A DNA stretch of 64,000 nucleotides from Rhodovulum euryhalinum (GTDB taxonomy: Bacteria > Pseudomonadota > Alphaproteobacteria > Rhodobacterales > Rhodobacteraceae), in assembly GCF_004342445.1 (NCBI RefSeq), contig NZ_SLWW01000002.1, positions 62,001-126,000 of the forward strand, given 5' to 3'. Below the pieces are notes generated by a model, which did not search any database, was not told where the DNA came from, and was given only the letters and a program-made list of their open reading frames with translations. Within the stretch, counting starts at the first letter, position 1, and every line of letters starts with the position of its first letter. The position numbers and the translations under genes were made by a program. This document shows, in pieces, positions 1 through 64,000 of the stretch.

Positions 1-204
1 GCAAGCTTCGATCTGTTCGCAGACGGCGAATGGGCCTGGCCCGCGTCCAAGGACGACGACGCCAAGCTGCTGGCCGCGATGAAGGGTGGTGCCGAGGCGG
101 TGGTCACCGCGCGCTCGTCGCGCGGGACACAGACCAAGGACACCTTCTCGCTGATGGGCTTTACCGCCGCGATGGAAGAAGCGGAACGCCGCTGCGCCAA
201 GTAA
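1..204 (+). CDS. IalB-family (invasion associated locus B) protein, 3' end only
   Basis: The first 67 codons of the window are an open frame with no start, ending in TAA, so this is the C-terminal part of a gene that begins before the window. The residues SSRGTQTKDTFSLMGFTAAM followed by a C-terminal cysteine resemble the end of IalB-family proteins, small exported proteins common in alphaproteobacteria. An IalB gene just upstream of rlmN is an arrangement I recall from Rhodobacteraceae, which supports the call. The molecular function of the family is poorly defined. A strong terminator follows, so the gene ends its transcription unit. The N-terminal signal peptide cannot be seen. Confidence 0.7.
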   Translation, partial: ASFDLFADGEWAWPASKDDDAKLLAAMKGGAEAVVTARSSRGTQTKDTFSLMGFTAAMEEAERRCAK

Positions 205-221
205 GCCCGCCGCAGGACTGA

Positions 222-259
222 CATCCCGCAGGCGCCCCCGCGCCTGCGGGATGTTTATT
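222..259 (+). terminator. Rho-independent terminator after the IalB gene
   Basis: A perfect 13-bp inverted repeat (CATCCCGCAGGCG at 222-234, its complement at 241-253) with a 6-nt loop is followed by TTTATTT. It lies 18 bp after the IalB stop codon and separates it from rlmN. Confidence 0.85.
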
Positions 260-311
260 TCGGGCGGCGAATCCCATATACGGGGCGCCTTACCCGATGG
301 AGACGCGCAAG

Positions 312-1541
312 ATGACCGCGAGCCCGCCGATCACGCCCGAGGTGATGCCGATCCCGCGCAAGCTCACAGAGCCCGCGCGCCGGAACCTCGTGGGTCTGAC
401 CCGGCCCCAGTTGCGCGCAGCGCTGGTCGATGCAGGCACGCCCGAGCATCAGGCCCGGATGCGCGAGGTGCAGGTCTGGCAGTGGATCTACCAGAAGGGC
501 GTGCGCGATTTCGACGAGATGTCGAACCTTGCCAAGGACTACCGCGCGCGGCTCAAGGACCATTTCACGATCGAGGTGCCCGAGGTCGTCACCCGCACCG
601 TCTCGGCCGACGGCACGCGCAAGTACCTGGTGCGCATCGCCGGCGGCCACGAGGTCGAGGTGGTGTACATCCCCGAGGAGGGGCGCGGCACGCTCTGCAT
701 TTCCAGCCAGGTGGGCTGCACGCTGACATGCACCTTCTGCCACACCGGCACCCAGCGGCTGGTCCGGAACCTGACTGCGGCGGAAATCGTCGGCCAGATC
801 ATGCTGGCCCGCGACGATCTGGGCGAATGGCCCGAACCCGGCCGCGCGCCGAAGGACGAGACGCGGCTGATCTCGAACATCGTGCTGATGGGCATGGGCG
901 AGCCGCTTTACAATTTCGATTCCGTCCGCGACGCGATGAAGATCACGATGGATGGCGAGGGGATCTCGCTCTCGCGCCGCCGGATCACGCTGTCGACCTC
1001 GGGCGTGGTGCCGGAAATCGGGCGCACCGCCACGGAGATCGGCTGCCTGCTGGCGGTGTCCCTGCACGCCACCACCGACGAGTTGCGCAACGAACTGGTG
1101 CCGATCAACAGGAAATACCCGCTGGCCCAACTGTTCGAGGCGCTGAGAGCCTATCCCAAACTGTCGAATTCCGAGCGGATCACCTTTGAATACGTGATGC
1201 TGAAAGGGGTGAACGACAGCGACGCGGATGCCCGCCGGCTGGTCAAGCTGATCGCCGGCATCCCGGCCAAGATCAACCTGATCCCGTTCAACGAATGGCC
1301 CGGCGCACCCTATCAGCGGTCCGACTGGGACCGGATCGAGGCCTTTGCCGACATCCTGTACAAGGCAGGCTATGCCAGCCCGATCCGCACCCCCCGCGGC
1401 GAGGACATCATGGCCGCCTGTGGCCAGTTGAAATCGGCCACCGAACGGGCCCGCAAGTCCCGGTTCGAGATCGCCGCCGAAGCCGGGCTTCCCCAGCCCG
1501 AGCGCATTGTCCGCCGCCCGAACGCGCCGGACGTGCACTAG
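312..1541 (+). CDS. rlmN: 23S rRNA (adenine(2503)-C(2))-methyltransferase RlmN
   Basis: Radical-SAM methyltransferase that methylates C2 of A2503 in 23S rRNA (and A37 of some tRNAs) in the cytoplasm. Numbered from an upstream ATG at 297, the CX3CX2C cluster motif is C141, C145 and C148. C134 (seven residues before it) and C375 (in IMAACGQL) match the two conserved cysteines of E. coli RlmN, C375 being the methyl-carrying one. The [10 protein letters not shown] segment is also typical. Two starts are possible, ATG 297 and ATG 312. I prefer 312 because GGAGA at 299-303 sits at good spacing before it and family members usually begin near MTA. The product is then 409 residues. The gene is monocistronic, with the convergent lipoprotein gene ending just downstream. 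Confidence 0.95.
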
Positions 1542-1563
1542 GCATCCGGCGCGTCCTGCCGCC

Positions 1564-2139
1564 CTACAGACCGCAGGTCGACATCTGGCTGCGATAGACC
1601 CCGGCCCTCGCCTCGACCCGGCCCGCGACGGCCAGCAGCCACGGCTTGCCGGCATGGCTGCCGCGCGCATAGCCCGTCTGGCCCTCGTGATAGGCCAGGT
1701 ACTGGTGGCGCGCATCCGAAAGCGGGATGCCCAGCCGGTCGCGCGTGCGCGTCATGTACCAGCCCATGAAATCGGTCGCATCGAAGATGTCGTCGCGCCG
1801 GGCGCCGCGGTTGCCCGTGTCGCGGCGGTAATCGTCCCAGGTGCCGTCGATCGCCTGCGCATAGCCATAGGCCGAGCTTTGCCGCCCCATCGGGATGATC
1901 CCCAGCACATACTGGTGCGGCGTGCGGGCATTGCCCACGAACTTGCTCTCCTGATGGATCATCGCCATCTGCACGTGGACGGGAACGCCCCAGCGCCGTT
2001 CGGCCCGCTCCATGGCGCGCACATATTTCGGACGCTCGCGCGCGATGCCGCATGCGTTGTCAAGGTCGCGCGGTGGCGAATAGCCACCTCCGCAGCCCGC
2101 AAGCGCCAGAACCACCGCCACGAGAAGGACCCTGCTCAT
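1564..2139 (-). CDS. Lipoprotein with lytic-transglycosylase (SLT-like) domain
   Basis: A 191-residue exported lipoprotein. The N-terminus is a lipoprotein signal with lipobox LAGC (lipidated Cys16). The rest resembles the lysozyme-like SLT fold. IHQESKF carries the expected catalytic glutamate (E64), and AYGYAQAIDGTW matches the downstream G-x-x-Q region of the family. Lytic transglycosylases cleave peptidoglycan glycan strands to form 1,6-anhydro ends, so it probably acts at the inner face of the outer membrane in the periplasm. It is short for the family, with no accessory domain. It converges on rlmN and stands alone. The fold assignment is from motifs only. Confidence 0.8.
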   Translation of the reverse strand: MSRVLLVAVVLALAGCGGGYSPPRDLDNACGIARERPKYVRAMERAERRWGVPVHVQMAMIHQESKFVGNARTPHQYVLGIIPMGRQSSAYGYAQAIDGTWDDYRRDTGNRGARRDDIFDATDFMGWYMTRTRDRLGIPLSDARHQYLAYHEGQTGYARGSHAGKPWLLAVAGRVEARAGVYRSQMSTCGL

Positions 2140-2388
2140 CTGCCCCAGCCTCGTTTTCTTTTTTTGTTGGGTCGACTATAGGCGAAATCCGCGCAGGGGA
2201 AAACGCCTTGGCGCACCGTCCAGATCAGAAATCCGAGAGCTGCGGCCCGCCTTGCACCTGCCGATCTCTGGCGCACCGCCCTGCGCCACTGTGGGGGACA
2301 GGTTCACAATCTGTTTCCCGCGCTAGCGCCCTGCCGCATGGACATCGCCGCACTTGCGGCATTAATGTGGCGGTGTGAGGGTTTAGGC

Positions 2389-2718
2389 ATGATGCGGACG
2401 GCGCGCGCGAAATACGGACTCGGACAGGTTGTCCGCCATCGGAAGCATCCCTTCCGGGGGGTTGTGTTCGACGTGGATGCGATGTTCTCGAACACCGACG
2501 AATGGTACGAAGCAATCCCCGAGGAAAGCCGCCCCGCCAAGGATCAGCCATTCTACCACCTGCTGGCTGAGAACGACCACAGCTATTACGTGGCCTACGT
2601 GTCCGAGCAGAACCTCGTGCCCGACGACACCGGCGAGCCGGTGGACCACCCCGACCTCGCCGATCTGTTCGGCGAGTTCGAGGATGGGCATTACCCCCTG
2701 CAATTCCAGTTGAACTGA
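2389..2718 (+). CDS. hspQ: Heat-shock protein HspQ (hemimethylated-DNA-binding YccV-like fold)
   Basis: About 109 residues. YGLGQVVRHRKHPFRGVVFD near the start, followed by FYHLLAE and YVSEQNL, is the signature of the HspQ/YccV family. In E. coli HspQ is a small heat-shock protein that modulates Lon protease specificity and was earlier described as a hemimethylated-DNA-binding protein. The frame extends upstream to 2338, but the start is placed at 2389 (next ATG 2392) because GAGG at 2377-2380 is correctly spaced and homologues begin there. The 250 bp upstream, shared with the divergent lipoprotein gene, shows no clear sigma-32 promoter by eye. Confidence 0.9.
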   Translation: MMRTARAKYGLGQVVRHRKHPFRGVVFDVDAMFSNTDEWYEAIPEESRPAKDQPFYHLLAENDHSYYVAYVSEQNLVPDDTGEPVDHPDLADLFGEFEDGHYPLQFQLN

Positions 2719-2732
2719 GGCGGGCGCCGGGC

Positions 2733-4313
2733 CTAGTAGCCCAGCGCGCAGCCATCCTTGCGCGGGTCGGACGCGCCCTGCAGGACGCCCGTTTTCTCGT
2801 CGATCAGGATCGCCTGGGCACCGCCGATCGGCACGTCGGGGATCACGACCTGATGGCCCATCGCGGCCAGTTCGGCGCGCGCCGCGTCGGTATAGCCGCG
2901 TTCGACCTGCATCTGGCCGGCATCGGTGAAACTGCGGGGCGCGTCGATCGCCTGCTGCGGGTGCATGCCGTAATCGACGACGTTGGTCAGGAACCGGGCA
3001 TGCCCGTTCGCCTGGTAGGCCCCGCCCATCACGCCGAAGGGCATCATCACCTTGCCGTCCTTGCGAAGCATCGCGGGGATGATCGTGTGCATCGGCCGCT
3101 TGCCGCCCGCCGCCTCGTTCGGATGACCCTCGGCGAGGGTAAAGCCCGCGCCGCGGTTCTGGAAGTTGATGCCGAACTTTGCCGAGGCCAGGCCCGAGCC
3201 GAAGGCGTGGAACACAGAATAGATCAGCGAGACCGCCATCCGGTCCTTGTCGACCACCGTCAGGTAGATCGTGTCCTTGTGGACCGATTCCGACAGCGCC
3301 GCGGGGCTGTCCATTGCCCGGCCGGGGTCGATCAGCGCGGCCAGCCGCACGGCGGTCTCGGGTGACAGCATGTGGTCCAGCCGGGTCATGTGCGCGGGAT
3401 CGGCGATGAAGCGGTTGCGCGCATCATAGGCAAGCTTCGCCGCCTCGGCCTCGACATGGGCGCGCTGGGCGCCCAGCGGGTCCATGTTCGGAAGGTCGAA
3501 ATGCGACAGGATGTTCGCCATCAGGATCGCGGTCGCACCCTGGCCGTTCGGCGGATGCTCGACCAGTTCGATGCCCTTGTAGGTGCCGCAGACCGGCTCG
3601 GTCCAGTCGCAGGCGGTGGCGGCGAAATCGTCCAGCGTGTGCGTGCCGCCCAGCGCGCGCAGCGAGGCCACCATATCCTCGGCAACCTCGCCCTCGTAAT
3701 AGCCCGCGCGCCCGTCCATCGCGATCCGGCGTAGTACCTCGGCCTGCATCGGCGCGCGGAACACCTGGCCCGGGCGCGGCGCGGCGCCGTCCAGCAGGTA
3801 GAACCGGCGGGCATCGCCCTGCAGGTTCCCTTCGGTGCAGCCCCAGTCCCAGGCGGTGCGCGGCGCCACGGGAACGCCCGCCTCGGCATAGTGGATCGCG
3901 GGCGCAAGGCTGGCCTTCAGACCGGCGCGGCCCCAGTCCTTCGACAGGCGGCAAAAGGCGTCGATCGCACCCGGCACGGTAACGGCGTCGGCGGTATTGA
4001 TGGGCATCGCGGTCAGCCCGCGGTCGCGCAGCGCCGCCGCGTCCAGCCCCGCGGGCGCCCGGCCCGACCCGTTCAGCGCCAGGATGCGGTCCTCGCCGGC
4101 CGGTTTCAGCAGGACGAAACAGTCGCCGCCGATCCCGGTCATGTGGGGTTCGCAGATGCCCAGCAGGACAGCCCCGGCAATCGCGGCGTCAACCGCGTTG
4201 CCGCCCGCCTCCAGCATCTGGATCGCGACCTTGGCCGCCAGCGGGTGCGACGTGGCGCAGATTCCGTTCGTGGCGAAGACGGCCGAGCGGCCCGGAAGCT
4301 GGAAATCGCGCAT
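2733..4313 (-). CDS. Gamma-glutamyltransferase family protein
   Basis: An Ntn-hydrolase of 526 residues related to gamma-glutamyltranspeptidase, which autocleaves into two subunits and hydrolyses or transfers gamma-glutamyl groups. The self-processing Thr sits in HKDTIYLTVVD (T348 from the chosen start), aligned with the T of TTHYSVVD in E. coli GGT. GNAVDAAIA and GIGGD near the N-terminus and MGGAYQANGHA near the C-terminus are typical. The frame extends 18 codons further upstream, but the ATG at 4313 has a strong AGGGAGG ribosome site. No signal peptide is obvious from that start, so it may be one of the cytoplasmic GGT-like members whose substrate cannot be told from sequence. Confidence 0.9.
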   Translation of the reverse strand: MRDFQLPGRSAVFATNGICATSHPLAAKVAIQMLEAGGNAVDAAIAGAVLLGICEPHMTGIGGDCFVLLKPAGEDRILALNGSGRAPAGLDAAALRDRGLTAMPINTADAVTVPGAIDAFCRLSKDWGRAGLKASLAPAIHYAEAGVPVAPRTAWDWGCTEGNLQGDARRFYLLDGAAPRPGQVFRAPMQAEVLRRIAMDGRAGYYEGEVAEDMVASLRALGGTHTLDDFAATACDWTEPVCGTYKGIELVEHPPNGQGATAILMANILSHFDLPNMDPLGAQRAHVEAEAAKLAYDARNRFIADPAHMTRLDHMLSPETAVRLAALIDPGRAMDSPAALSESVHKDTIYLTVVDKDRMAVSLIYSVFHAFGSGLASAKFGINFQNRGAGFTLAEGHPNEAAGGKRPMHTIIPAMLRKDGKVMMPFGVMGGAYQANGHARFLTNVVDYGMHPQQAIDAPRSFTDAGQMQVERGYTDAARAELAAMGHQVVIPDVPIGGAQAILIDEKTGVLQGASDPRKDGCALGY

Positions 4314-4567
4314 GCTTTCCTCCCTTGATTCGGGCCGGAAGGTAGGCCGGACGGAGGGCGAAGCCAACGCGCTTTTCGGGGGAGATTACGACCTCGGCGC
4401 CGCGCACTGGGTGGGGGCTGTAGTCGCGGCGCCGAGGGAAGCCATTTGCAGCTACAGAACCGGCATACCCGGGCATTGCGGCCCGATCTGGGACGGATCG
4501 GGGCGATTTCGCGGCGCCAAGGCGCGTCCCGCACAGCCAGGCCCGCGCCGGGGCGCCGGCCCGAGGT

Positions 4568-5074
4568 TCAGGCCTCGGCCAGCGGCACGAAGAAGCAAAG
4601 CCGGTTCTGCCCGTTCTCGCGGACATAGGACAGGTCACGGGCCAGCGCACGGATCAGGAACCAGCCGAAGCCGCCCTCGGGCGGGCCCTCGTCCGGATCG
4701 TCGCTCTCGGGCAAGACGCCGCCCGGCAGCACGCCACCCGGCATCGGTTCGCCATAGTCGCGCACATCGGCCTTGAGACGGGTGCCCGCGCGCTCCAGCC
4801 GCAACTCGATCGGACCCTCGCCACCGCGTTTGTAGGCATGCTCGACGATGTTGTTCAGCACTTCGGCCAGGACGGTCTCGGCCATGCCCAGCGCATCGGG
4901 GCCAAGTGAGGATGGCGCAAAGCGGGCCCGCATCTCGGCCAGGGCGTTGCGCACGCCGAGGGGCGTAGCCTCCACCACCAGCGGCGTGGCCTCGCCCGGA
5001 TCGACGGCCATGTCTCCGCATGGCGCATCTGCGGGCCGGCCCATCCCGCCCGGGAAGGGTTTCGAAAGTGTCAT
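4568..5074 (-). CDS. RsbW/SpoIIAB-like anti-sigma regulatory kinase (HATPase_c_2)
   Basis: A 168-residue protein with a GHKL-type ATPase fold. The N box is ETVLAEVLNNIVEHAY, the G1 box is RDYGEPMP, and the G2-like box is GGFGWFLI. Members are small serine kinases that phosphorylate a partner STAS-domain protein and can bind a sigma factor. The start overlaps the stop of the upstream rsbV-like gene by ATGA, so the two are co-translated and probably form a partner-switching pair. No sigma factor gene or PP2C phosphatase lies next to them, so the output target is unknown. Confidence 0.85.
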   Translation of the reverse strand: MTLSKPFPGGMGRPADAPCGDMAVDPGEATPLVVEATPLGVRNALAEMRARFAPSSLGPDALGMAETVLAEVLNNIVEHAYKRGGEGPIELRLERAGTRLKADVRDYGEPMPGGVLPGGVLPESDDPDEGPPEGGFGWFLIRALARDLSYVRENGQNRLCFFVPLAEA

Positions 5075-5415
5075 GCGATCGACCGTTTGTCCGCAAAGGC
5101 GGCCTCTGCGTCAGGATGGATGGTGAAAACCCGGTCCATCCGGGTCAGGCGGAACACCTTCTCGACCGTGGGTGTCAGGTTGCAAAGTTCCAGCGTCCGG
5201 CCCGGCCCCAGCAACTTCATCACGGCGACAACAGCGCCAAGCCCGCTGCTGTCCAGGAAATCCACGGCGCCGAGGTCCAGGACGACACGCGGCGGGCCAT
5301 CGGCGGTCACCTCGCGCATTCGGTCCTTGAACCGGATTGCCACGGCAGAGTCGATTCGCGGTTCCGCGACGACCACGTGGATTGCGTCGTCGCGCTCTTC
5401 GGTGTGGAGTTCCAT
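5071..5415 (-). CDS. STAS-domain anti-sigma factor antagonist (RsbV/SpoIIAA-like)
   Basis: 114 residues, a single STAS domain. The segment VDFLDSSGLGAVVAV contains the conserved phosphorylation site; by comparison with SpoIIAA the second Ser of DSSG (S57) is the expected target of the partner kinase. The start at 5415 was chosen over the longer frame (5457) because GGAGAG precedes it. First gene of a two-gene unit with the RsbW-like kinase, overlapping it by 4 nt. When unphosphorylated such proteins sequester the kinase and free its sigma or effector partner. Confidence 0.88.
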   Translation of the reverse strand: MELHTEERDDAIHVVVAEPRIDSAVAIRFKDRMREVTADGPPRVVLDLGAVDFLDSSGLGAVVAVMKLLGPGRTLELCNLTPTVEKVFRLTRMDRVFTIHPDAEAAFADKRSIA

Positions 5416-5503
5416 GCGGCCTCTCTCCTGTGATCCGGGCTTGAGGCTAGACGCCAATCCTTACCATTCGGTAAGTGTTGGCCGACAAATGCGGGAGGTT
5501 GAC

Positions 5504-6676
5504 ATGGAAGAGGTTGTGATCTGCGGCGCCGCGCGCACGCCCATGGGCGGGTTCCAGGGCGTCTTCGCGGATGTCGACGCCCCCACTCTGGGCGGCGCGG
5601 CGATCCGCGCCGCGATGGCGGGGGCCGGTGTCCAAACGGTGGACGAGCTCTTGATGGGCTGTGTCCTGCCCGCGGGCCAGGGCCAGGCGCCCGCCCGCCA
5701 GGCGGGGTTCAAGGCGGGTCTGGGCGAGGATGTGCCCGCCACCACGCTGAACAAGATGTGCGGCTCGGGGATGAAAACGGTGATGCTGGCGCATGACCAG
5801 CTTGCGCTCGGCGCCGCGTCCGTGATCTGCGCGGGCGGCATGGAAAGCATGACCAACGCCCCCTACCTGCTGCCCGCGATGCGGGGCGGGGCGCGGATCG
5901 GGCATGGCCAGGTCATCGACCACATGTTCCTCGACGGGCTAGAGGACGCCTATGACAAGGGCCGCCTGATGGGCACCTTTGCCGAGGACTGTGCCGAGAC
6001 GTTCCAGTTCACCCGCGAGGCGCAGGACGACTATGCGCTGGGCTCGCTCTCGAACGCGCTGGCCGCACAGAAATCGGGCGCCTTCGAGGGCGAGATCGTT
6101 CCCGTGGCGGTCCCCTCGCGCCAGGGCGAGACGCTGGTGACCGAGGATGAACAGCCCGCCAAGGCGCGGCCCGAGAAGATCCCGCAACTGAAGCCCGCCT
6201 TCCGCAAGGACGGCACCGTGACCCCGGCCAATTCCTCGTCGATCTCGGACGGGGCGGCGGCGCTGATCCTCGCCACCCGCGCCGAGGCCGAGGCGCGCGG
6301 CCTGCCCGTTCGCGCCCGCATCCTGGGCCATGCCAGCCACGCACAGGCGCCCGGCTGGTTCACCACCGCCCCCGTTCCCGCTGCGCAAAAGCTGCTGTCG
6401 CGGATCGGCTGGGCAAAGGACGACGTGGACCTCTGGGAGGTGAACGAGGCCTTCGCCGTCGTCCCCATGGCCTTCATGCACGAGATGGGCCTGCCCCGCG
6501 ACAAGGTGAACGTAAACGGCGGCGCCTGCGCGCTGGGCCACCCGATCGGCGCGTCGGGCGCGCGGATCATCGTGACGCTCCTGAATGCGCTGGAAAAGCG
6601 AGGGCTCAGGCGCGGCGTGGCCGCGATCTGCATCGGCGGCGGCGAAGGCACGGCCATCGCCATCGAACGGCCCTGA
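5504..6676 (+). CDS. Acetyl-CoA C-acyltransferase (thiolase)
   Basis: A 390-residue cytosolic thiolase that condenses or thiolytically cleaves acyl-CoA. The active-site set is complete: nucleophilic C86 in LNKMCGSGMK, H346 in GGACALGHPIGASG and acid/base C376 in AAICIGGGEG; NEAFAVVP is also conserved. Start ATG 5504 has GGGAGG five bases upstream; the frame is open further upstream only by chance, since that stretch is antisense to the rsbV-like gene. With no beta-oxidation or PHA genes adjacent, it cannot be decided whether it serves acetoacetyl-CoA synthesis or fatty-acid degradation. It ends one base before an intergenic repeat. Confidence 0.93.
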   Translation: MEEVVICGAARTPMGGFQGVFADVDAPTLGGAAIRAAMAGAGVQTVDELLMGCVLPAGQGQAPARQAGFKAGLGEDVPATTLNKMCGSGMKTVMLAHDQLALGAASVICAGGMESMTNAPYLLPAMRGGARIGHGQVIDHMFLDGLEDAYDKGRLMGTFAEDCAETFQFTREAQDDYALGSLSNALAAQKSGAFEGEIVPVAVPSRQGETLVTEDEQPAKARPEKIPQLKPAFRKDGTVTPANSSSISDGAAALILATRAEAEARGLPVRARILGHASHAQAPGWFTTAPVPAAQKLLSRIGWAKDDVDLWEVNEAFAVVPMAFMHEMGLPRDKVNVNGGACALGHPIGASGARIIVTLLNALEKRGLRRGVAAICIGGGEGTAIAIERP

Positions 6677-6740
6677 CTTCTTCTTGGCCAGAATACTCCG
6701 GGGGAGTCGCCCGACAGGGCGACGGGGGCAGCGCCCCCAC
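6677..6740 (+). repeat. Intergenic dispersed repeat, copy 1 (box plus two hairpins)
   Basis: Starts immediately after the thiolase stop. A 22-nt box (CTTCTTCTTGGCCAGAATAC plus TC, 6677-6698) is followed by two tandem hairpins: GTCGCCC/GGGCGAC (706-712 with 717-723 of the 6 kb block) and GGGGGC/GCCCCC (724-738). A second copy of the box, 19 of 22 identical, lies at 7973-7994, again just after a stop codon and again followed by a hairpin. The hairpins could also act as a transcription terminator for the thiolase gene. Confidence 0.7.
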
Positions 6741-6766
6741 CCCCACCCCCGGGGCCGGAGACACGC

Positions 6767-7219
6767 ATGCGCATCGACTATGACGAGATGGAAAAAACCC
6801 TTGCCGCACTGACCGAGGGCGAAACCGACATGATCGCCCTGATGGCCACCATGGCCTGCGAGTTGCACCATGCCGACGATCGCTTCGACTGGACGGGGTT
6901 CTACCGCAATGTCGGCAACGAGACGTTGAAGATCGGCCCCTACCAGGGCGGCCATGGCTGCCTGACCATCCCGTTCTCGCGCGGCGTCTGCGGGGCTGCG
7001 GCGCGCACCGGCGCGGTGCAGATCGTCCCCGATGTCGAGGCCTTCCCGGGGCATATCGCCTGTTCGTCCTCGACGCGGTCGGAAATCGTCCTGCCTGTCC
7101 GCGACGCAGATGGCGTGCTGATCGGCGTGCTCGACATCGACAGCGACCGGCCCGGCGCCTTCGACGACACCGATGCCCGGGGACTTGCGCGGCTGCTTGC
7201 GCAGACCTTTGCCCGCTGA
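6767..7219 (+). CDS. Free methionine-(R)-sulfoxide reductase (GAF-type fRMsr)
   Basis: 150 residues, one GAF domain. fRMsr reduces free Met-R-sulfoxide using three cysteines; the E. coli trio has spacings of 10 and 24 residues. Here C65 (GGHGCL), C75 (RGVCGAA) and C99 (GHIACSS) have exactly those spacings, and FPGHIAC...RSEIVLPV is the family signature. That separates it from purely sensory GAF proteins. The enzyme works in the cytosol with thioredoxin and repairs oxidised free methionine. It follows the thiolase after the repeat element and is followed closely by the RluA-type gene, so co-transcription with the latter is likely. Confidence 0.88.
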   Translation: MRIDYDEMEKTLAALTEGETDMIALMATMACELHHADDRFDWTGFYRNVGNETLKIGPYQGGHGCLTIPFSRGVCGAAARTGAVQIVPDVEAFPGHIACSSSTRSEIVLPVRDADGVLIGVLDIDSDRPGAFDDTDARGLARLLAQTFAR

Positions 7220-7269
7220 CCCGAGGCGGGCGCTTGCGCCCCCCGGCCGAACCCGCTACCGCGCAGGCG

Positions 7270-7917
7270 ATGACCGAGACCTACGCGCCCCCCGACACGC
7301 CGCTCGAGGTGATCCACCAGGATCACGCCCTGCTGGCCGTGAACAAGCCCCAGGGGCTTCTTTCGGTGCCCGGCAAGGGCGCGCATCTGGCCGACTGCCT
7401 GCTGGCGCGGGTGCAGGCCGCCTTTCCCGAGGCGCTGCTGGTCCACCGGCTCGACCGCGACACCTCGGGCGTGATGATCTTTGCCCTGACGCCACAGGCC
7501 CAGCGCCACCTTGGACTGCAATTCGAGAAGCGCCAGACGAAGAAGACCTATGTCGCCAGGCTCTGGGGGCGGCTCGACCCCAGGACCGGCACTGTCGACC
7601 TGCCGCTGATCGTCGACTGGCCGAACCGCCCGCTGCAGATGGTCGATCATCAAAACGGCAAACCCGCCGTCACCGACTGGCGCGTGCTGCGCCACGAGGG
7701 CGACACGACGCGCGTGCGCCTCACGCCCCACACCGGCCGCAGCCACCAGTTGCGCGTCCACATGCGGGAACTGGGCCACCCGATCCTCGGCGATCCGTTC
7801 TATGCCGAGGGTCCGGCACGGGACGCGCCGCGGATGATGCTGCATGCCGAGGAACTGCGCCTGCGCCACCCCGATGGCGGCCGGGGCATGGCCTTCCGCG
7901 TGCCCTGCCCGTTCTGA
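7270..7917 (+). CDS. RluA-family RNA pseudouridine synthase
   Basis: 215 residues. LLVHRLDRDTSGVMIF contains the RluA-family motif, with catalytic Asp62 in HRLD. LTPHTGRSHQLRVHM and LGHPILGDPFY are further conserved family blocks. It isomerises uridine to pseudouridine in rRNA and/or tRNA. The protein lacks an S4 domain and is short, like RluA itself (which modifies 23S U746 and tRNA U32), but the target cannot be fixed from sequence. Start ATG 7270 is preferred over the upstream TTG at 7234; the ribosome site is weak in either case. Followed by the second copy of the intergenic repeat. Confidence 0.88.
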   Translation: MTETYAPPDTPLEVIHQDHALLAVNKPQGLLSVPGKGAHLADCLLARVQAAFPEALLVHRLDRDTSGVMIFALTPQAQRHLGLQFEKRQTKKTYVARLWGRLDPRTGTVDLPLIVDWPNRPLQMVDHQNGKPAVTDWRVLRHEGDTTRVRLTPHTGRSHQLRVHMRELGHPILGDPFYAEGPARDAPRMMLHAEELRLRHPDGGRGMAFRVPCPF

Positions 7918-7972
7918 CAGGCCCATCCGCGGCGGGTCTGTCTGCGCGCTGAAGGACAGCGATCCGCCTGAG

Positions 7973-8013
7973 CTTCTTCTTGGTCCAAATACTCGACCTC
8001 GCCCGGAACGGGC
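7973..8013 (+). repeat. Intergenic dispersed repeat, copy 2 (box plus hairpin)
   Basis: Box CTTCTTCTTGGTCCAAATAC plus TC at 7973-7994 matches copy 1 at 6677 in 19 of 22 positions, and is followed by hairpin GCCCG-GAA-CGGGC (8001-8013). It sits between the convergent ends of the RluA-type gene and the aldehyde dehydrogenase gene. Confidence 0.65.
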
Positions 8014-8046
8014 GCCACCAAAAGGCAGACGCCGCAGGCGCGCGAT

Positions 8047-9528
8047 TCAGCAGCAGTCGCAGCCGCCGGAACCATGATGGTGATGGGGCACCTCGTCATG
8101 CCAGCCGCTGACCGCCTTGACCTCGCAGAACTCTTCCAGCCCCCAGACCCCGCCTTCACGGCCGTTGCCCGACCGTTTCACGCCGCCGAACGGGCTGCCC
8201 GCCCCGCGCGAGGCACCGTTCATCTCGACCATGCCGGACCGCAGCCGCCGCGCCAGCCGGTTGCACCGCGCGCCATCGGCGGACTGCACATAGTTGGTCA
8301 GCCCGTATTCCGTATCGTTGGCGATCGCCACCGCCTCGTCCTCGGTCTCGAAGGGGATGATCGACAGCACCGGGCCAAAGACTTCCTCGCGCGCGATGGT
8401 CATCTGGTTGGTCACGTCGGCAAAGACCGTGGGCCGCACGAAGTACCCGCGGTTGAACCCCTCGGGCCGCCCGGGGCCGCCCGCGACCAGCCGCGCGCCC
8501 TCGTCGATGCCTTTCTGGATCAACGTCTGGATCCGGTCGAACTGCGCGGCGCTGACCACCGGGCCGATATGACGCCCCTCCCTGTCGGCGGGCCCGACCT
8601 CCATCGCCTGGGCCACCGCGCGCGCGGTGTCCACCGCCGCATCGTAGACCGAACGTTCGACCAGCATCCGGGTCGGCGCGTTGCAGGATTGCCCGGTGTT
8701 CTGGAAGCAGTGCAGGACGCCGCGCTTCACCGCCTTGTCGTCGGCATCGGCAAAGATCAGATTGGCGCCCTTGCCGCCCAGTTCCAGGTGCACCCGCTTC
8801 AGCGTGTCGGCGGCATTCTTCGAGATCGCGATCCCGGCCCGGGTGGACCCGGTGAACGAGATCATGTCGATATCCGGGTGGCCCGAAAGCTGCGTGCCCA
8901 CGCCCGCGCCATCGCCGTTCACCAGGTTGAAGACGCCCGGCGGCACGCCGGCCTCGTGCAGGATCTCGGCGAAAATCAGCGCGGACAGCGGCGCGATCTC
9001 GGACGGTTTCAGCACCATCGTGCAGCCCGTGGCCAGCGCCGGGATCACCTTCAGCGTGACCTGGTTCATCGGCCAGTTCCACGGCGTGATCATGCCGATG
9101 ACACCCGCCGGGTCCATCAGGATGCGGTCGCCCGGGGCGTGCGATCCCAGCGGCCGGTCGAACTCGAACATGTCCAGCGCGTGGAGAAAGCCCTTGATGT
9201 GCCACGCACCCGCGCCAACCTGCGAGGTCCGGGCAAAGTCGATGGGCGCGCCCATCTCGCGGCTCATCGCCTGCGCCAGATCCTCGGCGCGCGCCTTGTA
9301 GGCTTGCAGGATGCGGGTCAGAAGCTCGGCCCGTTCCGCCCTGGACGTGGCGGCCCAGCCGGGCTGGGCGGCCCGGGCGGCGGCGACCGCGGCATCGGTA
9401 TCGGCCGGCCCACCCAGCGCGATCACCGCGAACGGCTCCTCGGTCGAGGGGTCGATCACCTCGCAGTCGCGGCCCGCGCGCGGCGCGACCCAGGCGCCGT
9501 CGATGTAGAAGTCCCGCCGGTCGATCAT
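8047..9528 (-). CDS. NAD(P)-dependent aldehyde dehydrogenase with His/Cys C-terminal tail
   Basis: A 493-residue aldehyde dehydrogenase that oxidises an aldehyde to the acid. Catalytic residues are all present: N151 (TPWNWP), E249 (LELGGKGAN) and C282 (NTGQSCNAP). The FTGST cofactor loop and the EEVFGPVLS block are also present. Start at 9528 has GGGGGAGAG upstream. The body ends as usual at about EVKAVSGW, but the protein then continues HDEVPHHHHGSGGCDCC, a natural tail of four His and three Cys that looks like a soft-metal-binding sequence. The substrate is unknown. Its 3' end faces the RluA-type gene; upstream lies the pnp terminator. Confidence 0.92.
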   Translation of the reverse strand: MIDRRDFYIDGAWVAPRAGRDCEVIDPSTEEPFAVIALGGPADTDAAVAAARAAQPGWAATSRAERAELLTRILQAYKARAEDLAQAMSREMGAPIDFARTSQVGAGAWHIKGFLHALDMFEFDRPLGSHAPGDRILMDPAGVIGMITPWNWPMNQVTLKVIPALATGCTMVLKPSEIAPLSALIFAEILHEAGVPPGVFNLVNGDGAGVGTQLSGHPDIDMISFTGSTRAGIAISKNAADTLKRVHLELGGKGANLIFADADDKAVKRGVLHCFQNTGQSCNAPTRMLVERSVYDAAVDTARAVAQAMEVGPADREGRHIGPVVSAAQFDRIQTLIQKGIDEGARLVAGGPGRPEGFNRGYFVRPTVFADVTNQMTIAREEVFGPVLSIIPFETEDEAVAIANDTEYGLTNYVQSADGARCNRLARRLRSGMVEMNGASRGAGSPFGGVKRSGNGREGGVWGLEEFCEVKAVSGWHDEVPHHHHGSGGCDCC

Positions 9529-9622
9529 GGCTCTCCCCCATTGCATGTCCGATCCCCCGAACCATCCCCGCGCACCGGGGCGAAGGCAAGGGCGTTTCCC
9601 CGCAGCCCGGGCAAGGCCAACG

Positions 9623-9651
9623 AAAAAAGGCCCCGGTTTCCCGGGGCCTTT
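9623..9651 (-). terminator. Rho-independent terminator of pnp
   Basis: Stem AAAGGCCCCGG (9626-9636) pairs with CCGGGGCCTTT (9641-9651) around a 4-nt loop. Read on the minus strand it is followed by a run of T (complement of the A tract 9623-9628). It lies 24 bp past the pnp stop codon. Confidence 0.9.
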
Positions 9652-9674
9652 GCATGCCTTGGAAGGGGCCGGAC

Positions 9675-11813
<2,139 letters not shown>

Positions 11814-12144
11814 ACGTCCATCCTGTAAGGGAGCACTCCCGCCCCTGCGGGTCTCCCGTTGAAATGGCGGCCGCATTGCCGCCGACCCCTTCCATCCATT
11901 TTTCCGAGCGCCGGGGTCCTGGCGCCGCGTCTCAGATGCACGCCACATAGGGAAAACTTGGCCGTTTGGAAAGGACGAAGTCGTTAATGGCAGGGTTTGG
12001 CCGGGACAGGGCGGTTGCCCCGCACATTCTGCAACGCGGGTATGCGGACAGGACTCTTGGTGTCCGGCGCGTCATTTCGCTACCTGTTCGCCATAGCTGC
12101 AGTGCAGCATTGGGTGTTTCCCACGAACCCGAGGAGAGATCTCG
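11814..12144. other. 331-bp intergenic region between divergent pnp and the 12145 gene
   Basis: The only gene-free stretch over 300 bp. It holds the divergent start regions of pnp (minus) and the 12145 gene (plus): AGGA before pnp and GAGGAGAG before the plus gene. A small palindrome GCTGCAGTGCAGC lies at about 12093-12105. No RNA gene, convincing promoter or repeat was recognised. Confidence 0.5.
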
Positions 12145-12570
12145 ATGGAAACGACAGCGTTTGGAACGATCCGGCTCGAGGATGGGCAGGCAATGCTTCC
12201 GGTGGGGCCGGGTCTGTTGCGGCCGGCGGGCCTCGACCTGCTTGCGACGGTCGGGGACCGGGCGGCGATGACGGCGGCGGCGGCCTTTCTCGACGCGCTG
12301 CCCCGGCATCTCGAAACCGTGCGCGGGCACCTGCTGGACGGGCTCGATACCGAACCGGCACGCTATGCCGGCCTGTTCCCCGAGCTTGCCTGCAAATCCG
12401 CGGTCTCGGCGGACGCGCTCTGGAACTCCTTGGCGCTGCAGTCGGTCTGGACCGACGACACGGGCACGGTGACGCTGGATTTCGCCGTCGACGGGGCCGA
12501 GCAAGGCCCCACCCTCTCGGCCGCCTTCGCGCTGGACGGGACGCTGAAGGGGCTTGCCGTCAGGCCGTAA
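12145..12570 (+). CDS. Hypothetical protein between pnp and rpsO
   Basis: 141 residues with a good ribosome site (GAGGAGAG) and a strong terminator downstream, so it looks like a real gene. I do not recognise the family. The sequence is acidic, with no signal peptide, membrane segment or cysteine motif except a single Cys in FPELACKSAV. The C-terminal half (SVWTDDTGTVTLDFAVDGAE) reads as beta strands. It lies on the opposite strand between rpsO and pnp, interrupting the usual rpsO-pnp order. No function is proposed. Confidence 0.7.
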   Translation: METTAFGTIRLEDGQAMLPVGPGLLRPAGLDLLATVGDRAAMTAAAAFLDALPRHLETVRGHLLDGLDTEPARYAGLFPELACKSAVSADALWNSLALQSVWTDDTGTVTLDFAVDGAEQGPTLSAAFALDGTLKGLAVRP

Positions 12571-12585
12571 GGGCCCGCAAAAGCG

Positions 12586-12611
12586 AAACCGCGCCCCAAG
12601 GGGCGCGGTTT
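12586..12611. terminator. Bidirectional terminator between the 12145 gene and rpsO
   Basis: A perfect 12-bp inverted repeat, AAACCGCGCCCC (12586-12597) and GGGGCGCGGTTT (12600-12611), lies between the convergent 12145 gene and rpsO. The A/T ends provide a short U tract in both directions. Confidence 0.85.
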
Positions 12612-12636
12612 GCAATCCATCTGCGGTCGGGCGCGT

Positions 12637-12906
12637 TCAGCGGCGGATGCCGAGACGCTTGATGAGGTCCTGATAACGGGCCTCTTCCTTGCCCTTGAGA
12701 TAGTCCAGCAGCTTGCGGCGCTGGGCGACCATCATCAAAAGGCCACGACGCGAGTGGTTGTCCTTCTTGTGGGTCTTGAAATGCTCGGTCAGCGTCGAGA
12801 TGCGGCTGGTCAGGATGGCGACCTGGACCTCGGGCGAACCGGTGTCGCCGTCCTTGGTGCCGTATTCCTTGATGAGCCGGGTCTTTTCTTCGGCCGTGAT
12901 CGACAT
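12637..12906 (-). CDS. rpsO: 30S ribosomal protein S15
   Basis: 89 residues, the usual length. [29 protein letters not shown] and [16 protein letters not shown] are diagnostic S15 blocks. S15 binds the 16S rRNA central domain early in 30S assembly. Start 12906 has AAGGAG in front; the frame is open further upstream by chance. The leader contains inverted repeats that could cover the ribosome site and start codon (12901-12950), recalling S15 autoregulation in other bacteria. The terminator is shared with the opposing 12145 gene. Confidence 0.98.
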
Positions 12907-12950
12907 CGGGATCTCCTTTCGAAGGGTTGATGGCACAAGCCGGGATGTCG
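12901..12950 (-). promoter_or_regulatory. Putative translational operator in the rpsO leader
   Basis: In the rpsO mRNA, CGACAUC (12950-12944) can pair perfectly with GAUGUCG (12907-12901), which contains the AUG start. Between them CCUU (12925-12922) can pair with the AAGG of the Shine-Dalgarno AAGGAG (12918-12913). The folded leader would hide both ribosome site and start codon. S15 represses its own translation through leader structures in E. coli and other bacteria; that this leader does so is inference. Confidence 0.4.
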
Positions 12951-13042
12951 TCCAGCAGGGCCCGTGGAGCATGCCCCGTCCCGGGTCCGGAACGGATGGG
13001 CGCGTATAGGGGATTCGCCGCCGCGTTGTAAAGGGCGGGGCG

Positions 13043-13369
13043 TCAGGGGGTCGCGTTTTCCTTGATCTCCCGGGCGATCTCGGCCGCCCAGTCGCCGATC
13101 ACCGGGATGAAGTCGATCTGGCTCAGGGAAAAGGCGATCACCGAGACCAGCGCCGTCGCGCCCACGACCGTGCCGAAGCCCATCGCGACCCCGCGCAGGA
13201 ACTGCACCGCCACCAGCCGCCGGACCGAACCGTTGATCACGAAGAAGCGTTGGCCGTTCAGCGCCTCGACCTCGCGCCTGAGCGCCGCGATCTCGGCGGC
13301 AAGGTCACTGTCGGGGCGGTCGGCCCGGGCCTGGTCGGGCGTCGCGGAGGGCGGCTGGTGCTGGGACAT
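13043..13369 (-). CDS. DUF5665-type small membrane protein
   Basis: 108 residues. A hydrophilic, helical N-terminus ([16 protein letters not shown]) is followed by [19 protein letters not shown] and a hydrophobic hairpin at about residues 58-85 ending [13 protein letters not shown]. This layout and the [17 protein letters not shown] block match the DUF5665 family. Function is unknown; it is probably an inner-membrane protein with an N-terminal cytoplasmic coiled-coil. It stands alone between rpsO and an acidic hypothetical protein on the same strand. Confidence 0.7.
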
Positions 13370-13415
13370 GGCGCCAGCCTAGCCAAGACCGCGGCGCGGG
13401 CCAAGCCCGGGCGGC

Positions 13416-13988
13416 TCAGGCCCCGGCGGCGAGCGCGGCGGGGAACTGCGCTTCGGGCACCAGTTCGACCATCGAGGGATCGAGCCCCGCGCCGCCGCTG
13501 ACGATGGCGAGCGGCATCCCGTCGAGCAGCAGCATCGCGTCGTCCTCGCCGGTCTCGGACGGGCCGACTGAAAGAACCGGGGCGGGATGGGCCGCGGCAT
13601 CATAGACCACGAACAGCGCATCCTCGGCCTCGTCGTATTCGTCGATCAGCGTCGGCGCGCCATCGGTCAGCGCAAGCCAGTCGTCCAGGCTCGACCAGGC
13701 CGGCGCGGCGGGCTCGTCCAGCGCGCCCTCGGCCATCGCGTCGAAGTCGGCCTCGTCCTCGAGGTAGCGGGCAAGCGCGGCATCGGGGTCGGCGGCGTCA
13801 TCCGCGGGAACGGCATCAAGCAGGAGATCGGCATAGGCGAACCCGAAGACCGGGGTTCTTTCCTGGGGCGCGTCGGAATCGTCGTCTGCCTGATCGTCGT
13901 CGTCGCCCTTGGTGAGATCCAGCGCCTCGCTGAAATCCATGGTCGAACCGACCATCATCAGGCCCAGAAGACTTGCCAAAGTAATCAT
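13416..13988 (-). CDS. Acidic hypothetical protein with N-terminal hydrophobic segment
   Basis: 190 residues from ATG 13988 (an adjacent GTG at 13991 is possible; GAAGGA precedes both). The first 12 residues are hydrophobic and could be part of an export signal. The rest is extremely acidic, with GDDDDQADDDSD early on and repeated DEAE/DDA runs and almost no basic residues. No family is recognised. It may bind calcium or another cation, but that is only inferred from composition. A perfect GTTAACCGGTTAAC palindrome lies 98 bp upstream of the start. Confidence 0.6.
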   Translation of the reverse strand: MITLASLLGLMMVGSTMDFSEALDLTKGDDDDQADDDSDAPQERTPVFGFAYADLLLDAVPADDAADPDAALARYLEDEADFDAMAEGALDEPAAPAWSSLDDWLALTDGAPTLIDEYDEAEDALFVVYDAAAHPAPVLSVGPSETGEDDAMLLLDGMPLAIVSGGAGLDPSMVELVPEAQFPAALAAGA

Positions 13989-14085
13989 CACGCGATCCTT
14001 CGCAATTTCTCACTCGCCGCCCGACGGACAGTGTCACCCGCGTTCCAGAATACTCCCGGCATAGTGGCGGGAATATGGCGGCTCG

Positions 14086-14099
14086 GTTAACCGGTTAAC
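14086..14099. promoter_or_regulatory. Perfect 14-bp palindrome, possible operator
   Basis: GTTAACCGGTTAAC is a perfect inverted repeat in the 253-bp region upstream of the acidic protein gene (minus) and downstream of the dehalogenase-like gene. The two TTAA cores are 4 bp apart, so it does not match the CtrA spacing of 7 bp. A dimeric regulator operator is possible. Confidence 0.35.
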
Positions 14100-14241
14100 G
14101 GATATCGGTCTTTTTCCGGCCATCCGCCCCTGCGAAGGCGGGTTCCGGCACCATGCAAGCGGCAAACGTCTGGCGCGACGGGATTTTCTCCGCGCAACTT
14201 TCGCGTGTCATGGTTAATGCGCCGGCGGGTGCGATCCGGCC

Positions 14242-15141
14242 TCAGCGATCCCCTGCAAAGAACGGCAGAAAGATATCGAGGACCGCGCGCGGGTTCTCTT
14301 CCATCGCGAAATGCCCCGATCGGCAGGACGCGTCCCGCACATCCGCCGCCCAGCCGCGCCAAAGCGCGCCGGGCCGTCCGGTCTGGGCCGGAAACCCGGT
14401 TTCCGCCCAAAGGAACATCAAGGGCGCCGCGATCCTCGCCCCGGCGGCGCGGTCTTCCTCGTCGATCCGGCGGTCGGTGGTGGCGCCCGCGCGGTAATCG
14501 GCACACATCGCCGCGATCCGCGCCGGATCGGCGGCCTGCCGTCGGTAGGCGTCGAGCGCCGCGGGCGGGAACACGTCCAGCGTTTTCCCCAGCGTCCAGC
14601 TTGCCAGCGTGTGGTCCACATAGCCCACCGGATCGGCACCGATCAGCCGCTCGGGCCAAGGCGCGGGCTGGGCGAGGAAGGTCCAGTGGTAGGCCCGCAG
14701 CGCAAGCTCCGCCGTCCAGGCGGCCCAGAAATCGGCGGTCGGAACGATCTCGACGATCCCCAGCCGGTCGATCCGGCCCGGATGGTCCAGCGCCAGCCGA
14801 TAGGCCACCCGCGCCCCTCGGTCATGGCCCAGCACATGCGCGCGCCCCAGCCCCAGCGCGTCCATCAGCCCGGTGATGTCGCGCGCCATCTCGCGCTTGG
14901 AATAGACGGTGTGGGCCGCGTCGTCGGGCGGCGCATCGCTGTCGCCATAACCGCGCAGGTCGGGAATTATGACGTGGAACCGCTCGGCCAGCGCCGGGGC
15001 CACGTTCAGCCAGCACATATGGTTCTGCGGATACCCGTGCAGCAGGATCAGCGGCGCGCCCCGGCCCGCCCGGTGCACCGACAGCGCGATGCCGTTGGTG
15101 GCGATCCTGTCGCGGGCAAAGCCCGGCAGATCTGACGTCAT
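14242..15141 (-). CDS. Alpha/beta hydrolase, fluoroacetate/haloacetate dehalogenase-like
   Basis: 299 residues. Residues line up at constant spacing with fluoroacetate dehalogenase RPA1163: nucleophile D107 (GHDRG), carboxylate-binding R108 and R111, halide-pocket H152, W153 and Y216, and catalytic H277 correspond to D110, R111, R114, H155, W156, Y219 and H280. HGYPQ and DLRGYGDSD are also typical. The one difference is the triad acid: D134 of RPA1163 is E131 here (GIVEIVPT). The family hydrolyses haloacetates to glycolate; close relatives include epoxide hydrolases, so the substrate is not certain. A GGGAGGGG ribosome site precedes the ATG. It is divergent from the chemoreceptor gene. Confidence 0.82.
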   Translation of the reverse strand: MTSDLPGFARDRIATNGIALSVHRAGRGAPLILLHGYPQNHMCWLNVAPALAERFHVIIPDLRGYGDSDAPPDDAAHTVYSKREMARDITGLMDALGLGRAHVLGHDRGARVAYRLALDHPGRIDRLGIVEIVPTADFWAAWTAELALRAYHWTFLAQPAPWPERLIGADPVGYVDHTLASWTLGKTLDVFPPAALDAYRRQAADPARIAAMCADYRAGATTDRRIDEEDRAAGARIAAPLMFLWAETGFPAQTGRPGALWRGWAADVRDASCRSGHFAMEENPRAVLDIFLPFFAGDR

Positions 15142-15350
15142 GGCGGCCCCTCCCGGCGCAAGCCTAGGGCGGCGCCCGGGTCACGTCCAGAGCCCAGTCC
15201 CGGCGGCCGCGCATGGCCGAAAGGCAGGGGCCTTTCGGCTGGCACGCGCCGCAACCGGGCGATCTCGGCGGCACGTTGCCCGACGGAAACGCAAACTTAA
15301 CGCGTTGCGCCGAAGCTCTGCCGGAAAATCCGTTGCTTGCGAGTGATCAA

Positions 15351-17429
15351 ATGAAGCTTCGCACGAAGATCGTTCTGGCGATCACGTTATCCGTGGTCAT
15401 GTCGGCCTTGCTGGTTCTCGTCCCCATGCTGATCGGCATGCAGGGGCTGATCGAAAAGGGCACCGAGCGGGAACTTGAACATCTCGACAAGCGATTCCAC
15501 GCGGCACTGGAATCCAGGCTGCAGGGGGCGTTGACGACGGCTTCGCTGATCGCCGAGATGCCCGCCGTCCAGCAGGCGATGGCCAGCGGAGACCGCGCGA
15601 CACTGCACGAGTTGTTCGTGCCCGGCTTTGCCCGGATGCGCAGCGAGTACGGCATCCGGCAGTTCCAGTTCCACGAACCGCCCGCGACCTCGTTCTTCCG
15701 GGTGCACAAGCCCGACCAGTTCGGCGATGATCTGTCGGGGTTCCGCCAGACGGTGATCGAGGCCAACGCGCGCAAGGCGCCGATTGCCGGGCTTGAACGC
15801 GGGCGGGGCGGGCTGGGGATCCGCGGGATCAGCCCGGTGGCCCATCAGGGGCGTCATCTGGGAACGGTCGAGATCGGGCTCGACCTCGACGCGGCCTTCA
15901 TTCGGGATCTGGTCGCCGAGTCCGACGCGCTGATCGAGTTCTACGTGCTGCCCGACAAGAGCATAGACAACTTCTCGTCAGAGGATTCCGCGGTCACACG
16001 CAGCGCCGCAAGCTTCGAGGGCGACCCCGCGCTCGAGTCGCAAGCGATCCTCGCGGCTGGCGATACCGGGATCGGCATGGTCTCGCGCGAGGTCGGGGGA
16101 ACCAGTTACGCGAGCGCGGCGTTCCCGGTGACGGATTTCGCGGGGACAACCGTGGCCCTGCTGCATGTTATGGTGCCGCGTTCGGCCTACCTTGCGATCG
16201 CGGGGCAGATGCGGCTGATCGCGTTCGGCGCCGCGGCGGCCGCCCTGATCGCTGGCCTCACCGCCGCGGTCATCTTCGGCACGCGCCTTGCCGGAACGCT
16301 GACCGATCTGGTCGAAAAGATGGGACGTCTGGCCGATGGCGAACTCGACGTGCGGTTTTCGCGCAGAACGCGGCAGGGCGGCGAGGTCGGCAAGCTGCAG
16401 GACGGGCTCGTCACCTTCCGCGACAAGGTCATTGCCGAATTCAAACGGCGCGAAGAGGATGCAAACCAGAATGCGGCGCATCAGAAGGCGGTGGTCGAGG
16501 TTCTGGGTGACGGCCTTCGACAGATGGCCCAAGGCGACCTGACCGGCAGGATCGACCAGAACCTCGGCGCGCACTACAACGGACTGCGCGACGACTACAA
16601 CGAAACGGTCCGCAGTCTTGGCGAGGTGCTGTGCGCCATTTCCGACGCCGCCACCAGGATCGACGAACGGGCCCGGTCCATCAACGTCGCCGCCCATGAC
16701 CTGTCACAGCGCACCGAGAATTCGGCCGCCACGCTGGAGGAAACCGCGGCCGCGCTGCACGACCTGACATCATCGGTTCACGCCACCGCCACCGGCGCGC
16801 GCGACGCCGACGAAATCGGCAGCGAGACCATCGGCAAGGCGCGGACTGGCGCCCACATCGTCGCCGACACCGTCGTCGCGATGACCGAGATCAACAGCTC
16901 GGCCGACGAGATCTCGCGGATCATCCATGTCATCGACGACATCTCGTTCCAGACCAACCTGCTTGCCCTGAATGCGGGCGTCGAGGCCGCGCGCGCGGGC
17001 GAGGCCGGCCGCGGCTTCGCGGTCGTCGCGTCGGAAGTGCGGGCCCTGGCGCAGCGCACCACCGACGCCGCGCAAGAGATCGGGCTGCTGATCGCGTCAT
17101 CGGGCGACAAGGTCAAACAGGGCGTGGGGCTGGTCGACCAGACCGGGCAGGCCCTGAACGAGATCGTGCGCGCGGTCGAAGCGGTGACCGCCAAGGTCAG
17201 CCAGATCGCCACGCTGGCCGGCGAGCAGGCGGTGGGCGTGGGCGAGATCAATATCGCCGTCGGCCAGCTTGACCAGGTGACCCAGCAGAACGCCGCGATG
17301 TTCGAGGAAACGACCGCGGCCAGCGACACGCTGCAACTCGAGGGCCAAACGCTGCGCGAACTGGTGTCCCGCTTCCGCTACCGGTCCGACACCGCCGGTG
17401 ACTTCGCCGTGCGGCCCATGGTGGCCTGA
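15351..17429 (+). CDS. Methyl-accepting chemotaxis protein with periplasmic Cache-like sensor
   Basis: 692 residues. Transmembrane helix 1 is at about 7-27 and helix 2 at about 287-307. The periplasmic part between them contains FQFHEPPATSFFRVHKPDQ and HLGTVEIGLDLD, typical of Cache-type sensors of chemoreceptors. A HAMP region (about 308-360) follows, then a methyl-accepting domain whose tip reads ISFQTNLLALNAGVEAARAG, which contacts CheA and CheW. There is no C-terminal CheR-tethering pentapeptide. The ligand is unknown. The start at 15351 gives a normal TM1; the upstream extension is antisense-like coding. No chemotaxis operon is adjacent, so it must work with che genes elsewhere. Confidence 0.93.
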   Translation: MKLRTKIVLAITLSVVMSALLVLVPMLIGMQGLIEKGTERELEHLDKRFHAALESRLQGALTTASLIAEMPAVQQAMASGDRATLHELFVPGFARMRSEYGIRQFQFHEPPATSFFRVHKPDQFGDDLSGFRQTVIEANARKAPIAGLERGRGGLGIRGISPVAHQGRHLGTVEIGLDLDAAFIRDLVAESDALIEFYVLPDKSIDNFSSEDSAVTRSAASFEGDPALESQAILAAGDTGIGMVSREVGGTSYASAAFPVTDFAGTTVALLHVMVPRSAYLAIAGQMRLIAFGAAAAALIAGLTAAVIFGTRLAGTLTDLVEKMGRLADGELDVRFSRRTRQGGEVGKLQDGLVTFRDKVIAEFKRREEDANQNAAHQKAVVEVLGDGLRQMAQGDLTGRIDQNLGAHYNGLRDDYNETVRSLGEVLCAISDAATRIDERARSINVAAHDLSQRTENSAATLEETAAALHDLTSSVHATATGARDADEIGSETIGKARTGAHIVADTVVAMTEINSSADEISRIIHVIDDISFQTNLLALNAGVEAARAGEAGRGFAVVASEVRALAQRTTDAAQEIGLLIASSGDKVKQGVGLVDQTGQALNEIVRAVEAVTAKVSQIATLAGEQAVGVGEINIAVGQLDQVTQQNAAMFEETTAASDTLQLEGQTLRELVSRFRYRSDTAGDFAVRPMVA

Positions 17430-17499
17430 CACTAGACCCGCCACGGCGCCCGGATCGCGACAGCACACCCCCGCGCCGCGGCAAGGGGCGCCGCCGCCT

Positions 17500-18261
17500 C
17501 TACTCGCCGGCGGCGGAAAGCGCCGCGGCCTCGTCCAATGGGGCCAGCGGTGCACCGGCGCCGATCGCCGCGAGATAGGAATCGAGCGTCTCAAGGGATG
17601 AGGCCGGCGCATAGCCCGTGTCGACCGCGCCCGCCACCACGGCAAAGCGGGTCTGCCAGCCCGCAGCCTCGCGGCAGGCGACCGAGACCACCGTGGCGCG
17701 TTCGGCGGCATCCAGCTCGAACTCGCGGCAAAGTTCGCCATCGGCGTTGCGGAAGGACGCGATGATCGCGACCTCGCCATCCGCGACCGCCGCCCGCGCG
17801 CCCGAGGGCAAGCCCGACAGCGCCTCGGCCAGTCCCCTTGTCCCGAGCGTGGCGATCCGCAGCCCCCCCGGCACCCCATCCCCCAGCGACAGCCCGACCA
17901 GCACACCGCCCGCAAGCCCGAGAGCCAGCGCAAGGCCTGCCGCGATCGCCATTGGCCGAAACGGTCGGGGCGGGACGGACGGGCGGCGCAACGGCACGAC
18001 AGTCGCATCGGTCTCTGCCCCTGCCCGCCCGGCCTCGATCGTCGCGCGCACCCGCGCCATCAGCGCGTCGGGCACCGGCGCCTCGGGCCGCGCCGCCGCG
18101 GCGCGTGCCAAGACGTCGCGCGTGCCGGAAAACAGCGCAAGCCGCCGGGCCAGGGCCGGATCGGCCGCCACCGCCGCGCCGACCCGCGCCGCCTCGGCCG
18201 GGTCAAGCGCGCCGTCGGCATAGGCCATCAGGGTCTCGTCGCTGAAATCGTTCGTTGTCAT
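17500..18261 (-). CDS. Membrane-bound anti-sigma factor (ECF partner)
   Basis: 253 residues. The N-terminal cytoplasmic part (FSDETLMAYADGALDPAEAA) resembles the sigma-binding region of RskA/ChrR-type anti-sigma factors; the HxxxCxxC zinc motif is absent. One transmembrane helix lies at about 104-126, followed by a roughly 125-residue periplasmic domain (FRNADGELCREFELD). It lies 44 bp downstream of the sigma gene. Start 18261 has AGGAG upstream. An ECF-type promoter element (18288-18317) lies just before it, so it should be transcribed by the sigma factor it inhibits, a negative feedback loop. Release probably needs a periplasmic signal. Confidence 0.85.
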   Translation of the reverse strand: MTTNDFSDETLMAYADGALDPAEAARVGAAVAADPALARRLALFSGTRDVLARAAAARPEAPVPDALMARVRATIEAGRAGAETDATVVPLRRPSVPPRPFRPMAIAAGLALALGLAGGVLVGLSLGDGVPGGLRIATLGTRGLAEALSGLPSGARAAVADGEVAIIASFRNADGELCREFELDAAERATVVSVACREAAGWQTRFAVVAGAVDTGYAPASSLETLDSYLAAIGAGAPLAPLDEAAALSAAGE

Positions 18262-18287
18262 CCGTGCCACTCCTGCCCCCGTCGACA

Positions 18288-18317
18288 GGGACTACGTGCG
18301 ATCCGTCATTCTATTCC
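18288..18317 (-). promoter_or_regulatory. ECF-type promoter of the anti-sigma gene (copy A)
   Basis: On the minus strand: GGAATA, 16 bp, GTAGTCCC. The same 6+8 bases with the same 16-bp spacer recur at 18829-18858 and 21500-21529. The -10-like part ends 27 bp before the anti-sigma start codon. The -35-like part overlaps the last codons of the sigma gene. Confidence 0.8.
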
Positions 18318-18797
18318 CATCTTCTCGGCCAGCGCGACCCGGCCGCGGGCAAGGCGGCTCATCACCGTGCCCCTGGGGATCTCCAGCACCTCGGCCGCCT
18401 CGGCATAGCTCAACCCCTCGATACAGACGAGCACGATCACCTCGCGCTGCTCGGCCGGAAGCATGGCCAGCGCGGCCTGCGTCTGGCGCAGCATCAGCGC
18501 CGCCTCGGTGGCCCGGGCCCCGTCATGGACGGCGGCCTCGGGGGCATCGGTGATGTCGATCTCGACCCCGCGCGTGCCCGACCGCCGCGCGCTGTCGATC
18601 CAGGCATTGCGCAGGATGCGGAACAGCCAGGGTTCCAGCCGCATCGACGGATCGAACCGGGTCCGCGCGGCGATGGCGCGCTCGACCGTGGTCTGCACCA
18701 AGTCGTCGGCGATATCCGGCTTGCGGCACATCGACAGCGCGTAGCGGCGCAGCACCGGAAGCGCCTCGATCAGGCCCGTCTCGAACGCATCCGCCAT
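18306..18797 (-). CDS. ECF-type RNA polymerase sigma factor (RpoE-like)
   Basis: 163 residues. Region 2 (LSMCRKPDIADDLVQTTVERA, then PWLFRILRNAWID) recognises the -10 element; region 4 (LPAEQREVIVLVCIEGLSYAEAA and PRGTVMSRLARGR) is the helix-turn-helix for the -35 element. There is no region 1 or 3, as expected for ECF sigmas. The start is either ATG 18797 or ATG 18818; neither ribosome site is decisive. It is divergent from the protease gene and followed by its anti-sigma gene. The element repeated three times in this region is the likely recognition sequence. Which promoter drives the sigma gene itself is unclear: no minus-strand copy precedes it. Confidence 0.92.
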   Translation of the reverse strand: MADAFETGLIEALPVLRRYALSMCRKPDIADDLVQTTVERAIAARTRFDPSMRLEPWLFRILRNAWIDSARRSGTRGVEIDITDAPEAAVHDGARATEAALMLRQTQAALAMLPAEQREVIVLVCIEGLSYAEAAEVLEIPRGTVMSRLARGRVALAEKMGIE

Positions 18798-18828
18798 GCC
18801 CCTGCCTGCATTGTTCATCCGCTTCCGC

Positions 18829-18858
18829 GGAATAATATCCATCCCGGAACGTAGTCCC
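18829..18858 (+). promoter_or_regulatory. ECF-type promoter of the subtilase gene (copy B)
   Basis: GGAATA (18829-18834), 16 bp, GTAGTCCC (18851-18858) on the plus strand, 34 bp before the protease ATG. Identical core and spacing to copies at 18288-18317 (minus) and 21500-21529 (minus). Confidence 0.82.
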
Positions 18859-18892
18859 ATCGAAACCGGACGACCACGAGGGATTCCCGCCG

Positions 18893-20272
18893 ATGCGCTT
18901 GCGCCCCTTCGCATTGCTTCTTCTCGTCGCGACCCTGTCGGCCGCGCTGATCCTGCCCGCGGCGCTGCACCCGCTGGCGCCCTGGGGCGTGGCTTGGGCG
19001 GACGACGACGATGACGATGATGATGATGATAACGATGCGCCGTCGGGCGCGCGCGGCCGGGACGATGACTCGGGGGGCGGGCCGGGGCCGCGGGCGGGAT
19101 CCGGGGGCAACTTCCTGCGCAACCTCTTCGGACAGCCCCGGCAGGTGCGCCGCTCCACACCAGCCCCCCCGCCGCCGGCCTTCGTCGCGGACGAGATCGT
19201 GGCGCTCTCGCTCACGGTCGAGGATCTGGCGGCGCTGACCGCGCAGGGCTTTTCGGTGATCGAGGAACTGGCGGTGCCCGGGCTCTCGGCCACGCCGCGC
19301 CGCCTGCGCGTGCCGCCGGGCATCGCGCTGGCCGATGCCCGGGCGGCGGTGCGGGCGCTGACGTCGGGCCAGGATGCCGACTTGAACCACTATTACCGCG
19401 CCGAGGCGGGCTTTGCCACGGATTGCCGCGGCGCCGACTGCCCCGCGCGCCAGACCATCGGCTGGCCGCGCCTGCCGGTCCGCGAGGGCACCTGCGGGGC
19501 CAGCGTGCCGATCGGCATGATCGATACCGGGATCAACGAGGCGCACGAAACCTTCGACGGCGCCCGGATCGAGCTGCACCGCCTCTCGCCCGAAGGCTTC
19601 GATCCGTCCCGCGCGGTCCACGGCACCGCGGTTGCGGCGCTGCTGGTCGGCGATCCGGCGACGCGCGCGCCCGGGCTGGTGCCGGGGGCGCGTCTGGTCG
19701 CGGTCGACGCGTTCCACCGGGCGGGCGCAGACGAGCGGGCCGACGTGTTCACCCTGGTCGAGGCGCTGGGCTTTCTCGCCGGGCAGGGCGTGCGGGTGAT
19801 CAACCTCAGCCTCGCGGGCCCCGACAACGGCGTGCTGTCCGAGGCGATCGGCCAGCTGGTCGGGACACACGACATCGTCGTGGTCTCGGCCGCGGGCAAT
19901 GGCGGGCCGAACGCCCAGCCCGCCTATCCCGCCGCCTACGAGCCGGTGATCGCCGTGACCGCCGTCGACCGCGCGGGTCGGGTCTACCGCCGGGCAGTGC
20001 AGGGCGCGCATATCGACCTGGCCGCCCCGGGCGTCGATGTCTGGACCGCCGCCTCGGTCAGGGGCGCGCGGTGGAAAACCGGCACCTCCTTTGCCGTGCC
20101 CTTCGTCTCGGCCGCCGCGGCCATCCTGCGCGAGGCACGGCCCGACCTGACCGCCGCCGAGGTCGGCGACGAGTTGCGCCGTCGCGCGCGCGACCTGGGC
20201 CCGCTCGGCCATGACGCGGTGTTCGGGGCGGGCCTGCTGAACCTTGGCACGCTGTGTGGCGACAAGACCTGA
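18893..20272 (+). CDS. Exported S8 (subtilisin-like) serine protease with poly-Asp N-terminus
   Basis: 459 residues. A signal peptide ends about AWA at residue 36, and the mature chain begins with ten Asp followed by N47 and D48. A Gly/Asp/Arg-rich linker and a region resembling an inhibitor prodomain (about 95-165) follow. The S8 catalytic residues are all present: D211 (GMIDTGI), H243 (HGTAVAAL), oxyanion N336 (AAGNGG) and S399 (GTSFAVPF). It therefore should be an active protease in the periplasm or outside the cell. It is transcribed from the ECF-type promoter at 18829-18858, and the DUF6065-like gene follows after 17 bp. The substrate is unknown; the anti-sigma domain or the Ser/Asn protein are candidates by association only. 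Confidence 0.9.
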   Translation: MRLRPFALLLLVATLSAALILPAALHPLAPWGVAWADDDDDDDDDDNDAPSGARGRDDDSGGGPGPRAGSGGNFLRNLFGQPRQVRRSTPAPPPPAFVADEIVALSLTVEDLAALTAQGFSVIEELAVPGLSATPRRLRVPPGIALADARAAVRALTSGQDADLNHYYRAEAGFATDCRGADCPARQTIGWPRLPVREGTCGASVPIGMIDTGINEAHETFDGARIELHRLSPEGFDPSRAVHGTAVAALLVGDPATRAPGLVPGARLVAVDAFHRAGADERADVFTLVEALGFLAGQGVRVINLSLAGPDNGVLSEAIGQLVGTHDIVVVSAAGNGGPNAQPAYPAAYEPVIAVTAVDRAGRVYRRAVQGAHIDLAAPGVDVWTAASVRGARWKTGTSFAVPFVSAAAAILREARPDLTAAEVGDELRRRARDLGPLGHDAVFGAGLLNLGTLCGDKT

Positions 20273-20289
20273 AGGGAAGGGACAGGAAC

Positions 20290-21000
20290 ATGAGCCTCTT
20301 GCGCAAGATCACCCCGACGATCCGCTTTCTCTGCGATCCGGCCGACGAGGGGGTGATCGCGCCCCCGGTCCCGGCCAAGGCCTACACGCCCGACTGGTTC
20401 CGCCGCCTGCCCGCGGTCGACGAGGCGCAGGTGTCACCCACCGATACCGGGCTGACGGTCAAGCGTTGCCTGCCGTTTCTCGACGCGATGACCGCGGGCT
20501 GGATCATCCCGCTGGCGGCGACCGTCCGGCTGGATGTCCGGAATGGCGGGCGGGATGTCGAGGCGGGCTGGGATTTCGACCGCACCATGGTCAGCTTTCA
20601 CGGCGCCCACCAGGTGCGCGGCAATCCCTGGGGCGATCGCGCGGCCTGCAAGTTCCACAATTTCTGGACCATCGTGACGCCCCCTGGCTGGAGTTGCCTG
20701 TTCCTCGATCCGCTGAACCGGCCGAACGGCCTGTTCGAGGTGCTGGCGGGCGTGGTCGACACCGACACCTACCAGGCGCCGGTGCATTTTCCCTTCGTCC
20801 CCACCGGCCCCGACGGGCTGCACGTGATCGAAAAGGGCTCGCCGCTGATCCAGGTGATCCCGTTCCGCCGCGACACGGCCGCCCTCGGCGCCGAGATCCG
20901 TGCCGAAACCCGGGCCGAGGCCGCCCAACGCGACAAGGTCACGCGCAGCACCCGTGCCGCGCCCGGCTGGTACCGCACCGAGGCGCGCGCGAAACGCTGA
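20290..21000 (+). CDS. DUF6065-like protein of unknown function
   Basis: 236 residues, no signal peptide or membrane segment. KFHNFWTIVTPPGWSCLF, FEVLAGVVDTDTY and VHFPFVPTG are strongly patterned blocks that I associate with the DUF6065 family; that family name is from memory and should be checked. Function is unknown. It starts 17 bp after the protease stop with an AAGGGA...AGGA ribosome site, so it is the second gene of the ECF-promoter operon. A terminator follows, shared with the converging Ser/Asn gene. Confidence 0.7.
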   Translation: MSLLRKITPTIRFLCDPADEGVIAPPVPAKAYTPDWFRRLPAVDEAQVSPTDTGLTVKRCLPFLDAMTAGWIIPLAATVRLDVRNGGRDVEAGWDFDRTMVSFHGAHQVRGNPWGDRAACKFHNFWTIVTPPGWSCLFLDPLNRPNGLFEVLAGVVDTDTYQAPVHFPFVPTGPDGLHVIEKGSPLIQVIPFRRDTAALGAEIRAETRAEAAQRDKVTRSTRAAPGWYRTEARAKR

Positions 21001-21044
21001 CGCGCGCCTTCGGGCTTTCCAAGGGTCTCCGGCCCCCATGCGAA

Positions 21045-21070
21045 AACGCCGGCCCCAAAGGGCCGGCGTT
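21045..21070. terminator. Bidirectional terminator between the DUF6065-like and Ser/Asn genes
   Basis: Stem AACGCCGGCCC (21045-21055) and GGGCCGGCGTT (21060-21070) with a 4-nt loop. On the minus strand it is followed by TTTT, on the plus strand by a weaker T-rich stretch. It lies between the stops of the two converging members of the ECF regulon. Confidence 0.85.
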
Positions 21071-21096
21071 CCTGATTTCCGCCGGGCGGGCCGGTC

Positions 21097-21459
21097 TCAA
21101 TCGTCGTCGTCACTCGAGTTCGAGCTGCTGTTCGAACTGGAGTTGGAGCTCGAATTCGAACTGGAGTTGCTGTTCGAGTTGGAGTTGCTGTTCGAACTCG
21201 AATTGCTGTTGGAGTTGCTGTTCGAATTGGAGTTCGAATTCGAAGAGCCCCGCCGGCGGTCGTCGTCGTCGCGATCGTTGCGGTGACTCCGCCGCTCGAA
21301 GCGCACCTCGGTCTGGCGCTCGCGCCAGTCGCGGTCCCCCGCGCGGAATTCCCTGGCGAGGTTCTCGAGATAGCCGCGGATACCATCGGCCTCGACCGGC
21401 CCCGACAACGTTGTGGTGGCGGCCAGAGCCATGACCAGCGTGGATACGATTCGTTTCAT
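21097..21459 (-). CDS. Exported low-complexity Ser/Asn-repeat protein
   Basis: 120 residues. A signal peptide (MKRIVSTLVMALAATTTLSG, cleavage near VEA at 24) precedes a highly charged segment (about 27-70) with DDDD and RRR runs. Residues 72-116 then contain only Ser and Asn, first as SN dipeptides, then as SSSN units, and the protein ends in four Asp. Start ATG 21459 was chosen because GGGAGA precedes it and because the ECF-type promoter at 21500-21529 would start transcription below about 21495, excluding the earlier ATGs. No homologous function is known to me. Such tails can be flexible linkers, glycosylation substrates or aggregation-prone tracts; none is shown here. Confidence 0.8.
   Translation of the reverse strand: MKRIVSTLVMALAATTTLSGPVEADGIRGYLENLAREFRAGDRDWRERQTEVRFERRSHRNDRDDDDRRRGSSNSNSNSNSNSNSNSSSNSNSNSNSNSSSNSSSNSSSNSSSNSSDDDD
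21112..21246 (-). repeat. Ser/Asn-coding tandem tract
   Basis: 135 bp encoding 45 consecutive Ser or Asn residues: an (SN)n part and a distal (SSSN)n part. Ser codons vary among AGC, AGT, TCG and TCC while Asn is AAC or AAT, so the DNA is a degenerate hexamer-like repeat rather than a perfect microsatellite. This suggests selection on the protein sequence. Confidence 0.85.
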
Positions 21460-21499
21460 GGTCGTCTCCCTTGGGTTGGCTGCCATCAGCGGCAGCACA

Positions 21500-21529
21500 G
21501 GGACTACGGCGGACCCGCTCGTCTATTCC
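21500..21529 (-). promoter_or_regulatory. ECF-type promoter of the Ser/Asn-repeat gene (copy C)
   Basis: On the minus strand: GGAATA (21529-21524), 16 bp, GTAGTCCC (21507-21500), 40 bp before the start codon at 21459. Core and spacing are identical to copies A and B. Confidence 0.82.
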
Positions 21530-21727
21530 CGGCCAATCGAAACGCTCGGCGGACCCCCGCCCCATGCCCGGCGGCGCGGGCCCGTTGACCGCGGTCAAGA
21601 CCGGCCGGTGCCCTGCATGCTAGCTTGACCGGGCGACGGAACGCCCTGAAACTCCCGCCGGAGGGGGACGATGGGCGATGCATCGCATGCGGCCCGGGAA
21701 GCCGCGCCCAACAGAGGAGGAGTTCCA

Positions 21728-22981
21728 ATGTTCCGTTACATGACATTCGCCCCGCTCGTCGCGGCGGCCGGTCTGGCCCTTGGTGCGCCAGCCCGGGCCG
21801 AGGGCACGGTCGAGGTGCTGCACTGGTGGACCTCGGGTGGCGAGGCCAAGGCGGTCGGCGAGTTGAAGCAAAGCTTCGAGGCCGCGGGCGGCACCTGGAT
21901 CGATTCGCCCATCGCGGGCGGCGGCGGCGACGCGGCGATGACGGCGCTGCGCGCGCGTGTCGTGGCGGGCAACCCGCCGACCGCGGTGCAACTGAAAGGC
22001 CCCGGCATCCAGGAATGGGCCGAGCTGGGCGCGCTGGCCGATGTCGAAGGCGTCGCCGCGGCCGAAGGCTGGGACGGCGTGCTGCCGCCGGTGCTGGCCG
22101 CGATCATGAAATCCGATGGCCGCTACGTCGCCGCGCCGGTGAACATCCACCGCGTCGACTGGATCTGGGCCAACCCCGAGGTTCTGGCGCGGGCCGGCAT
22201 CGACACCATGCCCACCACCTGGGACGAGTTCAACGCCGCCGCCGACAAGCTTATCGCGGCGGGCATCACGCCCTTGGCCCATGGCGGCCAGCCCTGGCAG
22301 GACGCCACCATCTTCGAGAACGTGGTCCTTGGCGTCGGCGGGGCCGAATTCTATCGCGCCGCGCTGGTGAACCTCGACCCCGAGGCGCTGACCTCGCCCA
22401 CGATGGTCGCGGCCTTCGACCAGTTGCGCAAGATGCGCGGCTATGTCGACGCCAACTTCTCGGGCCGCGACTGGAACCTCGCCACGGCGATGGTGATGAA
22501 CGGCGAGGCCGCGTTCCAGATCATGGGCGACTGGGCCAAGGGCGAATTCCTGGCCGCGGGCAAGGTGCCGGGCAAGGATTTCGTCTGTGCGCCGACGCCC
22601 GGGGGCGGCTTCGTGCTGAACGCCGACAGCTTCACCTTCTTCAAGGTCTCGGGCGAGGACAACATCGCAGGCCAGCAAAAGCTGGCCAGCCTGATCATGT
22701 CGCCCGAGTTCCAGAAGACCTTCAACCTCGCCAAGGGCTCGATCCCCGCGCGCACCGACGTGCCGCTGGACGAGTTCGACGACTGCGCCAAGCTGTCCCA
22801 TGCCGACCTGCTCAAGGCGACCGAGGCGGACACGCTGGTGCCCTCGATGGCGCACGAGATGGCGATCTCGCGGTCGGTGCGCGGCGAATTCCTCGACCTC
22901 GTGACCGAGTTCTTCAACTCGGACATGAGCTCCGAGGACGCCGCCCAGCGGCTTGCCGACGCCGTGAAACGCGCGATGTGA
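21728..22981 (+). CDS. Sugar ABC transporter substrate-binding protein
   Basis: 417 residues, family-1 extracellular solute-binding protein. The signal peptide ends at APARA. VEVLHWWTSGGEAKAV and the NPEFQKTFN-like helix region are typical of the glucose/mannose-binding members (GtsA type) of this family. It captures a sugar in the periplasm for the two permeases that follow. Start 21728 has GAGGAGG. First gene of a four-gene unit with two permeases and an ATPase, all on the plus strand. No regulator adjoins. The substrate is inferred to be glucose or a related hexose from resemblance only. Confidence 0.9.
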   Translation: MFRYMTFAPLVAAAGLALGAPARAEGTVEVLHWWTSGGEAKAVGELKQSFEAAGGTWIDSPIAGGGGDAAMTALRARVVAGNPPTAVQLKGPGIQEWAELGALADVEGVAAAEGWDGVLPPVLAAIMKSDGRYVAAPVNIHRVDWIWANPEVLARAGIDTMPTTWDEFNAAADKLIAAGITPLAHGGQPWQDATIFENVVLGVGGAEFYRAALVNLDPEALTSPTMVAAFDQLRKMRGYVDANFSGRDWNLATAMVMNGEAAFQIMGDWAKGEFLAAGKVPGKDFVCAPTPGGGFVLNADSFTFFKVSGEDNIAGQQKLASLIMSPEFQKTFNLAKGSIPARTDVPLDEFDDCAKLSHADLLKATEADTLVPSMAHEMAISRSVRGEFLDLVTEFFNSDMSSEDAAQRLADAVKRAM

Positions 22982-23025
22982 CAGGGACGCGCCGGGGGCC
23001 ACCCGCCCCCGGCCACCCCGCAAGA

Positions 23026-23925
23026 ATGGCCGGCACCGGATTCCTCACCACTCTCTCGCGCGGCTTCGAACGCCGCCTGCCGCTGATCGTGGTCTCGCCG
23101 CTCTTTGCGCTGAGCCTCTTCTTCGTCTACGGTTTCATCGCCTGGACCGTCTGGATTTCCTTCACGAAATCCGGCGTCATGCCGGTCTACGACCTGTCGG
23201 GGCTTGCCCAATACGAACGGCTCTGGACGACGCCCCGCTGGTATGTGGCGCTGAAGAACCTGTTCATCTTCTCGTCGCTCTTCATCGGTATCTCGATGGC
23301 GCTGGGCATCGTCCTCGCCATTCTGCTCGACCAGCGGATCCGGGTCGAGGGCGTGATCCGCACCATCTACCTTTATCCGATGGCGCTGTCCTTCATCGTT
23401 ACCGGCACCGCGTGGAAATGGATCCTCAACCCCGGCCTCGGCATCGAAAAGCTGGTGCGTGACTGGGGATTCCCCGACTTCACCTTCGACTGGCTGGTGA
23501 ACCCCGATTACGCGATCTACACCATCGTCATCGCCGGGGTCTGGCAAAGCTCGGGCTATGCGATGGCGCTGTTCCTGGCGGGCCTCAGGTCCGTCGACGA
23601 CGAGGTGCTCAAGGCCGCCGCCATCGACGGCGCGGGCGCCTGGCGCACCTATACCCGGATCGTGCTGCCCTCGATGCGGCCGGTGTTCCTGTCGGTCGTA
23701 ATCATCCTGGCGCATCTGGCGATCAAGAGCTTCGATCTGGTCGTGGCCCTGACCGGGGGCGGCCCCGGCTATGCCACCGACATGCCCGCCACCTTCATGT
23801 ATGCCTTCGCCTTCCAGCGGTCGGAGCTGGGCATGGCCGCGGCCAGCGCGGTGATGATGCTGGCCACGATCTGCGCGATCATCGTGCCCTATCTCTATTC
23901 CGAGCTTCGGGGGGCACGGCGATGA
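23026..23925 (+). CDS. Sugar ABC transporter permease (first)
   Basis: 299 residues, about six transmembrane helices. The cytoplasmic EAA loop reads DDEVLKAAAIDGAGAWRTYTRIVLP, the docking site for the ATPase. Start ATG 23026 follows the binding-protein gene by 44 bp; the ribosome site is only AAGA-like. The last 4 nt overlap the next permease gene (ATGA), so translation is coupled. It forms a heterodimeric channel with the 23922 product. Confidence 0.9.
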   Translation: MAGTGFLTTLSRGFERRLPLIVVSPLFALSLFFVYGFIAWTVWISFTKSGVMPVYDLSGLAQYERLWTTPRWYVALKNLFIFSSLFIGISMALGIVLAILLDQRIRVEGVIRTIYLYPMALSFIVTGTAWKWILNPGLGIEKLVRDWGFPDFTFDWLVNPDYAIYTIVIAGVWQSSGYAMALFLAGLRSVDDEVLKAAAIDGAGAWRTYTRIVLPSMRPVFLSVVIILAHLAIKSFDLVVALTGGGPGYATDMPATFMYAFAFQRSELGMAAASAVMMLATICAIIVPYLYSELRGARR

Positions 23926-24815
23926 GGGCGCGCCGCACCTCGGGTATCGTCCACCGGTCCGGTCCCGGCGCGTGGCTGCTGCGCGGGTTGCTGTTCACGA
24001 TCCTCGGGCTCTTCTGCCTCTACTACCTGTTCCCGCTCTTCGTGATGCTCGCCACCTCGGTGAAATCGCTGGCGGAAATTCGCGAAGGCAGCTTTCTCGC
24101 CTTCCCTCGCGACATTAGCTTCGAGGCCTGGGCCAAGGCCTGGGGCGCGGCCTGCGTGGGCGTGCGCTGCGACGGGTTGCAGCCCTATTTCATGAACTCG
24201 GTGATGATGGCGGTTCCCGCCGTTCTGCTCTCCACCACGCTGGGGGCGCTGAACGGCTATGCCCTGACCAAATGGCGCTTCCCCGGCGCCGACATCATCT
24301 TCGCGCTGATGCTGTTCGGCGCGTTCATCCCTTTCCAGGTGGTGCTGCTGCCGATGGCGCGCACGCTGGGCGAACTGGGGCTGGCGGGCACCGTGCCGGG
24401 GCTGATCCTGGTCCACACCGTCTATGGCCTGGCCTTCACCACGCTTTTCTTCCGCAACTTCTTCATCGGGGTGCCCGACGGCATCGTGCAGGCGGCCAAG
24501 GTCGACGGCGCGGGCTTCTTCGGCATCTTCTTCCGCATCGTGCTGCCGATGTCGCTGCCCGCCATCGTGGTCACCGTGATCTGGCAGTTCACCCAGATCT
24601 GGAACGACTTCCTCTTCGGCGTGGCCTTCACCGTGGGCGATTCCAACCCGGTGACGGTGGCGCTCAACAACGTGGTGAACACCTCGACGGGGGTGAAGGA
24701 ATACAACGTCGACATGGCCGCGGCGATCATCGCGGGCCTGCCGACGCTGTTGGTCTATGTCGTGGCCGGGGCGTATTTCGTGCGCGGCCTCTCGGCCGGG
24801 GCGGTAAAGGGGTAG
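23922..24815 (+). CDS. Sugar ABC transporter permease (second)
   Basis: 297 residues of the MalG/GtsC type with six helices. The EAA loop is PDGIVQAAKVDGAGFFGIFF. A periplasmic insert with GVRCDGLQPYFMNS is characteristic of the glucose-type transporters I know of. It starts inside the stop of the first permease and ends 3 bp before the ATPase gene, confirming a single operon. Confidence 0.9.
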   Translation: MRARRTSGIVHRSGPGAWLLRGLLFTILGLFCLYYLFPLFVMLATSVKSLAEIREGSFLAFPRDISFEAWAKAWGAACVGVRCDGLQPYFMNSVMMAVPAVLLSTTLGALNGYALTKWRFPGADIIFALMLFGAFIPFQVVLLPMARTLGELGLAGTVPGLILVHTVYGLAFTTLFFRNFFIGVPDGIVQAAKVDGAGFFGIFFRIVLPMSLPAIVVTVIWQFTQIWNDFLFGVAFTVGDSNPVTVALNNVVNTSTGVKEYNVDMAAAIIAGLPTLLVYVVAGAYFVRGLSAGAVKG

Positions 24816-24818
24816 GGC

Positions 24819-25928
24819 ATGGCATCGGGCATCCGGCTGGACAAGGTCCGCAAGAGCTTCGGCGCGACCGATGTCATCAAGGGCATCGACCTGACCATCG
24901 AGCCCGGCGAATTCGTGGTCCTCGTCGGCCCCTCGGGCTGCGGGAAATCCACACTGCTGAACCTGATCGCGGGCCTCGAAACCGTCAGTTCGGGCGACAT
25001 CCTGATCGGCGGGCAGAACGTCAACCGCGTGCCGCCGCGCGACCGCGACATCGCCATGGTGTTCCAGTCCTACGCGCTCTACCCGACCAAGACGGTGCGC
25101 GCGAACATCACCTTCGGGATGGAAACCCGCCGCGTGCCCCGCGATGCGCAAGAGGCGGCTGTCGAGGAATTCTCGCGCCTTCTCCAGATCGACCACCTGC
25201 TCGACCGCAAGCCCGGCCAGCTCTCGGGCGGCCAGCGGCAGCGGGTGGCGATGGGCCGCGCATTGGTCCGGCAACCGGCGGTGTTCCTGTTCGACGAGCC
25301 GCTCTCGAACCTCGACGCCAAGCTACGGATCGAGATGCGGACCGAGATCAAGAAGCTGCACCAGCGGCTGGGCAAGACCGTGGTCTACGTCACCCACGAC
25401 CAGATCGAGGCGATGACGCTCGCCACCCGCATCGCGGTGATGGACAACGGCCACATCCGCCAGTTCGCCGACCCCGCGACGATCTACGAATATCCCGTCG
25501 ATCTGTTCGTGGCGGGCTTCATGGGCTCGCCGCCGATGAACATGATCCGGGGGCGGCTGTTCCACGAAAACGGCCGGGTGTTCGTGCTGCCCCTCGGCGC
25601 GCGCGAAAGCGTCCGGTTCCCGCTGGTGGGCGCGGCGGGCACTGCCGCGCTGGCGGACAGCCGCGAGGTGGTGCTGGGCCTGCGCCCCGAGACGATCTTT
25701 GCCGCCGGGTCCGAACTGCCCGGCCCGAACCGCCACGTGTTCGAGGCCCCCGTCGAGGTGGTCGAGCCCACCGGCCCCGACACCATGCTGGTGTTCCAGA
25801 TCGGCGGGCAGGATCTCATCGCCCGCGTCCGCCCCGAGGACGTGGCCACCCCCGGCAAAACCTTCCGGTTCGAGGTGGACATGGGCAAGGCCAAGCTGTT
25901 CGACGCCGAAACCGGCCTCGCGCTCTGA
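24819..25928 (+). CDS. ugpC: Sugar ABC transporter ATP-binding protein (UgpC/MalK type)
   Basis: 369 residues. Walker [10 protein letters not shown] (38-46), Q-loop Q83, signature LSGGQ (135-139), Walker B VFLFDE (155-160) and switch H193 (THDQIEAM) are all intact. The C-terminal extension (about 235-369) is the OB-fold regulatory domain of MalK/UgpC-type ATPases, which often drive more than one sugar transporter. Fourth gene of the importer operon. The gene symbol reflects family naming, not proven glycerol-3-phosphate transport. Confidence 0.9.
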
Positions 25929-26122
25929 CCCCGGCGCCCGGCGGGTCCGGCATTTTGTCCGATGAAAGTCCGATGGAATTCCGACAGCGGCATGCCGGGC
26001 GCCCGGAGTTATTCTGAGTAAAAAAGTCGGATTGACATGGCCGACTGAATCACTCAGGTTTGATCCGGGCGTCAGGACCCCGGCGCCCTTGGGAAACGCG
26101 AACGACGGGGGCAAGGGAGCAG

Positions 26123-27406
26123 ATGACAGTGAAATTCGCAGCGGCGAGCGCGCTCGCCCTGATCGTGGGGCTGGGTGGTGCCGCGAAGGCCGAGAACGCA
26201 CCGGAAAATACAGCCATTCTTGATACTTACGCGGACATTGCCGAGGCAGGCTATGGCGACAGCCTGGCGCTGGCACGGCAGGTGCAAGCCGCCGTCGAGG
26301 CCCTGATCGCCACGCCGTCGGCCGAGGCGCTGACGGCAGCGCGCTCTGCCTGGCTCGCCGCCCGCGTGCCCTATCAGCAGACCGAGGTCTACCGCTTTGG
26401 CAACCCCGTCGTGGACGACTGGGAAGGCAAGGTGAACGCCTGGCCGCTGGACGAGGGCCTGATCGACTATGTCGATTCCAGCTATGGCGGCCCTTCGGAC
26501 GAGAACGGGTTCGCCACCCTCAACGTCATCGCCACGCCGGAATTTTCCCTTTCTGGGCAAGCGGTCGATGCGACCGAGATCACGCCCGCCCTGCTGTCGG
26601 ACACCCTGCACGAGGCCGACGGGATCGAGGCCAACGTCGCCACCGGCTATCACGCCATCGAGTTCCTGCTCTGGGGACAGGACCTGAACGGCCACGGCCA
26701 CGGCCACGGCGCCGGCGCCCGCCCCTGGACCGACTATGCCCAGGACGAAGCCTGCACCAATGGCAATTGCGACCGCCGCGCCGCCTATCTGAAAGCCGCG
26801 ACCGATCTGCTGGTCAGCGACCTCGACTGGATGGCCGCCCAATGGGCCGAAGGCGGCGCCGCCCGCACCGCGTTGATGGACAACCCCGATGCCGGGCTGT
26901 CCGCGATCCTGACCGGGATGGGCAGCCTGTCCTACGGCGAGCAGGCGGGCGAGCGGATGCGGCTGGGCCTGATGCTGAACGACCCCGAAGAGGAACACGA
27001 CTGCTTCTCGGACAACACCCACAACAGCCACTACTACGACGGGCTGGGCATCCGGAACGTCTATGTCGGGCAATACGTTCGCGCCGATGGCAGCATCGTC
27101 GCCGGGCCGTCGCTGTCCGACCTGGTGGCCGCCACCGATCCCGCGCTTGACGCCGAGATGAAGGGTAAGCTGGCCGACACTCTGATCGCGCTGGGCCGGA
27201 TCAAGACCGCCGCCGAGGCGGGCTTTGCCTACGACCGGATGCTGGAACGCGGCAACGCGGGCGGCGAGGCGCTGATCATGGGGGGTGTGGACGCGCTGAT
27301 CGACCAGACCCGCACGATCGAGCGGGTGGTTGCCACGCTCGGCCTTGATCAGATCGAGTTCGAGGGATCCGACAGCCTCGACAACCCCGGGGCCGTGTTC
27401 CAGTGA
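26123..27406 (+). CDS. Imelysin-family iron-regulated protein (IrpA-like)
   Basis: 427 residues with a signal peptide (cut near AKA, 23). The imelysin GxHxxE motif is GYHAIEFLLWG (H177, E180). Just after it is a HGHGHG stretch (191-196) and a CTNGNC pair, which may add metal affinity. Imelysins are periplasmic or outer-membrane proteins tied to iron uptake, sometimes under iron regulation. Start 26123 has GGGAG. First gene of an iron block running to 31795. The 194 bp upstream contain an AT-rich patch (TTATTCTGAGTAAAAAAG) and a TTGACA at 26032, which could be promoter and operator, but no clear Fur, Irr or RirA box. Confidence 0.9.
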   Translation: MTVKFAAASALALIVGLGGAAKAENAPENTAILDTYADIAEAGYGDSLALARQVQAAVEALIATPSAEALTAARSAWLAARVPYQQTEVYRFGNPVVDDWEGKVNAWPLDEGLIDYVDSSYGGPSDENGFATLNVIATPEFSLSGQAVDATEITPALLSDTLHEADGIEANVATGYHAIEFLLWGQDLNGHGHGHGAGARPWTDYAQDEACTNGNCDRRAAYLKAATDLLVSDLDWMAAQWAEGGAARTALMDNPDAGLSAILTGMGSLSYGEQAGERMRLGLMLNDPEEEHDCFSDNTHNSHYYDGLGIRNVYVGQYVRADGSIVAGPSLSDLVAATDPALDAEMKGKLADTLIALGRIKTAAEAGFAYDRMLERGNAGGEALIMGGVDALIDQTRTIERVVATLGLDQIEFEGSDSLDNPGAVFQ

Positions 27407-27470
27407 CCGCCTAAGCCAACCGCCGGGGCCCCGGTCGGGCCCCGGCCCGAACGACCGGAGAGCCTGAACC

Positions 27471-27719
27471 ATGATCGTCTGCCACTGCCGCGCCATCACC
27501 GACCGGGACATCCACGCCGCGATCGACTGGATGCGCGCATCCGACCCGCACACGATCATCACCCCCGGCAAGGTCTTTCGCGCGCTGGGAACGACCTCCG
27601 ACTGCGGCGGGTGCCTGTCGCTGTTTCTCGATACGATGCGCGGGAACCCTAACCTTGAGGTTCCGTTGGAACTATGCTCGCTTAAGGTTACCGCCCGCAA
27701 AAAGGAGACAGAGACATGA
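27471..27719 (+). CDS. bfd: Bacterioferritin-associated ferredoxin
   Basis: 82 residues. The [2Fe-2S] ligands are C4, C6, C45 and C48 in the Bfd pattern CxC...CxxC (MIVCHCR, DCGGC). Bfd donates electrons to bacterioferritin haem to release stored iron as Fe2+. The stop overlaps the bfr start (ATGA), so the pair is translationally coupled. The 3' end of the gene holds a nested inverted repeat (27650-27690) and the AAGGAG ribosome site of bfr. The last 30 residues ([17 protein letters not shown]) extend beyond the cluster domain. Confidence 0.93.
27650..27690 (+). repeat. Nested inverted repeats in the bfd 3' end, upstream of bfr
   Basis: Outer arms TAACCTTGAG (27650-27659) and CTTAAGGTTA (27681-27690) match in 9 of 10 positions. 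Inner arms GTTCC (27660-27664) and GGAAC (27668-27672) match perfectly. The hairpin would end 26 bp before the bfr ATG. It may be an operator, an mRNA structure or chance within coding DNA. Confidence 0.45.
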
Positions 27720-28201
27720 AAGGCGACCCCCAGGTCATCGACTACCTCAACCGCGCCCTCCGCAGCGAACTGACCGCGATCAACCAGTACTGGCTGCACT
27801 ACCGTCTGCAGGACGACTGGGGCCTTGGCGCCATGGCCAGGAAAAGCCGCGAGGAAAGCATCGAGGAGATGGGCCATGCAGACAAGCTGATCGCCCGCAT
27901 CCTTTTTTTGGAAGGCCACCCGAACCTGCAAAAGCTGGATTCGCTGAGGATCGGCCAGACGCCCAAGGAAACGCTGGAATGCGACCTCGCCGCCGAGCAG
28001 GAGGCGCGCGCGATGTACAAGGAGGCGCGGGAATACTGCGACAAGGCCGGCGACTACGTGACCCGCGCGCTGTTCGACGAGCTTCTGGCCGACGAAGAGC
28101 ACCACATCGACTTCCTCGAGACCCAGCTCGGGCTGCTCGAACGGATCGGACCGGAGAATTATGCACAGCTCAATGCCACGAAGATGGACGAAGCGGACTA
28201 G
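27716..28201 (+). CDS. bfr: Bacterioferritin
   Basis: 161 residues. All ferroxidase-centre ligands are at canonical numbers: E18, E51, H54, E94, E127 and H130. M52, the haem ligand shared between subunits, is present, so this is a true haem-binding Bfr rather than a Dps or haem-free ferritin. It forms a 24-subunit iron-storage shell in the cytosol. AAGGAG in the end of bfd is its ribosome site. Its 3' end overlaps the di-heme oxidoreductase gene by 41 nt. Confidence 0.96.
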
Positions 28202-29702
28202 CACGATCGCGCTGGCCGTCCTCGCGGCCTCGCCCCTTGTGGCGGGGCCGCTCGACGAACCCCACCTGACAATCATCCCCCGCACCCCCGACGAAGCCGT
28301 GCGCATCGCGGCGGCCACGGCCCTGCCCAAATCCTTCGACGCGCCCGCACCGTTCGAGGAGCTGCCCGGCGGCGCGGCCACGGTGCGGGTGCGGGCGAAT
28401 GCCGACGCGTTTTCCCAGCCTTCGGCCAATATCGGCTTCGAGGGCGAACTGACCTTCAAGGTCGGCAATGGCCTCTTCCGCAAGGTCTGGGTCTCGTCGC
28501 CGGCCTCGACCCAGGCCTCGGACGGGCTGGGGCCGCTGTACAATGCGCGGTCCTGCCAGCGCTGCCACCTCAAGGACGGCCGCGGCCACCCGCCCGAGGG
28601 GCCCGAGGACAGCGCCGTGTCGATGTTCCTGCGGGTGTCGATCCCCGGCGGGCCCGAGGACGCAATTGAGGACATCGAGGACTACATCGCCACGCGCCCC
28701 GAGCCGACCTACGGCGAACAGATCCAGGATTTCGCGCTGGCGGGCTTGCCCGCCGAGGCGCAGATGCGGATAGCCTACGAGGAAATCGAGGTGCCCCTGT
28801 CGGGCGGCGAGGTGGCGCATCTGCGGCGACCCACCTACAGCCTTGCCGACCTCGGCTATGGCCCGCTGCACCCCGACGCCATGTTCAGCCCGCGGGTCGC
28901 GCCGCAGATGATCGGGCTTGGGCTGCTGGAGGCCGTGCCCGCCGCCGACATCCTGGCGCTCGCCGACCCCGACGACGCGGACGGCGACGGCATTTCCGGG
29001 CGTCCGAACATCGTCTGGTCGGTGGAATACGGCCAGCCGATGCTGGGCCGGTTCGGCCTGAAGGCGGGCGCACCGACGGTGAAACACCAGTCGGCGGGCG
29101 CCTTTGCGGGCGACATCGGCATTTCCAACCCGCTGTTCTCGGCGGGACACGGCGAATGTACCGAGGCGCAGGCCGACTGCCGCGCCGCGCCGCATGGCGA
29201 CGGGGACGAGCGCGTCACCGAGATCGACGCCGAGGGGCTGGACCTGGTGGCGTTCTACAGCCAGAACCTGGCCGTTCCAGCGCGGCGCGACGTGGACGAC
29301 CCGCAGGTGCTGCACGGCAAGCAGGTGTTCCACGACATCGGCTGCGTGTCGTGCCATCGCCCCGCCTTCGTCACGCACCGGCTCAAGGACCGGCCGGCGC
29401 AAAGCTTTCAGCTGATCTGGCCCCATACCGACATGCTGCTGCACGACATGGGCGAGGGGCTGGCCGACAACCGGCCCGAGGCGCGGGCGACGGGGCGGGA
29501 ATGGCGCACCGCGCCGCTGTGGGGTCTGGGGCTGACGGAACGGGTCAGCGGCCACACCCATTTCCTGCACGACGGGCGGGCACGGTCGATCCTCGAGGCG
29601 ATCCTGTGGCACGGCGGCGAGGCCGAGCCCCACCGCGACGCGGTGGCCAACATGCCGCCCGAGGACCGCGCGGCGCTGATCCGTTTCATCGAGAGCCTGT
29701 GA
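28161..29702 (+). CDS. Di-heme oxidoreductase family protein (DUF1111, DHOR)
   Basis: 513 residues with a signal peptide ending near VAG (29). There are two c-type haem sites, CQRCH (C132-C135-H136) and CVSCH (C395-C398-H399). The second is in a MauG/cytochrome-c-peroxidase-like domain; the family is called di-heme oxidoreductase or thiol oxidoreductase. It is periplasmic. Start ATG 28161 is supported by CGGAGA directly upstream, although it overlaps bfr. The next gene starts at TGATG. Association with imelysins is widespread in proteobacteria and suggests a redox step in iron acquisition, but the reaction is not established. Confidence 0.9.
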
Positions 29703-30706
29703 TGCGGCGCGCCCTTGTCCTTGTCGCCGCGCTCTGGGCTGGCACAGCCGCCGCCGAGGCGCCGGTCGCCGCCATCGTCGAGGGCCACGTGCTGCCGGGG
29801 TTCACCCGGCTGGCCGAGGCATCGGCCACGCTGGACGCTACGGCAGACGACCATTGCGCCCCCGAAGACCCCGCGCTGCGCGCCGCCTGGGGCGCGGCCT
29901 TCGATGCCTGGATCGCCGTCTCGCACCTGCGCTTCGGCCCGACCGAGACGGGCGATCGGGCCTTCGCGCTGGCCTTCTGGCCCGACAGCCGCGGCGCGAC
30001 GCCCAAGGCGCTGGCGGGCCTGATCGCGGCGCGCGATCCGGTCGTCGAAACCGCAGAGGGGTTCGCCACCGTATCGATCGCCGCACGGGGGTTCCACGCG
30101 CTTGAGTTCCTGATCTACGACCCCGCCTTCACCGGGGACGACGCGGCGGCCTATCGCTGCGCGCTGGTGCAGGCGATGGCGGGTGACATTGCCCGGATCG
30201 CCGCCGACATTCTGACGGACTGGCGGGCCGATTACGCCGAAAGGATGCGCGACGCGGGCGGGAACGATACCTACCGAACCCCCGACGAGGCCGCGCAGGA
30301 GTTGTTCAAGGCCGTGTCCACCGGGTTGCAGTTCACCTCGGACACGCGGCTGGGCCGCCCGCTGGGTACCTTCGACAAACCGCGCCCGACGCGGGCCGAG
30401 GCCTGGCGGTCGGGCCGGTCGCTGCGTCACGTGGTGATGTCGCTGGACGGCACGCGGGACCTGGCGCTGATGCTGGCCGAAGGCCACCCCGAGGCTGCCG
30501 CGGCGCTGGACGCCGCCTATGGCCGGGCCTTCGCCATCGCCCGCGATCTGGACGATCCGGTCTTCGCAGGCGTCGAAACGCCCGAAGGCCGGTTCCAGGT
30601 CGAGATCCTGCAACAGGCCGTCGACGCGATCCGCCGGGTGGTGGCGCAGGACCTTGGCCCCACCCTTGGCGTTGCCGCGGGGTTCAACGCGCTGGACGGA
30701 GACTGA
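29702..30706 (+). CDS. Second imelysin-family protein
   Basis: 334 residues, exported (signal cut near AAA, 18). The imelysin motif is ARGFHALEFLIYD (H132, E135). It is shorter than the first imelysin and lacks the HGHGHG stretch; cysteines C52 and the later YRCAL Cys may form a disulfide. It overlaps the upstream stop by one base and is followed by the DUF1513 gene after 3 bp, so it belongs to the same operon. Confidence 0.88.
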   Translation: MRRALVLVAALWAGTAAAEAPVAAIVEGHVLPGFTRLAEASATLDATADDHCAPEDPALRAAWGAAFDAWIAVSHLRFGPTETGDRAFALAFWPDSRGATPKALAGLIAARDPVVETAEGFATVSIAARGFHALEFLIYDPAFTGDDAAAYRCALVQAMAGDIARIAADILTDWRADYAERMRDAGGNDTYRTPDEAAQELFKAVSTGLQFTSDTRLGRPLGTFDKPRPTRAEAWRSGRSLRHVVMSLDGTRDLALMLAEGHPEAAAALDAAYGRAFAIARDLDDPVFAGVETPEGRFQVEILQQAVDAIRRVVAQDLGPTLGVAAGFNALDGD

Positions 30707-30709
30707 CCA

Positions 30710-31795
30710 ATGACCTCTCGCCGCGGATTCCTGGCGGGGCTTCTGGCCGCCGGGGTGGTTCCGAAACCCGGCTGGGCCGATGCGGGCGACCCGGCCTATC
30801 TGACGGCGGCCCGCCTGCCCGACCGGTCCTACTGGCTGTTCGGCCTGACCGAGACCGGGGACGAGCTGTTCCGCCTGCCCCTGCCCGACCGCGGCCACGC
30901 GGCCGCCGCCCATCCGGCCCGCCCCGAGGCGGTGGCCTTCGCCCGGCGCCCCGGCACCTTTGCGGTGGTGATCGACTGCGTGACCGGCGCAAGCAAGGCT
31001 GTTCTGGAAAGCCCCCCGGGGCGGCATTTCTACGGCCACGGCGCGTTCTCGGCCGATGGCGGGCTGCTGTTCGCGCCCGAGAACGACTACAAGGCGGCCC
31101 GCGGCGTGATCGGCATCTGGGACGCCGCCCGCGGCTATGCCCGGCTGGGCGAGTTTTCCTCGGGCGGGGTCGGACCGCATGACGCCCGCCTGCTGCCCGA
31201 TGGCGAGACGATTGTGGTGGCCAATGGCGGGATCGAGACCCATCCCGAGGCGGGCCGGACCAAGCTGAACCTCTCCACGATGCGCCCGAACCTGACCTAT
31301 CTGCGGCTAGACGGCACGGCGGTCGACCAGACGGAACTGGACCCCGCGCTGCATCGCAACTCGATCCGGCACCTCGCGGTTGGTCCCGACGGGCTGGTGG
31401 CCTTTGCGATGCAGTGGGAGGGCGATCTGGCCGCGCATCCCCCGCTGCTGGGGCTGCACCGGATGGGCGGCACCCCCCGCCTGCTGGCCGCCGGGGACGA
31501 GGATCACCGGCGGATGCAGGGCTATGCGGGCAGCATCGCGCTGGCGCCCGCCAGTGGACAGGTCGCCATCACCTCGCCGCGCGGCGGGCTGGTGCAGATG
31601 TTCGACACCGTGACCGGGACCTGCCTTGCCAGCCATGCGGGGCCGGATGTCTGCGGCGTCAGCGATGCGGGCCGGGGGTTCCTGATCACCGCGGGCACCG
31701 GCATCGTGTCGCTGGCGGGCGCGCAGGGCGAGATCTGGCGGCGGCGGCATGCCTGTCAATGGGACAATCACCTGGTCCGCGTCGCCCGGGGCTGA
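30710..31795 (+). CDS. DUF1513 protein with Tat signal
   Basis: 361 residues. TSRRGFLAGLLAAG at the N-terminus is a twin-arginine export signal. The body has repeated beta-strand blocks (GHGAFSADGGLLFAPEND, GPHDARLLPDGETIVVANGG) that suggest a beta-propeller, the known style of DUF1513. These proteins nearly always sit with imelysin and di-heme oxidoreductase genes. Function is unknown; a periplasmic metal or cofactor role is likely. Last gene of the iron block; no terminator is obvious in the AT-richer 150 bp after it. Confidence 0.88.
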   Translation: MTSRRGFLAGLLAAGVVPKPGWADAGDPAYLTAARLPDRSYWLFGLTETGDELFRLPLPDRGHAAAAHPARPEAVAFARRPGTFAVVIDCVTGASKAVLESPPGRHFYGHGAFSADGGLLFAPENDYKAARGVIGIWDAARGYARLGEFSSGGVGPHDARLLPDGETIVVANGGIETHPEAGRTKLNLSTMRPNLTYLRLDGTAVDQTELDPALHRNSIRHLAVGPDGLVAFAMQWEGDLAAHPPLLGLHRMGGTPRLLAAGDEDHRRMQGYAGSIALAPASGQVAITSPRGGLVQMFDTVTGTCLASHAGPDVCGVSDAGRGFLITAGTGIVSLAGAQGEIWRRRHACQWDNHLVRVARG

Positions 31796-31945
31796 TCATC
31801 AAAAGGATACAATTTCAAGGCTTTCCGGTCATTGGTGCGCAAATGCAAGACCCGGCAAGCAAAAGACTGCGCGGCGAAGCGTCTCGCTGGGCTTTGCCGA
31901 CTCGCGATGCCATAGTCCGCTCCGATTGCCCGAGGAGCTTATTTG

Positions 31946-32911
31946 ATGATTGGACGATCTGTTCTGGTAACCGGGGGGGCGGGCTTTCTCGGCTCTCATC
32001 TTTGCGACAGGCTGCTTGGCGACGGCGCGCGGGTAATCTGTGCCGACAGCCTGCTGACCGGGACGATCGGCAACATCGCCCACCTGATCGGCCGCGACGG
32101 GTTCCGCTTTGTCCAGCACGACGTGGCGATGCCCTTCGATCCGGGCGAGCCGGTGACCGAGATCTTCAACCTCGCCTGTCCGGCCTCGCCGGCGAAATAC
32201 GCCATCGACCCGTTGCACACGTTCCGGACCAGTGTCCTTGGCGCGATGAACCTGCTGGACCTCGCACGCGCCCATGGGGCGCGGATCGTCCAGTCCTCGA
32301 CCTCCGAGGTGTATGGCGATCCTTCGCTCAGTCCACAGCCCGAGGCGTATTGGGGCAACGTCAACCCGGTGGGCCCGCGCGCATGCTATGACGAGGGCAA
32401 GCGCGGGGCCGAAACGCTGTTCTTCCACTACCGCCAGCAACACGGCGTGGACGCCCGGATCGCCCGCATCTTCAACACCTACGGCCCGCGGATGAGCCCC
32501 GATGACGGCCGGGTGGTGTCGAACTTCATCGTGCAGGCGCTGACCGGCACCCCGCTCACCGTCTACGGTACCGGCGCACAGACCCGGTCTTTCTGCTATG
32601 TCGACGACATGGTGGAGGGGCTGGTCCGACTGATGGCCGCGCCGGCGCCCGCGCATGGCCCCGTCAATCTTGGCAATCCGGGCGAGTTCACCATGCTGGA
32701 ACTGGCCGAGCTTGTTCTTGCCAAGACGGGGTCGCCCTCGCGCATCGGCTTCAGGCCGCTGCCCGAGGACGACCCCCGCCAGCGCCGGCCCGATATTTCG
32801 CTGGCGGGACGGATGCTGGGATGGGCGCCGAAGGTTCCGTTGAGCGAGGGGCTTGACCGGACCATCGCCTATTTCGCCGAGCGCATCCACCAGGGACAGA
32901 CCGGGGAATAG
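31946..32911 (+). CDS. NAD-dependent epimerase, UDP-glucuronate decarboxylase-like
   Basis: 321 residues, extended short-chain dehydrogenase. [10 protein letters not shown] binds [14 protein letters not shown] (75-85), STSEVYGDP with E121, and [10 protein letters not shown]-like Y148/K152 (printed [11 protein letters not shown]) are the hallmarks of UDP-glucuronate decarboxylase (UXS), which makes UDP-xylose. Start ATG 31946 has GAGGAG nine bases before it; a TTG one codon earlier is less likely. It heads a polysaccharide locus: galE follows after 8 bp, then a GT2 synthase and a glycoside hydrolase. Confidence 0.87.
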
Positions 32912-32919
32912 GTGCAGGC

Positions 32920-33921
32920 GTGACTCAGTCGAAAGCGGTTCTGGTAACCGGGGGTGCCGGCTATATCGGCAGCCACACATGCAAGCGGCTGGCCGAGGCA
33001 GGCTATGTGCCGGTCGCCTACGACAATCTGAGCACCGGCCATGCCGACGCCGTGCGCTGGGGCCCGCTTATCGAGGGGGACACCCGCGACCGGGAGGCCG
33101 TGGCCCACGCGATCCGTACGCACGCCCCCGTCGCCGTGATCCACTTCGCCGCGGCGGCCTATGTGGGCGACTCGGTCCGCGATCCGGAATTCTACTACTC
33201 GAACAATGTCGGCGGGATGCTGGGGCTGCTGACCGCCTGCCGCGAGACGGGGCTGGCGCGCGTGATCTTCAGCTCGTCCTGCGCCACCTACGGCGTGCCC
33301 GACCGGCTGCCGATCACCGAGGATACGCCGCAGAACCCCATCAACCCCTATGGCCGGACCAAGCTGATCGGCGAATGGATGCTGGCCGATTTCGCCCGCG
33401 CGCACGGGCTGCGCTATGTGGCGCTGCGCTATTTCAACGCCTGCGGCGCGGATCCCGATGGCACGCTGTGCGAACGCCACGACCCCGAGACGCATCTCGT
33501 TCCGCTGGCGCTTTTCGCTGCGGACGGACGGCGGCCCGCGCTCGACCTGTTCGGCACCGACTATCCCACGCCCGACGGCACCTGCATCCGCGACTACATC
33601 CATGTCTGCGATCTGGCCGAGGGCCACCTGGCCGCGCTGCGCCATCTCGAGGCGGGGGGCAGCAGCCTTTCGGTCAATCTCGGGACCGGCACGGGTCATT
33701 CGAACCGCGAGGTTCTGGATGCGGTAGGGCGCGTTCTGGGCCGACCGGTGCCGGTGAACGCGGTGGACCGGCGCGAAGGCGATCCGCCCGCGCTGGTCGC
33801 GGACCCCGCCTTCGCCCGAGAAGCCCTTGGATTCGCGGCCGGCTTCCGCGACCTCGACGCCATCGTCGCCCATGCCGCGCGGGCCTTCGGGATGAAGCTC
33901 GGCGATGACGCGACTCCCTGA
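32920..33921 (+). CDS. galE: UDP-glucose 4-epimerase
   Basis: 333 residues with a GTG start. TGGAGYIGSHT binds NAD; FSSSCATYG gives S120, and NPYGRTK gives Y144 and K148, the catalytic set. ALRYFNACGADPDG and GTCIRDYIHV are typical GalE blocks. It interconverts UDP-glucose and UDP-galactose (some members also UDP-xylose and UDP-arabinose, which would fit the UXS-like neighbour). It lies 8 bp after that gene and overlaps the GT2 frame. Confidence 0.93.
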   Translation: MTQSKAVLVTGGAGYIGSHTCKRLAEAGYVPVAYDNLSTGHADAVRWGPLIEGDTRDREAVAHAIRTHAPVAVIHFAAAAYVGDSVRDPEFYYSNNVGGMLGLLTACRETGLARVIFSSSCATYGVPDRLPITEDTPQNPINPYGRTKLIGEWMLADFARAHGLRYVALRYFNACGADPDGTLCERHDPETHLVPLALFAADGRRPALDLFGTDYPTPDGTCIRDYIHVCDLAEGHLAALRHLEAGGSSLSVNLGTGTGHSNREVLDAVGRVLGRPVPVNAVDRREGDPPALVADPAFAREALGFAAGFRDLDAIVAHAARAFGMKLGDDATP

Positions 33922-35734
33922 CGGATATCGCGCGCGCGGCCGCCCGCGCCACCTGGTTTCAGTCTACTCGCCGGGCATGAAGATGCGGTACCGGTTGTCG
34001 GTGCTGCTGTGGGTGGCGACCGTGGTCTGGTTCTGGGCCTGGTGGTTCCAGCCGCACCACAATATCGGCACACTGCGTTATCTGGTCGTCACCCTGGCGG
34101 TGGCCTGGATCATGTTCCTTCAGGCCTATTTCCTGACCGTGATGTTGCGGGCCTGCCGCCCCTCCGGCGACCTGTCCCGGATGCAGGGCGCGCGGGTCGC
34201 GATGGTCGTCACGAAAAGCCCGTCGGAGCCGTTCGAGGTGGTGCGCCGCACGCTCGAGGGGATGCTGGCGCAGGACTGGCCGCACGACACCTGGCTTGCC
34301 GACGAGAATCCCGCCCCCGAAACGCTTGCCTGGTGCGCCGCCCACGGCGTCAAGGTCTCGACCCGCAAGGACCGGCCCGACTACCACCGGGCCGAATGGC
34401 CCCGCCGGACCCGGTGCAAGGAAGGCAACCTGGCCTTCTTCTACGATCATTTCGGCTATGACGGTTACGACTTCGTCTCGCAGCTTGATGCCGATCACGT
34501 GCCGCAACCGGGCTATCTGCGCGAGGTGCTGCGCGGCTTCGTCGATCCGGAGGTCGGCTATGTCAGCGCGCCGTCGATCTGTGCCAGCAACGCCCGGGAC
34601 AGTTGGGCCGCGCGGATGCGGCTTGACCACGAGGGAATGTTCCACGGCATCCTGCAGGCGGGCTATTCCAATGGCTGGGCGCCGATGTGCATCGGCTCGC
34701 ATTACGCGGTGCGCACGACGGCGCTGCGCGAGATCGGCGGGCTCGGGCCGGAGCTTGCCGAGGATCATTCCACCTCGATGATGATGAACGCCCATGGCTG
34801 GCGGGGGGTGCACGCCTTCGACGCGATCGCGATCGGCGACGGGCCGGTAACCTTTGCCGACATGCTGACCCAGGAATTCCAGTGGTCGCGCAGCCTTGTG
34901 ACCCTGTTCCTGCGCTATACGCCGCGCTACTTCGCGGGGCTCCGGCCGATCCTCAAGTTCCAGTTCCTTTTCTCGCAGCTCTGGTATCCGACGTTCGCCC
35001 TGTTCATGGCGGCGACGATGCTGGTGCCGGTGACCGCAGTCCTATTCGACATACGCTATGCCGATGTCACATATCCGGCCTTTGTCGGGCACAGCCTGCC
35101 GGTGATGCTGGCCTTCATCCTGATCGCCTACCAGCTGAGGGCCGACGGGTTGTTCAGGCCCATCGACGCCAGGGTGATAAGCTGGGAAAAGGGTCTGTTC
35201 CAATGCGCGCAATGGCCCTGGGTGCTTTGGGGCTGCGTGATGGCGGTGCGCGACAGCCTGACTGGCCGTTTCGTCGATTTCCGGATCACGCCCAAGGGCG
35301 CCTCGGCAGAGGCAAGGCTGCCTTTCCGCGTGCTTGTTCCCTATGTCGTTCTGGCGCTGATGGCGATACTGCCGGTTATCCTGGTCGAGGATGCCGGGAA
35401 CGCGGCGGGGTTCTACCTTCTGTGTCTTTTCAACGCATTTCTCTACCTGATCGTTCTCGCCGTGGCGATTGTCCACCATATGCGGCAGAATATGCCAGAC
35501 TGGCCGGGACTTCTGTTCCGCTATGGCCCGCAGGTCGCGGTTGTGGTGTCGCTGTTGGGACTGATGGCATTTTCGGGGTGGCTCAGGGGCATGCAAAGCC
35601 TGCACTATCTGTCAACGGGACTGGGTCCCTACCAGTTCACCAAGTTGGAATTCCTGGTTTCCGGCGCCGGGCAGGGAGGGCGGAAGAGCATGCACTACTC
35701 GTTCGACCTTCCGTTCGGCCGCCAGGAACGGTGA
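33905..35734 (+). CDS. Cellulose-synthase-like family 2 glycosyltransferase
   Basis: 609 residues. Two transmembrane helices near the N-terminus (about 30-48 and 58-80), a cytosolic GT-A domain, then four to six helices in the C-terminal third, the BcsA-like layout. GT-A motifs are DADH (D195, D197) and ED (E286, D287). The acceptor motif is QEFQW (323-327), where Gln replaces Arg of QxxRW. No PilZ domain is seen. It should polymerise a beta-linked glycan and pass it through the membrane. The start may be ATG 33905 (overlapping galE) or 33977 (MKMRYRL); neither has a strong ribosome site. The GH26-like gene follows. Confidence 0.87.
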   Translation: MTRLPDGYRARGRPRHLVSVYSPGMKMRYRLSVLLWVATVVWFWAWWFQPHHNIGTLRYLVVTLAVAWIMFLQAYFLTVMLRACRPSGDLSRMQGARVAMVVTKSPSEPFEVVRRTLEGMLAQDWPHDTWLADENPAPETLAWCAAHGVKVSTRKDRPDYHRAEWPRRTRCKEGNLAFFYDHFGYDGYDFVSQLDADHVPQPGYLREVLRGFVDPEVGYVSAPSICASNARDSWAARMRLDHEGMFHGILQAGYSNGWAPMCIGSHYAVRTTALREIGGLGPELAEDHSTSMMMNAHGWRGVHAFDAIAIGDGPVTFADMLTQEFQWSRSLVTLFLRYTPRYFAGLRPILKFQFLFSQLWYPTFALFMAATMLVPVTAVLFDIRYADVTYPAFVGHSLPVMLAFILIAYQLRADGLFRPIDARVISWEKGLFQCAQWPWVLWGCVMAVRDSLTGRFVDFRITPKGASAEARLPFRVLVPYVVLALMAILPVILVEDAGNAAGFYLLCLFNAFLYLIVLAVAIVHHMRQNMPDWPGLLFRYGPQVAVVVSLLGLMAFSGWLRGMQSLHYLSTGLGPYQFTKLEFLVSGAGQGGRKSMHYSFDLPFGRQER

Positions 35735-35759
35735 CCGATCATCGAGTAAGGAACACATC

Positions 35760-36653
35760 ATGGCCTACGCTCTGAAATCCACCGTCGCGGGGCTTGTCAT
35801 GGCGCTTTGCCTGACGGCCACGGCACGTGCGGAATCCGCCCCGCCGGGCGACCTGCCCTTCGGCGTCTATGACCCCGACGGGGTCTTTGCGGACGATCCC
35901 GAGGTCACCATCGAGCATCTGTTCCTGCCCTGGGAGGACGTGTTCCTGCCCAGCCTGATCGAGGCCGACGCCTACGCGCTGGAACGCGGCCGGTCTATCC
36001 TGGCGACGATCGAGCCCTGGACCTGGAACCGCAGCGAGCGGAACACCCCCGAGATCCTGCAACAGGGCATCGCCTCGGGCGAATACGACCGCTACATGGC
36101 CTCGATCTGCGCCGTGCTGAACCTGTTCGAAAGCCCCGTCACCGTACGCTGGGCGCAGGAGATGGAGGACGAGAGCGGGCAGTTCATCTGGGCCAACTGG
36201 GAGCCCGAGACCTATATCGCCGCCTATCGCCGGCTGGTGGACGTCTGCCGTGCCCAGGCGCCCAGGGTGAACTACATGTGGTCGCCTCTCGGCTACGAGC
36301 AGCTGACCCCCTATTACCCCGGCGACGACTATGTCGACATCATCGGCCTGTCGGTCTTTGGCCTGCAGCCGTGGGAGCAGGAAATCCTTGGCGAAGAGCA
36401 GTCCTTCGAAAAGATCCTCGGGCCCCGCTATGCGCGTGTCGAACCCTTCGGCAAGCCGGTGGTGGTCGCGGAACTCGGCTATTCGGGCAGCCAGGCCTAT
36501 GTCGACAAGTGGAATGGCGAGGTGCGGCAACTCTATCCGCAATTCCCGAACCTCGTGGCCGTCGTCTACTTCAACCAGAAAGAGGTCTATCCCTGGCCTG
36601 ACGACTACGGCCTGCCCAACTGGAAATTCGAGGCCCGCGTGATCGACGAATAG
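35760..36653 (+). CDS. Exported GH26-like glycoside hydrolase
   Basis: 297 residues with a signal peptide (cut near ARA, 24). The fold resembles GH26 beta-mannanases and endoglucanases: VTVRWAQEMED places an acid/base at E134, and VVVAELGYSG places the nucleophile at E238. The usual His before the acid/base Glu is Gln here. It probably trims or edits the polymer made by the adjacent synthase in the periplasm, as hydrolases paired with cellulose synthases do. It lies 25 bp after the GT2 gene. The substrate (mannan, mixed-linkage or other beta-glucan) is not determined. Confidence 0.78.
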   Translation: MAYALKSTVAGLVMALCLTATARAESAPPGDLPFGVYDPDGVFADDPEVTIEHLFLPWEDVFLPSLIEADAYALERGRSILATIEPWTWNRSERNTPEILQQGIASGEYDRYMASICAVLNLFESPVTVRWAQEMEDESGQFIWANWEPETYIAAYRRLVDVCRAQAPRVNYMWSPLGYEQLTPYYPGDDYVDIIGLSVFGLQPWEQEILGEEQSFEKILGPRYARVEPFGKPVVVAELGYSGSQAYVDKWNGEVRQLYPQFPNLVAVVYFNQKEVYPWPDDYGLPNWKFEARVIDE

Positions 36654-36916
36654 ACGCGCAGATCGCGACATCGGCGCACAAGTGGCAGCGGGCCGCCCAT
36701 GATCTGGGGGGCCCTCGGCGAATACCCGCCCGTATCTGGCGCCGCGGCTGATACCGCCTCGCCTTTGCCCCGGCTTTGCCACAGAAAAGCTTAACATCCA
36801 GACGATACTCGTGCACTTGGGGGGCCTTTGGTCCGTCCTGACGACCCGACCGGATCGCGGACGCCATGCCCCCCGGGCGAAGCAACCGAGTACAGGCAAA
36901 GCAGGAACCAAACGCG

Positions 36917-37213
36917 ATGCGTATCCTTCGACGACCAGCCCGCGCCGGAATTCCGGCGCTCGCCGCCGCCGCGGCCGCAGGCCTCATGCTCAGCGCCGCA
37001 CCGGCCCTGGCCGACGGCAAGGTGGTCCAACGGCAGGCGATCGTCGGGGCTTCGGTCATGCGCTGGCTCTACCCCGAGCCCAAGGCCGACACGGTGCTGT
37101 CCGAGCGGGAGCGCAAGGTGCTGGCCCGCCGGCTTGACAGTCGCCACGGACAGGGATCGCACATCTGCACCGCCTCGGGCTTCGGCCAGCGGCCGAGCTG
37201 CTTCTCGCGCTGA
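36917..37213 (+). CDS. Small exported hypothetical protein
   Basis: 98 residues: a signal peptide (cut near ALA, 33) and a mature part of about 65 residues that is basic and ends HICTASGFGQRPSCFSR, with two Cys likely forming a disulfide. AGGAA lies upstream of ATG 36917. No family is recognised. It stands alone between the glycan locus and asd. The 263 bp before it contain nothing I can identify. Confidence 0.6.
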   Translation: MRILRRPARAGIPALAAAAAAGLMLSAAPALADGKVVQRQAIVGASVMRWLYPEPKADTVLSERERKVLARRLDSRHGQGSHICTASGFGQRPSCFSR

Positions 37214-37321
37214 ACCGCGCCGCCGGCGCGTTGCGCGGCCCTGAACGGCCCTTTCGCCCGCGTGCCCTTTCCTGTAAGGCTCGCGCCCGGGAATCCACCC
37301 GAGAAGAACAGGAGCCACCCG

Positions 37322-38344
37322 ATGGGCTACAAGGTCGCCGTCGTTGGCGCCACGGGCAACGTGGGCCGCGAAATGCTGAACATCCTGGCGGAACGCCAGT
37401 TCCCGGTCGACGAGATCGCCGCGCTTGCCTCGCGCCGCTCTCTGGGCACCGAGGTCAGCTTTGGCGACCGGACTCTCAAGACCCAGGATCTGGACACGTT
37501 CGATTTCACCGGCTGGGACATCGCGCTGTTCGCGATCGGCTCCGACGCAACCAAGGAATACGCGCCCAAGGCCGCCAAGGCCGGGTGCGTGGTGATCGAC
37601 AACAGCTCGCTCTACCGCTACGATCCGGACGTGCCGCTTGTCGTTCCGGAAGTGAACGCCGACGCGGTGATGGGCTATTCCCGCAAGAACATCATCGCCA
37701 ACCCCAACTGTTCCACCGCGCAGATGGTGGTGGCGCTGAAGCCCCTGCACGACCGCGCCCGGATCAAGCGCGTTGTGGTCTCTACCTATCAATCCGTGTC
37801 GGGTTCCGGGAAAGAGGCGATGGACGAGTTGTGGAACCAGACCAAGGGCATCTTCGTGCCCGGCCAGGAGGTCGCGCCCAGCGTCTATCCAAAGCAGATC
37901 GCCTTCAACGTGATCCCGCAGATCGACGTCTTTCTTGATTCCGGCGAGACCAAGGAAGAATGGAAGATGGTCGCCGAGACCAAGAAGATCATGGACCCCG
38001 CGATCAAGGTCACCGCGACCTGCGTGCGGGTGCCGGTCTTCGTCGGCCATTCCGAGGCGGTCAACATCGAGTTCGAGGACTTCCTGGACGAGGACGAGGC
38101 GCGCGACATCCTGCGCGAGGCGCCCGGCGTCATGGTGATCGACAAGCGCGAACCGGGCGGCTACGTGACCCCGATCGAATGTGTGGGCGACTACGCCACC
38201 TTCGTCAGCCGCATCCGTCAGGATTCGACGATCGAGAACGGGCTGAACCTGTGGGTGGTGTCCGACAACCTGCGCAAGGGTGCTGCGCTGAACGCGGTGC
38301 AGATCGCCGAGGTCCTTGGCCAGCGCGCCCTCAAGAAGGGGTGA
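37322..38344 (+). CDS. asd: Aspartate-semialdehyde dehydrogenase
   Basis: 340 residues. It reduces aspartyl phosphate to aspartate semialdehyde with NADPH, the branch point to lysine/diaminopimelate, threonine and methionine. VVGATGNVGREML binds the cofactor; catalytic C130 lies in NPNCSTAQ. STYQSVSGSGKEAM and TCVRVPVFVGHSE are typical. Start 37322 has AGGAG; the earlier in-frame ATG at 37262 lacks one. Single gene. Confidence 0.97.
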   Translation: MGYKVAVVGATGNVGREMLNILAERQFPVDEIAALASRRSLGTEVSFGDRTLKTQDLDTFDFTGWDIALFAIGSDATKEYAPKAAKAGCVVIDNSSLYRYDPDVPLVVPEVNADAVMGYSRKNIIANPNCSTAQMVVALKPLHDRARIKRVVVSTYQSVSGSGKEAMDELWNQTKGIFVPGQEVAPSVYPKQIAFNVIPQIDVFLDSGETKEEWKMVAETKKIMDPAIKVTATCVRVPVFVGHSEAVNIEFEDFLDEDEARDILREAPGVMVIDKREPGGYVTPIECVGDYATFVSRIRQDSTIENGLNLWVVSDNLRKGAALNAVQIAEVLGQRALKKG

Positions 38345-38518
38345 GAGGCGGTCCGGGCCGCAAGGCCCGCCAACCGCAAGGCCCAAGCGTTTCGACCAGC
38401 GCGCGGGCCCGGCACAATCCGGGCCCCTTGCGCGGGGGTATGCGCAGCTTGCCCTTGCCAACCCGTGCCCCGCTGCCGCACCCTGCATCGCAAGACCCCC
38501 AAACGGAGCGATCCTGCG

Positions 38519-40144
38519 ATGCGCGCCCTTGTCCTTTGCCTGGCCCTGACCCCCACCGCCCTGTGGGCCGATGACATCCCGCTTGCCAGTACCGTGACCG
38601 CGGTCACGCTGTATCCCTACGGCGCAAGCGTCACCCGCCGGGTCGCGTTCGAGATGCCGGCGGGCCGCCATCGGCTGATCCTGACCGACCTGCCGAAATC
38701 CACGCCGCTGGCCGGCGTGCGCGTGGCGGTCGAGGGTGCCACGCTGGGCAGCGTCAGCGCACGGTCGGATTTCGTACCGCCCCGCACGCCGCTCAAGACC
38801 GCGCTGCTCGAGTCGGCCGAGGCAACGGTCGAGGATCTGGAGAACCAGTTGCGCACCGCCGAGGCCGAGGTCGACGCGATCCGGCTGGAGGCCGATGCCG
38901 CGCGCGCGCGCATAGCCTTCCTGGGCCGCATCGGCTCGGGACAGGCCGGCGCGCCGCTCGATGTCGGCGCGTTGCGCGACATCGCGGCGATGATCGAGGA
39001 CAAGACGCTTGAGGCCCTGCGCAAGGCGCTTGCCGCCGAAGAGCGCGCCGCCGCCGCCGACCGGGGCCTGAAGGATCTGCGCGAGGCGCTGGACGAGGCG
39101 CGCCAGACGCTCGCCGCGCTGGTCCCCGAGGACGAGGCGCGGGCGCTGGTCGCGGTCGAGGTGTCCGCGGAGGCGGCGGCGTCGGGCGAACTGAGCGTCA
39201 GCTATACCATCCCCGAGGCCGGCTGGATGCCGGTCTACGACCTGAGGCTTGACCGTGCCGAGGGGCTCCTCGCCATCGAGCGGGGCGCCTTCGTGTCGCA
39301 AGACACCGGCGAGAACTGGGCAGGCGTCGCGCTGACCCTGTCGACCGTGCGCCCCAGCGAGCAGGCCGCGCCAAGCCCCGTCTGGCCCGAGCTGCGGCGG
39401 ATCGGCGACCCAGACGACATGTTCAAGCGCCCGCGGGCGGCAATGGAAAGCGCCACGGTGGGCGCCGCGATCGACGACGCGCCGATGCCCGCCCCGGCGG
39501 TCGAGATCGCCCAGGCCCTAAGCGATGGTCTGTCGGTCAGCTATGCCTATCCCCAGCCCGTCGACATCGCCGCCGGGGCCGACCGGGTGCGGCTGGCGCT
39601 GGGCACGCTGACATCCCCGGCCGAGATCGCCGCGCGCGCGGCCCCGCTGTGGGATGCGACCGCCTTTGTCGTGGCCGAGTTCACCAATGCCTCGGACGAG
39701 GTGATCCTGCCCACAGGCGAGGCGCTGTTTCATCTCGATGGCCGCTTCGTGGGCCAGCAGCCGATCGCGGCGATTCCCGCGGGCGGCGAGGCCGAACTGG
39801 CCTTCGGACCGATCGACGGGCTACGGCTGACCCGGCAGGTGCTGGACCGGACCGAAGGCGACCGGGGCGTGATCCGCAAGGCGAACGAATGGGTCGAGGA
39901 AGTGCGGATCGAGGCGAAGAACCTGACCGGCGAGGCCTGGCCGATCCGGCTGGTCGACCGCGTGCCCTATTCAGAACAGCAGGACCTGAAGATCACCTGG
40001 CAGGCCACGCCGGACCCCGCCGAGACCGATATCGACGGAAAGCGCGGGGTGCTGGAATGGCGCTTCGACCTGGGGGCGGGCGAGACGCGCGAGGTGTCGC
40101 TATCCACCCGGATGACCTGGCCCGAAGGCATGGTCCTGCAGTAG
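38519..40144 (+). CDS. DUF4139 / MuiA-family exported protein
   Basis: 541 residues. A signal peptide (cut near LWA, 17) is followed by an N-terminal domain (VTAVTLYPYGASVTRRV), a coiled-coil of about 90 residues with a long Glu/Ala-rich stretch (about 95-205), and a C-terminal beta-rich domain beginning VSYTIPEAGWMPVYDLRLD. That is the DUF4140/DUF4139 layout of proteins sometimes annotated as mucoidy inhibitor MuiA. Location is periplasmic or surface; function is unknown. GGAG is 10 bp before ATG 38519. Convergent with the sbtB-like gene. Confidence 0.85.
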   Translation: MRALVLCLALTPTALWADDIPLASTVTAVTLYPYGASVTRRVAFEMPAGRHRLILTDLPKSTPLAGVRVAVEGATLGSVSARSDFVPPRTPLKTALLESAEATVEDLENQLRTAEAEVDAIRLEADAARARIAFLGRIGSGQAGAPLDVGALRDIAAMIEDKTLEALRKALAAEERAAAADRGLKDLREALDEARQTLAALVPEDEARALVAVEVSAEAAASGELSVSYTIPEAGWMPVYDLRLDRAEGLLAIERGAFVSQDTGENWAGVALTLSTVRPSEQAAPSPVWPELRRIGDPDDMFKRPRAAMESATVGAAIDDAPMPAPAVEIAQALSDGLSVSYAYPQPVDIAAGADRVRLALGTLTSPAEIAARAAPLWDATAFVVAEFTNASDEVILPTGEALFHLDGRFVGQQPIAAIPAGGEAELAFGPIDGLRLTRQVLDRTEGDRGVIRKANEWVEEVRIEAKNLTGEAWPIRLVDRVPYSEQQDLKITWQATPDPAETDIDGKRGVLEWRFDLGAGETREVSLSTRMTWPEGMVLQ

Positions 40145-40208
40145 GATCCGCGTATCGGAATTTCATCGGACTTTTTTCGGTCCTATCCTTGCCCGGATGG
40201 GGCCGGGA

Positions 40209-40520
40209 TCAGAACCGTTCCGCCCGCAGCACCTGGCAATCGGTGACCGAGACGACGCCGATATGGCGTTCGACCACGGCGAAGGCCGCATCCAGCAGGC
40301 CGTCCAGCCGGTCGGGCCGGATCAGGCAGATCACCGCCACCATGCCGCCCGCGCGGCCGACCTGGCCCTCGCGGCTCCACGTCCCCGACCGGCCGGTGCC
40401 GCCGAGGACCGGCAGAACGGTGTAGCCCGTGACCCCGGCCTTGTGCAGCGCCTCGGTCAGACGGCGTTCCATCGGCGCCTCGATGATGATCTCTACCCGT
40501 TTCGCGGCATGGGTCTGCAT
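40209..40520 (-). CDS. sbtB: PII-like regulator SbtB
   Basis: 103 residues. The sequence pattern (KRVEIIIEAPMERRLTEALHKAG, GGTGRSGTWSREGQ as T-loop, MVAVICLIRPDRLDGLL) fits PII-like proteins of the SbtB type, trimers that bind adenine nucleotides and control the bicarbonate transporter SbtA. The C-terminal redox CGPxGC loop of some cyanobacterial SbtBs is absent. It starts 4 bp after the sbtA stop with GGAGGA as ribosome site, so it is co-expressed with its probable target. Confidence 0.8.
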   Translation of the reverse strand: MQTHAAKRVEIIIEAPMERRLTEALHKAGVTGYTVLPVLGGTGRSGTWSREGQVGRAGGMVAVICLIRPDRLDGLLDAAFAVVERHIGVVSVTDCQVLRAERF

Positions 40521-40524
40521 GCGG

Positions 40525-41502
40525 CTATCCTCCGGTGACGAGGCGGGCCGCCGCAAGGTAAAGCGGAATGCCCAGCGTCAGGTTGAACGGGAAGGTGATC
40601 CCCAGCGACAGCGTCAGGTAGATCGATGGGTTCGCTTGGGGAAGCGCCACCCGCATCGCCGCCGGCACCGCGATATACGAGGCCGAGGCCGCCAGAGTCA
40701 TCATAAGCACGACACCGCCGAGGCTGAGGCCCAGCGCCAGCCCCGCGGCAAGGCCGAACAGCGCGCCGATGGGCGGCATCAGGACCCCGAAGGCCAGCAG
40801 GCCCGGCGTGATGACACCCCGGCTGTCGCGCAAGTTGCGGCCCGCGACCAGCCCCATGTCCAGCAGGAACAGGCAGAGCACGCCCTTGAAGGGCGCCACG
40901 ATGAAGCTTTCGATCTCGGCCAGTCCCCCCGGGCCGGTGATCCAGCCGATGGCGAAGGCCCCCAGCAGCAGCACGATGGATCCGTTCAGCAGGATCTCGC
41001 GCCAGATCCCCGATTCCATCTCGGTTTGCCCGCCCCGGCGCATCACCAGCCAAAGGGCCGCCAGGATCGCGGGCGCCTCCATGATCGCGGCGACGGCGAC
41101 CATGAAGCCCTCGGCCGGGATTCCCTGGCCCGCCAGCACCGAGGTCGCGGCGACGAAGGTGACGATCGAGATCGAGCCGTAATGACCCGCGACCGCGCCC
41201 GCATCGACCGGCCCCAGCCGGGTCATCGCGCGCAAGAGCGCATAGGCCACGAAGGGCAGGCCCGCCGACAGGACCAGCCCCGCCACCAGCGCCAGCAAAA
41301 GCGTTCCGTCCAGTCCGTGCGCCGCCACGCCTGCGCCGCCCTTGAAGCCGATCGCGAACAGCAGGTAGAGCGACAGCGCCTTGGCCGCGGCCTCGGGCAC
41401 GGAAAGATCGGACCGCGCCAGCGCCGCGGCCAGGCCCAGCGCGAAGCTGAGGATGATCGGCGACAACAGGTTGCCCGCCGCAAGGTTCAGGATGTCACCC
41501 AA
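40525..41502 (-). CDS. sbtA: Sodium-dependent bicarbonate transporter SbtA
   Basis: 325 residues, about ten transmembrane helices in two inverted repeats. LLFAIGFKGGAG, GHYGSISIVTFVAA and the ASASYIAVPAAMR stretch are SbtA signatures. SbtA imports bicarbonate with sodium. Together with the downstream PII-like gene and the upstream carbonic anhydrase it forms an inorganic-carbon unit. No RuBisCO or carboxysome gene lies in the window, so it may supply anaplerotic carboxylases. Confidence 0.9.
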   Translation of the reverse strand: MGDILNLAAGNLLSPIILSFALGLAAALARSDLSVPEAAAKALSLYLLFAIGFKGGAGVAAHGLDGTLLLALVAGLVLSAGLPFVAYALLRAMTRLGPVDAGAVAGHYGSISIVTFVAATSVLAGQGIPAEGFMVAVAAIMEAPAILAALWLVMRRGGQTEMESGIWREILLNGSIVLLLGAFAIGWITGPGGLAEIESFIVAPFKGVLCLFLLDMGLVAGRNLRDSRGVITPGLLAFGVLMPPIGALFGLAAGLALGLSLGGVVLMMTLAASASYIAVPAAMRVALPQANPSIYLTLSLGITFPFNLTLGIPLYLAAARLVTGG

Positions 41503-41559
41503 GACCGCCCTCTTTGGTTCCCACGCAAATTCTAGGCGGGCTGGCCGCCGGGAAAAGGG

Positions 41560-42210
41560 TCAGACCGCCAGGAACTGGCCCTTTTCCGGGTCGAAATACT
41601 CGACATTGCCTTCGCCGATGTCGTTCCAGAGCGCGTGCAGCGCCAAATCCTCGGCCTCGACCGCGGACCTCACGAAGGGGAAGGTCATCAGGTTCTCGAT
41701 CGAGACCAGAACCGCGTCCTTCTCCATCGCTTCCAGCCGGACATCCTCGTCCCCGATGCCCTGCGTCCGCTCGTAGCTGGGGCGCAGGATGTCCATCCAG
41801 CGGCCGATGAAGCTGGTCTTCTCCTCCAGTTGCGGGGCAAGGCCCGCGCACATGTCGTGGCAGCCGCGCACACCGCCGCATTTGGAATGGCCCACCACCA
41901 GCAGGTTCGCGACCTTCAGAACGGTGACGGCGTATTCCACCGCGGCCGAGGTGCCGTGGTTGCCCCCGTCGGGCGCATAGGGCGGCACGAGGCCCGCAAT
42001 ATTGCGGTGGATGAAGAATTCGCCCTCGTCCGCGCCGAAGATCGAGGTGACATGGACCCGCGAGTCGCAGCACGAGATCACCATCGCGCGCGGCCGCTGG
42101 CCCTCTTCTGCGAGGCGGCGGTACCAGGCCTTGTTCTCGGCATGAATTGTCGCTTTCCAGCCATGGTAGCGCTGGACAAGATACTGCGGCAGCGGGCGGG
42201 CGTTGTGCAT
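41560..42210 (-). CDS. Beta-class carbonic anhydrase
   Basis: 216 residues. It interconverts CO2 and bicarbonate. Zinc ligands are C47 (SCCDSR), H108 and C111 (GHSKCGG), with the D49/R51 dyad. HRNIAGLVPP and GTSAAVEYAV are typical. Start 42210 has GGAGAA upstream. It is first of three same-strand genes with sbtA and sbtB (57-bp gap to sbtA), so it can balance CO2 and the bicarbonate brought in by SbtA. Confidence 0.94.
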   Translation of the reverse strand: MHNARPLPQYLVQRYHGWKATIHAENKAWYRRLAEEGQRPRAMVISCCDSRVHVTSIFGADEGEFFIHRNIAGLVPPYAPDGGNHGTSAAVEYAVTVLKVANLLVVGHSKCGGVRGCHDMCAGLAPQLEEKTSFIGRWMDILRPSYERTQGIGDEDVRLEAMEKDAVLVSIENLMTFPFVRSAVEAEDLALHALWNDIGEGNVEYFDPEKGQFLAV

Positions 42211-42354
42211 CACGTTCTCCGTTTTCTCTGCGGGTGCATAATGCGCATTTGCCCGAAATTCGAGAGATTTCGGCCGTGGGCCGCAACGCTTTCTTGACGC
42301 TGTGGGCCCAGTGTCCCCGCAGGTGTGGTGCAAACTTTTCCCGGAGGGGTGCGA

Positions 42355-42735
42355 GTGTCCCGAGTTGTTGTGATGCGTCAGGACGAACCGCTGAGTGTGG
42401 ACTCGGATCGGCTGGCGGACCTTTTCGTCGAACTGGGCGAGACCCGGGCGGCGCATCTGATGTCGCTGTCGGTCGAGCGGCTGGAGGAATTGATGGTCTG
42501 CCTCGATCTGGCCTCGGAACAGGTGCGGCCGGGCGATTGCATCGACCTTTCCGGTCAGATCCGCGCGCTGGGCGACTCACTGGGGCTGCTCAGCCTGTCG
42601 GTAGCCGCCAGGGGCGTGTCACGGGCCGTGCAGTCGGGTGACCAGGTTGCGGTGGCCGCCACGATGGCACGGCTGCGGCGGATCGCCTTGCGGTCCTTCC
42701 GGATCGCCGCCGAGTTGCAGCACCGCTCTGGCTGA
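42355..42735 (+). CDS. Hypothetical helical protein
   Basis: 126 residues if the GTG at 42355, preceded by GGAGGGG, is used; ATG 42373 is the alternative. The sequence is almost entirely predicted alpha-helical and soluble (DRLADLFVELGETRAAHLM, LSGQIRALGDSLGLLSLSVAARG), with a C-terminal basic helix. It could be a four-helix bundle such as an HPt-like module, but no phosphorylatable His in the right context is visible. It is divergent from the carbonic anhydrase gene and precedes the aminopeptidase by 74 bp. Confidence 0.6.
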   Translation: MSRVVVMRQDEPLSVDSDRLADLFVELGETRAAHLMSLSVERLEELMVCLDLASEQVRPGDCIDLSGQIRALGDSLGLLSLSVAARGVSRAVQSGDQVAVAATMARLRRIALRSFRIAAELQHRSG

Positions 42736-42809
42736 ACCCGCTTGCGGGCGCGGCGGAACCGGGTAGGGTCGGGGTCCATCCCGCACCCTGACCGGAGGCC
42801 CGTCCGCCC

Positions 42810-44192
42810 ATGCCGCCCCGTTTCGCCGCGCCCGACGCGCCGTCGCTGCCGCTTCACGTCGTCGAGGAGGAGGCGTTTGCCGATTGGCGCGCCACCCGTC
42901 CGGCGGCCGAGGCGGCCTGGCTGACGGCGACCGGATTCGCCGCGGGGCTGGGCGAGGTGGCGCTGTTGCCGGGCACCGATGGCGCCCTTGCCGGGGCCGC
43001 CGCGGGTCTTGGCAACGCCGCCCGGCGGGCGCGAGGGCGGTTTCACCTTGCAGGCGCGGCGGCCCGGCTGCCCGAGGGCGTCTTTCACATGGAAACCGAC
43101 CTTGCGGGCGCCGCGCTGGAGGCCGAGGCGCTGGGCCTGCTGCTGGCGTCCTACCGGTTCGACCGCTACCGGGCGCAGACCCCGCCCAAGGCCGGTTTCA
43201 AGGCGCCCGCGGGTGTCGACGCGGCCCGGGTCGAGGCGCTGGCCGCGGCTGAATGGCTGACCCGCGACCTGATCAACACCCCCGCCTCGGACATGGGCCC
43301 CGAGGCGCTGGAGGACGCGCTGTTCGCACTGGCCGCGCGCCACGGGGCAACCGCCAGCGCGGTGCGCGGCGAGGACCTGATCGCGCGGAATTTCCCGCTG
43401 ATCCATGCGGTCGGCCGGGCCGGGCCGCAGGCCCCCCGCCTGCTGGAGATGCGCTGGGGCGAGGCGGGCCCGCGGCTGACGCTGGTGGGCAAGGGGGTGT
43501 GCTTCGATACCGGCGGGCTGAACCTCAAGCCCGGCGAGTCCATGGGCCTGATGAAGAAGGACATGGGTGGCGCCGCGTCCGTGATGGGGCTGGCGCAGGC
43601 GATCATGGCGCTGGGGCTGCCGCTGCGGCTGCGCGTGCTGATCCCGGCGGTGGAAAACTCGGTGTCCTCCGCATCCTTCCGCCCGCAGGACATCCTGCGG
43701 GCGCGCAACGGGCTGAGTGTCGAGGTCAACAACACCGATGCCGAGGGGCGGCTGGTGCTGGCCGACGCGCTGGCGCTGGCCTGCGAAGAGGAGACCGACC
43801 TGCTGATCTCGATGGCGACGCTGACCGGGGCGGCGCGCGTCGCGGTCGGCCCCGACATCGCGCCGTTCTACACCGATGACGACGGGCTGGCCGCGGCGCT
43901 GACCAGCGCGGCCACGGACGCCGCCGACCCGGTCTGGCGGATGCCGTTCCACGCGCCCTACGAGACGATGATCGAGCCCGGCATCGCAGATCTCGACAAC
44001 GCGCCCAGGGGCGGTTTCGCGGGGTCGATCACCGCGGCGCTGTTCCTGCGCCGTTTCGTCGCGCAAGCGCGTTATGCCCATTTCGACATCTACGGCTGGC
44101 AACCCGCCGACGCCCCCGCCCGGCCCAAGGGCGGTGTCGGGCAGGGCGCGCGGGCGATCCTGGGCGCCCTGCCCGGGGCGCTGGGCCTGTGA
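42810..44192 (+). CDS. M17 leucyl aminopeptidase family protein
   Basis: 460 residues. Metal and catalytic residues match E. coli PepA at identical spacing: K228, D233, K240, D251, D310, E312 and R314, including the NTDAEGRL signature. It removes N-terminal amino acids from peptides in the cytosol, with two divalent metals. The N-terminal domain is shorter than in PepA. GGAGG precedes the ATG. The stop overlaps the GTG start of the NlpC/P60 gene, implying coupled translation. Confidence 0.93.
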   Translation: MPPRFAAPDAPSLPLHVVEEEAFADWRATRPAAEAAWLTATGFAAGLGEVALLPGTDGALAGAAAGLGNAARRARGRFHLAGAAARLPEGVFHMETDLAGAALEAEALGLLLASYRFDRYRAQTPPKAGFKAPAGVDAARVEALAAAEWLTRDLINTPASDMGPEALEDALFALAARHGATASAVRGEDLIARNFPLIHAVGRAGPQAPRLLEMRWGEAGPRLTLVGKGVCFDTGGLNLKPGESMGLMKKDMGGAASVMGLAQAIMALGLPLRLRVLIPAVENSVSSASFRPQDILRARNGLSVEVNNTDAEGRLVLADALALACEEETDLLISMATLTGAARVAVGPDIAPFYTDDDGLAAALTSAATDAADPVWRMPFHAPYETMIEPGIADLDNAPRGGFAGSITAALFLRRFVAQARYAHFDIYGWQPADAPARPKGGVGQGARAILGALPGALGL

Positions 44193-45043
44193 CCGGCGAC
44201 CGGCGCGAGACGCCCGCCAACGGCCGCGTCGCGGCGCTGCACCTCGTGGGCAAGGTCGAGGCTGCGCGGTTCGTCCGGCCTGTCCTGCACCGCGTCAAGC
44301 GGCCCCTTACAGATCTGTTCCGCGCCCCCGGCGGCGCGCGCGAACGCCAGCTTGTCCTCGGCGAGGGGGTCGAGGTGCTGGAGGTCCGGGACGGCTATGC
44401 CTTCGGCTGGGCCGCGCGCGACGGGTATGTCGGCTATGTGCCCGCCGAGGCGCTGTCGGACAGCGCGCCCGACCCCACCCATGTCGTCGCCGTCCCTGCC
44501 ACCCACGCCTATACCGCGCCCGACCTCAAGCGCCCCGAGATCTGGAGCCTCGGCTTTGGCACGCGGCTGTGCGTGGTGGGCGAGCACGGCACCTTCTGCG
44601 AGACCGCCGAGGGCTGGTTCGTCCCGAAACCCCACCTGCGGCCTGCCGATGCGCACTTTGCCGACCCGGTGACGGTGGCGGAACTCTTCCTCGGCACGCC
44701 CTATCTCTGGGGCGGCAACTCGATCTGGGGGATCGACTGCTCGGGGCTGGTGCAGGCCGCCTGGCTGGCCTGCGGGCGGACCTGCCCGGGCGACAGCGAC
44801 CAGCAGGAACGTGCCCTGGGCCGGGCCTTGCCCGGGGCCACGCCACCCGCACGCGGCGATCTCCTGTTCTGGAAGGGCCATGTCGCACTGGTGGCCGACC
44901 CAGGCACGCTGATCCACGCCAGCGCCCGCACGATGTCCGTGGCTCACGAACCGATCGACGCGGCCGTGGCCCGGATCAGGGCGGCGGGCGACGGCCCGGT
45001 AACCGCGCACCGGCGGACCGAGGTGTTTGATCCCACGGTTTGA
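44189..45043 (+). CDS. NlpC/P60 family cysteine hydrolase with SH3-like domains
   Basis: 284 residues. Two SH3-like segments (about 50-90 and 100-150: GYAFGWAARDGYVGYVP and GWFVPKPHL) precede an NlpC/P60 domain with C184 (GIDCSGLVQ), H231 (KGHVALV) and H243 (LIHASA). The family cleaves peptidoglycan peptides, typically gamma-D-Glu-DAP bonds. There is no signal peptide, so with the coupled M17 aminopeptidase it probably recycles muropeptides in the cytosol. GTG start overlapping the pepA-like stop by GTGA. Confidence 0.87.
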   Translation: MTGDRRETPANGRVAALHLVGKVEAARFVRPVLHRVKRPLTDLFRAPGGARERQLVLGEGVEVLEVRDGYAFGWAARDGYVGYVPAEALSDSAPDPTHVVAVPATHAYTAPDLKRPEIWSLGFGTRLCVVGEHGTFCETAEGWFVPKPHLRPADAHFADPVTVAELFLGTPYLWGGNSIWGIDCSGLVQAAWLACGRTCPGDSDQQERALGRALPGATPPARGDLLFWKGHVALVADPGTLIHASARTMSVAHEPIDAAVARIRAAGDGPVTAHRRTEVFDPTV

Positions 45044-45079
45044 TGGTTCGATCCTTTCGAAGGGATGGAAGGAAGCACC

Positions 45080-45294
45080 ATGGGACAGGGTCGTCACGGG
45101 AACGCCACGGCCACGCACGCTGTCAGAGCGGCAATAAAGCGATCGCAAGCGTCGCTCGCGCAGCTGAGCCGGACCTTGGCATCAACCCCAAGACCGTAGC
45201 GAAGTGACGGCAGCGGGCGACGGTCGAGGACATGAAGACCGGGATTTCGAAACCGTGGTCCACCGTCCTGATGGTGGCCGAAGAGGCGATATCG
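45080..45294 (+). pseudogene. Degenerate IS481-type transposase fragment
   Basis: The N-terminus MGQGRHGNATATHAVRAAIK, then SQASLAQLSRTLGINPKTVAK and TVEDMKTG...STVL.VAEEAI, matches the start of IS481-family transposases as I know them. It reads correctly only with a 1-nt deletion near 45178, and a TGA at 45205 replaces the expected Trp. The similarity ends at about 45294. No inverted repeats or downstream DDE part were found. It lies between the NlpC/P60 gene and flgD, and fills most of the 330-bp gap there. Confidence 0.75.
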
Positions 45295-45373
45295 TCGCCG
45301 GCCGAGGCTACGACGCCCGCACCATCCTCGTCACATGCGCACGGCTTCGGCCAAGACAATATGCGTCCCTATC

Positions 45374-46042
45374 CTAGGGCTGGCGAAGCGCCGAGACATT
45401 GCCGGCCGGTGTCTCTCCGCCGCCCTCGAACACCAGCGTGACGCCGTCGGCATCATTGCGGACCTCGGTGATCCTGGCATAGACCTCGGCCTTGCTCTCG
45501 GCGATACGCGCGCCGTCCTGGAAGCTCTCGACCACGAAACCGTAGCTGCCAGCCGGAAGCGGCGTTCCATCCGCGGTTGTGCCGGCCCATTCCACCGGCG
45601 CACCGTCCATCGGGAGTTCGAAGCGCTGCACCTCTTTGCCATCCGCATCGCGCACAACCAGATGCGCCTTGTCGGCCTCGGCCGCGGGTGTCGGCACGAT
45701 CGTCACCGGATCGCCGTCAAACAGCGCCGGGACCGCCGCACGCCCCTCCATTCCAACCCAGCCGCCATACTGCGCCAGCCCCGCGCCGCCCATGGTCTCG
45801 GTCAGGGTCTTCAGCAGGTCGTTGGTCTGCACCTGCTGTTCCACCCCCGAGAAGGTCGCGAGCTGCACCGCATAATCGGACGATTCGATCGGGTTCATCG
45901 GGTCCTGGTTCGTCATCTGGACCGTCAGCATCTTCAGGAAGGTTTCGAAATCGCTGCTGATCGCGGCGTTCTTGGCCTTGGTTGCCGCGGCCGAGGACGT
46001 GGTGGCGGCGGTGGTCGCGGTGGTGGATGTCGCACTGTCCAT
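45374..46042 (-). CDS. flgD: Flagellar hook assembly scaffold FlgD
   Basis: 222 residues. FETFLKMLTVQMTNQDPMNP, then SSDYAVQLATFSGVEQQVQTND is the conserved N-terminal FlgD motif needed for export and hook capping. The C-terminal part (VVRDADGKEVQRFELP, WAGTTADGTPLPAGSYGF) is the FlgD Ig-like/Tudor region. FlgD caps the growing hook. An unusual Thr/Ala-rich leader (residues 4-20) precedes the core. AAGGAG precedes ATG 46042. It follows fliK by 13 bp on the same strand. Confidence 0.95.
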   Translation of the reverse strand: MDSATSTTATTAATTSSAAATKAKNAAISSDFETFLKMLTVQMTNQDPMNPIESSDYAVQLATFSGVEQQVQTNDLLKTLTETMGGAGLAQYGGWVGMEGRAAVPALFDGDPVTIVPTPAAEADKAHLVVRDADGKEVQRFELPMDGAPVEWAGTTADGTPLPAGSYGFVVESFQDGARIAESKAEVYARITEVRNDADGVTLVFEGGGETPAGNVSALRQP

Positions 46043-46055
46043 CTGGTCACTCCTT

Positions 46056-47975
46056 TCAAAGGCGCAGGTCAAGCCCGCTGCCGCCCGCAAGGCGGGTCGG
46101 ATGCGGGGCGTCGATGCGGGTCTGGCCCGCGGTCTGATCGGCGGTACCGTCCGGGGCAGGGCCGGTCTGCGGCGCATGTCCCTGGCGCGCACCCTTGCCG
46201 CCGAAATCAAGCACCACCTCGCCATAGCCAAGCTCGCGCATGGCGTTGCCCAGAAGATCGGCATGGCGGCGCATCAGGTCGAGCGTGTCGCCGCGGTCGG
46301 CCTCGATCGTCACCGTGATTCCGTTCTCGCCCGGGTTCAGGGTCAGGCGCACCCGGCCCAGTTCTTCGGGGTTGAGGGTCAGTTCGACGGCCCCGTCCGC
46401 GGCCCGGTGCAGCGCTTCGGCCATGGCCCGCATCGCCGGACGCGGGGCATCCAGCGGCTGCGGGGCCGTGCGCCCCGTCTCGGAGGCGGACCGGTCGGCC
46501 ACCGGCGCGTCGCCCAGCGGCGCGGTCTCGACCGCAGAGAGGTCCGCCGCCGCACCGGTCGTGCGGGCGCTGTCCAGGGCCGTGGGCTCGTCCGCCGGCC
46601 GGGCTGCAGGCGCGATGGTCGCAGGCGCGGTTGCCGCCGGCGCCCCGTTGCTGGATGACGGCGGCAGATCGGCGGGCACGGTCCGCTCGCGCGGTGGCGC
46701 GGACGCCTCCTTGCCAGCGGGGGCGGGCGCAGCGGGTTGCGATGGCGGCGCCTCGGCCGCCTGGCGAAGCTGGGCCTGCGCGGCGGTTCGCGTCTGCGTG
46801 TCAGACGCTGCGTCCTCGGGACCGGATGACGGCAGGTCCGCGGCGGCGGCGGCGGCTTGCCCCGGCGCCGATTGTGCTGCTGGCATCATGCCGCCCGCCA
46901 GCCCGGACGGCGCCGAGAGAGAGGCCTGAAGCAGGGCGGGTTTGCCATCGCTCCGGCCGGGGTCGCCGGGACCAGCCGCGGCAGGCACGGCACCTGCGGC
47001 GGGCAGACCGTCCCCGGACCGGCGCTCGCCCGTCCGGGTCTCTTGCGGCAAAGCGCCTTCCGCTGACAGGCCACCACCAGCGCGCGGCGTCACCGGGGCG
47101 GCTTGCGGTCTCTCGGCCTGTGTCCGGGCCTCGCCCTCGATCCGGGTGGTTGCGTCGGGCGGCGCAGGCGGAACGGTCGTCCCCTCCCCGATCGGGTCGC
47201 GCCGGGTGCCGCTGCCCGCCACGACGCCGTCAGCGGCGGTTGCCCCCACGAGGGCAGACCGCGGTTGTACCGCCTCCACCGCCGATCGGCGTTCGGCCGG
47301 GGAACCCGCCGGCAGTGCATCGGACGTCGCGCCGGACGCCGGTGCTGCGCCGGATCGCGGCGTTTGCGCGGCCCCAGCCACCTGCAGGCCGAGGGCGCGG
47401 CGATCGCCGGACAGAGGCCAGGCCGGCCCCACACCCGCCCCCTGCACGGCAATACCAGCGGCATCGGACGGGTGTGGGGCCGCAGGCACGGGGCCCTGTG
47501 CCGCGATGGCCATCGCAAGGACAGGCACGGCCCCGGGTGGCGGCACGGACGGAGTCTCGCCGGGTTCGCCATTGGACGCCGGGGGGGCCGTCCCCGGATC
47601 GCCTTCGCCGTCCGGCAGCGGCTCGGCGCCGGCGGGCCAGTCGACCGGCAGCACCGGGCCGCCCGTGGAGGGGATCGGTACCCCGTCGATGGCGGCCATG
47701 CCCGGCAGCGCCGGATCCGGCAAGACGCCAGCCGCATCGAGGACGAACACCGCGGTTTGCGCACCCTGGCCCCCGGCCGCGTTCGGGATCAGCTGTACCG
47801 CCAACGGAATCTCGGTCCCCGGAGTGCGGATGCCGGCCTGGGGCATCTGCGCAAAGGTGCTGAGGAACGCGCCCGGCTCGCCGCCCGGCGGCGCCGCGCC
47901 CGGGCGTGCGGCGTCGGGCGTTGCGGGAACATTGCCCCCCACGGAGTCGAATACGGGAAAATACTGCATGCGCAT
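46056..47975 (-). CDS. fliK: Flagellar hook-length control protein FliK
   Basis: About 639 residues, mostly low-complexity Ala/Pro/Gly/Thr sequence, as expected for the molecular ruler. The C-terminal Flg_hook domain reads VELTLNPEELGRVRLTLNPG, then VTIEADRGDTLDLMRRHADLL. FliK measures hook length and switches the export gate (via FlhB, also in this cluster) from hook to filament substrates. Start ATG 47975 or 47969. Divergent from the flgJ-like gene, with a CtrA-like box in the 111 bp between. Confidence 0.92.
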   Translation of the reverse strand: MRMQYFPVFDSVGGNVPATPDAARPGAAPPGGEPGAFLSTFAQMPQAGIRTPGTEIPLAVQLIPNAAGGQGAQTAVFVLDAAGVLPDPALPGMAAIDGVPIPSTGGPVLPVDWPAGAEPLPDGEGDPGTAPPASNGEPGETPSVPPPGAVPVLAMAIAAQGPVPAAPHPSDAAGIAVQGAGVGPAWPLSGDRRALGLQVAGAAQTPRSGAAPASGATSDALPAGSPAERRSAVEAVQPRSALVGATAADGVVAGSGTRRDPIGEGTTVPPAPPDATTRIEGEARTQAERPQAAPVTPRAGGGLSAEGALPQETRTGERRSGDGLPAAGAVPAAAGPGDPGRSDGKPALLQASLSAPSGLAGGMMPAAQSAPGQAAAAAADLPSSGPEDAASDTQTRTAAQAQLRQAAEAPPSQPAAPAPAGKEASAPPRERTVPADLPPSSSNGAPAATAPATIAPAARPADEPTALDSARTTGAAADLSAVETAPLGDAPVADRSASETGRTAPQPLDAPRPAMRAMAEALHRAADGAVELTLNPEELGRVRLTLNPGENGITVTIEADRGDTLDLMRRHADLLGNAMRELGYGEVVLDFGGKGARQGHAPQTGPAPDGTADQTAGQTRIDAPHPTRLAGGSGLDLRL

Positions 47976-48021
47976 CGCCGGACTTCTGCCACTGGTCCCG
48001 GGCAGATTGGCCGCCAACCGG

Positions 48022-48036
48022 TTACCGCTTCTTTAC
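48022..48036. promoter_or_regulatory. Candidate CtrA box between fliK and the flgJ-like gene
   Basis: TTAC-N7-TTAC (48022-48025 and 48033-48036). Half-site spacing equals the CtrA consensus TTAA-N7-TTAA, but each half has C for the last A. It lies between divergent flagellar genes. Confidence 0.35.
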
Positions 48037-48086
48037 CGCTTGGGCGTCATAACCGGGAAAACGAGTCGCAATTTAGGGAAACCGCC

Positions 48087-48374
48087 ATGCTTCCCCCCGT
48101 CACCTCCCCAGCCATGCAGACCACCGGCCCCAATCTCCGCGACGCCCCCCTGCGCGAGGCCGCGCAAAAGCTGGAGGCGCAGTTCCTTTCGGAAATGCTG
48201 AAACACGCGGGACTGGGAGAGGCGAAGGGCGCCTTTACCGGCGGGCCGGGCGAAGCGCAGTTCGCCTCGTTCCTGCGCGAGGCGCAGGCCCATGAATTGG
48301 TCCGGGCCGGGGGAATCGGCCTTGCCGAGCAATTGTTCGAAGCCCTGAAGGAGCGGATGGATGACCACGGATGA
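48087..48374 (+). CDS. flgJ: Rod-binding protein (FlgJ N-terminal domain-like)
   Basis: 95 residues, one domain: REAAQKLEAQFLSEMLKHAG with later FASFLREAQAHELVRAGGIGLAEQLFEAL. This is the rod-binding (FlgJ_N) part; the muramidase domain of enteric FlgJ is absent, as usual in alphaproteobacteria where a separate enzyme opens the wall. It acts as rod cap or assembly factor in the periplasm. AGGGAA precedes the ATG. It overlaps the flgN-like gene by 14 nt. Confidence 0.87.
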   Translation: MLPPVTSPAMQTTGPNLRDAPLREAAQKLEAQFLSEMLKHAGLGEAKGAFTGGPGEAQFASFLREAQAHELVRAGGIGLAEQLFEALKERMDDHG

Positions 48375-48699
48375 CCCGATCGAGGATCTGCTGCTGCGCG
48401 AACGCGCGGCGCTGAGACGCGCCGATTTCCCACTCCTCAACGCGCTTGCCGAGGAGAAGGAGCGCATGGTGGCCGAGTTGGCCGCGCACCCCGTGACCGA
48501 CCCGGCGACGCTTGCGCGGCTGCGTGCGCTGGCCGAGCGCAACGCCGAACTGATCGAAGCGGTCAGGCGCGGCGTCGATGCCGCCATGGCCACCCTGCGC
48601 CGCGCCCGCCAGCCGGCCGAACCGCTGAGCACCTATGACCAGAGCGGGCAAACCAGCAAGATCGGTGCCACGCAAGGGTCGCTGACCCGCCGCGCCTAG
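48361..48699 (+). CDS. flgN: FlgN-like flagellar export chaperone
   Basis: 112 residues, all-helical. LLLRERAALRRADFPLLNALAEEKERM and RLRALAERNAELIEAVRRGV fit the FlgN fold, and the C-terminal LSTYDQSGQTSKI resembles the conserved FlgN tail. FlgN holds hook-filament junction proteins FlgK and FlgL for export. It starts within the end of the flgJ-like gene, so translation is coupled. Confidence 0.75.
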   Translation: MTTDDPIEDLLLRERAALRRADFPLLNALAEEKERMVAELAAHPVTDPATLARLRALAERNAELIEAVRRGVDAAMATLRRARQPAEPLSTYDQSGQTSKIGATQGSLTRRA

Positions 48700-48751
48700 G
48701 CCTTATTTTGGCCCAAACGCCCCGCTAAAACCTTGGTTCATTAGCCGTCGT

Positions 48752-48766
48752 TTAACCCGCAGTTGA
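48752..48766 (+). promoter_or_regulatory. Candidate CtrA box upstream of flagellin
   Basis: TTAA-N7-TTGA (48752-48755 and 48763-48766), 146 bp before the flagellin start. The identical half-sites and spacing recur before flgB (53259-53273). CtrA is the known master regulator of flagellar genes in many alphaproteobacteria. Confidence 0.5.
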
Positions 48767-48911
48767 AATGCTCGGGATCGCACCCAGAAGACGGGTGGCA
48801 CGGCACGGGATACCTCCACAGCCGTACGGGTGAGAACACCATTGGATCGTCGTTGATCGGCGGCATCAACCCGTGGCGCAAAGCGCCATACGAAAAGGAA
48901 GGACTGAACCC

Positions 48912-50180
48912 ATGTCCAGCATCAATACCAATACCGGCGCAATGGTCGCGCTGCAGACCCTGAAAAGCATCAACTCGAACCTGTCCAAGGTTCAGTCGGA
49001 GATCTCGACCGGCAAGTCGATCGACTCCGCAAAGGACAACGCCGCGGTCTGGGCCATCGCCAAGACGATGGAGGCGGACGTGTCGGGCTTCAAGAAGATC
49101 TCGGACGGCCTGTCGAGCGCCGAGTCCACCGTTTCGGTGGCTCGTAACGCGGCGGAATCGATCACCGGCCTGCTGAATCAGGTGAAGGACCAGATCGTCC
49201 AGGCCAAGGGTGCCTCGAACGCCGACGAGCGGCAGAAGATTCAGAACAACATCAGCGCGCTGAGGGATCAGGTCGCATCGGTGGTCGGGGCGGCCCAGTT
49301 CAACGGCGTCAACCTCATCAACAACGGCGACGACATGGACGTGCTGTCCTCGCTCAACCGCGATTCTTCGGGGAACGTTGCCACGGCCTCGATCAACGTC
49401 AAGGCGCAGGATCTGTCGATCGGCGGATATGTGGCAGCAAATGCGTTCACCACCGATTCCACGGGCGTCACCGCGGCCACCGACCGCACGGCGTTCACCC
49501 TCGGCGCGACCGGCGGGACGGGGTCGATCGCGATCGACACCAGCACGATGACCGTCGGCGACTCGCTGAATCTGACCATTGGCGACCAGACGGTCTCGGT
49601 CAAGTTCTCGCAGGAGATCGCTGACGCAGGGGCCGCGGCGCAACAGAACGCGGCGATGGCGGTCGCCATGAAGAATGCGATCGACTCACTCGCCATTCAG
49701 ACTCCTGGCACGCCCGTCCCCCCCGCGACAACCGCCGATCCGGATCGCCTGACGATCGCCATCGACGGGACGAACGCGAACCAGATCACCTTTACCAACG
49801 ACACCGCCAACAGTCTGTCGGTCTCGGCCCAGTATCTGAACGAGGGGTCGGGCAAGCTGGGTGGCCTCAGTGCGATCGACGTCACCGGCGGCGACAGCAC
49901 CGGCGCCAACGCGGCTCTGGCCTCGATCGACGGACTGATCAAGACCGCGATCGACGCCGCCGCCGCCTTCGGCACCTCGCAGAACCAGCTCGAAACCCAG
50001 AACGACTTCGTCAGCAAGCTGATGGACTCGATGAAGACCGGGATCGGCGCGATGGTCGATGCCGACATGGAGGCCACCTCGGCCCGGCTCCAGGCGCTGC
50101 AGGTGCAGCAGCAGCTTGCCACCCAGTCGCTGTCGATCGCCAACCAGGCGCCGCAGAACCTGCTGTCGCTCTTCCGCTAA
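48912..50180 (+). CDS. fliC: Flagellin
   Basis: 422 residues. N-terminal D0/D1 (SSINTNTGAMVALQTLKSIN, SEISTGKSIDSAKDNAAVWA) and C-terminal D1/D0 (FVSKLMDSMKTGIGAMVDAD, then LSIANQAPQNLLSLFR) are clear; the middle (about 150-340) is a variable, Thr/Asp-rich surface domain. It builds the filament. AAGGAAGGA precedes ATG 48912 and a strong terminator follows, so it is probably monocistronic. The 5' region holds a CtrA-like box. flaF and flbT downstream are its usual regulators in alphaproteobacteria. Confidence 0.96.
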   Translation: MSSINTNTGAMVALQTLKSINSNLSKVQSEISTGKSIDSAKDNAAVWAIAKTMEADVSGFKKISDGLSSAESTVSVARNAAESITGLLNQVKDQIVQAKGASNADERQKIQNNISALRDQVASVVGAAQFNGVNLINNGDDMDVLSSLNRDSSGNVATASINVKAQDLSIGGYVAANAFTTDSTGVTAATDRTAFTLGATGGTGSIAIDTSTMTVGDSLNLTIGDQTVSVKFSQEIADAGAAAQQNAAMAVAMKNAIDSLAIQTPGTPVPPATTADPDRLTIAIDGTNANQITFTNDTANSLSVSAQYLNEGSGKLGGLSAIDVTGGDSTGANAALASIDGLIKTAIDAAAAFGTSQNQLETQNDFVSKLMDSMKTGIGAMVDADMEATSARLQALQVQQQLATQSLSIANQAPQNLLSLFR

Positions 50181-50188
50181 GGCAAGGC

Positions 50189-50217
50189 AGGGCCGGGGCA
50201 AAAGCCCCGGCCCTTTC
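50189..50217 (+). terminator. Rho-independent terminator of the flagellin gene
   Basis: Stem AGGGCCGGGGC (50189-50199) and its complement (50204-50214) around AAAA, then TTTC. It begins 9 bp after the flagellin stop. Confidence 0.9.
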
Positions 50218-50257
50218 CTGACGGACCTAGCCCCCTCTCAGAACGGAAGGACACAGC

Positions 50258-50638
50258 ATGAACGCCCTGCACATGGCCCGGACTGCCTATTCGGCCCCCA
50301 CCCAGGCCCAGACCCGCACCCCCCGCGCCACCGAATACGCGGCCTTCGCCCGCATCACCGCCCGGCTCAAGGCCGCCGAAGGCGCCGGGCGCCGGAACTA
50401 TCCCGCGCTGGCCGCGGCGATCCACGAGAACCGCAAGCTCTGGACGATGCTCGCCGCCGATGTCGCCGATGGCGACAACGGACTGCCCCAGGCACTGCGC
50501 GCGCGGATCTTCTACCTGTTCGAATTCACCACCCATCACAGCCGCGAGGTGCTGAACGGCAAGGCCGATATCGGCCCGCTGGTCGAGGTCAACACCGCCA
50601 TCATGCGCGGCCTCGGGAAATCGGAGGCTTCGGCATGA
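50258..50638 (+). CDS. flaF: Flagellar biosynthesis regulator FlaF
   Basis: 126 residues. EYAAFARITARLKAA, NRKLWTMLAADVAD and RARIFYLFEFTTHHSREVL are the FlaF family blocks. FlaF promotes flagellin synthesis or secretion, opposing FlbT, in Caulobacter and relatives. Its stop overlaps the flbT start by 4 nt. An AGAACGGAAGGA ribosome region precedes the ATG. Confidence 0.93.
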   Translation: MNALHMARTAYSAPTQAQTRTPRATEYAAFARITARLKAAEGAGRRNYPALAAAIHENRKLWTMLAADVADGDNGLPQALRARIFYLFEFTTHHSREVLNGKADIGPLVEVNTAIMRGLGKSEASA

Positions 50639-51042
50639 GCGGTCTTGTCCTCAAGCTTGGCCCCAAGGAACGGGTCCTCGTCAACGGCGCGGTGATCGAG
50701 AATGGCGACCGCCGCACCCGGTTGTCGATCAAGACGCCCAATGCCAACATCCTGCGCCTGCGCGACGCGATCCACCCCGAAGAGGTGAACACGCCGGTGC
50801 GCCGGGTCTGCTACATGGCCCAGCTGGTTCTGTCGGGCGATTCCGTGCCCGACGACATCCGCCCGCAACTGCTGCGCGGGATCGAACAGCTGAGCCAGGT
50901 CCTGACCGACCATGACAGCCGGACCCAGCTGACGCTGGCCACCGAGGCGGTGCTGGGCGCGGAATACTACCAGGTGCTCAAGGCGCTGCGCAGCCTGCTG
51001 CCGCGCGAGGAACGCCTGCTGGCGGGCGCGAGGCCGTCATGA
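50635..51042 (+). CDS. flbT: Flagellar biosynthesis repressor FlbT
   Basis: 135 residues. LVLKLGPKERVLVNGAVIEN and FLRLRDAIHPEE-like ILRLRDAIHPEEVNTPVRR are diagnostic. FlbT binds the 5' untranslated region of flagellin mRNA in Caulobacter and destabilises it until the hook is complete. Overlaps flaF before it and the DUF1217 gene after it by 4 nt each, so the three form one translationally coupled unit. Confidence 0.95.
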   Translation: MSGLVLKLGPKERVLVNGAVIENGDRRTRLSIKTPNANILRLRDAIHPEEVNTPVRRVCYMAQLVLSGDSVPDDIRPQLLRGIEQLSQVLTDHDSRTQLTLATEAVLGAEYYQVLKALRSLLPREERLLAGARPS

Positions 51043-51830
51043 GCTTTCAGCCCGTCGTCCCACTCGGCGGGTACGCCGGCTGGCGCTTCCTCGAACGCAC
51101 GATGGAGCGCCAGCAGGAAGCCTTCAACAAGAGCACCGTGGTCCAGCGCGATCTGGACTACTTCGCCGAGAAGATCGGCAAGGTCACCAACGCCGAAGAA
51201 CTGGTGGGCGACTACCGCCTGCTCAAGGTGGCGCTGGGGGCGTTCGGCCTGCAGGACGACATCGGGTCGAAATTCTTCATCCGCAAGGTTCTGTCCGAGG
51301 GTACCAGCGCAAGGGACGCCCTGGCCAACAAGCTTGCCGACAAGAGCTATTTCAAGCTGGCCGAGGCATTCGGCTTCGGCGGCGTGGGCGCCCCGCGCAC
51401 CCAGGAGCCCGGCTTTGCCGAGGAGATCGCCGAAGCCTATCGCGAGCGCAGCTTCGAGATCGCAGTGGGCGAACAGAACGACGACATGCGCCTGGCGCTG
51501 AACGTCGAACGGGAACTGACCGATCTCGCCTCGAATTCGTCCGGCGACGATTCCAAGTGGTTCAGCATCATGGGGTCGAGCCCCCTGAGACAGGTGTTCG
51601 ACACCGCCTTCGGCCTGCCGACCTCCTTCGCCGCCATCGATCTTGACCGCCAGCTCGAGGTCTATCGCGAAAAGGCCGAGGCCCTGTTCGGCAGTTCCGA
51701 CGCTGCGCAGTTCGCCGACCCCGACAAGCGCGAGCAGCTGATCAAGATGTTCCTGGTCCGCTCCGAGATCAGTGCCGGCTCGGCCGGCTACAGCTCGGGT
51801 CAGATCGCGTTGACCCTTCTCGGCGGCTGA
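51039..51830 (+). CDS. DUF1217 flagellar protein
   Basis: 263 residues. GGYAGWRFLERTMERQQEAF, DYFAEKIGKVTNAEELV and VLSEGT...DALANKLADKSY are blocks of DUF1217, found in flagellar clusters of Rhizobiales and Rhodobacterales. It is mostly helical, soluble and without a signal peptide. No defined role; its coupling with flaF and flbT suggests a role linked to filament production or export. Confidence 0.85.
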   Translation: MSFQPVVPLGGYAGWRFLERTMERQQEAFNKSTVVQRDLDYFAEKIGKVTNAEELVGDYRLLKVALGAFGLQDDIGSKFFIRKVLSEGTSARDALANKLADKSYFKLAEAFGFGGVGAPRTQEPGFAEEIAEAYRERSFEIAVGEQNDDMRLALNVERELTDLASNSSGDDSKWFSIMGSSPLRQVFDTAFGLPTSFAAIDLDRQLEVYREKAEALFGSSDAAQFADPDKREQLIKMFLVRSEISAGSAGYSSGQIALTLLGG

Positions 51831-51846
51831 GCCGGTCCGGGAAGGA

Positions 51847-53208
51847 TCACCTCTGGGCGGCGCCGGTCCCGGCCGCATCGGGCAAGGGTCCGGCCACGGC
51901 CAGAACGTGGGCGAGGCGCGCGAAACTTGCATCGACATCGCCCGGCGAGTCCTCGGACAGGAACGCGTCAAGCCCGGGCCAGGCCTTGATCGCGGCATCG
52001 ATCTCGGGGTCGGAGCCCGCTGCGTACAGCCCCGCCTGGATCATCATCTCGGCCCGGTCATAGGCGCCGAGCAGCCTGCGCGCCCGCGCGATCAGCGCGT
52101 TCTCGGCGCCGTTGGCGGCGCGCGGCAGGCTGCGCGACACCGACCTGAGCAGGTCGACCGCCGGAAACCGCCCGCGTTCCGCGATCCGCCGGTCCAGGAC
52201 GACATGGCCGTCCAGCACCCCGCGCAGGATGTCCGCGACGGGCTCTTCCATGTCCGAACCGGCCACGAGAACCGAAAAGACGGCCGTTATGTCGCCCATG
52301 CCGTCGACACCCGGCCCGGCGCGTTCGGCCAGCGACATGATCGCCTGCGCGGTCGAGGGCGGATAGCCGCGCAGCGCGGCGGGTTCACCGGCCGCAAGCG
52401 CCAGTTCCCTGTGCGCCTCTGCAAACCGGGTCACGGAATCGGCCAGGAACAGGACGTGGTGGCCGTCGTCGCGGAAATGTTCGGCCACCGCCATCGCCGC
52501 CCAGGCCGCCCGGCGGCGGACCATCGGCGACTGGTCCGAGGTGGCGGCGACGATCACCGAGCGCGCCATTCCCTCGGGGCCAAGCACATGAGAGACGAAT
52601 TCGCCCACCTCGCGGCCGCGTTCGCCGACCAGCGCGATCACCGCCATGTCGGCCTGAACCCCGCGCGCGAACTTGGCCAGCAGGCTGGACTTGCCGACGC
52701 CCGACCCGGCGAACAGCCCGATCCGCTGGCCGCGCACAATCGGCAACAGCGTGTCGAAGGCCGTCAGGCCGGTGCCCAGCCGCGGACCCAGGCCGCGCCG
52801 TTCGGTCGCGGGCGGCGGTGCGGCGCGCAGCGGCCGCAGCTCTGGCCCCGGCATCAGGGGGCGGCCGTCCAGCGGCTGGCCGAACGGATCGACGATCCGC
52901 CCAAGCCAGCCGCGATGCGGCGCGATCGCGCCCGGGCCCATCAGGACGACGCGGTCGCCCACCGACAGCCCTTCGGGCGTGCCGTCGGGCAGCACCGTGA
53001 CCGCCCCCTCGGCCAGGGCAAGCACCTCGCCCCGGCGGCGCACGCCGCGGCCGTGCCGGATCTCGACCAGATCGCCCAGCCCGGCCTCGGCGGACAACCC
53101 CGACACGGTCACCGTGCCGCTGCCCGCGGCCATCACCCGGCCGACCGCGCGGATCGGGGCCAGCGCGGCAATGCGGGCCTGGAGCGCGGCAAAGGGACTT
53201 TCGGGCAT
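51847..53208 (-). CDS. fliI: Flagellum-specific ATPase FliI
   Basis: 453 residues. Walker A AGSGVGKS (167-174), Walker B region LFLADSVTRFAEAHREL, and ALRGYPPSTAQAIMSLAERAG identify the flagellar/type III secretion ATPase. It powers export substrate unloading below the gate formed by FlhA and FlhB. Start 53208 has GGAG; longer upstream frame is antisense to flgB and flgC. It ends 16 bp from the converging DUF1217 gene and is divergent from flgB. Confidence 0.95.
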   Translation of the reverse strand: MPESPFAALQARIAALAPIRAVGRVMAAGSGTVTVSGLSAEAGLGDLVEIRHGRGVRRRGEVLALAEGAVTVLPDGTPEGLSVGDRVVLMGPGAIAPHRGWLGRIVDPFGQPLDGRPLMPGPELRPLRAAPPPATERRGLGPRLGTGLTAFDTLLPIVRGQRIGLFAGSGVGKSSLLAKFARGVQADMAVIALVGERGREVGEFVSHVLGPEGMARSVIVAATSDQSPMVRRRAAWAAMAVAEHFRDDGHHVLFLADSVTRFAEAHRELALAAGEPAALRGYPPSTAQAIMSLAERAGPGVDGMGDITAVFSVLVAGSDMEEPVADILRGVLDGHVVLDRRIAERGRFPAVDLLRSVSRSLPRAANGAENALIARARRLLGAYDRAEMMIQAGLYAAGSDPEIDAAIKAWPGLDAFLSEDSPGDVDASFARLAHVLAVAGPLPDAAGTGAAQR

Positions 53209-53258
53209 GCGGCATCTCCGATCCGGGTCAACACTTACCGTTTCTAAAGGAATCATCC

Positions 53259-53273
53259 TTAAGCCTTGATTGA
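53259..53273. promoter_or_regulatory. Candidate CtrA box between fliI and flgB
   Basis: TTAA-N7-TTGA (53259-53262 and 53270-53273), 20 bp before flgB and about 50 bp before fliI. Same half-sites and spacing as the box before flagellin. Confidence 0.5.
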
Positions 53274-53292
53274 AACCGAGGGAGAATCCCCG

Positions 53293-53685
53293 ATGTTCGA
53301 CAAGATGGAAATCTTCCGCATGGCGCAGGGCCTGGCAGTCCATGCCGGCACACGCCAGGCCGTGATCGCGCGCAACGTGGCCAACGCGGACACGCCAGGA
53401 TTCCGTGCGCAGGACATCGCGGATTTCACCGAAACCTACCGCAAGACCGGGCCCGAACTGCCCCTGCGCACCACGCGCGAGGGTCACCTGCCCGCCAGCG
53501 AAACCGGCCTGCGCGCCGCCGCGATCCGCGAGGACGACGCGCCCGGAGAGCCGAACGGCAACACCGTTTCCCTTGAAGAAGAAATGCTGAAGGCGGCCGA
53601 GACCAAGAGCAAGCACGACCTTGCCCTGGCCGTCTACCGCAGTTCGCTGGGCGTGCTGCGCACCAGTCTCGGCCGGGCAAGATAG
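53293..53685 (+). CDS. flgB: Flagellar basal-body rod protein FlgB
   Basis: 130 residues. Proximal rod subunit. RQAVIARNVANADTPGFRA is the rod-protein N-terminal signature and the C-terminal helix (HDLALAVYRSSLGVLRTSLG) is the partner D0 helix. Start 53293 preceded by GAGGGAGAA. It begins a nine-gene plus-strand run of basal-body genes (flgB to fliL) with very short gaps. Confidence 0.95.
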   Translation: MFDKMEIFRMAQGLAVHAGTRQAVIARNVANADTPGFRAQDIADFTETYRKTGPELPLRTTREGHLPASETGLRAAAIREDDAPGEPNGNTVSLEEEMLKAAETKSKHDLALAVYRSSLGVLRTSLGRAR

Positions 53686-53694
53686 GAGGCATGA

Positions 53695-54087
53695 ATGGCA
53701 GATCTCAGTGACAGCCGTGGCCTCTCGGCCAGCGGGTTGCGGGCCCAGGCGGCGCGGTTGCGCCATGTGTCCGAGAACATCGCGAATGTCGACACGCCCG
53801 GCTACCGGCGCAAGCTCACGGATTTCGAGGCCGAACTGTCGCCCAAGGGCCCCGAGGGCGCCGTCAGGACCGGGCCGGTCCGGCTGGACCAGACGGACCT
53901 GCCCCGGCTCTATGACCCGTCGCATCCGATGGCCGACGAGGCAGGGTATTTCCAGGGCTCGAACGTTAACCTCGTGATCGAGATCGCCGACGCCCGCGAG
54001 GCCCAGCGCAGCTACGAGGCCAACCTGAAACTCTTCGACCAGGCACGGCAGATGTCGCGCGGCCTGCTCGACCTGCTGCGCCGTTAG
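53695..54087 (+). CDS. flgC: Flagellar basal-body rod protein FlgC
   Basis: 130 residues. RHVSENIANVDTPGYRRK is the rod signature, and YFQGSNVNLVIEIADAREAQ with RSYEANLKLF is typical of FlgC. Proximal rod subunit. It lies 9 bp after flgB; TAGGAGGC precedes the ATG. Confidence 0.95.
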   Translation: MADLSDSRGLSASGLRAQAARLRHVSENIANVDTPGYRRKLTDFEAELSPKGPEGAVRTGPVRLDQTDLPRLYDPSHPMADEAGYFQGSNVNLVIEIADAREAQRSYEANLKLFDQARQMSRGLLDLLRR

Positions 54088-54098
54088 GAGGCACGCCC

Positions 54099-54383
54099 AT
54101 GGATATCCGTTCCAGCATCGCCGCGCAGGCCTATGCAACCGCCAGGCCGGCGACGCAGCCGCAGAAACCCGACAGCGGGGGCGCCTTTGCCGACGCCGCC
54201 CAGCAATTCGCCCAAACCCTGCGGAACGGCGAGCAGACCGCGATGGCCGCCATGTCGGGCAGCGCCGATCCGCACGCTCTGGTCCAGGCACTTGCGCAGA
54301 CGGAACTGGCCATCGAGACCGCCGTCACCGTCCGCGACAAGGTGGTCGAAGCCTATCAGGAAATCCTGCGGATGCCGGTGTAA
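54099..54383 (+). CDS. fliE: Flagellar hook-basal body complex protein FliE
   Basis: 94 residues. FADAAQQFAQTLRNGEQTAM and the C-terminal LAQTELAIETAVTVRDKVVEAYQEILRMPV are FliE blocks. FliE links the MS ring to the rod. TAGGAGGC precedes the ATG; the next gene starts 3 bp later. Confidence 0.94.
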   Translation: MDIRSSIAAQAYATARPATQPQKPDSGGAFADAAQQFAQTLRNGEQTAMAAMSGSADPHALVQALAQTELAIETAVTVRDKVVEAYQEILRMPV

Positions 54384-54386
54384 CCC

Positions 54387-54653
54387 ATGACCGAGTTCAT
54401 CTTCTACGACACGCTGCGCCAAGGGCTGTGGATCGCCGTGATGATCTCGCTGCCGATGCTGACCGCGGCGCTGGTGACAGGGGTCGCGATCGGCCTGTTC
54501 CAGGCGCTGACCTCGATTCAGGAAATGACGCTGACCTTCGTGCCCAAGCTGGCCGCGATGCTGGTCGTATTCTGGATGACGATGGGCTTCATGACGGAAA
54601 CGCTGACAGGTTTCTTCACCGACCGGCTTGTTCCGATCATCGCAGGGGGCTGA
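54387..54653 (+). CDS. fliQ: Flagellar export gate protein FliQ
   Basis: 88 residues with two transmembrane helices (about 17-37 and 51-72). TLRQGLWIAVMISLPMLTAAL and ALTSIQEMTLTFVPKL are conserved FliQ blocks. FliQ is part of the FliPQR export gate in the basal body. Its partner FliR is encoded at 59336-60106; FliP is not in the window. Confidence 0.95.
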   Translation: MTEFIFYDTLRQGLWIAVMISLPMLTAALVTGVAIGLFQALTSIQEMTLTFVPKLAAMLVVFWMTMGFMTETLTGFFTDRLVPIIAGG

Positions 54654-54656
54654 GGA

Positions 54657-55379
54657 ATGGACAGCACCACCTATACCACGCTGACCCGCCAGGTCGGCCT
54701 GATGCGCGAGATGCAGAGCGTCGCGCATAACATCGCCAACGCCTCGACCGCCGGTTTCCGGCGCGAGGGCGTGATCTTTTCGGAACATGTCGCCGCGGTC
54801 GAGGGGCCGGGGGGATCATTGTCTATGGCGAACGCCCATGTGCGCAACATCGACCTGTCGCAGGCGCCGCTGACCCAGACCAACGGCACCTTCGATTTCG
54901 CGATCGAGGGCGAGGGGTTCTTCATGATCGAGACGCCCCAGGGCGACCGGCTGACCCGCGCGGGCAGCTTTTCGTCCAATGCCGCGGGCGAACTTGTCAC
55001 GCCGGACGGATACCGGCTGCTGGATGCCGGCGGCGCGCCGATCTTCGTGCCGCCCGACGCGGCCTCGGTCGCGCTGGCCTCTGACGGCACGCTGAGCGCC
55101 GACGGCCAGCCGCTGACGCAGATCGGGCTTTTCCTGCCGGCCGACCGCAACGCGATGACCCATGTCGCGGGCACGCTGTTCGATCCGGGCGGGCCGGCCG
55201 AGCCGGTGCTGGAAGGCACGATGCTGCAAGGCTTCGTCGAACAGTCGAATGTCGATGCCGTGGCCGAGATCACGCGGATGATCGAGGTGCAGCGGGCCTA
55301 CGAACTTGGCCAGAACTTCCTGACGCAGGAGGACGAACGCATCCGCGCGGCCGTCCGCACCCTGAGCGGCAGCACCTAG
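54657..55379 (+). CDS. flgF: Flagellar basal-body rod protein FlgF
   Basis: 240 residues. SVAHNIANASTAGFRREGV is the rod N-terminus; FDFAIEGEGFFMIETPQGDR and VDAVAEITRMIEVQRAYELG near the end are typical. Proximal part of the distal rod. Three bp separate it from fliQ, and AGGA precedes the ATG. FlgF rather than FlgG by position and by its divergent middle domain. Confidence 0.9.
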   Translation: MDSTTYTTLTRQVGLMREMQSVAHNIANASTAGFRREGVIFSEHVAAVEGPGGSLSMANAHVRNIDLSQAPLTQTNGTFDFAIEGEGFFMIETPQGDRLTRAGSFSSNAAGELVTPDGYRLLDAGGAPIFVPPDAASVALASDGTLSADGQPLTQIGLFLPADRNAMTHVAGTLFDPGGPAEPVLEGTMLQGFVEQSNVDAVAEITRMIEVQRAYELGQNFLTQEDERIRAAVRTLSGST

Positions 55380-55396
55380 GAAAGGACTGAACCCCC

Positions 55397-56182
55397 ATGC
55401 GCGCCCTTGCCATCGCCGCCACCGGCATGTCGGCCCAGCAGATGCGGGTCGAGACGATCTCGAACAACCTCGCCAACATGAACACCACGGGCTACGACGC
55501 CCGCCGGGCCGAGTTCGCGGACCTGCACTATCAGCAGGTCACCCGCGCAGGTACGATCAACGCCTCGGATGGCACCGTGCTGCCCACGGGCGTGCAGCTG
55601 GGCCTGGGCGTCCGGCCCGCCTCGGTCACGGTGAACCTCGCGCAGGGGTCGCTGTCGCAGACCGGCAACGATCTGGACGTCGCGGTCGAAGGGCGCGGCT
55701 ATCTCGAGGTGACGCTGCCGAACGGCAACCCTGCCTATACCCGCGACGGGTCGCTGAAACGCACGGGCGACGGGCTGATCGTGACCTCGGACGGGTTCGA
55801 GGTGGCACCGGGCATCGTGATCCCCGACGATGCGCGCAGCATTTCGATCAACGCCGAGGGCGAGGTCTATGCCTATTTCCAGGATCAGGTGGAACCGCAG
55901 CTTCTGGGCCAGCTTACGCTGACGATGTTCACCAACGAGAAGGGGCTCGAGGCCATCGGCTCGAACCTCTTCACCGAGACCGAAGCCTCGGGCGGCCCGA
56001 TCGCGGGGGTGCCCGGCGACGAGGGGTTCGGAACACTACGCCAGGGCTATCTCGAGGACAGTTCGGTGGATGCCGTGCGCGAGATCACCGAACTGATCGA
56101 GGCCCAGCGCGGCTACGAGCTGAATTCCAAGGTGATCACCGCGGCCGACCAGATGCTTGGCGCAACGACGCAGATCCGATGA
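55397..56182 (+). CDS. flgG: Flagellar distal rod protein FlgG
   Basis: 261 residues, the usual FlgG length. MRALAIAATGMSAQQMRVET, SNNLANMNTTGYDARRAEFA and SVDAVREITELIEAQRGYEL are strongly conserved. Forms the distal rod. AAAGGA precedes the ATG. The stop overlaps the flgA start by 4 nt. Confidence 0.97.
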   Translation: MRALAIAATGMSAQQMRVETISNNLANMNTTGYDARRAEFADLHYQQVTRAGTINASDGTVLPTGVQLGLGVRPASVTVNLAQGSLSQTGNDLDVAVEGRGYLEVTLPNGNPAYTRDGSLKRTGDGLIVTSDGFEVAPGIVIPDDARSISINAEGEVYAYFQDQVEPQLLGQLTLTMFTNEKGLEAIGSNLFTETEASGGPIAGVPGDEGFGTLRQGYLEDSSVDAVREITELIEAQRGYELNSKVITAADQMLGATTQIR

Positions 56183-56613
56183 TACGCGCGATGCTCCTCC
56201 TCGGCGCGCTCTGTGCAGCCTGTCCCGCCCCGGCCGAGATGCTGGTGGCCACCCGCACGATCCGCGGCCAGACCATTCTCGGGCCCGCCGATGTCGCGGT
56301 GGCCGAGGGCGAGATGCCGGGCGCGCTGATCGACCCGGCCGAGGCGATCGGCCAGGAGGCGCGCGTGAACCTGTATGCCGGGCGCCCGATCCTGGCCGGC
56401 GACATCGGCGCCCCCGCGATCATCGAGCGCAACCAGATCGTGACGCTGCTCTACCGCAACGGCGCCGTGAACATCGCCGCGGATGCCCGCGCGCTGGACC
56501 GTGCGGGCGTCGGCGACGCGCTGCGGGTGATGAACCTCGCCTCGCGCAATACCGTGACCGGATATGTCGCGCCTGACGGCACCGTGACCGTCGGCGCCTC
56601 CACCAGACCCTGA
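56179..56613 (+). CDS. flgA: Flagellar P-ring assembly chaperone FlgA
   Basis: 144 residues with a signal peptide (cut near APA, 18). VATRTIRGQTILGPADVAV, VNLYAGRPILAGDIGAPAII and the C-terminal ASRNTVTGYVAPDGTVTV form the SAF/thickened FlgA core. It chaperones P-ring protein FlgI in the periplasm. Short form, without the N-terminal extension of enteric FlgA. ATGA overlap with flgG. Confidence 0.92.
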   Translation: MIRAMLLLGALCAACPAPAEMLVATRTIRGQTILGPADVAVAEGEMPGALIDPAEAIGQEARVNLYAGRPILAGDIGAPAIIERNQIVTLLYRNGAVNIAADARALDRAGVGDALRVMNLASRNTVTGYVAPDGTVTVGASTRP

Positions 56614-56627
56614 GGAGTCCTGCTGCC

Positions 56628-57365
56628 ATGAAACGCCTGACCCTGATCGCCTGTACCGCGGCGCTCGCCTTCCCCGCCGCCTGCTCGAAGCTCGAGGATG
56701 TCGGAAAGGCGCCTTCGTTCAAGCCGATCGAGGGCACGAACGAATATTACGCCATGACCTCGCCCGGGGGCCTGCCCGAATCGATCGACCGGCGCAATCC
56801 GTCGGACAGATCCTCGCTCTGGGCGGCGGGGCGCAACTCGCTGCTGGGCGACCGGCGGGCGGAACGGCGCGGCGACATCATGACCGTGGTGATCGAGATC
56901 GACGACAAGGCCGAGATCTCGAATTCCACCGCGCGCAGCCGCAGCGGGTCGACCTCGATGGCGGTACCGCAGATGATGGGAATTCCGCAGATCGTCGACC
57001 GCATCCTGCCCGACGGCAGCACGATGGCGAATGCCGCCGATGCGGATTCGACCTCCAGCCACAACGGCGACGGATCTGTCCGGCGCAACGAGAAGATGAC
57101 GCTGCGTGTTGCCGCCACGGTCACCGAGGTACTGCAGAACGGCGTTCTCAGGATCGAGGGGTCGCAGGAGGTGCGGGTGAATTTCGAGATGCGCGAACTG
57201 ATCGTGACGGGCTATGTCCGGCCCCAGGACATCTCGCGCCAGAACGAGATCACCTATGACAAGATCGCCTCGGCACGCATTTCCTATGGCGGGCGAGGGC
57301 AGATCACCGACATGCAGCAACCGCGCTACGGTCAGCAGATCGCAGACATCATCCTGCCGTTCTGA
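56628..57365 (+). CDS. flgH: Flagellar L-ring lipoprotein FlgH
   Basis: 245 residues with a lipoprotein signal and Cys19 in PAACSK. SLWAAGRNSLLGDRRAERRG, DIMTVVIEIDDKAEISNSTA and VRPQDISRQNEITYDKIASA are L-ring blocks. It forms the outer-membrane bushing. It lies 14 bp after flgA with GAGGAG before the ATG. Confidence 0.96.
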   Translation: MKRLTLIACTAALAFPAACSKLEDVGKAPSFKPIEGTNEYYAMTSPGGLPESIDRRNPSDRSSLWAAGRNSLLGDRRAERRGDIMTVVIEIDDKAEISNSTARSRSGSTSMAVPQMMGIPQIVDRILPDGSTMANAADADSTSSHNGDGSVRRNEKMTLRVAATVTEVLQNGVLRIEGSQEVRVNFEMRELIVTGYVRPQDISRQNEITYDKIASARISYGGRGQITDMQQPRYGQQIADIILPF

Positions 57366-57373
57366 GGATCGAC

Positions 57374-57904
57374 ATGGGCAAGCTCCTTCCCGTCATCATC
57401 GCAGTCGTCGGCCTCTTGGTGGGGGGGGCGGCGGGGTTCTTCCTGCGGCCGGCCCCCAGTACCGATCCGGCCGCGGAACATGGCGCCGAGCAGGGCGCGG
57501 ACACCGCCCATGACGGGGACGCAGCCCATGGCGGAGATGCCGGTCACGCGGACGGCCATGACGGCGCGACGGATCCGACCCGCGATTTCGTCAAACTGAA
57601 CAACCAGTTCGTGATCCCCGTGGTCCGCAACGGCCGGGTCGGGTCGCTGGTCGTGATGTCGCTGAGCGTCGAGATGACAGGCACCGGCGGCACCGAGCTG
57701 GTCTTCAAGCACGAGCCCAAGCTGCGCGATGTGTTCCTGCAGGTGATGTTCGATCACGCCAATGCCGGCGGATTCGACGGCGCATTCACCGAAAGCGGCA
57801 ACATGACGATGCTGCGCCGCGCGCTGGTGGAGGTCGCCCAGAAGGTGCTGGGGCCCGACGTGCGCGACATTCTCATCACCGACATCGTCCGCCAGGACGC
57901 CTGA
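57374..57904 (+). CDS. fliL: FliL-family flagellar stator-associated protein
   Basis: 176 residues. One N-terminal transmembrane helix (about 5-25), then a linker of about 35 residues rich in His and Asp (AHDGDAAHGGDAGHADGHDG), then the periplasmic FliL domain (FVKLNNQFVIPVVRNGRVG to GPDVRDILITDIVRQD). FliL rings surround stator units and aid torque or stator activation. The His/Asp linker is unusual and could bind metal. Last gene of the flgB-fliL run; the stop faces the fliJ-like gene. Confidence 0.88.
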   Translation: MGKLLPVIIAVVGLLVGGAAGFFLRPAPSTDPAAEHGAEQGADTAHDGDAAHGGDAGHADGHDGATDPTRDFVKLNNQFVIPVVRNGRVGSLVVMSLSVEMTGTGGTELVFKHEPKLRDVFLQVMFDHANAGGFDGAFTESGNMTMLRRALVEVAQKVLGPDVRDILITDIVRQDA

Positions 57905-57912
57905 TCGGCGGC

Positions 57913-58260
57913 TCAGCCGCCCTCGGCCCGGTGGACAAGCCGCCGCAATGCGTCGTCGCGCCCGAAAGCGCGGGCAGCCTCCTTCATCCGCATCGCCTCT
58001 TCGACCCTGGCGCGGGCCAGCGCGCCGTTCAGCGCGGCGCGCCTCTCGCGGTACCAGCGTTCGCGGCTGTCGCCGAGAAGCGCGCAGACGGCCGGGTCGG
58101 CTTCGTCATCAAGGGCACGGCGCTGGGCGTCGAGCGCCGCGATCTCGGCCTCGATCCGGCGGCACGCCTGGGCCGCGGTCCGAAGACGGGCGAGCGCCGC
58201 ATCGCGCAGCACGCCCCCGACCTGGCCCAGCCGCTTCAACCTGTCGTCGGGCGGCGCCAT
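57913..58260 (-). CDS. FliJ-like coiled-coil flagellar protein
   Basis: 115 residues, nearly all helical and highly charged (RLRTAAQACRRIEAEIAALD, RVEEAMRMKEAARAFGRDDA). There is no clear family signature; size, coiled-coil pattern and position after flhB suggest a FliJ-type export chaperone or escort. Its start overlaps the flhB stop by one base (TGATG), so it is translationally coupled to the export gate genes. Confidence 0.6.
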   Translation of the reverse strand: MAPPDDRLKRLGQVGGVLRDAALARLRTAAQACRRIEAEIAALDAQRRALDDEADPAVCALLGDSRERWYRERRAALNGALARARVEEAMRMKEAARAFGRDDALRRLVHRAEGG

Positions 58261-59339
58261 CACCGGGCCCTCGCGCGGGTGCGCATGTCTTCGGCAAAGC
58301 GGATGGCGGCGGCGACGGCACGGTAATGCTCGGGCCGGATTTCCTCGCCAATCTCGACGGTGGCGAAAAGCGCGCGGGCGGTCGGCGGGTCGCGCCGCAT
58401 CGGCACGCCCGAGGCGGCGGCGACCTCGCGGATCCGGGCGGCGACCTCGTCGACACCCTTGGCGACGCAGATCGGCGCGCCAGGCCGCGACCGGTCCCAT
58501 TTCAGCGCCACCGCGTAGTGCGTCGGGTTGACGACCACCACATCGGCCGAGGGCACATCCGTCATCATTCGGTTGGTCGCGATGTCCATCCCGCGCTGCC
58601 GGCGCTGCTGCTTCATGTGCGGATCGCCCTCGGACTGCTTGATCTCGTCCTTCAGTTCGTCGTGGGACATCCGGTTCTTGCGCCGGTGCTCGGCGACCTG
58701 CCAGAGATAGTCGACCGCGGCGATTCCACCGGCGATCGCGACCACCACCGCCATGAACTCGGCCGCCATCCGGCAGAAGGTGGCCGCCGCCATCGCCGGC
58801 GAAAGGTGCATGGTGCCCAGCATCTCTTCGACATGGGCCGAGAGATAGGCGCCGACGAGGAGGATGTAGAGAAACAGCTTGGCCGTGCTCTTGGCGAATT
58901 CGAACAGGCCGCCGCGGCCGAACTTGTTCTTCGCATTCTGGATCAGCGACACCTTGGAAAGCTTGGGCTTTATCTTTTCGGGCGCGACGACAAGGCTGCG
59001 CTGGGCCAGGATCGCGGCCAGCGCGGCCAAACCTGGCACCGTCAACCAGGGCAGCGCGGCCATCGCCGTGCTGCCCATCAGCCCGCCCAGCGGCGCGCTT
59101 CCATGCCCGTGCAGCATCAGCGGCGCAATCCGGTCGGCCTGGCCGATCAGCCCCGCACCGATTTCGCCCAGCGCCGTCAGGCTGGCCGCCCCCAGTCCCA
59201 GCGCGGTCAGTGCGAACCCGGCATAGGCGGCGGCGGTGTTGAGGTCGTTCGATCTGGCGAATTCGCCCTTCTTCCGGGCATCGTCCAGCTTTTTCTGTGA
59301 CGGCTCGTACTGCTTGTCGCCGGGGCTTTCGTCGCTCAT
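58260..59339 (-). CDS. flhB: Flagellar export gate switch protein FlhB
   Basis: 359 residues with four transmembrane helices and a cytoplasmic C-terminal domain carrying the autocleavage site NPTH (271-274, in VVNPTHYAVALK). QYEPSQKKLDDARKKGEFAR at the N-terminus is canonical. Cleavage changes substrate preference from hook to filament, triggered by FliK. Its ATG is directly beside the fliR stop (4-nt overlap). Confidence 0.97.
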   Translation of the reverse strand: MSDESPGDKQYEPSQKKLDDARKKGEFARSNDLNTAAAYAGFALTALGLGAASLTALGEIGAGLIGQADRIAPLMLHGHGSAPLGGLMGSTAMAALPWLTVPGLAALAAILAQRSLVVAPEKIKPKLSKVSLIQNAKNKFGRGGLFEFAKSTAKLFLYILLVGAYLSAHVEEMLGTMHLSPAMAAATFCRMAAEFMAVVVAIAGGIAAVDYLWQVAEHRRKNRMSHDELKDEIKQSEGDPHMKQQRRQRGMDIATNRMMTDVPSADVVVVNPTHYAVALKWDRSRPGAPICVAKGVDEVAARIREVAAASGVPMRRDPPTARALFATVEIGEEIRPEHYRAVAAAIRFAEDMRTRARAR

Positions 59340-60106
59340 CCCGCGACTCCGAACGGGGCGGCGAAGAGATCGAGAAGGCGGCCCTGCCAGAGCGCGAGCA
59401 TCGGCGGCAGTGCCAGCAAGAGCAGCATCAAACCGCCCGCGGTCAGTGCAGGTGCGCCGACGAAGGCGACCATGAGCTGCGGCATCGCCTTGTTGATGAC
59501 GCCGAGCGCAAGGTTGTAGATCAGGGCGGCGATGACGAAGGGCATGGCCAGCGTGGTCGCCAGCCCGAAGCCGCGCGCAATCCCCCGGATGCCCCAGTCG
59601 GCAAGGTCCGCGGCCTCCGGGAACCGGCCCGCCGGCATCAGGTCATAGGACAGGATCATCGCCTCGGCGGCGCGCACGTGCAGCCCCGACATCACCGCCA
59701 GCGCAAGTCCGGCCATCATCATCAGCCGCCCCATGGCGGGCTGCGGATCCATCGACATCGAGCCCAGAAGCTGGGCCAGCGAAGTCGCCTGCGCGGCGAT
59801 CTCGCCGGCCATCTGCAGCGCGAGGATCATCAACCGCAGGACAAGTCCGAGGGCAAGGCCGATCACCGTCTCGGTCACCAGCGCAAGGCCAAGCGGCCCG
59901 GGCGAAACGTCAAGTCCAGGCGCAACCGCGGGCGCCACGACCGCCGTGAAGGCAAGCGCCAGGCCGAGGCGCACCCGCACCGGCACGGCCCGCTCGCCGA
60001 AGGCGGGCAGCATCGCCATCACCGCGCCGACCCTCAGAAACACCAGCCATCCGGCCCAGAGAAGCGGCTGCCAGGCCTCGGCGAGTTGCGCCAGATCGTA
60101 GCTCAT
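59336..60106 (-). CDS. fliR: Flagellar export gate protein FliR
   Basis: 256 residues, five to six transmembrane helices. FLRVGAVMAMLPAFGERAVP, ATSLAQLLGSMSMDPQPAMG and LALGVINKAMPQLMVAFVGA are FliR blocks. It forms the gate with FliP and FliQ. Start ATG 60106 overlaps the flhA stop by 4 nt, and its end overlaps flhB by 4 nt, so flhA-fliR-flhB are coupled. Confidence 0.95.
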   Translation of the reverse strand: MSYDLAQLAEAWQPLLWAGWLVFLRVGAVMAMLPAFGERAVPVRVRLGLALAFTAVVAPAVAPGLDVSPGPLGLALVTETVIGLALGLVLRLMILALQMAGEIAAQATSLAQLLGSMSMDPQPAMGRLMMMAGLALAVMSGLHVRAAEAMILSYDLMPAGRFPEAADLADWGIRGIARGFGLATTLAMPFVIAALIYNLALGVINKAMPQLMVAFVGAPALTAGGLMLLLLALPPMLALWQGRLLDLFAAPFGVAG

Positions 60107-62211
60107 GCTGCCACCATGCCAACGAGCGACGGGCGGCTGTTGGTGCCGATCTCCTCGAAGGACAGGACGGGAACCGAGAGTCCCTTGGCGGATAGGGCCG
60201 TCTGGACGAAACGCCGCCGCCGCCCGGATGTCGCGATCACCGGGAAGACGCCCGCCTCGCCGGCCCGGGCCAGCCGCTCGGAGACCGCGCCGGCAAGCCG
60301 GTTGAACTCCTCGGGCGGCAGGGCGACGTCGGGGGGGCCGTAGTCGTTCGCGACCTGGTAGGTCGTGAAACGTTCCTCCCACTCGGGGGCGAGTTGAAGA
60401 AGCGGCAGGGTGCCGTCCTCGCGCCGGTGATCGGCGACAAGCTGAAAGCCGAGCCGGCGGCGGACATGCTCGCAGATCGCCTCGGCGCTGGCATGCGAGG
60501 GCCGCGCCTCGGAGATGGCCTCGAGGATCAGCGGCAGGTTGCGGATCGAAACCCGTTCGTCCAGCAGCAGCCGCAGCACCGCGAGCAGCAGGTCGGTCGG
60601 CACCTTGTCGGGCACCAGTTCCTCCAGCATCCGGCGGTTGGCGGCGGCGCGGTCGGTGTCGGAAAGGTTCGTCAGCTCGTCCAGAAGCCGGCGCAGCGCC
60701 CGGTTCGTCATCAGCCGCGCGAAGTTGCGCTTGACGACTTCCAGCAGATGCGTGGCCAGCACCTCGGACGCGTTCACCACCGTGACGCCGAGCAGGGCGA
60801 GATCCTCGCGCTGCTCGACAGCAACCCAGCGGGCGGGCGCACCGTAGACCGGCTCGCGCACGTCCTCGCCCGGGGGCAGCATCATCGCGTCGTCGGCCCG
60901 AAGCGCCAGGACCTGGTCGGGGCGCAGCCGGTCGCGGGCCTGCTCGACGCCCTGTATGCGCATGACATAGGTGCCCTGCGCCAGCGCACCATTGTCGGTC
61001 AACCGGATCTCGGGAAGGATCAGGCCATAGGTTTCGGCCACATGGCGCCGCATCGAGGTGATCCGCGCCTCGATCCCGGTGGCGGGGTCCAGCACCATTC
61101 CGACGAGGTCCGGCGCAAACTCGAGATGGATGTCGTCAAGGTCGAGCAGATCACCCAGACGGCTTTCGGGCTTGGCGGCGGCGGCATCCTTGCCTTGCGG
61201 TTTCGCCGCCTCCTCTGCGGCGCGCTCGGCCCGCCGGGTCATCATCAGGCCCGCACCCCCAAGCGCAAGGGCGCCCGCCATGAAGGGAACGAACGGCAGG
61301 CCGGGCACCAGCGCGAACAGGCCCAGCAGTACCGCGACCGTACCCAGCGCGGCGGGGTGCCGGCCAAGCTGGCTGAAGAGGGCGAGATCGGCGGTTCCCG
61401 TGGCACCGCCGCGCGACAGCAGAAGCGCCGCGGCGATCGAGATGATGACCGCCGGGATCTGGCTGACCAGGCCATCGCCCACGGTCAGGATCGCATAGGT
61501 CTCGAACGCGCGGCCGATCGGCATCCCGTGCAGGATCACACCGATCGCCAGCCCCATGACGAAGTTGAGCAGCGTGATCAGCAGCCCCGCCACGGCGTCG
61601 CCCTTGACGAATTTCGACGCACCGTCGAGCGAGCCGAAAAAGGTCGTCTCGGCCTGCTCGCGTTCGCGCCGCAGCTTGGCCTCGGCATGGTCGATGGCGC
61701 CCGCGGCCATGTCGCTGTCGATGGCAAGCTGCTTGCCCGGCATCCCGTCGAGGGCGAAACGCGCGCCGACCTCGGCCATGCGGCCCGCGCCCTTGGTGAT
61801 GACAATGAAGTTGACGATCATCAGCACGCCAAAGACGACGAGGCCGAGGAACACGCTGCCGCCCATGACGAACATCGCGAACCCCTCGATCACGTCACCC
61901 GCCGCGCCGGTGCCGGTATGGCCCTGGCCGATGATGAGCTTGGTCGACGAGACGTTCAGCGACAGCCGCAGCATCAGCGCGGCCAGCAGGACGGTCGGAA
62001 AGGACGAAAAATCCAGCGGCCGCTCGATGAAGAGCGTGACGGTGAAGATCAGGATGGCGATCGCGAAGGACGCGGCGAGACCGATGTCCAGCACCCAGGC
62101 CGGCATCGGCAGGATCATCATCACGATGACCGCCATCAACGCAAGCGCCAGCAGGATCGTCGGCCGGAACATGTCCTTCAGGCTGAGATTCAGCACGCTC
62201 TCATTCCCCAT
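60103..62211 (-). CDS. flhA: Flagellar export apparatus protein FlhA
   Basis: About 702 residues. Eight transmembrane helices occupy the first half; MRLSLNVSSTKLIIGQGHTG and SDMAAGAIDHAEAKLRRERE with KFVKGDAVAGLLIT are the conserved FHIPEP-type cytoplasmic loop region. The C-terminal half is the cytosolic nonameric ring that docks substrates and chaperones. The start is uncertain: ATG 62211 (MGNESVLNLSL) or 62229, neither with a strong ribosome site. First gene of the flhA-fliR-flhB-fliJ-like unit. The 251 bp upstream show GC-rich hairpins but no recognised regulatory box. Confidence 0.96.
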   Translation of the reverse strand: MGNESVLNLSLKDMFRPTILLALALMAVIVMMILPMPAWVLDIGLAASFAIAILIFTVTLFIERPLDFSSFPTVLLAALMLRLSLNVSSTKLIIGQGHTGTGAAGDVIEGFAMFVMGGSVFLGLVVFGVLMIVNFIVITKGAGRMAEVGARFALDGMPGKQLAIDSDMAAGAIDHAEAKLRREREQAETTFFGSLDGASKFVKGDAVAGLLITLLNFVMGLAIGVILHGMPIGRAFETYAILTVGDGLVSQIPAVIISIAAALLLSRGGATGTADLALFSQLGRHPAALGTVAVLLGLFALVPGLPFVPFMAGALALGGAGLMMTRRAERAAEEAAKPQGKDAAAAKPESRLGDLLDLDDIHLEFAPDLVGMVLDPATGIEARITSMRRHVAETYGLILPEIRLTDNGALAQGTYVMRIQGVEQARDRLRPDQVLALRADDAMMLPPGEDVREPVYGAPARWVAVEQREDLALLGVTVVNASEVLATHLLEVVKRNFARLMTNRALRRLLDELTNLSDTDRAAANRRMLEELVPDKVPTDLLLAVLRLLLDERVSIRNLPLILEAISEARPSHASAEAICEHVRRRLGFQLVADHRREDGTLPLLQLAPEWEERFTTYQVANDYGPPDVALPPEEFNRLAGAVSERLARAGEAGVFPVIATSGRRRRFVQTALSAKGLSVPVLSFEEIGTNSRPSLVGMVAA

Positions 62212-62462
62212 CGGCGCCAGGTGCTGCAAGCCCGCGACCGGCGGTGGGCGCGATCAAGCCTCGAAACCGCCGCGCGAGCGCGTTTTCCGCGAGGCGGCGC
62301 GTGGGTCGGGAAGGGAGCGCGAAAGCCGCCATCCGACGCCCGAAGACGCGGTTGGACGGGTCGCTTGGGTCTGGGAAGTGCCATTCTGGCCTGTCCGGAT
62401 CTGTCCTGTCTGATCGCAGGCTAGGGCGCGCAGGTTGAGAAAGGCTGAATCCCCTGCCGGTC

Positions 62463-64000
62463 TCAGCGCGGCCCGGATGAAACCAGCAAATCCTTCAGGC
62501 GGTCACGCATGGCCTCGCTTCCCTCGAGCAGCGCCCTGGCGCCGGAAAGGCTGGGCTCTGCCGCGGGATCGAACGAGGCGGCTGGCGTCTGCTGTCGCAG
62601 CACCGCATAGCCGCTCTGGGTTTCCGGCCCCTTTGCTTCGACGGTGGACCAGTCCCGATCACGCCAGGCGAGTTCGGCCTGTTTTCCGGTTTCTCCGGCG
62701 GCGGCGTAATAATCTGCCGCCATCGCGAGATCCCCACGGCTGCGGGCAGCCTCTGCCCGAAGCAGGTCGGCTTCTGGCGTGTCGACCTCCGACAGGTATT
62801 GCGTGGCCTGCTCGGGGCGCCCGGCCGCCAGCGCGAGACGCGCACGCACCAACCGCTCCTGACTGGTGCCCTGCGGCGGTATCATGGCCACGATTTCCTC
62901 GGCCCGGGCTGCGAAACCGAGCCGCAGCAAACGGTCGGCGACCGCGAAGCGCGCATTCGGGACGACGCTCACCTCGGGACGGGCCAGCACGCCGACGAAA
63001 GCCTGGCGCAAGAGTTCGGCGTCGTCGCCTTGGCCCGCCAAACCGCGCACCAGGTCCGACACCAGCTCTTCCCGGGTGTCCAGCCCGTGGTGGACCAGCA
63101 TTCCGAAGGCCGTCGCGAAATTCCCGCGCGCTGCGTGGCCCCGGATCGCAAGTTCAAGCAGGCGACTTCCCAACGCCGTGCCGCGCCGTTCGTAGGCAAG
63201 CGCCTCGGCCAGGGCAAGCGCATCGGCCTCGGGGACCTGCCCCGCCGCGAGATCGGTTTCGAGTTGCAGGACGATGGCTTCCGGTGACGACGGACCGCCT
63301 TCGGACAGAACCTCGGCAATCCGGGCCTCGGCCGAGTCGGTTTCGCCCTGCGAAAGGTCGAGCCGCGCCTCGACCAGGGTGAGTTCGCCCGACCGGGTCT
63401 TGTCGCCCGCACGCGCCACGGCATTGCGCACCCGCGTCGCGGCGGCCGTTTCCCCGGAGGACAGGAACCGCTCGGCAAGGATCGGGCCAAGATGCCGGCG
63501 CAGGTGGAGCGGCAACTCGGAGAAGCCGCGAATGACGGCGGCTTCGTCGACATCGCTGACAGAGGGGATCTGCGGCCTCGCAAGCGCCGCCCAGAGCGCT
63601 GCGCGCGAGGGGCAGGAGATCTGGCCATCGAAAAGCTCGGGCGTATCGGCGAGCCCGCTGTCGATGATCGCCCCGAGCTGACGCCAGATCGCTGCCGGGG
63701 GCGTATCAAGGCCGACCGTATCGATGACCGCGCGCGCCTCGGCGCCGAATCCCAGGGCAAGATAGGCCCGAACGAGGTTCCCGGCCCCGTCGGGATCGGC
63801 CGCATCCCGCATGTTGAGCAGGGATCCGCGCCGATCCGCGATCAGCGCGGCCGGCGGCAGGTGGGCCCCCCAGGACGCGAGATCGAAATAGGAATCCGGA
63901 TAGCACGGATCCCCAAGCGCAGACCGATCCTGGCCGTTCGCGCCGGGACCGTAGCCGCGATCGATGCTGGTTTCGACATGCATGTTGGGGCGATCGCCAA
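62463..64000 (-). CDS. Large helical-repeat (TPR-like) protein in flagellar cluster, 5' end open
   Basis: At least 506 residues; the first Met is at 63983 but the frame stays open to the edge, so the gene may start outside the window. The sequence is Ala/Leu/Arg/Glu-rich helical hairpins (RARLALAAGRPEQATQYLSE, ARSRGDLAMAADYYAAAGE), the look of tetratricopeptide repeats, in at least the C-terminal 300 residues. No catalytic motif. Its place beside flhA suggests a flagellar role, perhaps like rhizobial MotC, a periplasmic TPR-containing motor protein, but I cannot confirm similarity. A signal peptide, if present, is beyond the window. Confidence 0.65.
   Translation of the reverse strand, partial: GDRPNMHVETSIDRGYGPGANGQDRSALGDPCYPDSYFDLASWGAHLPPAALIADRRGSLLNMRDAADPDGAGNLVRAYLALGFGAEARAVIDTVGLDTPPAAIWRQLGAIIDSGLADTPELFDGQISCPSRAALWAALARPQIPSVSDVDEAAVIRGFSELPLHLRRHLGPILAERFLSSGETAAATRVRNAVARAGDKTRSGELTLVEARLDLSQGETDSAEARIAEVLSEGGPSSPEAIVLQLETDLAAGQVPEADALALAEALAYERRGTALGSRLLELAIRGHAARGNFATAFGMLVHHGLDTREELVSDLVRGLAGQGDDAELLRQAFVGVLARPEVSVVPNARFAVADRLLRLGFAARAEEIVAMIPPQGTSQERLVRARLALAAGRPEQATQYLSEVDTPEADLLRAEAARSRGDLAMAADYYAAAGETGKQAELAWRDRDWSTVEAKGPETQSGYAVLRQQTPAASFDPAAEPSLSGARALLEGSEAMRDRLKDLLVSSGPR

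Follow-up and report, generated by a model that had tools for sequence, protein, structure and literature searches.

Three identical promoter elements and an RpoE6-type sigma switch with a probable small, local regulon in Rhodovulum euryhalinum

A 64,000-nt stretch of the Rhodovulum euryhalinum genome (hereafter, the window) very likely encodes a sigma/anti-sigma switch of the RpoE6 type (ECF group 26) that governs no more than a few nearby genes through three promoters. Direct support comes from the promoter copies and their conservation, from orthology, and from the co-occurrence of a DUF6065-like gene with a Ser/Asn-repeat gene. The RpoE6 switch is already known; what looks new is an exchangeable set of repetitive secreted proteins that seemingly stands under its control. 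In the proposed mechanism, the anti-sigma factor would span the inner membrane and hold the sigma factor until a signal outside the cytoplasm releases it, perhaps via an invariant cysteine pair in the outer domain of the anti-sigma factor. The freed sigma factor would then read three GGAATA-N15-CGTAGTCCC promoters: the first would yield more anti-sigma factor and thereby shut-off, the second an exported subtilase, most likely together with the DUF6065-like protein from a shared transcript, and the third an exported Ser/Asn-repeat protein. By inference, the repeat protein would be the substrate of two of these products: the DUF6065-like protein might prepare it in the cytosol, and the subtilase might then trim it outside.

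Promoter elements and genes at the sigma locus

The features concerned are the following:

17500..18261, minus strand: membrane anti-sigma factor, EcfR6-like (43% to EcfR6; hydropathy)
18288..18317, minus strand: putative ECF promoter element of the anti-sigma gene (exact match)
18306..18797, minus strand: ECF sigma factor, RpoE6 ortholog (Pfam Sigma70_r2 and r4_2; 55% identity over 154 aa)
18829..18858, plus strand: putative ECF promoter element before the subtilase gene, probably also serving the DUF6065-like gene (exact match)
18893..20272, plus strand: subtilase (peptidase S8), SMa0142 ortholog (45%; Pfam PF00082, 1.1e-31)
20290..21000, plus strand: DUF6065-like protein, SMa0148 ortholog (66.5%; Pfam PF19541, 4.5e-08)
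21097..21459, minus strand: small Ser/Asn-repeat protein (from its sequence)
21500..21529, minus strand: putative ECF promoter element before the Ser/Asn-repeat gene (exact match)

A pattern scan of the 64,000 nt with GGAATA-N16-GTAGTCCC returns exactly three copies with 0 mismatches, and the three identical, equally spaced elements described in an earlier note on this DNA are thus borne out. N16 ends in C in every copy; a spacer of N15 and a -10 element of CGTAGTCCC therefore describe the motif better. Counted on the sequence, the gaps from element to ATG are 26 (anti-sigma), 34 (subtilase) and 40 bases (Ser/Asn), within one base of the 27-40 bp given before; an upstream GTG lies 17 bases from the anti-sigma element, whose -35 GGAATA falls within the 3' end of the sigma gene (final codons ATG GGA ATA GAA TGA). 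When up to three mismatches are allowed, the window holds five matches, the extra two being opposite-strand readings of the first and third elements, as the motif is close to dyad symmetry. In 100 shuffles of the window, the mean was 1.66 such matches, and five or more occurred in 1 of 100.

The own-genome scans covered 3,789,126 bases (3.79 Mb) in 44 contigs. GGAATA-N15..17-GTAGTC, the scan that the earlier note had proposed, gives three matches genome-wide, all at this locus (reversed control: 0), and the relaxed GGAATA-N15/16-CGTWNTC finds the window's three copies and no further match. The bare GGAATA-N15/16-CGT has 41 matches vs. 2 for its reversed control. Thirty of the 41 sites were inspected (the three window copies and 27 others): A or T follows CGT in 3 of these 27, and the ATG or GTG of a frame of at least 70 aa lies within 75 bases of 10. 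All 27 are covered by an open frame on some strand, a criterion that is uninformative in a GC-rich genome because the window copies also lie inside open frames. No element faces the sigma gene in the window, and such a site is present in 10 of 80 relatives (the best 80 of 380); as the sigma gene has no upstream element, there is no support here for autoactivation.

The locus sigma factor is placed in ECF group 26, RpoE6 type, by orthology and not by the group's own model; the comparison covered RpoE6 of pSymA, in one direction. Its own genome has five further sigma-like matches, the nearest of which is 45% identical. The features of an ECF26/RpoE6-type system are found around it: promoters of the form GGAATA / (C)GT with 15-16 base spacing, a divergent serine protease, and, judged by sequence, a downstream anti-sigma factor with an N-terminal anti-sigma domain, one predicted transmembrane segment and a predicted periplasmic C-terminus. 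The neighbors are orthologous to those of Sinorhizobium meliloti, with anti-sigma factor, subtilase and DUF6065-like protein being 43-66.5% identical. The anti-sigma protein is matched by anti-sigma-type models of Pfam and NCBIfam below their cut-offs only; it has an N-terminal anti-sigma motif and one hydrophobic segment near residues 103-121 (hydropathy), and from this predicted topology its C-terminal domain is presumably exported. Two cysteines, C177 and C195, are invariant in 74 of 74 aligned rows. The subtilase begins with a signal-like segment that is followed by an Asp-rich stretch, and an Asp/Glu-rich stretch is present in 65 of 78 subtilase rows.

Recurrence of the promoter code in related loci

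The arrangement was compared with related loci, taken as the best 80 of 380 relatives. A divergent subtilase is present in 79 and an anti-sigma gene in 78 of these best 80, and both loci that lack the latter are short. GGAATA-N15/16-CGT occurs 271 times in the 80 loci vs. 2-5 times in five Markov shuffles. Among the same best 80 of 380, a site precedes the subtilase in 70 loci, the strict match being missing in ten, and the anti-sigma gene in 73 (76 with wider limits), the strict match being missing in seven. A further 107 proteins downstream of sites fall into 29 clusters, 13 of them with at least two members, and these include DUF6065-like proteins (12) and, in several clusters, Ser/Asn-repeat proteins (16). 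What had been three look-alike elements becomes a well-supported regulon, with the same code at orthologous genes across Rhodobacterales and Hyphomicrobiales and with backing from published work on S. meliloti. With orthologous sites in most of the best 80 of 380 loci, the regulon proposed earlier, i.e., anti-sigma factor, protease, DUF6065-like protein and Ser/Asn protein, is plausible.

In relatives, the looser GGAATA-N15/16-CGT recurs, but the exact spelling does not: GGAATA-N15-CGTAGTCC is found in only 2 of 196 genomes of the order (three copies in the own genome, one in one other), and its reversed control gives one match in each of five among the 196. Given so few genomes relative to the control, conservation is limited to the looser code and does not extend to this spelling. 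A spacing control with a spacer one base longer, N16-CGTAGTC, gave 0 exact matches and 16 with one or two mismatches vs. 25 in its control. In 68 rows with both main sites, one of them the window, the two sites share the base that directly follows CGT at a rate of 0.69 vs. 0.54 in shuffles (reached by 7 of 5000), as is expected if one local sigma factor reads both. Over four bases after CGT, the sites of a locus co-vary weakly (agreement 0.43 vs. 0.38, reached by 87 of 5000 shuffles).

The Ser/Asn-repeat protein, its DUF6065-like partner and other cargoes

The Ser/Asn-repeat protein, which is probably exported as judged from its sequence, contains an alternating Ser-x tract (x being Asn or Ser) and ends in DDDD; in the longest tract, all 16 Asn lie on one parity, and the Ser codons are mixed. 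Its gene and the DUF6065-like gene travel together, with too few independent changes for proof: among the best 80 of 380 loci, 15 have both, one has each alone and 63 have neither, and of the two single-gene loci one is cut by a contig end and the other has a split DUF6065 gene (two pieces). A Fisher test of this co-occurrence gives 4e-14, a value that takes no account of the relatedness of the loci and is not to be cited by itself. Alternatively, the two genes could be passengers that were gained together and are merely near each other, with no joint function, and it is in favor of this that there are just five phylogenetically independent pairs (on average 4.9 in the same direction), so that a sign test is unable to reach 0.05. 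We consider it unlikely, however, given the co-occurrence itself, a Ser/Asn trait that changes at least seven times along the sigma tree, an own promoter copy at 16 of 16 Ser/Asn-repeat and 12 DUF6065-like genes (best 80 of 380 loci), and a strict Ser/Asn alternation that persists despite mixed codons. The pairing was not found in print among open-licence PubMed Central papers.

No separate element precedes the DUF6065-like gene in the window; it follows the subtilase gene at a distance of 17 bases and is therefore probably co-transcribed with the latter. Its product of 236 aa has no N-terminal hydrophobic segment, scores 33.3 bits against PF19541 (gathering cut-off 26.6) and belongs to a distinct subfamily within that family: Ser/Asn repeats are absent at 30 loci from a PF19541 search (about 1.5 kb flanks) and at 15 of 22 further relatives (9-16 kb), and these 15 loci also have no subtilase or anti-sigma match, with one 34% sigma match (L144) among them.

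A dUTPase-like beta-clip fold is predicted for the DUF6065-like protein. The structure model was built from 12 bacterial proteins, among them that of the window, together with 33 phage homologs, the latter 27-42% identical to the window protein and picked from 46 of 80 viral loci after removal of near-copies, and has a mean pLDDT of 91.2. Its best Foldseek match is dUTPase-like, with an E of 2.6e-04 and a probability of 1.00; the TM-score is 0.73 when normalized by target length but about 0.3-0.4 by query length, and the 236-aa protein has large extra parts. Compared with the dUTPase superfamily, it thus shares the predicted fold but is much extended and has no PDB sequence match by profile: a profile from a shallow alignment gave a best E of 0.011, partial and not credible, and a later one nothing at E up to 1. 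A G-V-V-D-x-D-x-Y stretch resembles dUTPase motif 3, and of the catalytic set just motif-3-like and motif-4-like stretches are recognized; in the wider family, 23 of 54 members have Glu in place of the first Asp of the former. One good phage family was matched in PHROGs, phrog_7084 (function unknown), and no paper on DUF6065 was found in the open-licence PubMed Central literature. Two candidates were rejected: a first model whose input was limited to 15 close orthologs (no fold match at E 0.001, with a mean pLDDT of 49), and a guess of a cupin-type oxygenase, given the dUTPase-like fold and no His conserved at 85% or more in the wider family.

Within one supported clade, the Ser/Asn and DUF6065-like genes alternate with a gamma-carboxylase-like enzyme and a poly-Asp exported protein. 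DUF6065-like and gamma-carboxylase cargoes (16 and 10 of the best 80 of 380 loci) show 0 overlaps, a mutual exclusion that is consistent but not significant on the tree, and this alternation was not found in open-licence PubMed Central papers. Tentatively, the RpoE6-type switch might be a stable chassis on which export cargoes are exchanged. Each cargo would comprise a small, low-complexity exported protein and a dedicated modifying or preparing protein, and would be matured by the near-universal Asp-tagged subtilase. The dUTPase-fold DUF6065-like protein would then go with Ser/Asn alternation, and a vitamin-K-carboxylase-like enzyme plus a DCC oxidoreductase with poly-Asp. If so, a new class of modified exported peptides would stand under one promoter code, and cargo exchange would provide candidate substrates for bacterial relatives of vitamin-K-dependent carboxylase.

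Relation to RpoE6 and other ECF26 systems

The earlier note knew of no description of such a regulon, but it corresponds to the ECF26-group RpoE6 regulon on S. meliloti pSymA, as set out in passages of Lang et al. (2018; PMC6180224). On overexpression of RpoE6, log2 increases of 4.7, 3.6 and 6.5 were reported for SMa0142, ecfR6 and SMa0148, promoters are listed for the serine protease, the anti-sigma factor and SMa0148, and the consensus is given as GGAATA / GT (Lang et al., 2018). The same passages state that the divergent protease layout is widely conserved in the ECF26 group, call SMa0148 hypothetical and leave the role of RpoE6 undefined. In the pSymA sequence, the published promoters of SMa0142, ecfR6 and SMa0148 were found, the last of these genes being the DUF6065-like one. 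Another site points to an ORF with Ser/Asn repeats, which may be SMa0146, named as an RpoE6 target (Lang et al., 2018); the pSymA record has no gene table. By analogy with these overexpression data, transcription of the protease, anti-sigma and DUF6065-like genes would be sigma-dependent in the window as well, and with the same type of site at orthologous genes, the elements in all likelihood serve the local ECF sigma factor as promoters, as claimed before.

As GGA(A/C)TA...TAGTCC comes close to an inverted repeat, the elements could instead be operators of a dimeric DNA-binding regulator: two of the three window copies match the opposite strand with three mismatches, and overlapping, almost palindromic opposite-strand sites occur at seven gamma-carboxylase loci (L005, L006, L011, L036, L045, L063 and L078). 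This is very improbable, however, since the elements point to start codons a short leader away, transcription from this sequence type in S. meliloti responds to RpoE6 (Lang et al., 2018), and the bases after CGT vary across loci (the constancy of GGAATA and CGT is set by the search pattern and is thus not independent evidence); moreover, the palindromic copies sit between divergent genes, where two overlapping promoters explain them equally well. That another sigma factor of the genome, e.g., for general stress, reads the elements while the local one has other targets is equally hard to credit: the five further sigma-like matches would allow it, as would the partial similarity of the RpoE6 consensus to that of ECF15 (general stress) and the cross-activation between members of ECF26 (Lang et al., 2018), but all three copies flank one sigma gene, with no others in the genome, and the site-gene arrangement accompanies this sigma factor in most of the best 80 of 380 loci.

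In open-licence PubMed Central literature, SMa0145, SMa0146 and SMa0148 are treated by none but Lang et al. (2018). As for other parts of the system, a heterologous ECF26 promoter was driven by RpoE6 in S. meliloti (PMC10880074), and overexpression of SMa0142 had no effect on nitrogen fixation in a peptidase screen (PMC8175422). The relevant passages of PMC8999054 mention subtilases for other ECF groups only, and those on another RpoE6, that of Azospirillum (PMC12826043), mention neither ECF26 nor a GGAATA/CGT promoter. For SMa0148, the present analysis adds an identity (DUF6065-like), a predicted dUTPase-like fold and a strictly alternating Ser/Asn partner, which make the role of RpoE6 directly testable.

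Among known systems, RpoE1 and RpoE4 of S. meliloti are likewise ECF26, with similar promoters and anti-sigma build, but they respond to sulfite and target sulfite oxidation genes (Bastiat et al., 2012; PMC3511301), and no such genes are at the window sites. RpoE6 (SMa0143) and EcfR6 (SMa0144) belong to a system that shares with the window orthologous sigma and anti-sigma factors, the divergent protease, the DUF6065-like gene and the Ser/Asn-repeat ORF, a -35 GGAATA with CGT in the -10 element, the anti-sigma promoter within the sigma gene, and a sigma gene without an ECF-type promoter upstream, the S. meliloti rpoE6 promoter being described as resembling RpoD/RpoH promoters (Lang et al., 2018). 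The two systems differ in that the S. meliloti -10 elements are CGTT and those of the window CGTAGTCCC, and in that the DUF6065-like gene lies beyond the anti-sigma gene with its own promoter in S. meliloti, but behind the subtilase in the window. Finally, 40 direct and indirect RpoE6 targets are given for S. meliloti (Lang et al., 2018), whereas three sites, all local, were found in the window organism; a regulon confined to the locus would thus set the two systems apart.

Probable promoter elements and genes of the locus

The earlier note had proposed three ECF-type promoter elements, and a search of the window finds them exactly as described there. The genome scan it had called for, with GGAATA-N15..17-GTAGTC, gave three matches in the whole 3.79 Mb, all within this 3.2-kb stretch, and the reversed control gave none. 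A pattern built on bases common in relatives (GGAATA-N15/16-CGTWNTC) returned the same three matches only, whereas the shortest form, GGAATA-N15/16-CGT, has 41 genomic matches versus 2 in its reversed control. Of these 41, 30 were inspected; among the 27 outside the window, three carry A or T after CGT and ten have a possible start codon at most 75 bases away. Measured against their controls, the elements thus greatly exceed chance expectation, and their full form is confined to this stretch; they are very probably promoters, as first read. The locus comprises the following genes:

17500-18261, minus strand: anti-sigma factor (anti-sigma-type models, matches only below their cut-offs)
18306-18797, minus strand: ECF sigma factor (Pfam)
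18893-20272, plus strand: subtilase (Pfam, E 1.1e-31)
20290-21000, plus strand: DUF6065-like protein (Pfam, E 4.5e-08, over the cut-off)
21097-21459, minus strand: Ser/Asn gene (repeat protein)

In the window, 17 bases separate the subtilase stop from the start of the DUF6065-like gene, which lacks a separate element. A family search with the Ser/Asn gene product gave no credible match. Outside the regulon, translations judged by eye indicate that the locus is flanked by a gene for a methyl-accepting chemotaxis protein (15213-17429) and by a sugar ABC transporter operon (21734-25928).

Conservation of the module

The sigma protein was scanned against a species-genome collection, and the best 80 loci of 380 relatives were kept. 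In these 80, the shortest motif occurs 271 times, versus 2 to 5 times in five Markov-1 shuffles. A divergent subtilase is present in 79 loci and an anti-sigma gene in 78; a site precedes the subtilase in 70 and the anti-sigma gene, at the end of the sigma gene, in 73 (76 with wider limits), often with its -35 overlapping the last sigma codons, as in the window. Sites face the sigma gene itself in ten loci, and 115 sites lie elsewhere. The best supported mechanism is one in which a membrane anti-sigma factor would hold the sigma factor until an external signal leads to its release, upon which sigma would act on three promoters, for feedback, the protease operon, and the repeat protein. Two cysteines in the C-terminal half of the anti-sigma factor are invariant (74 of 74 aligned rows), as are three in the subtilase (78 of 78), after exclusion of rows with an ORF missed by the filter (7/81 and 3/81, respectively). 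An Asp/Glu-rich stretch near the N-terminus of 65 of the 78 subtilases is reminiscent of the small Asp-run proteins described below.

Possibly exchangeable cargo genes

Among the same best 80 of 380 loci, 15 combine a Ser/Asn-repeat ORF with a DUF6065-like gene and 63 have neither, a pairing that seems to be new. The repeat ORF stands without its partner once, in a locus whose stretch ends at 7009 (L083), and the DUF6065-like gene once, in two pieces (L025). In this Roseobacter locus (L025:2664-3315), the pieces overlap in different frames, as if the pair were in decay. A dedicated site accompanies each of the 16 Ser/Asn genes and 12 of the DUF6065-like genes. Also seemingly new is the strict alternation within the repeats: across 17 Ser/Asn proteins, that of the window among them, the longest tracts carry Asn on one parity only, and their Ser codons are of both the TCN and the AGY type. 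This suggests that selection acting at the protein level, and not recent slippage of the DNA, has kept up the alternation.

The DUF6065-like family itself seems to be widespread in phages and bacteria and recruited here, since homologs are common without the module: 30 loci from a PF19541 search have neither the repeat nor the motif within about 1.5 kb, and the repeat is absent from 15 further relatives (two short motif matches were seen in L138 and a 34% sigma match in L144) and from 80 phage loci, nine of which have a short motif match. Uncultured phage contigs (viral loci L171-L250) often carry the family, as phrog_7084, of unknown function. The structural model (mean pLDDT 91.2, pTM 0.84) resembles dUTPases, with eight PDB matches at E 0.001 or better, as well as uncharacterised phage proteins, and suggests an unrecognised dUTPase-fold family. 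The protein may modify or protect the Ser/Asn protein, or simply occur alongside it.

In ten of the best 80 loci, a site instead serves a gamma-carboxylase-like (HTTM) enzyme. Its representative in L004, the only one tested against models (the other nine were filed by similarity), carries the lumenal domain of vitamin-K-dependent carboxylase (PF05090, 1.1e-75; PF22777, 1.2e-34); no HTTM protein was found in the genome of R. euryhalinum itself. A small protein with Asp runs and Asp at its end lies near the HTTM gene in nine loci by automatic search, which recognised a site close to it in seven, and was seen by eye in the tenth (L008). Near-palindromes of overlapping opposite-strand motif copies (L005:7522, L006:8748, L011:7768, L036:1059, L045:2631, L063:6706, L078:6699) separate the HTTM gene from a DCC-type oxidoreductase gene (by eye in L045); such a pair would be a compact bidirectional ECF promoter. 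On the sigma tree, one supported clade (n=8, 99/95) contains both cargoes, Ser/Asn plus DUF6065-like in the window, L009 and L010, and the carboxylase type in L004 to L008; either label, set against the other, needs six changes (the 54 rows that carry neither were left out). Carboxylase-type cargo at these sites, and its mixing with the other cargo in one clade, seem new, and the cargo pattern is the part of the finding worth pursuing.

RTX, EF-hand-like Asp-run and DUF4956 proteins are further cargo types. They lie behind or near sites at L006:6446-7228 (RTX calcium-binding protein), L005 near 6544 (EF-hand-like stretch, by eye), and L032:2498-3076 (DUF4956, with a relative in L075). Extra sites occur in Roseobacter-type and three Ensifer/Sinorhizobium loci (L012-L018, L020, L022, L024, L025, L031, L073, L074, L077). 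Downstream of the Roseobacter-type ones, genes for a CitMHS/Na-sulfate-symporter-type permease, a glycerate kinase and an OmpR-type response regulator are combined in different ways (Pfam test on L012 proteins only); permease and kinase are common to the three Ensifer/Sinorhizobium loci. A family of ~350 aa behind a site in nine loci (L035, L049, L052-L054, L058, L059, L061, L066) gave no clear Pfam assignment, with a weak MobB match below cut-off.

Relation to RpoE6 of Sinorhizobium meliloti

The earlier note had considered the regulon undescribed, which is incorrect: the parts of Lang et al. (2018; PMC6180224) drawn on here describe the RpoE6 regulon of S. meliloti. RpoE6 is assigned there to group ECF26, with a cross-species consensus of -35 GGAATA and -10 GT, and has 40 direct and indirect targets, with no functional role given. 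Promoters from 5'-RACE or RNA-seq starts are listed for ecfR6, SMa0142 (a serine protease) and SMa0148 (a conserved hypothetical protein; log2 change 6.5 upon RpoE6 overexpression), an anti-sigma promoter is suggested inside rpoE6, and the divergent protease arrangement is called widely conserved in ECF26; the same parts draw no link between the products of these targets. All three published promoters were located on pSymA (L114), where the SMa0148 promoter is directed at the DUF6065-like gene. An additional site, at 80312, points towards a Ser/Asn-repeat ORF with its start at 80386. This ORF is likely SMa0146, also named among the targets (PMC6180224). Three of the four target genes have thus been seen experimentally under RpoE6, and the fourth probably has. 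The window regulon belongs to the ECF26/RpoE6 kind, its proteins sharing 55% (sigma), 43% (anti-sigma), 45% (subtilase) and 66.5% (DUF6065-like) identity with those of the S. meliloti RpoE6 locus.
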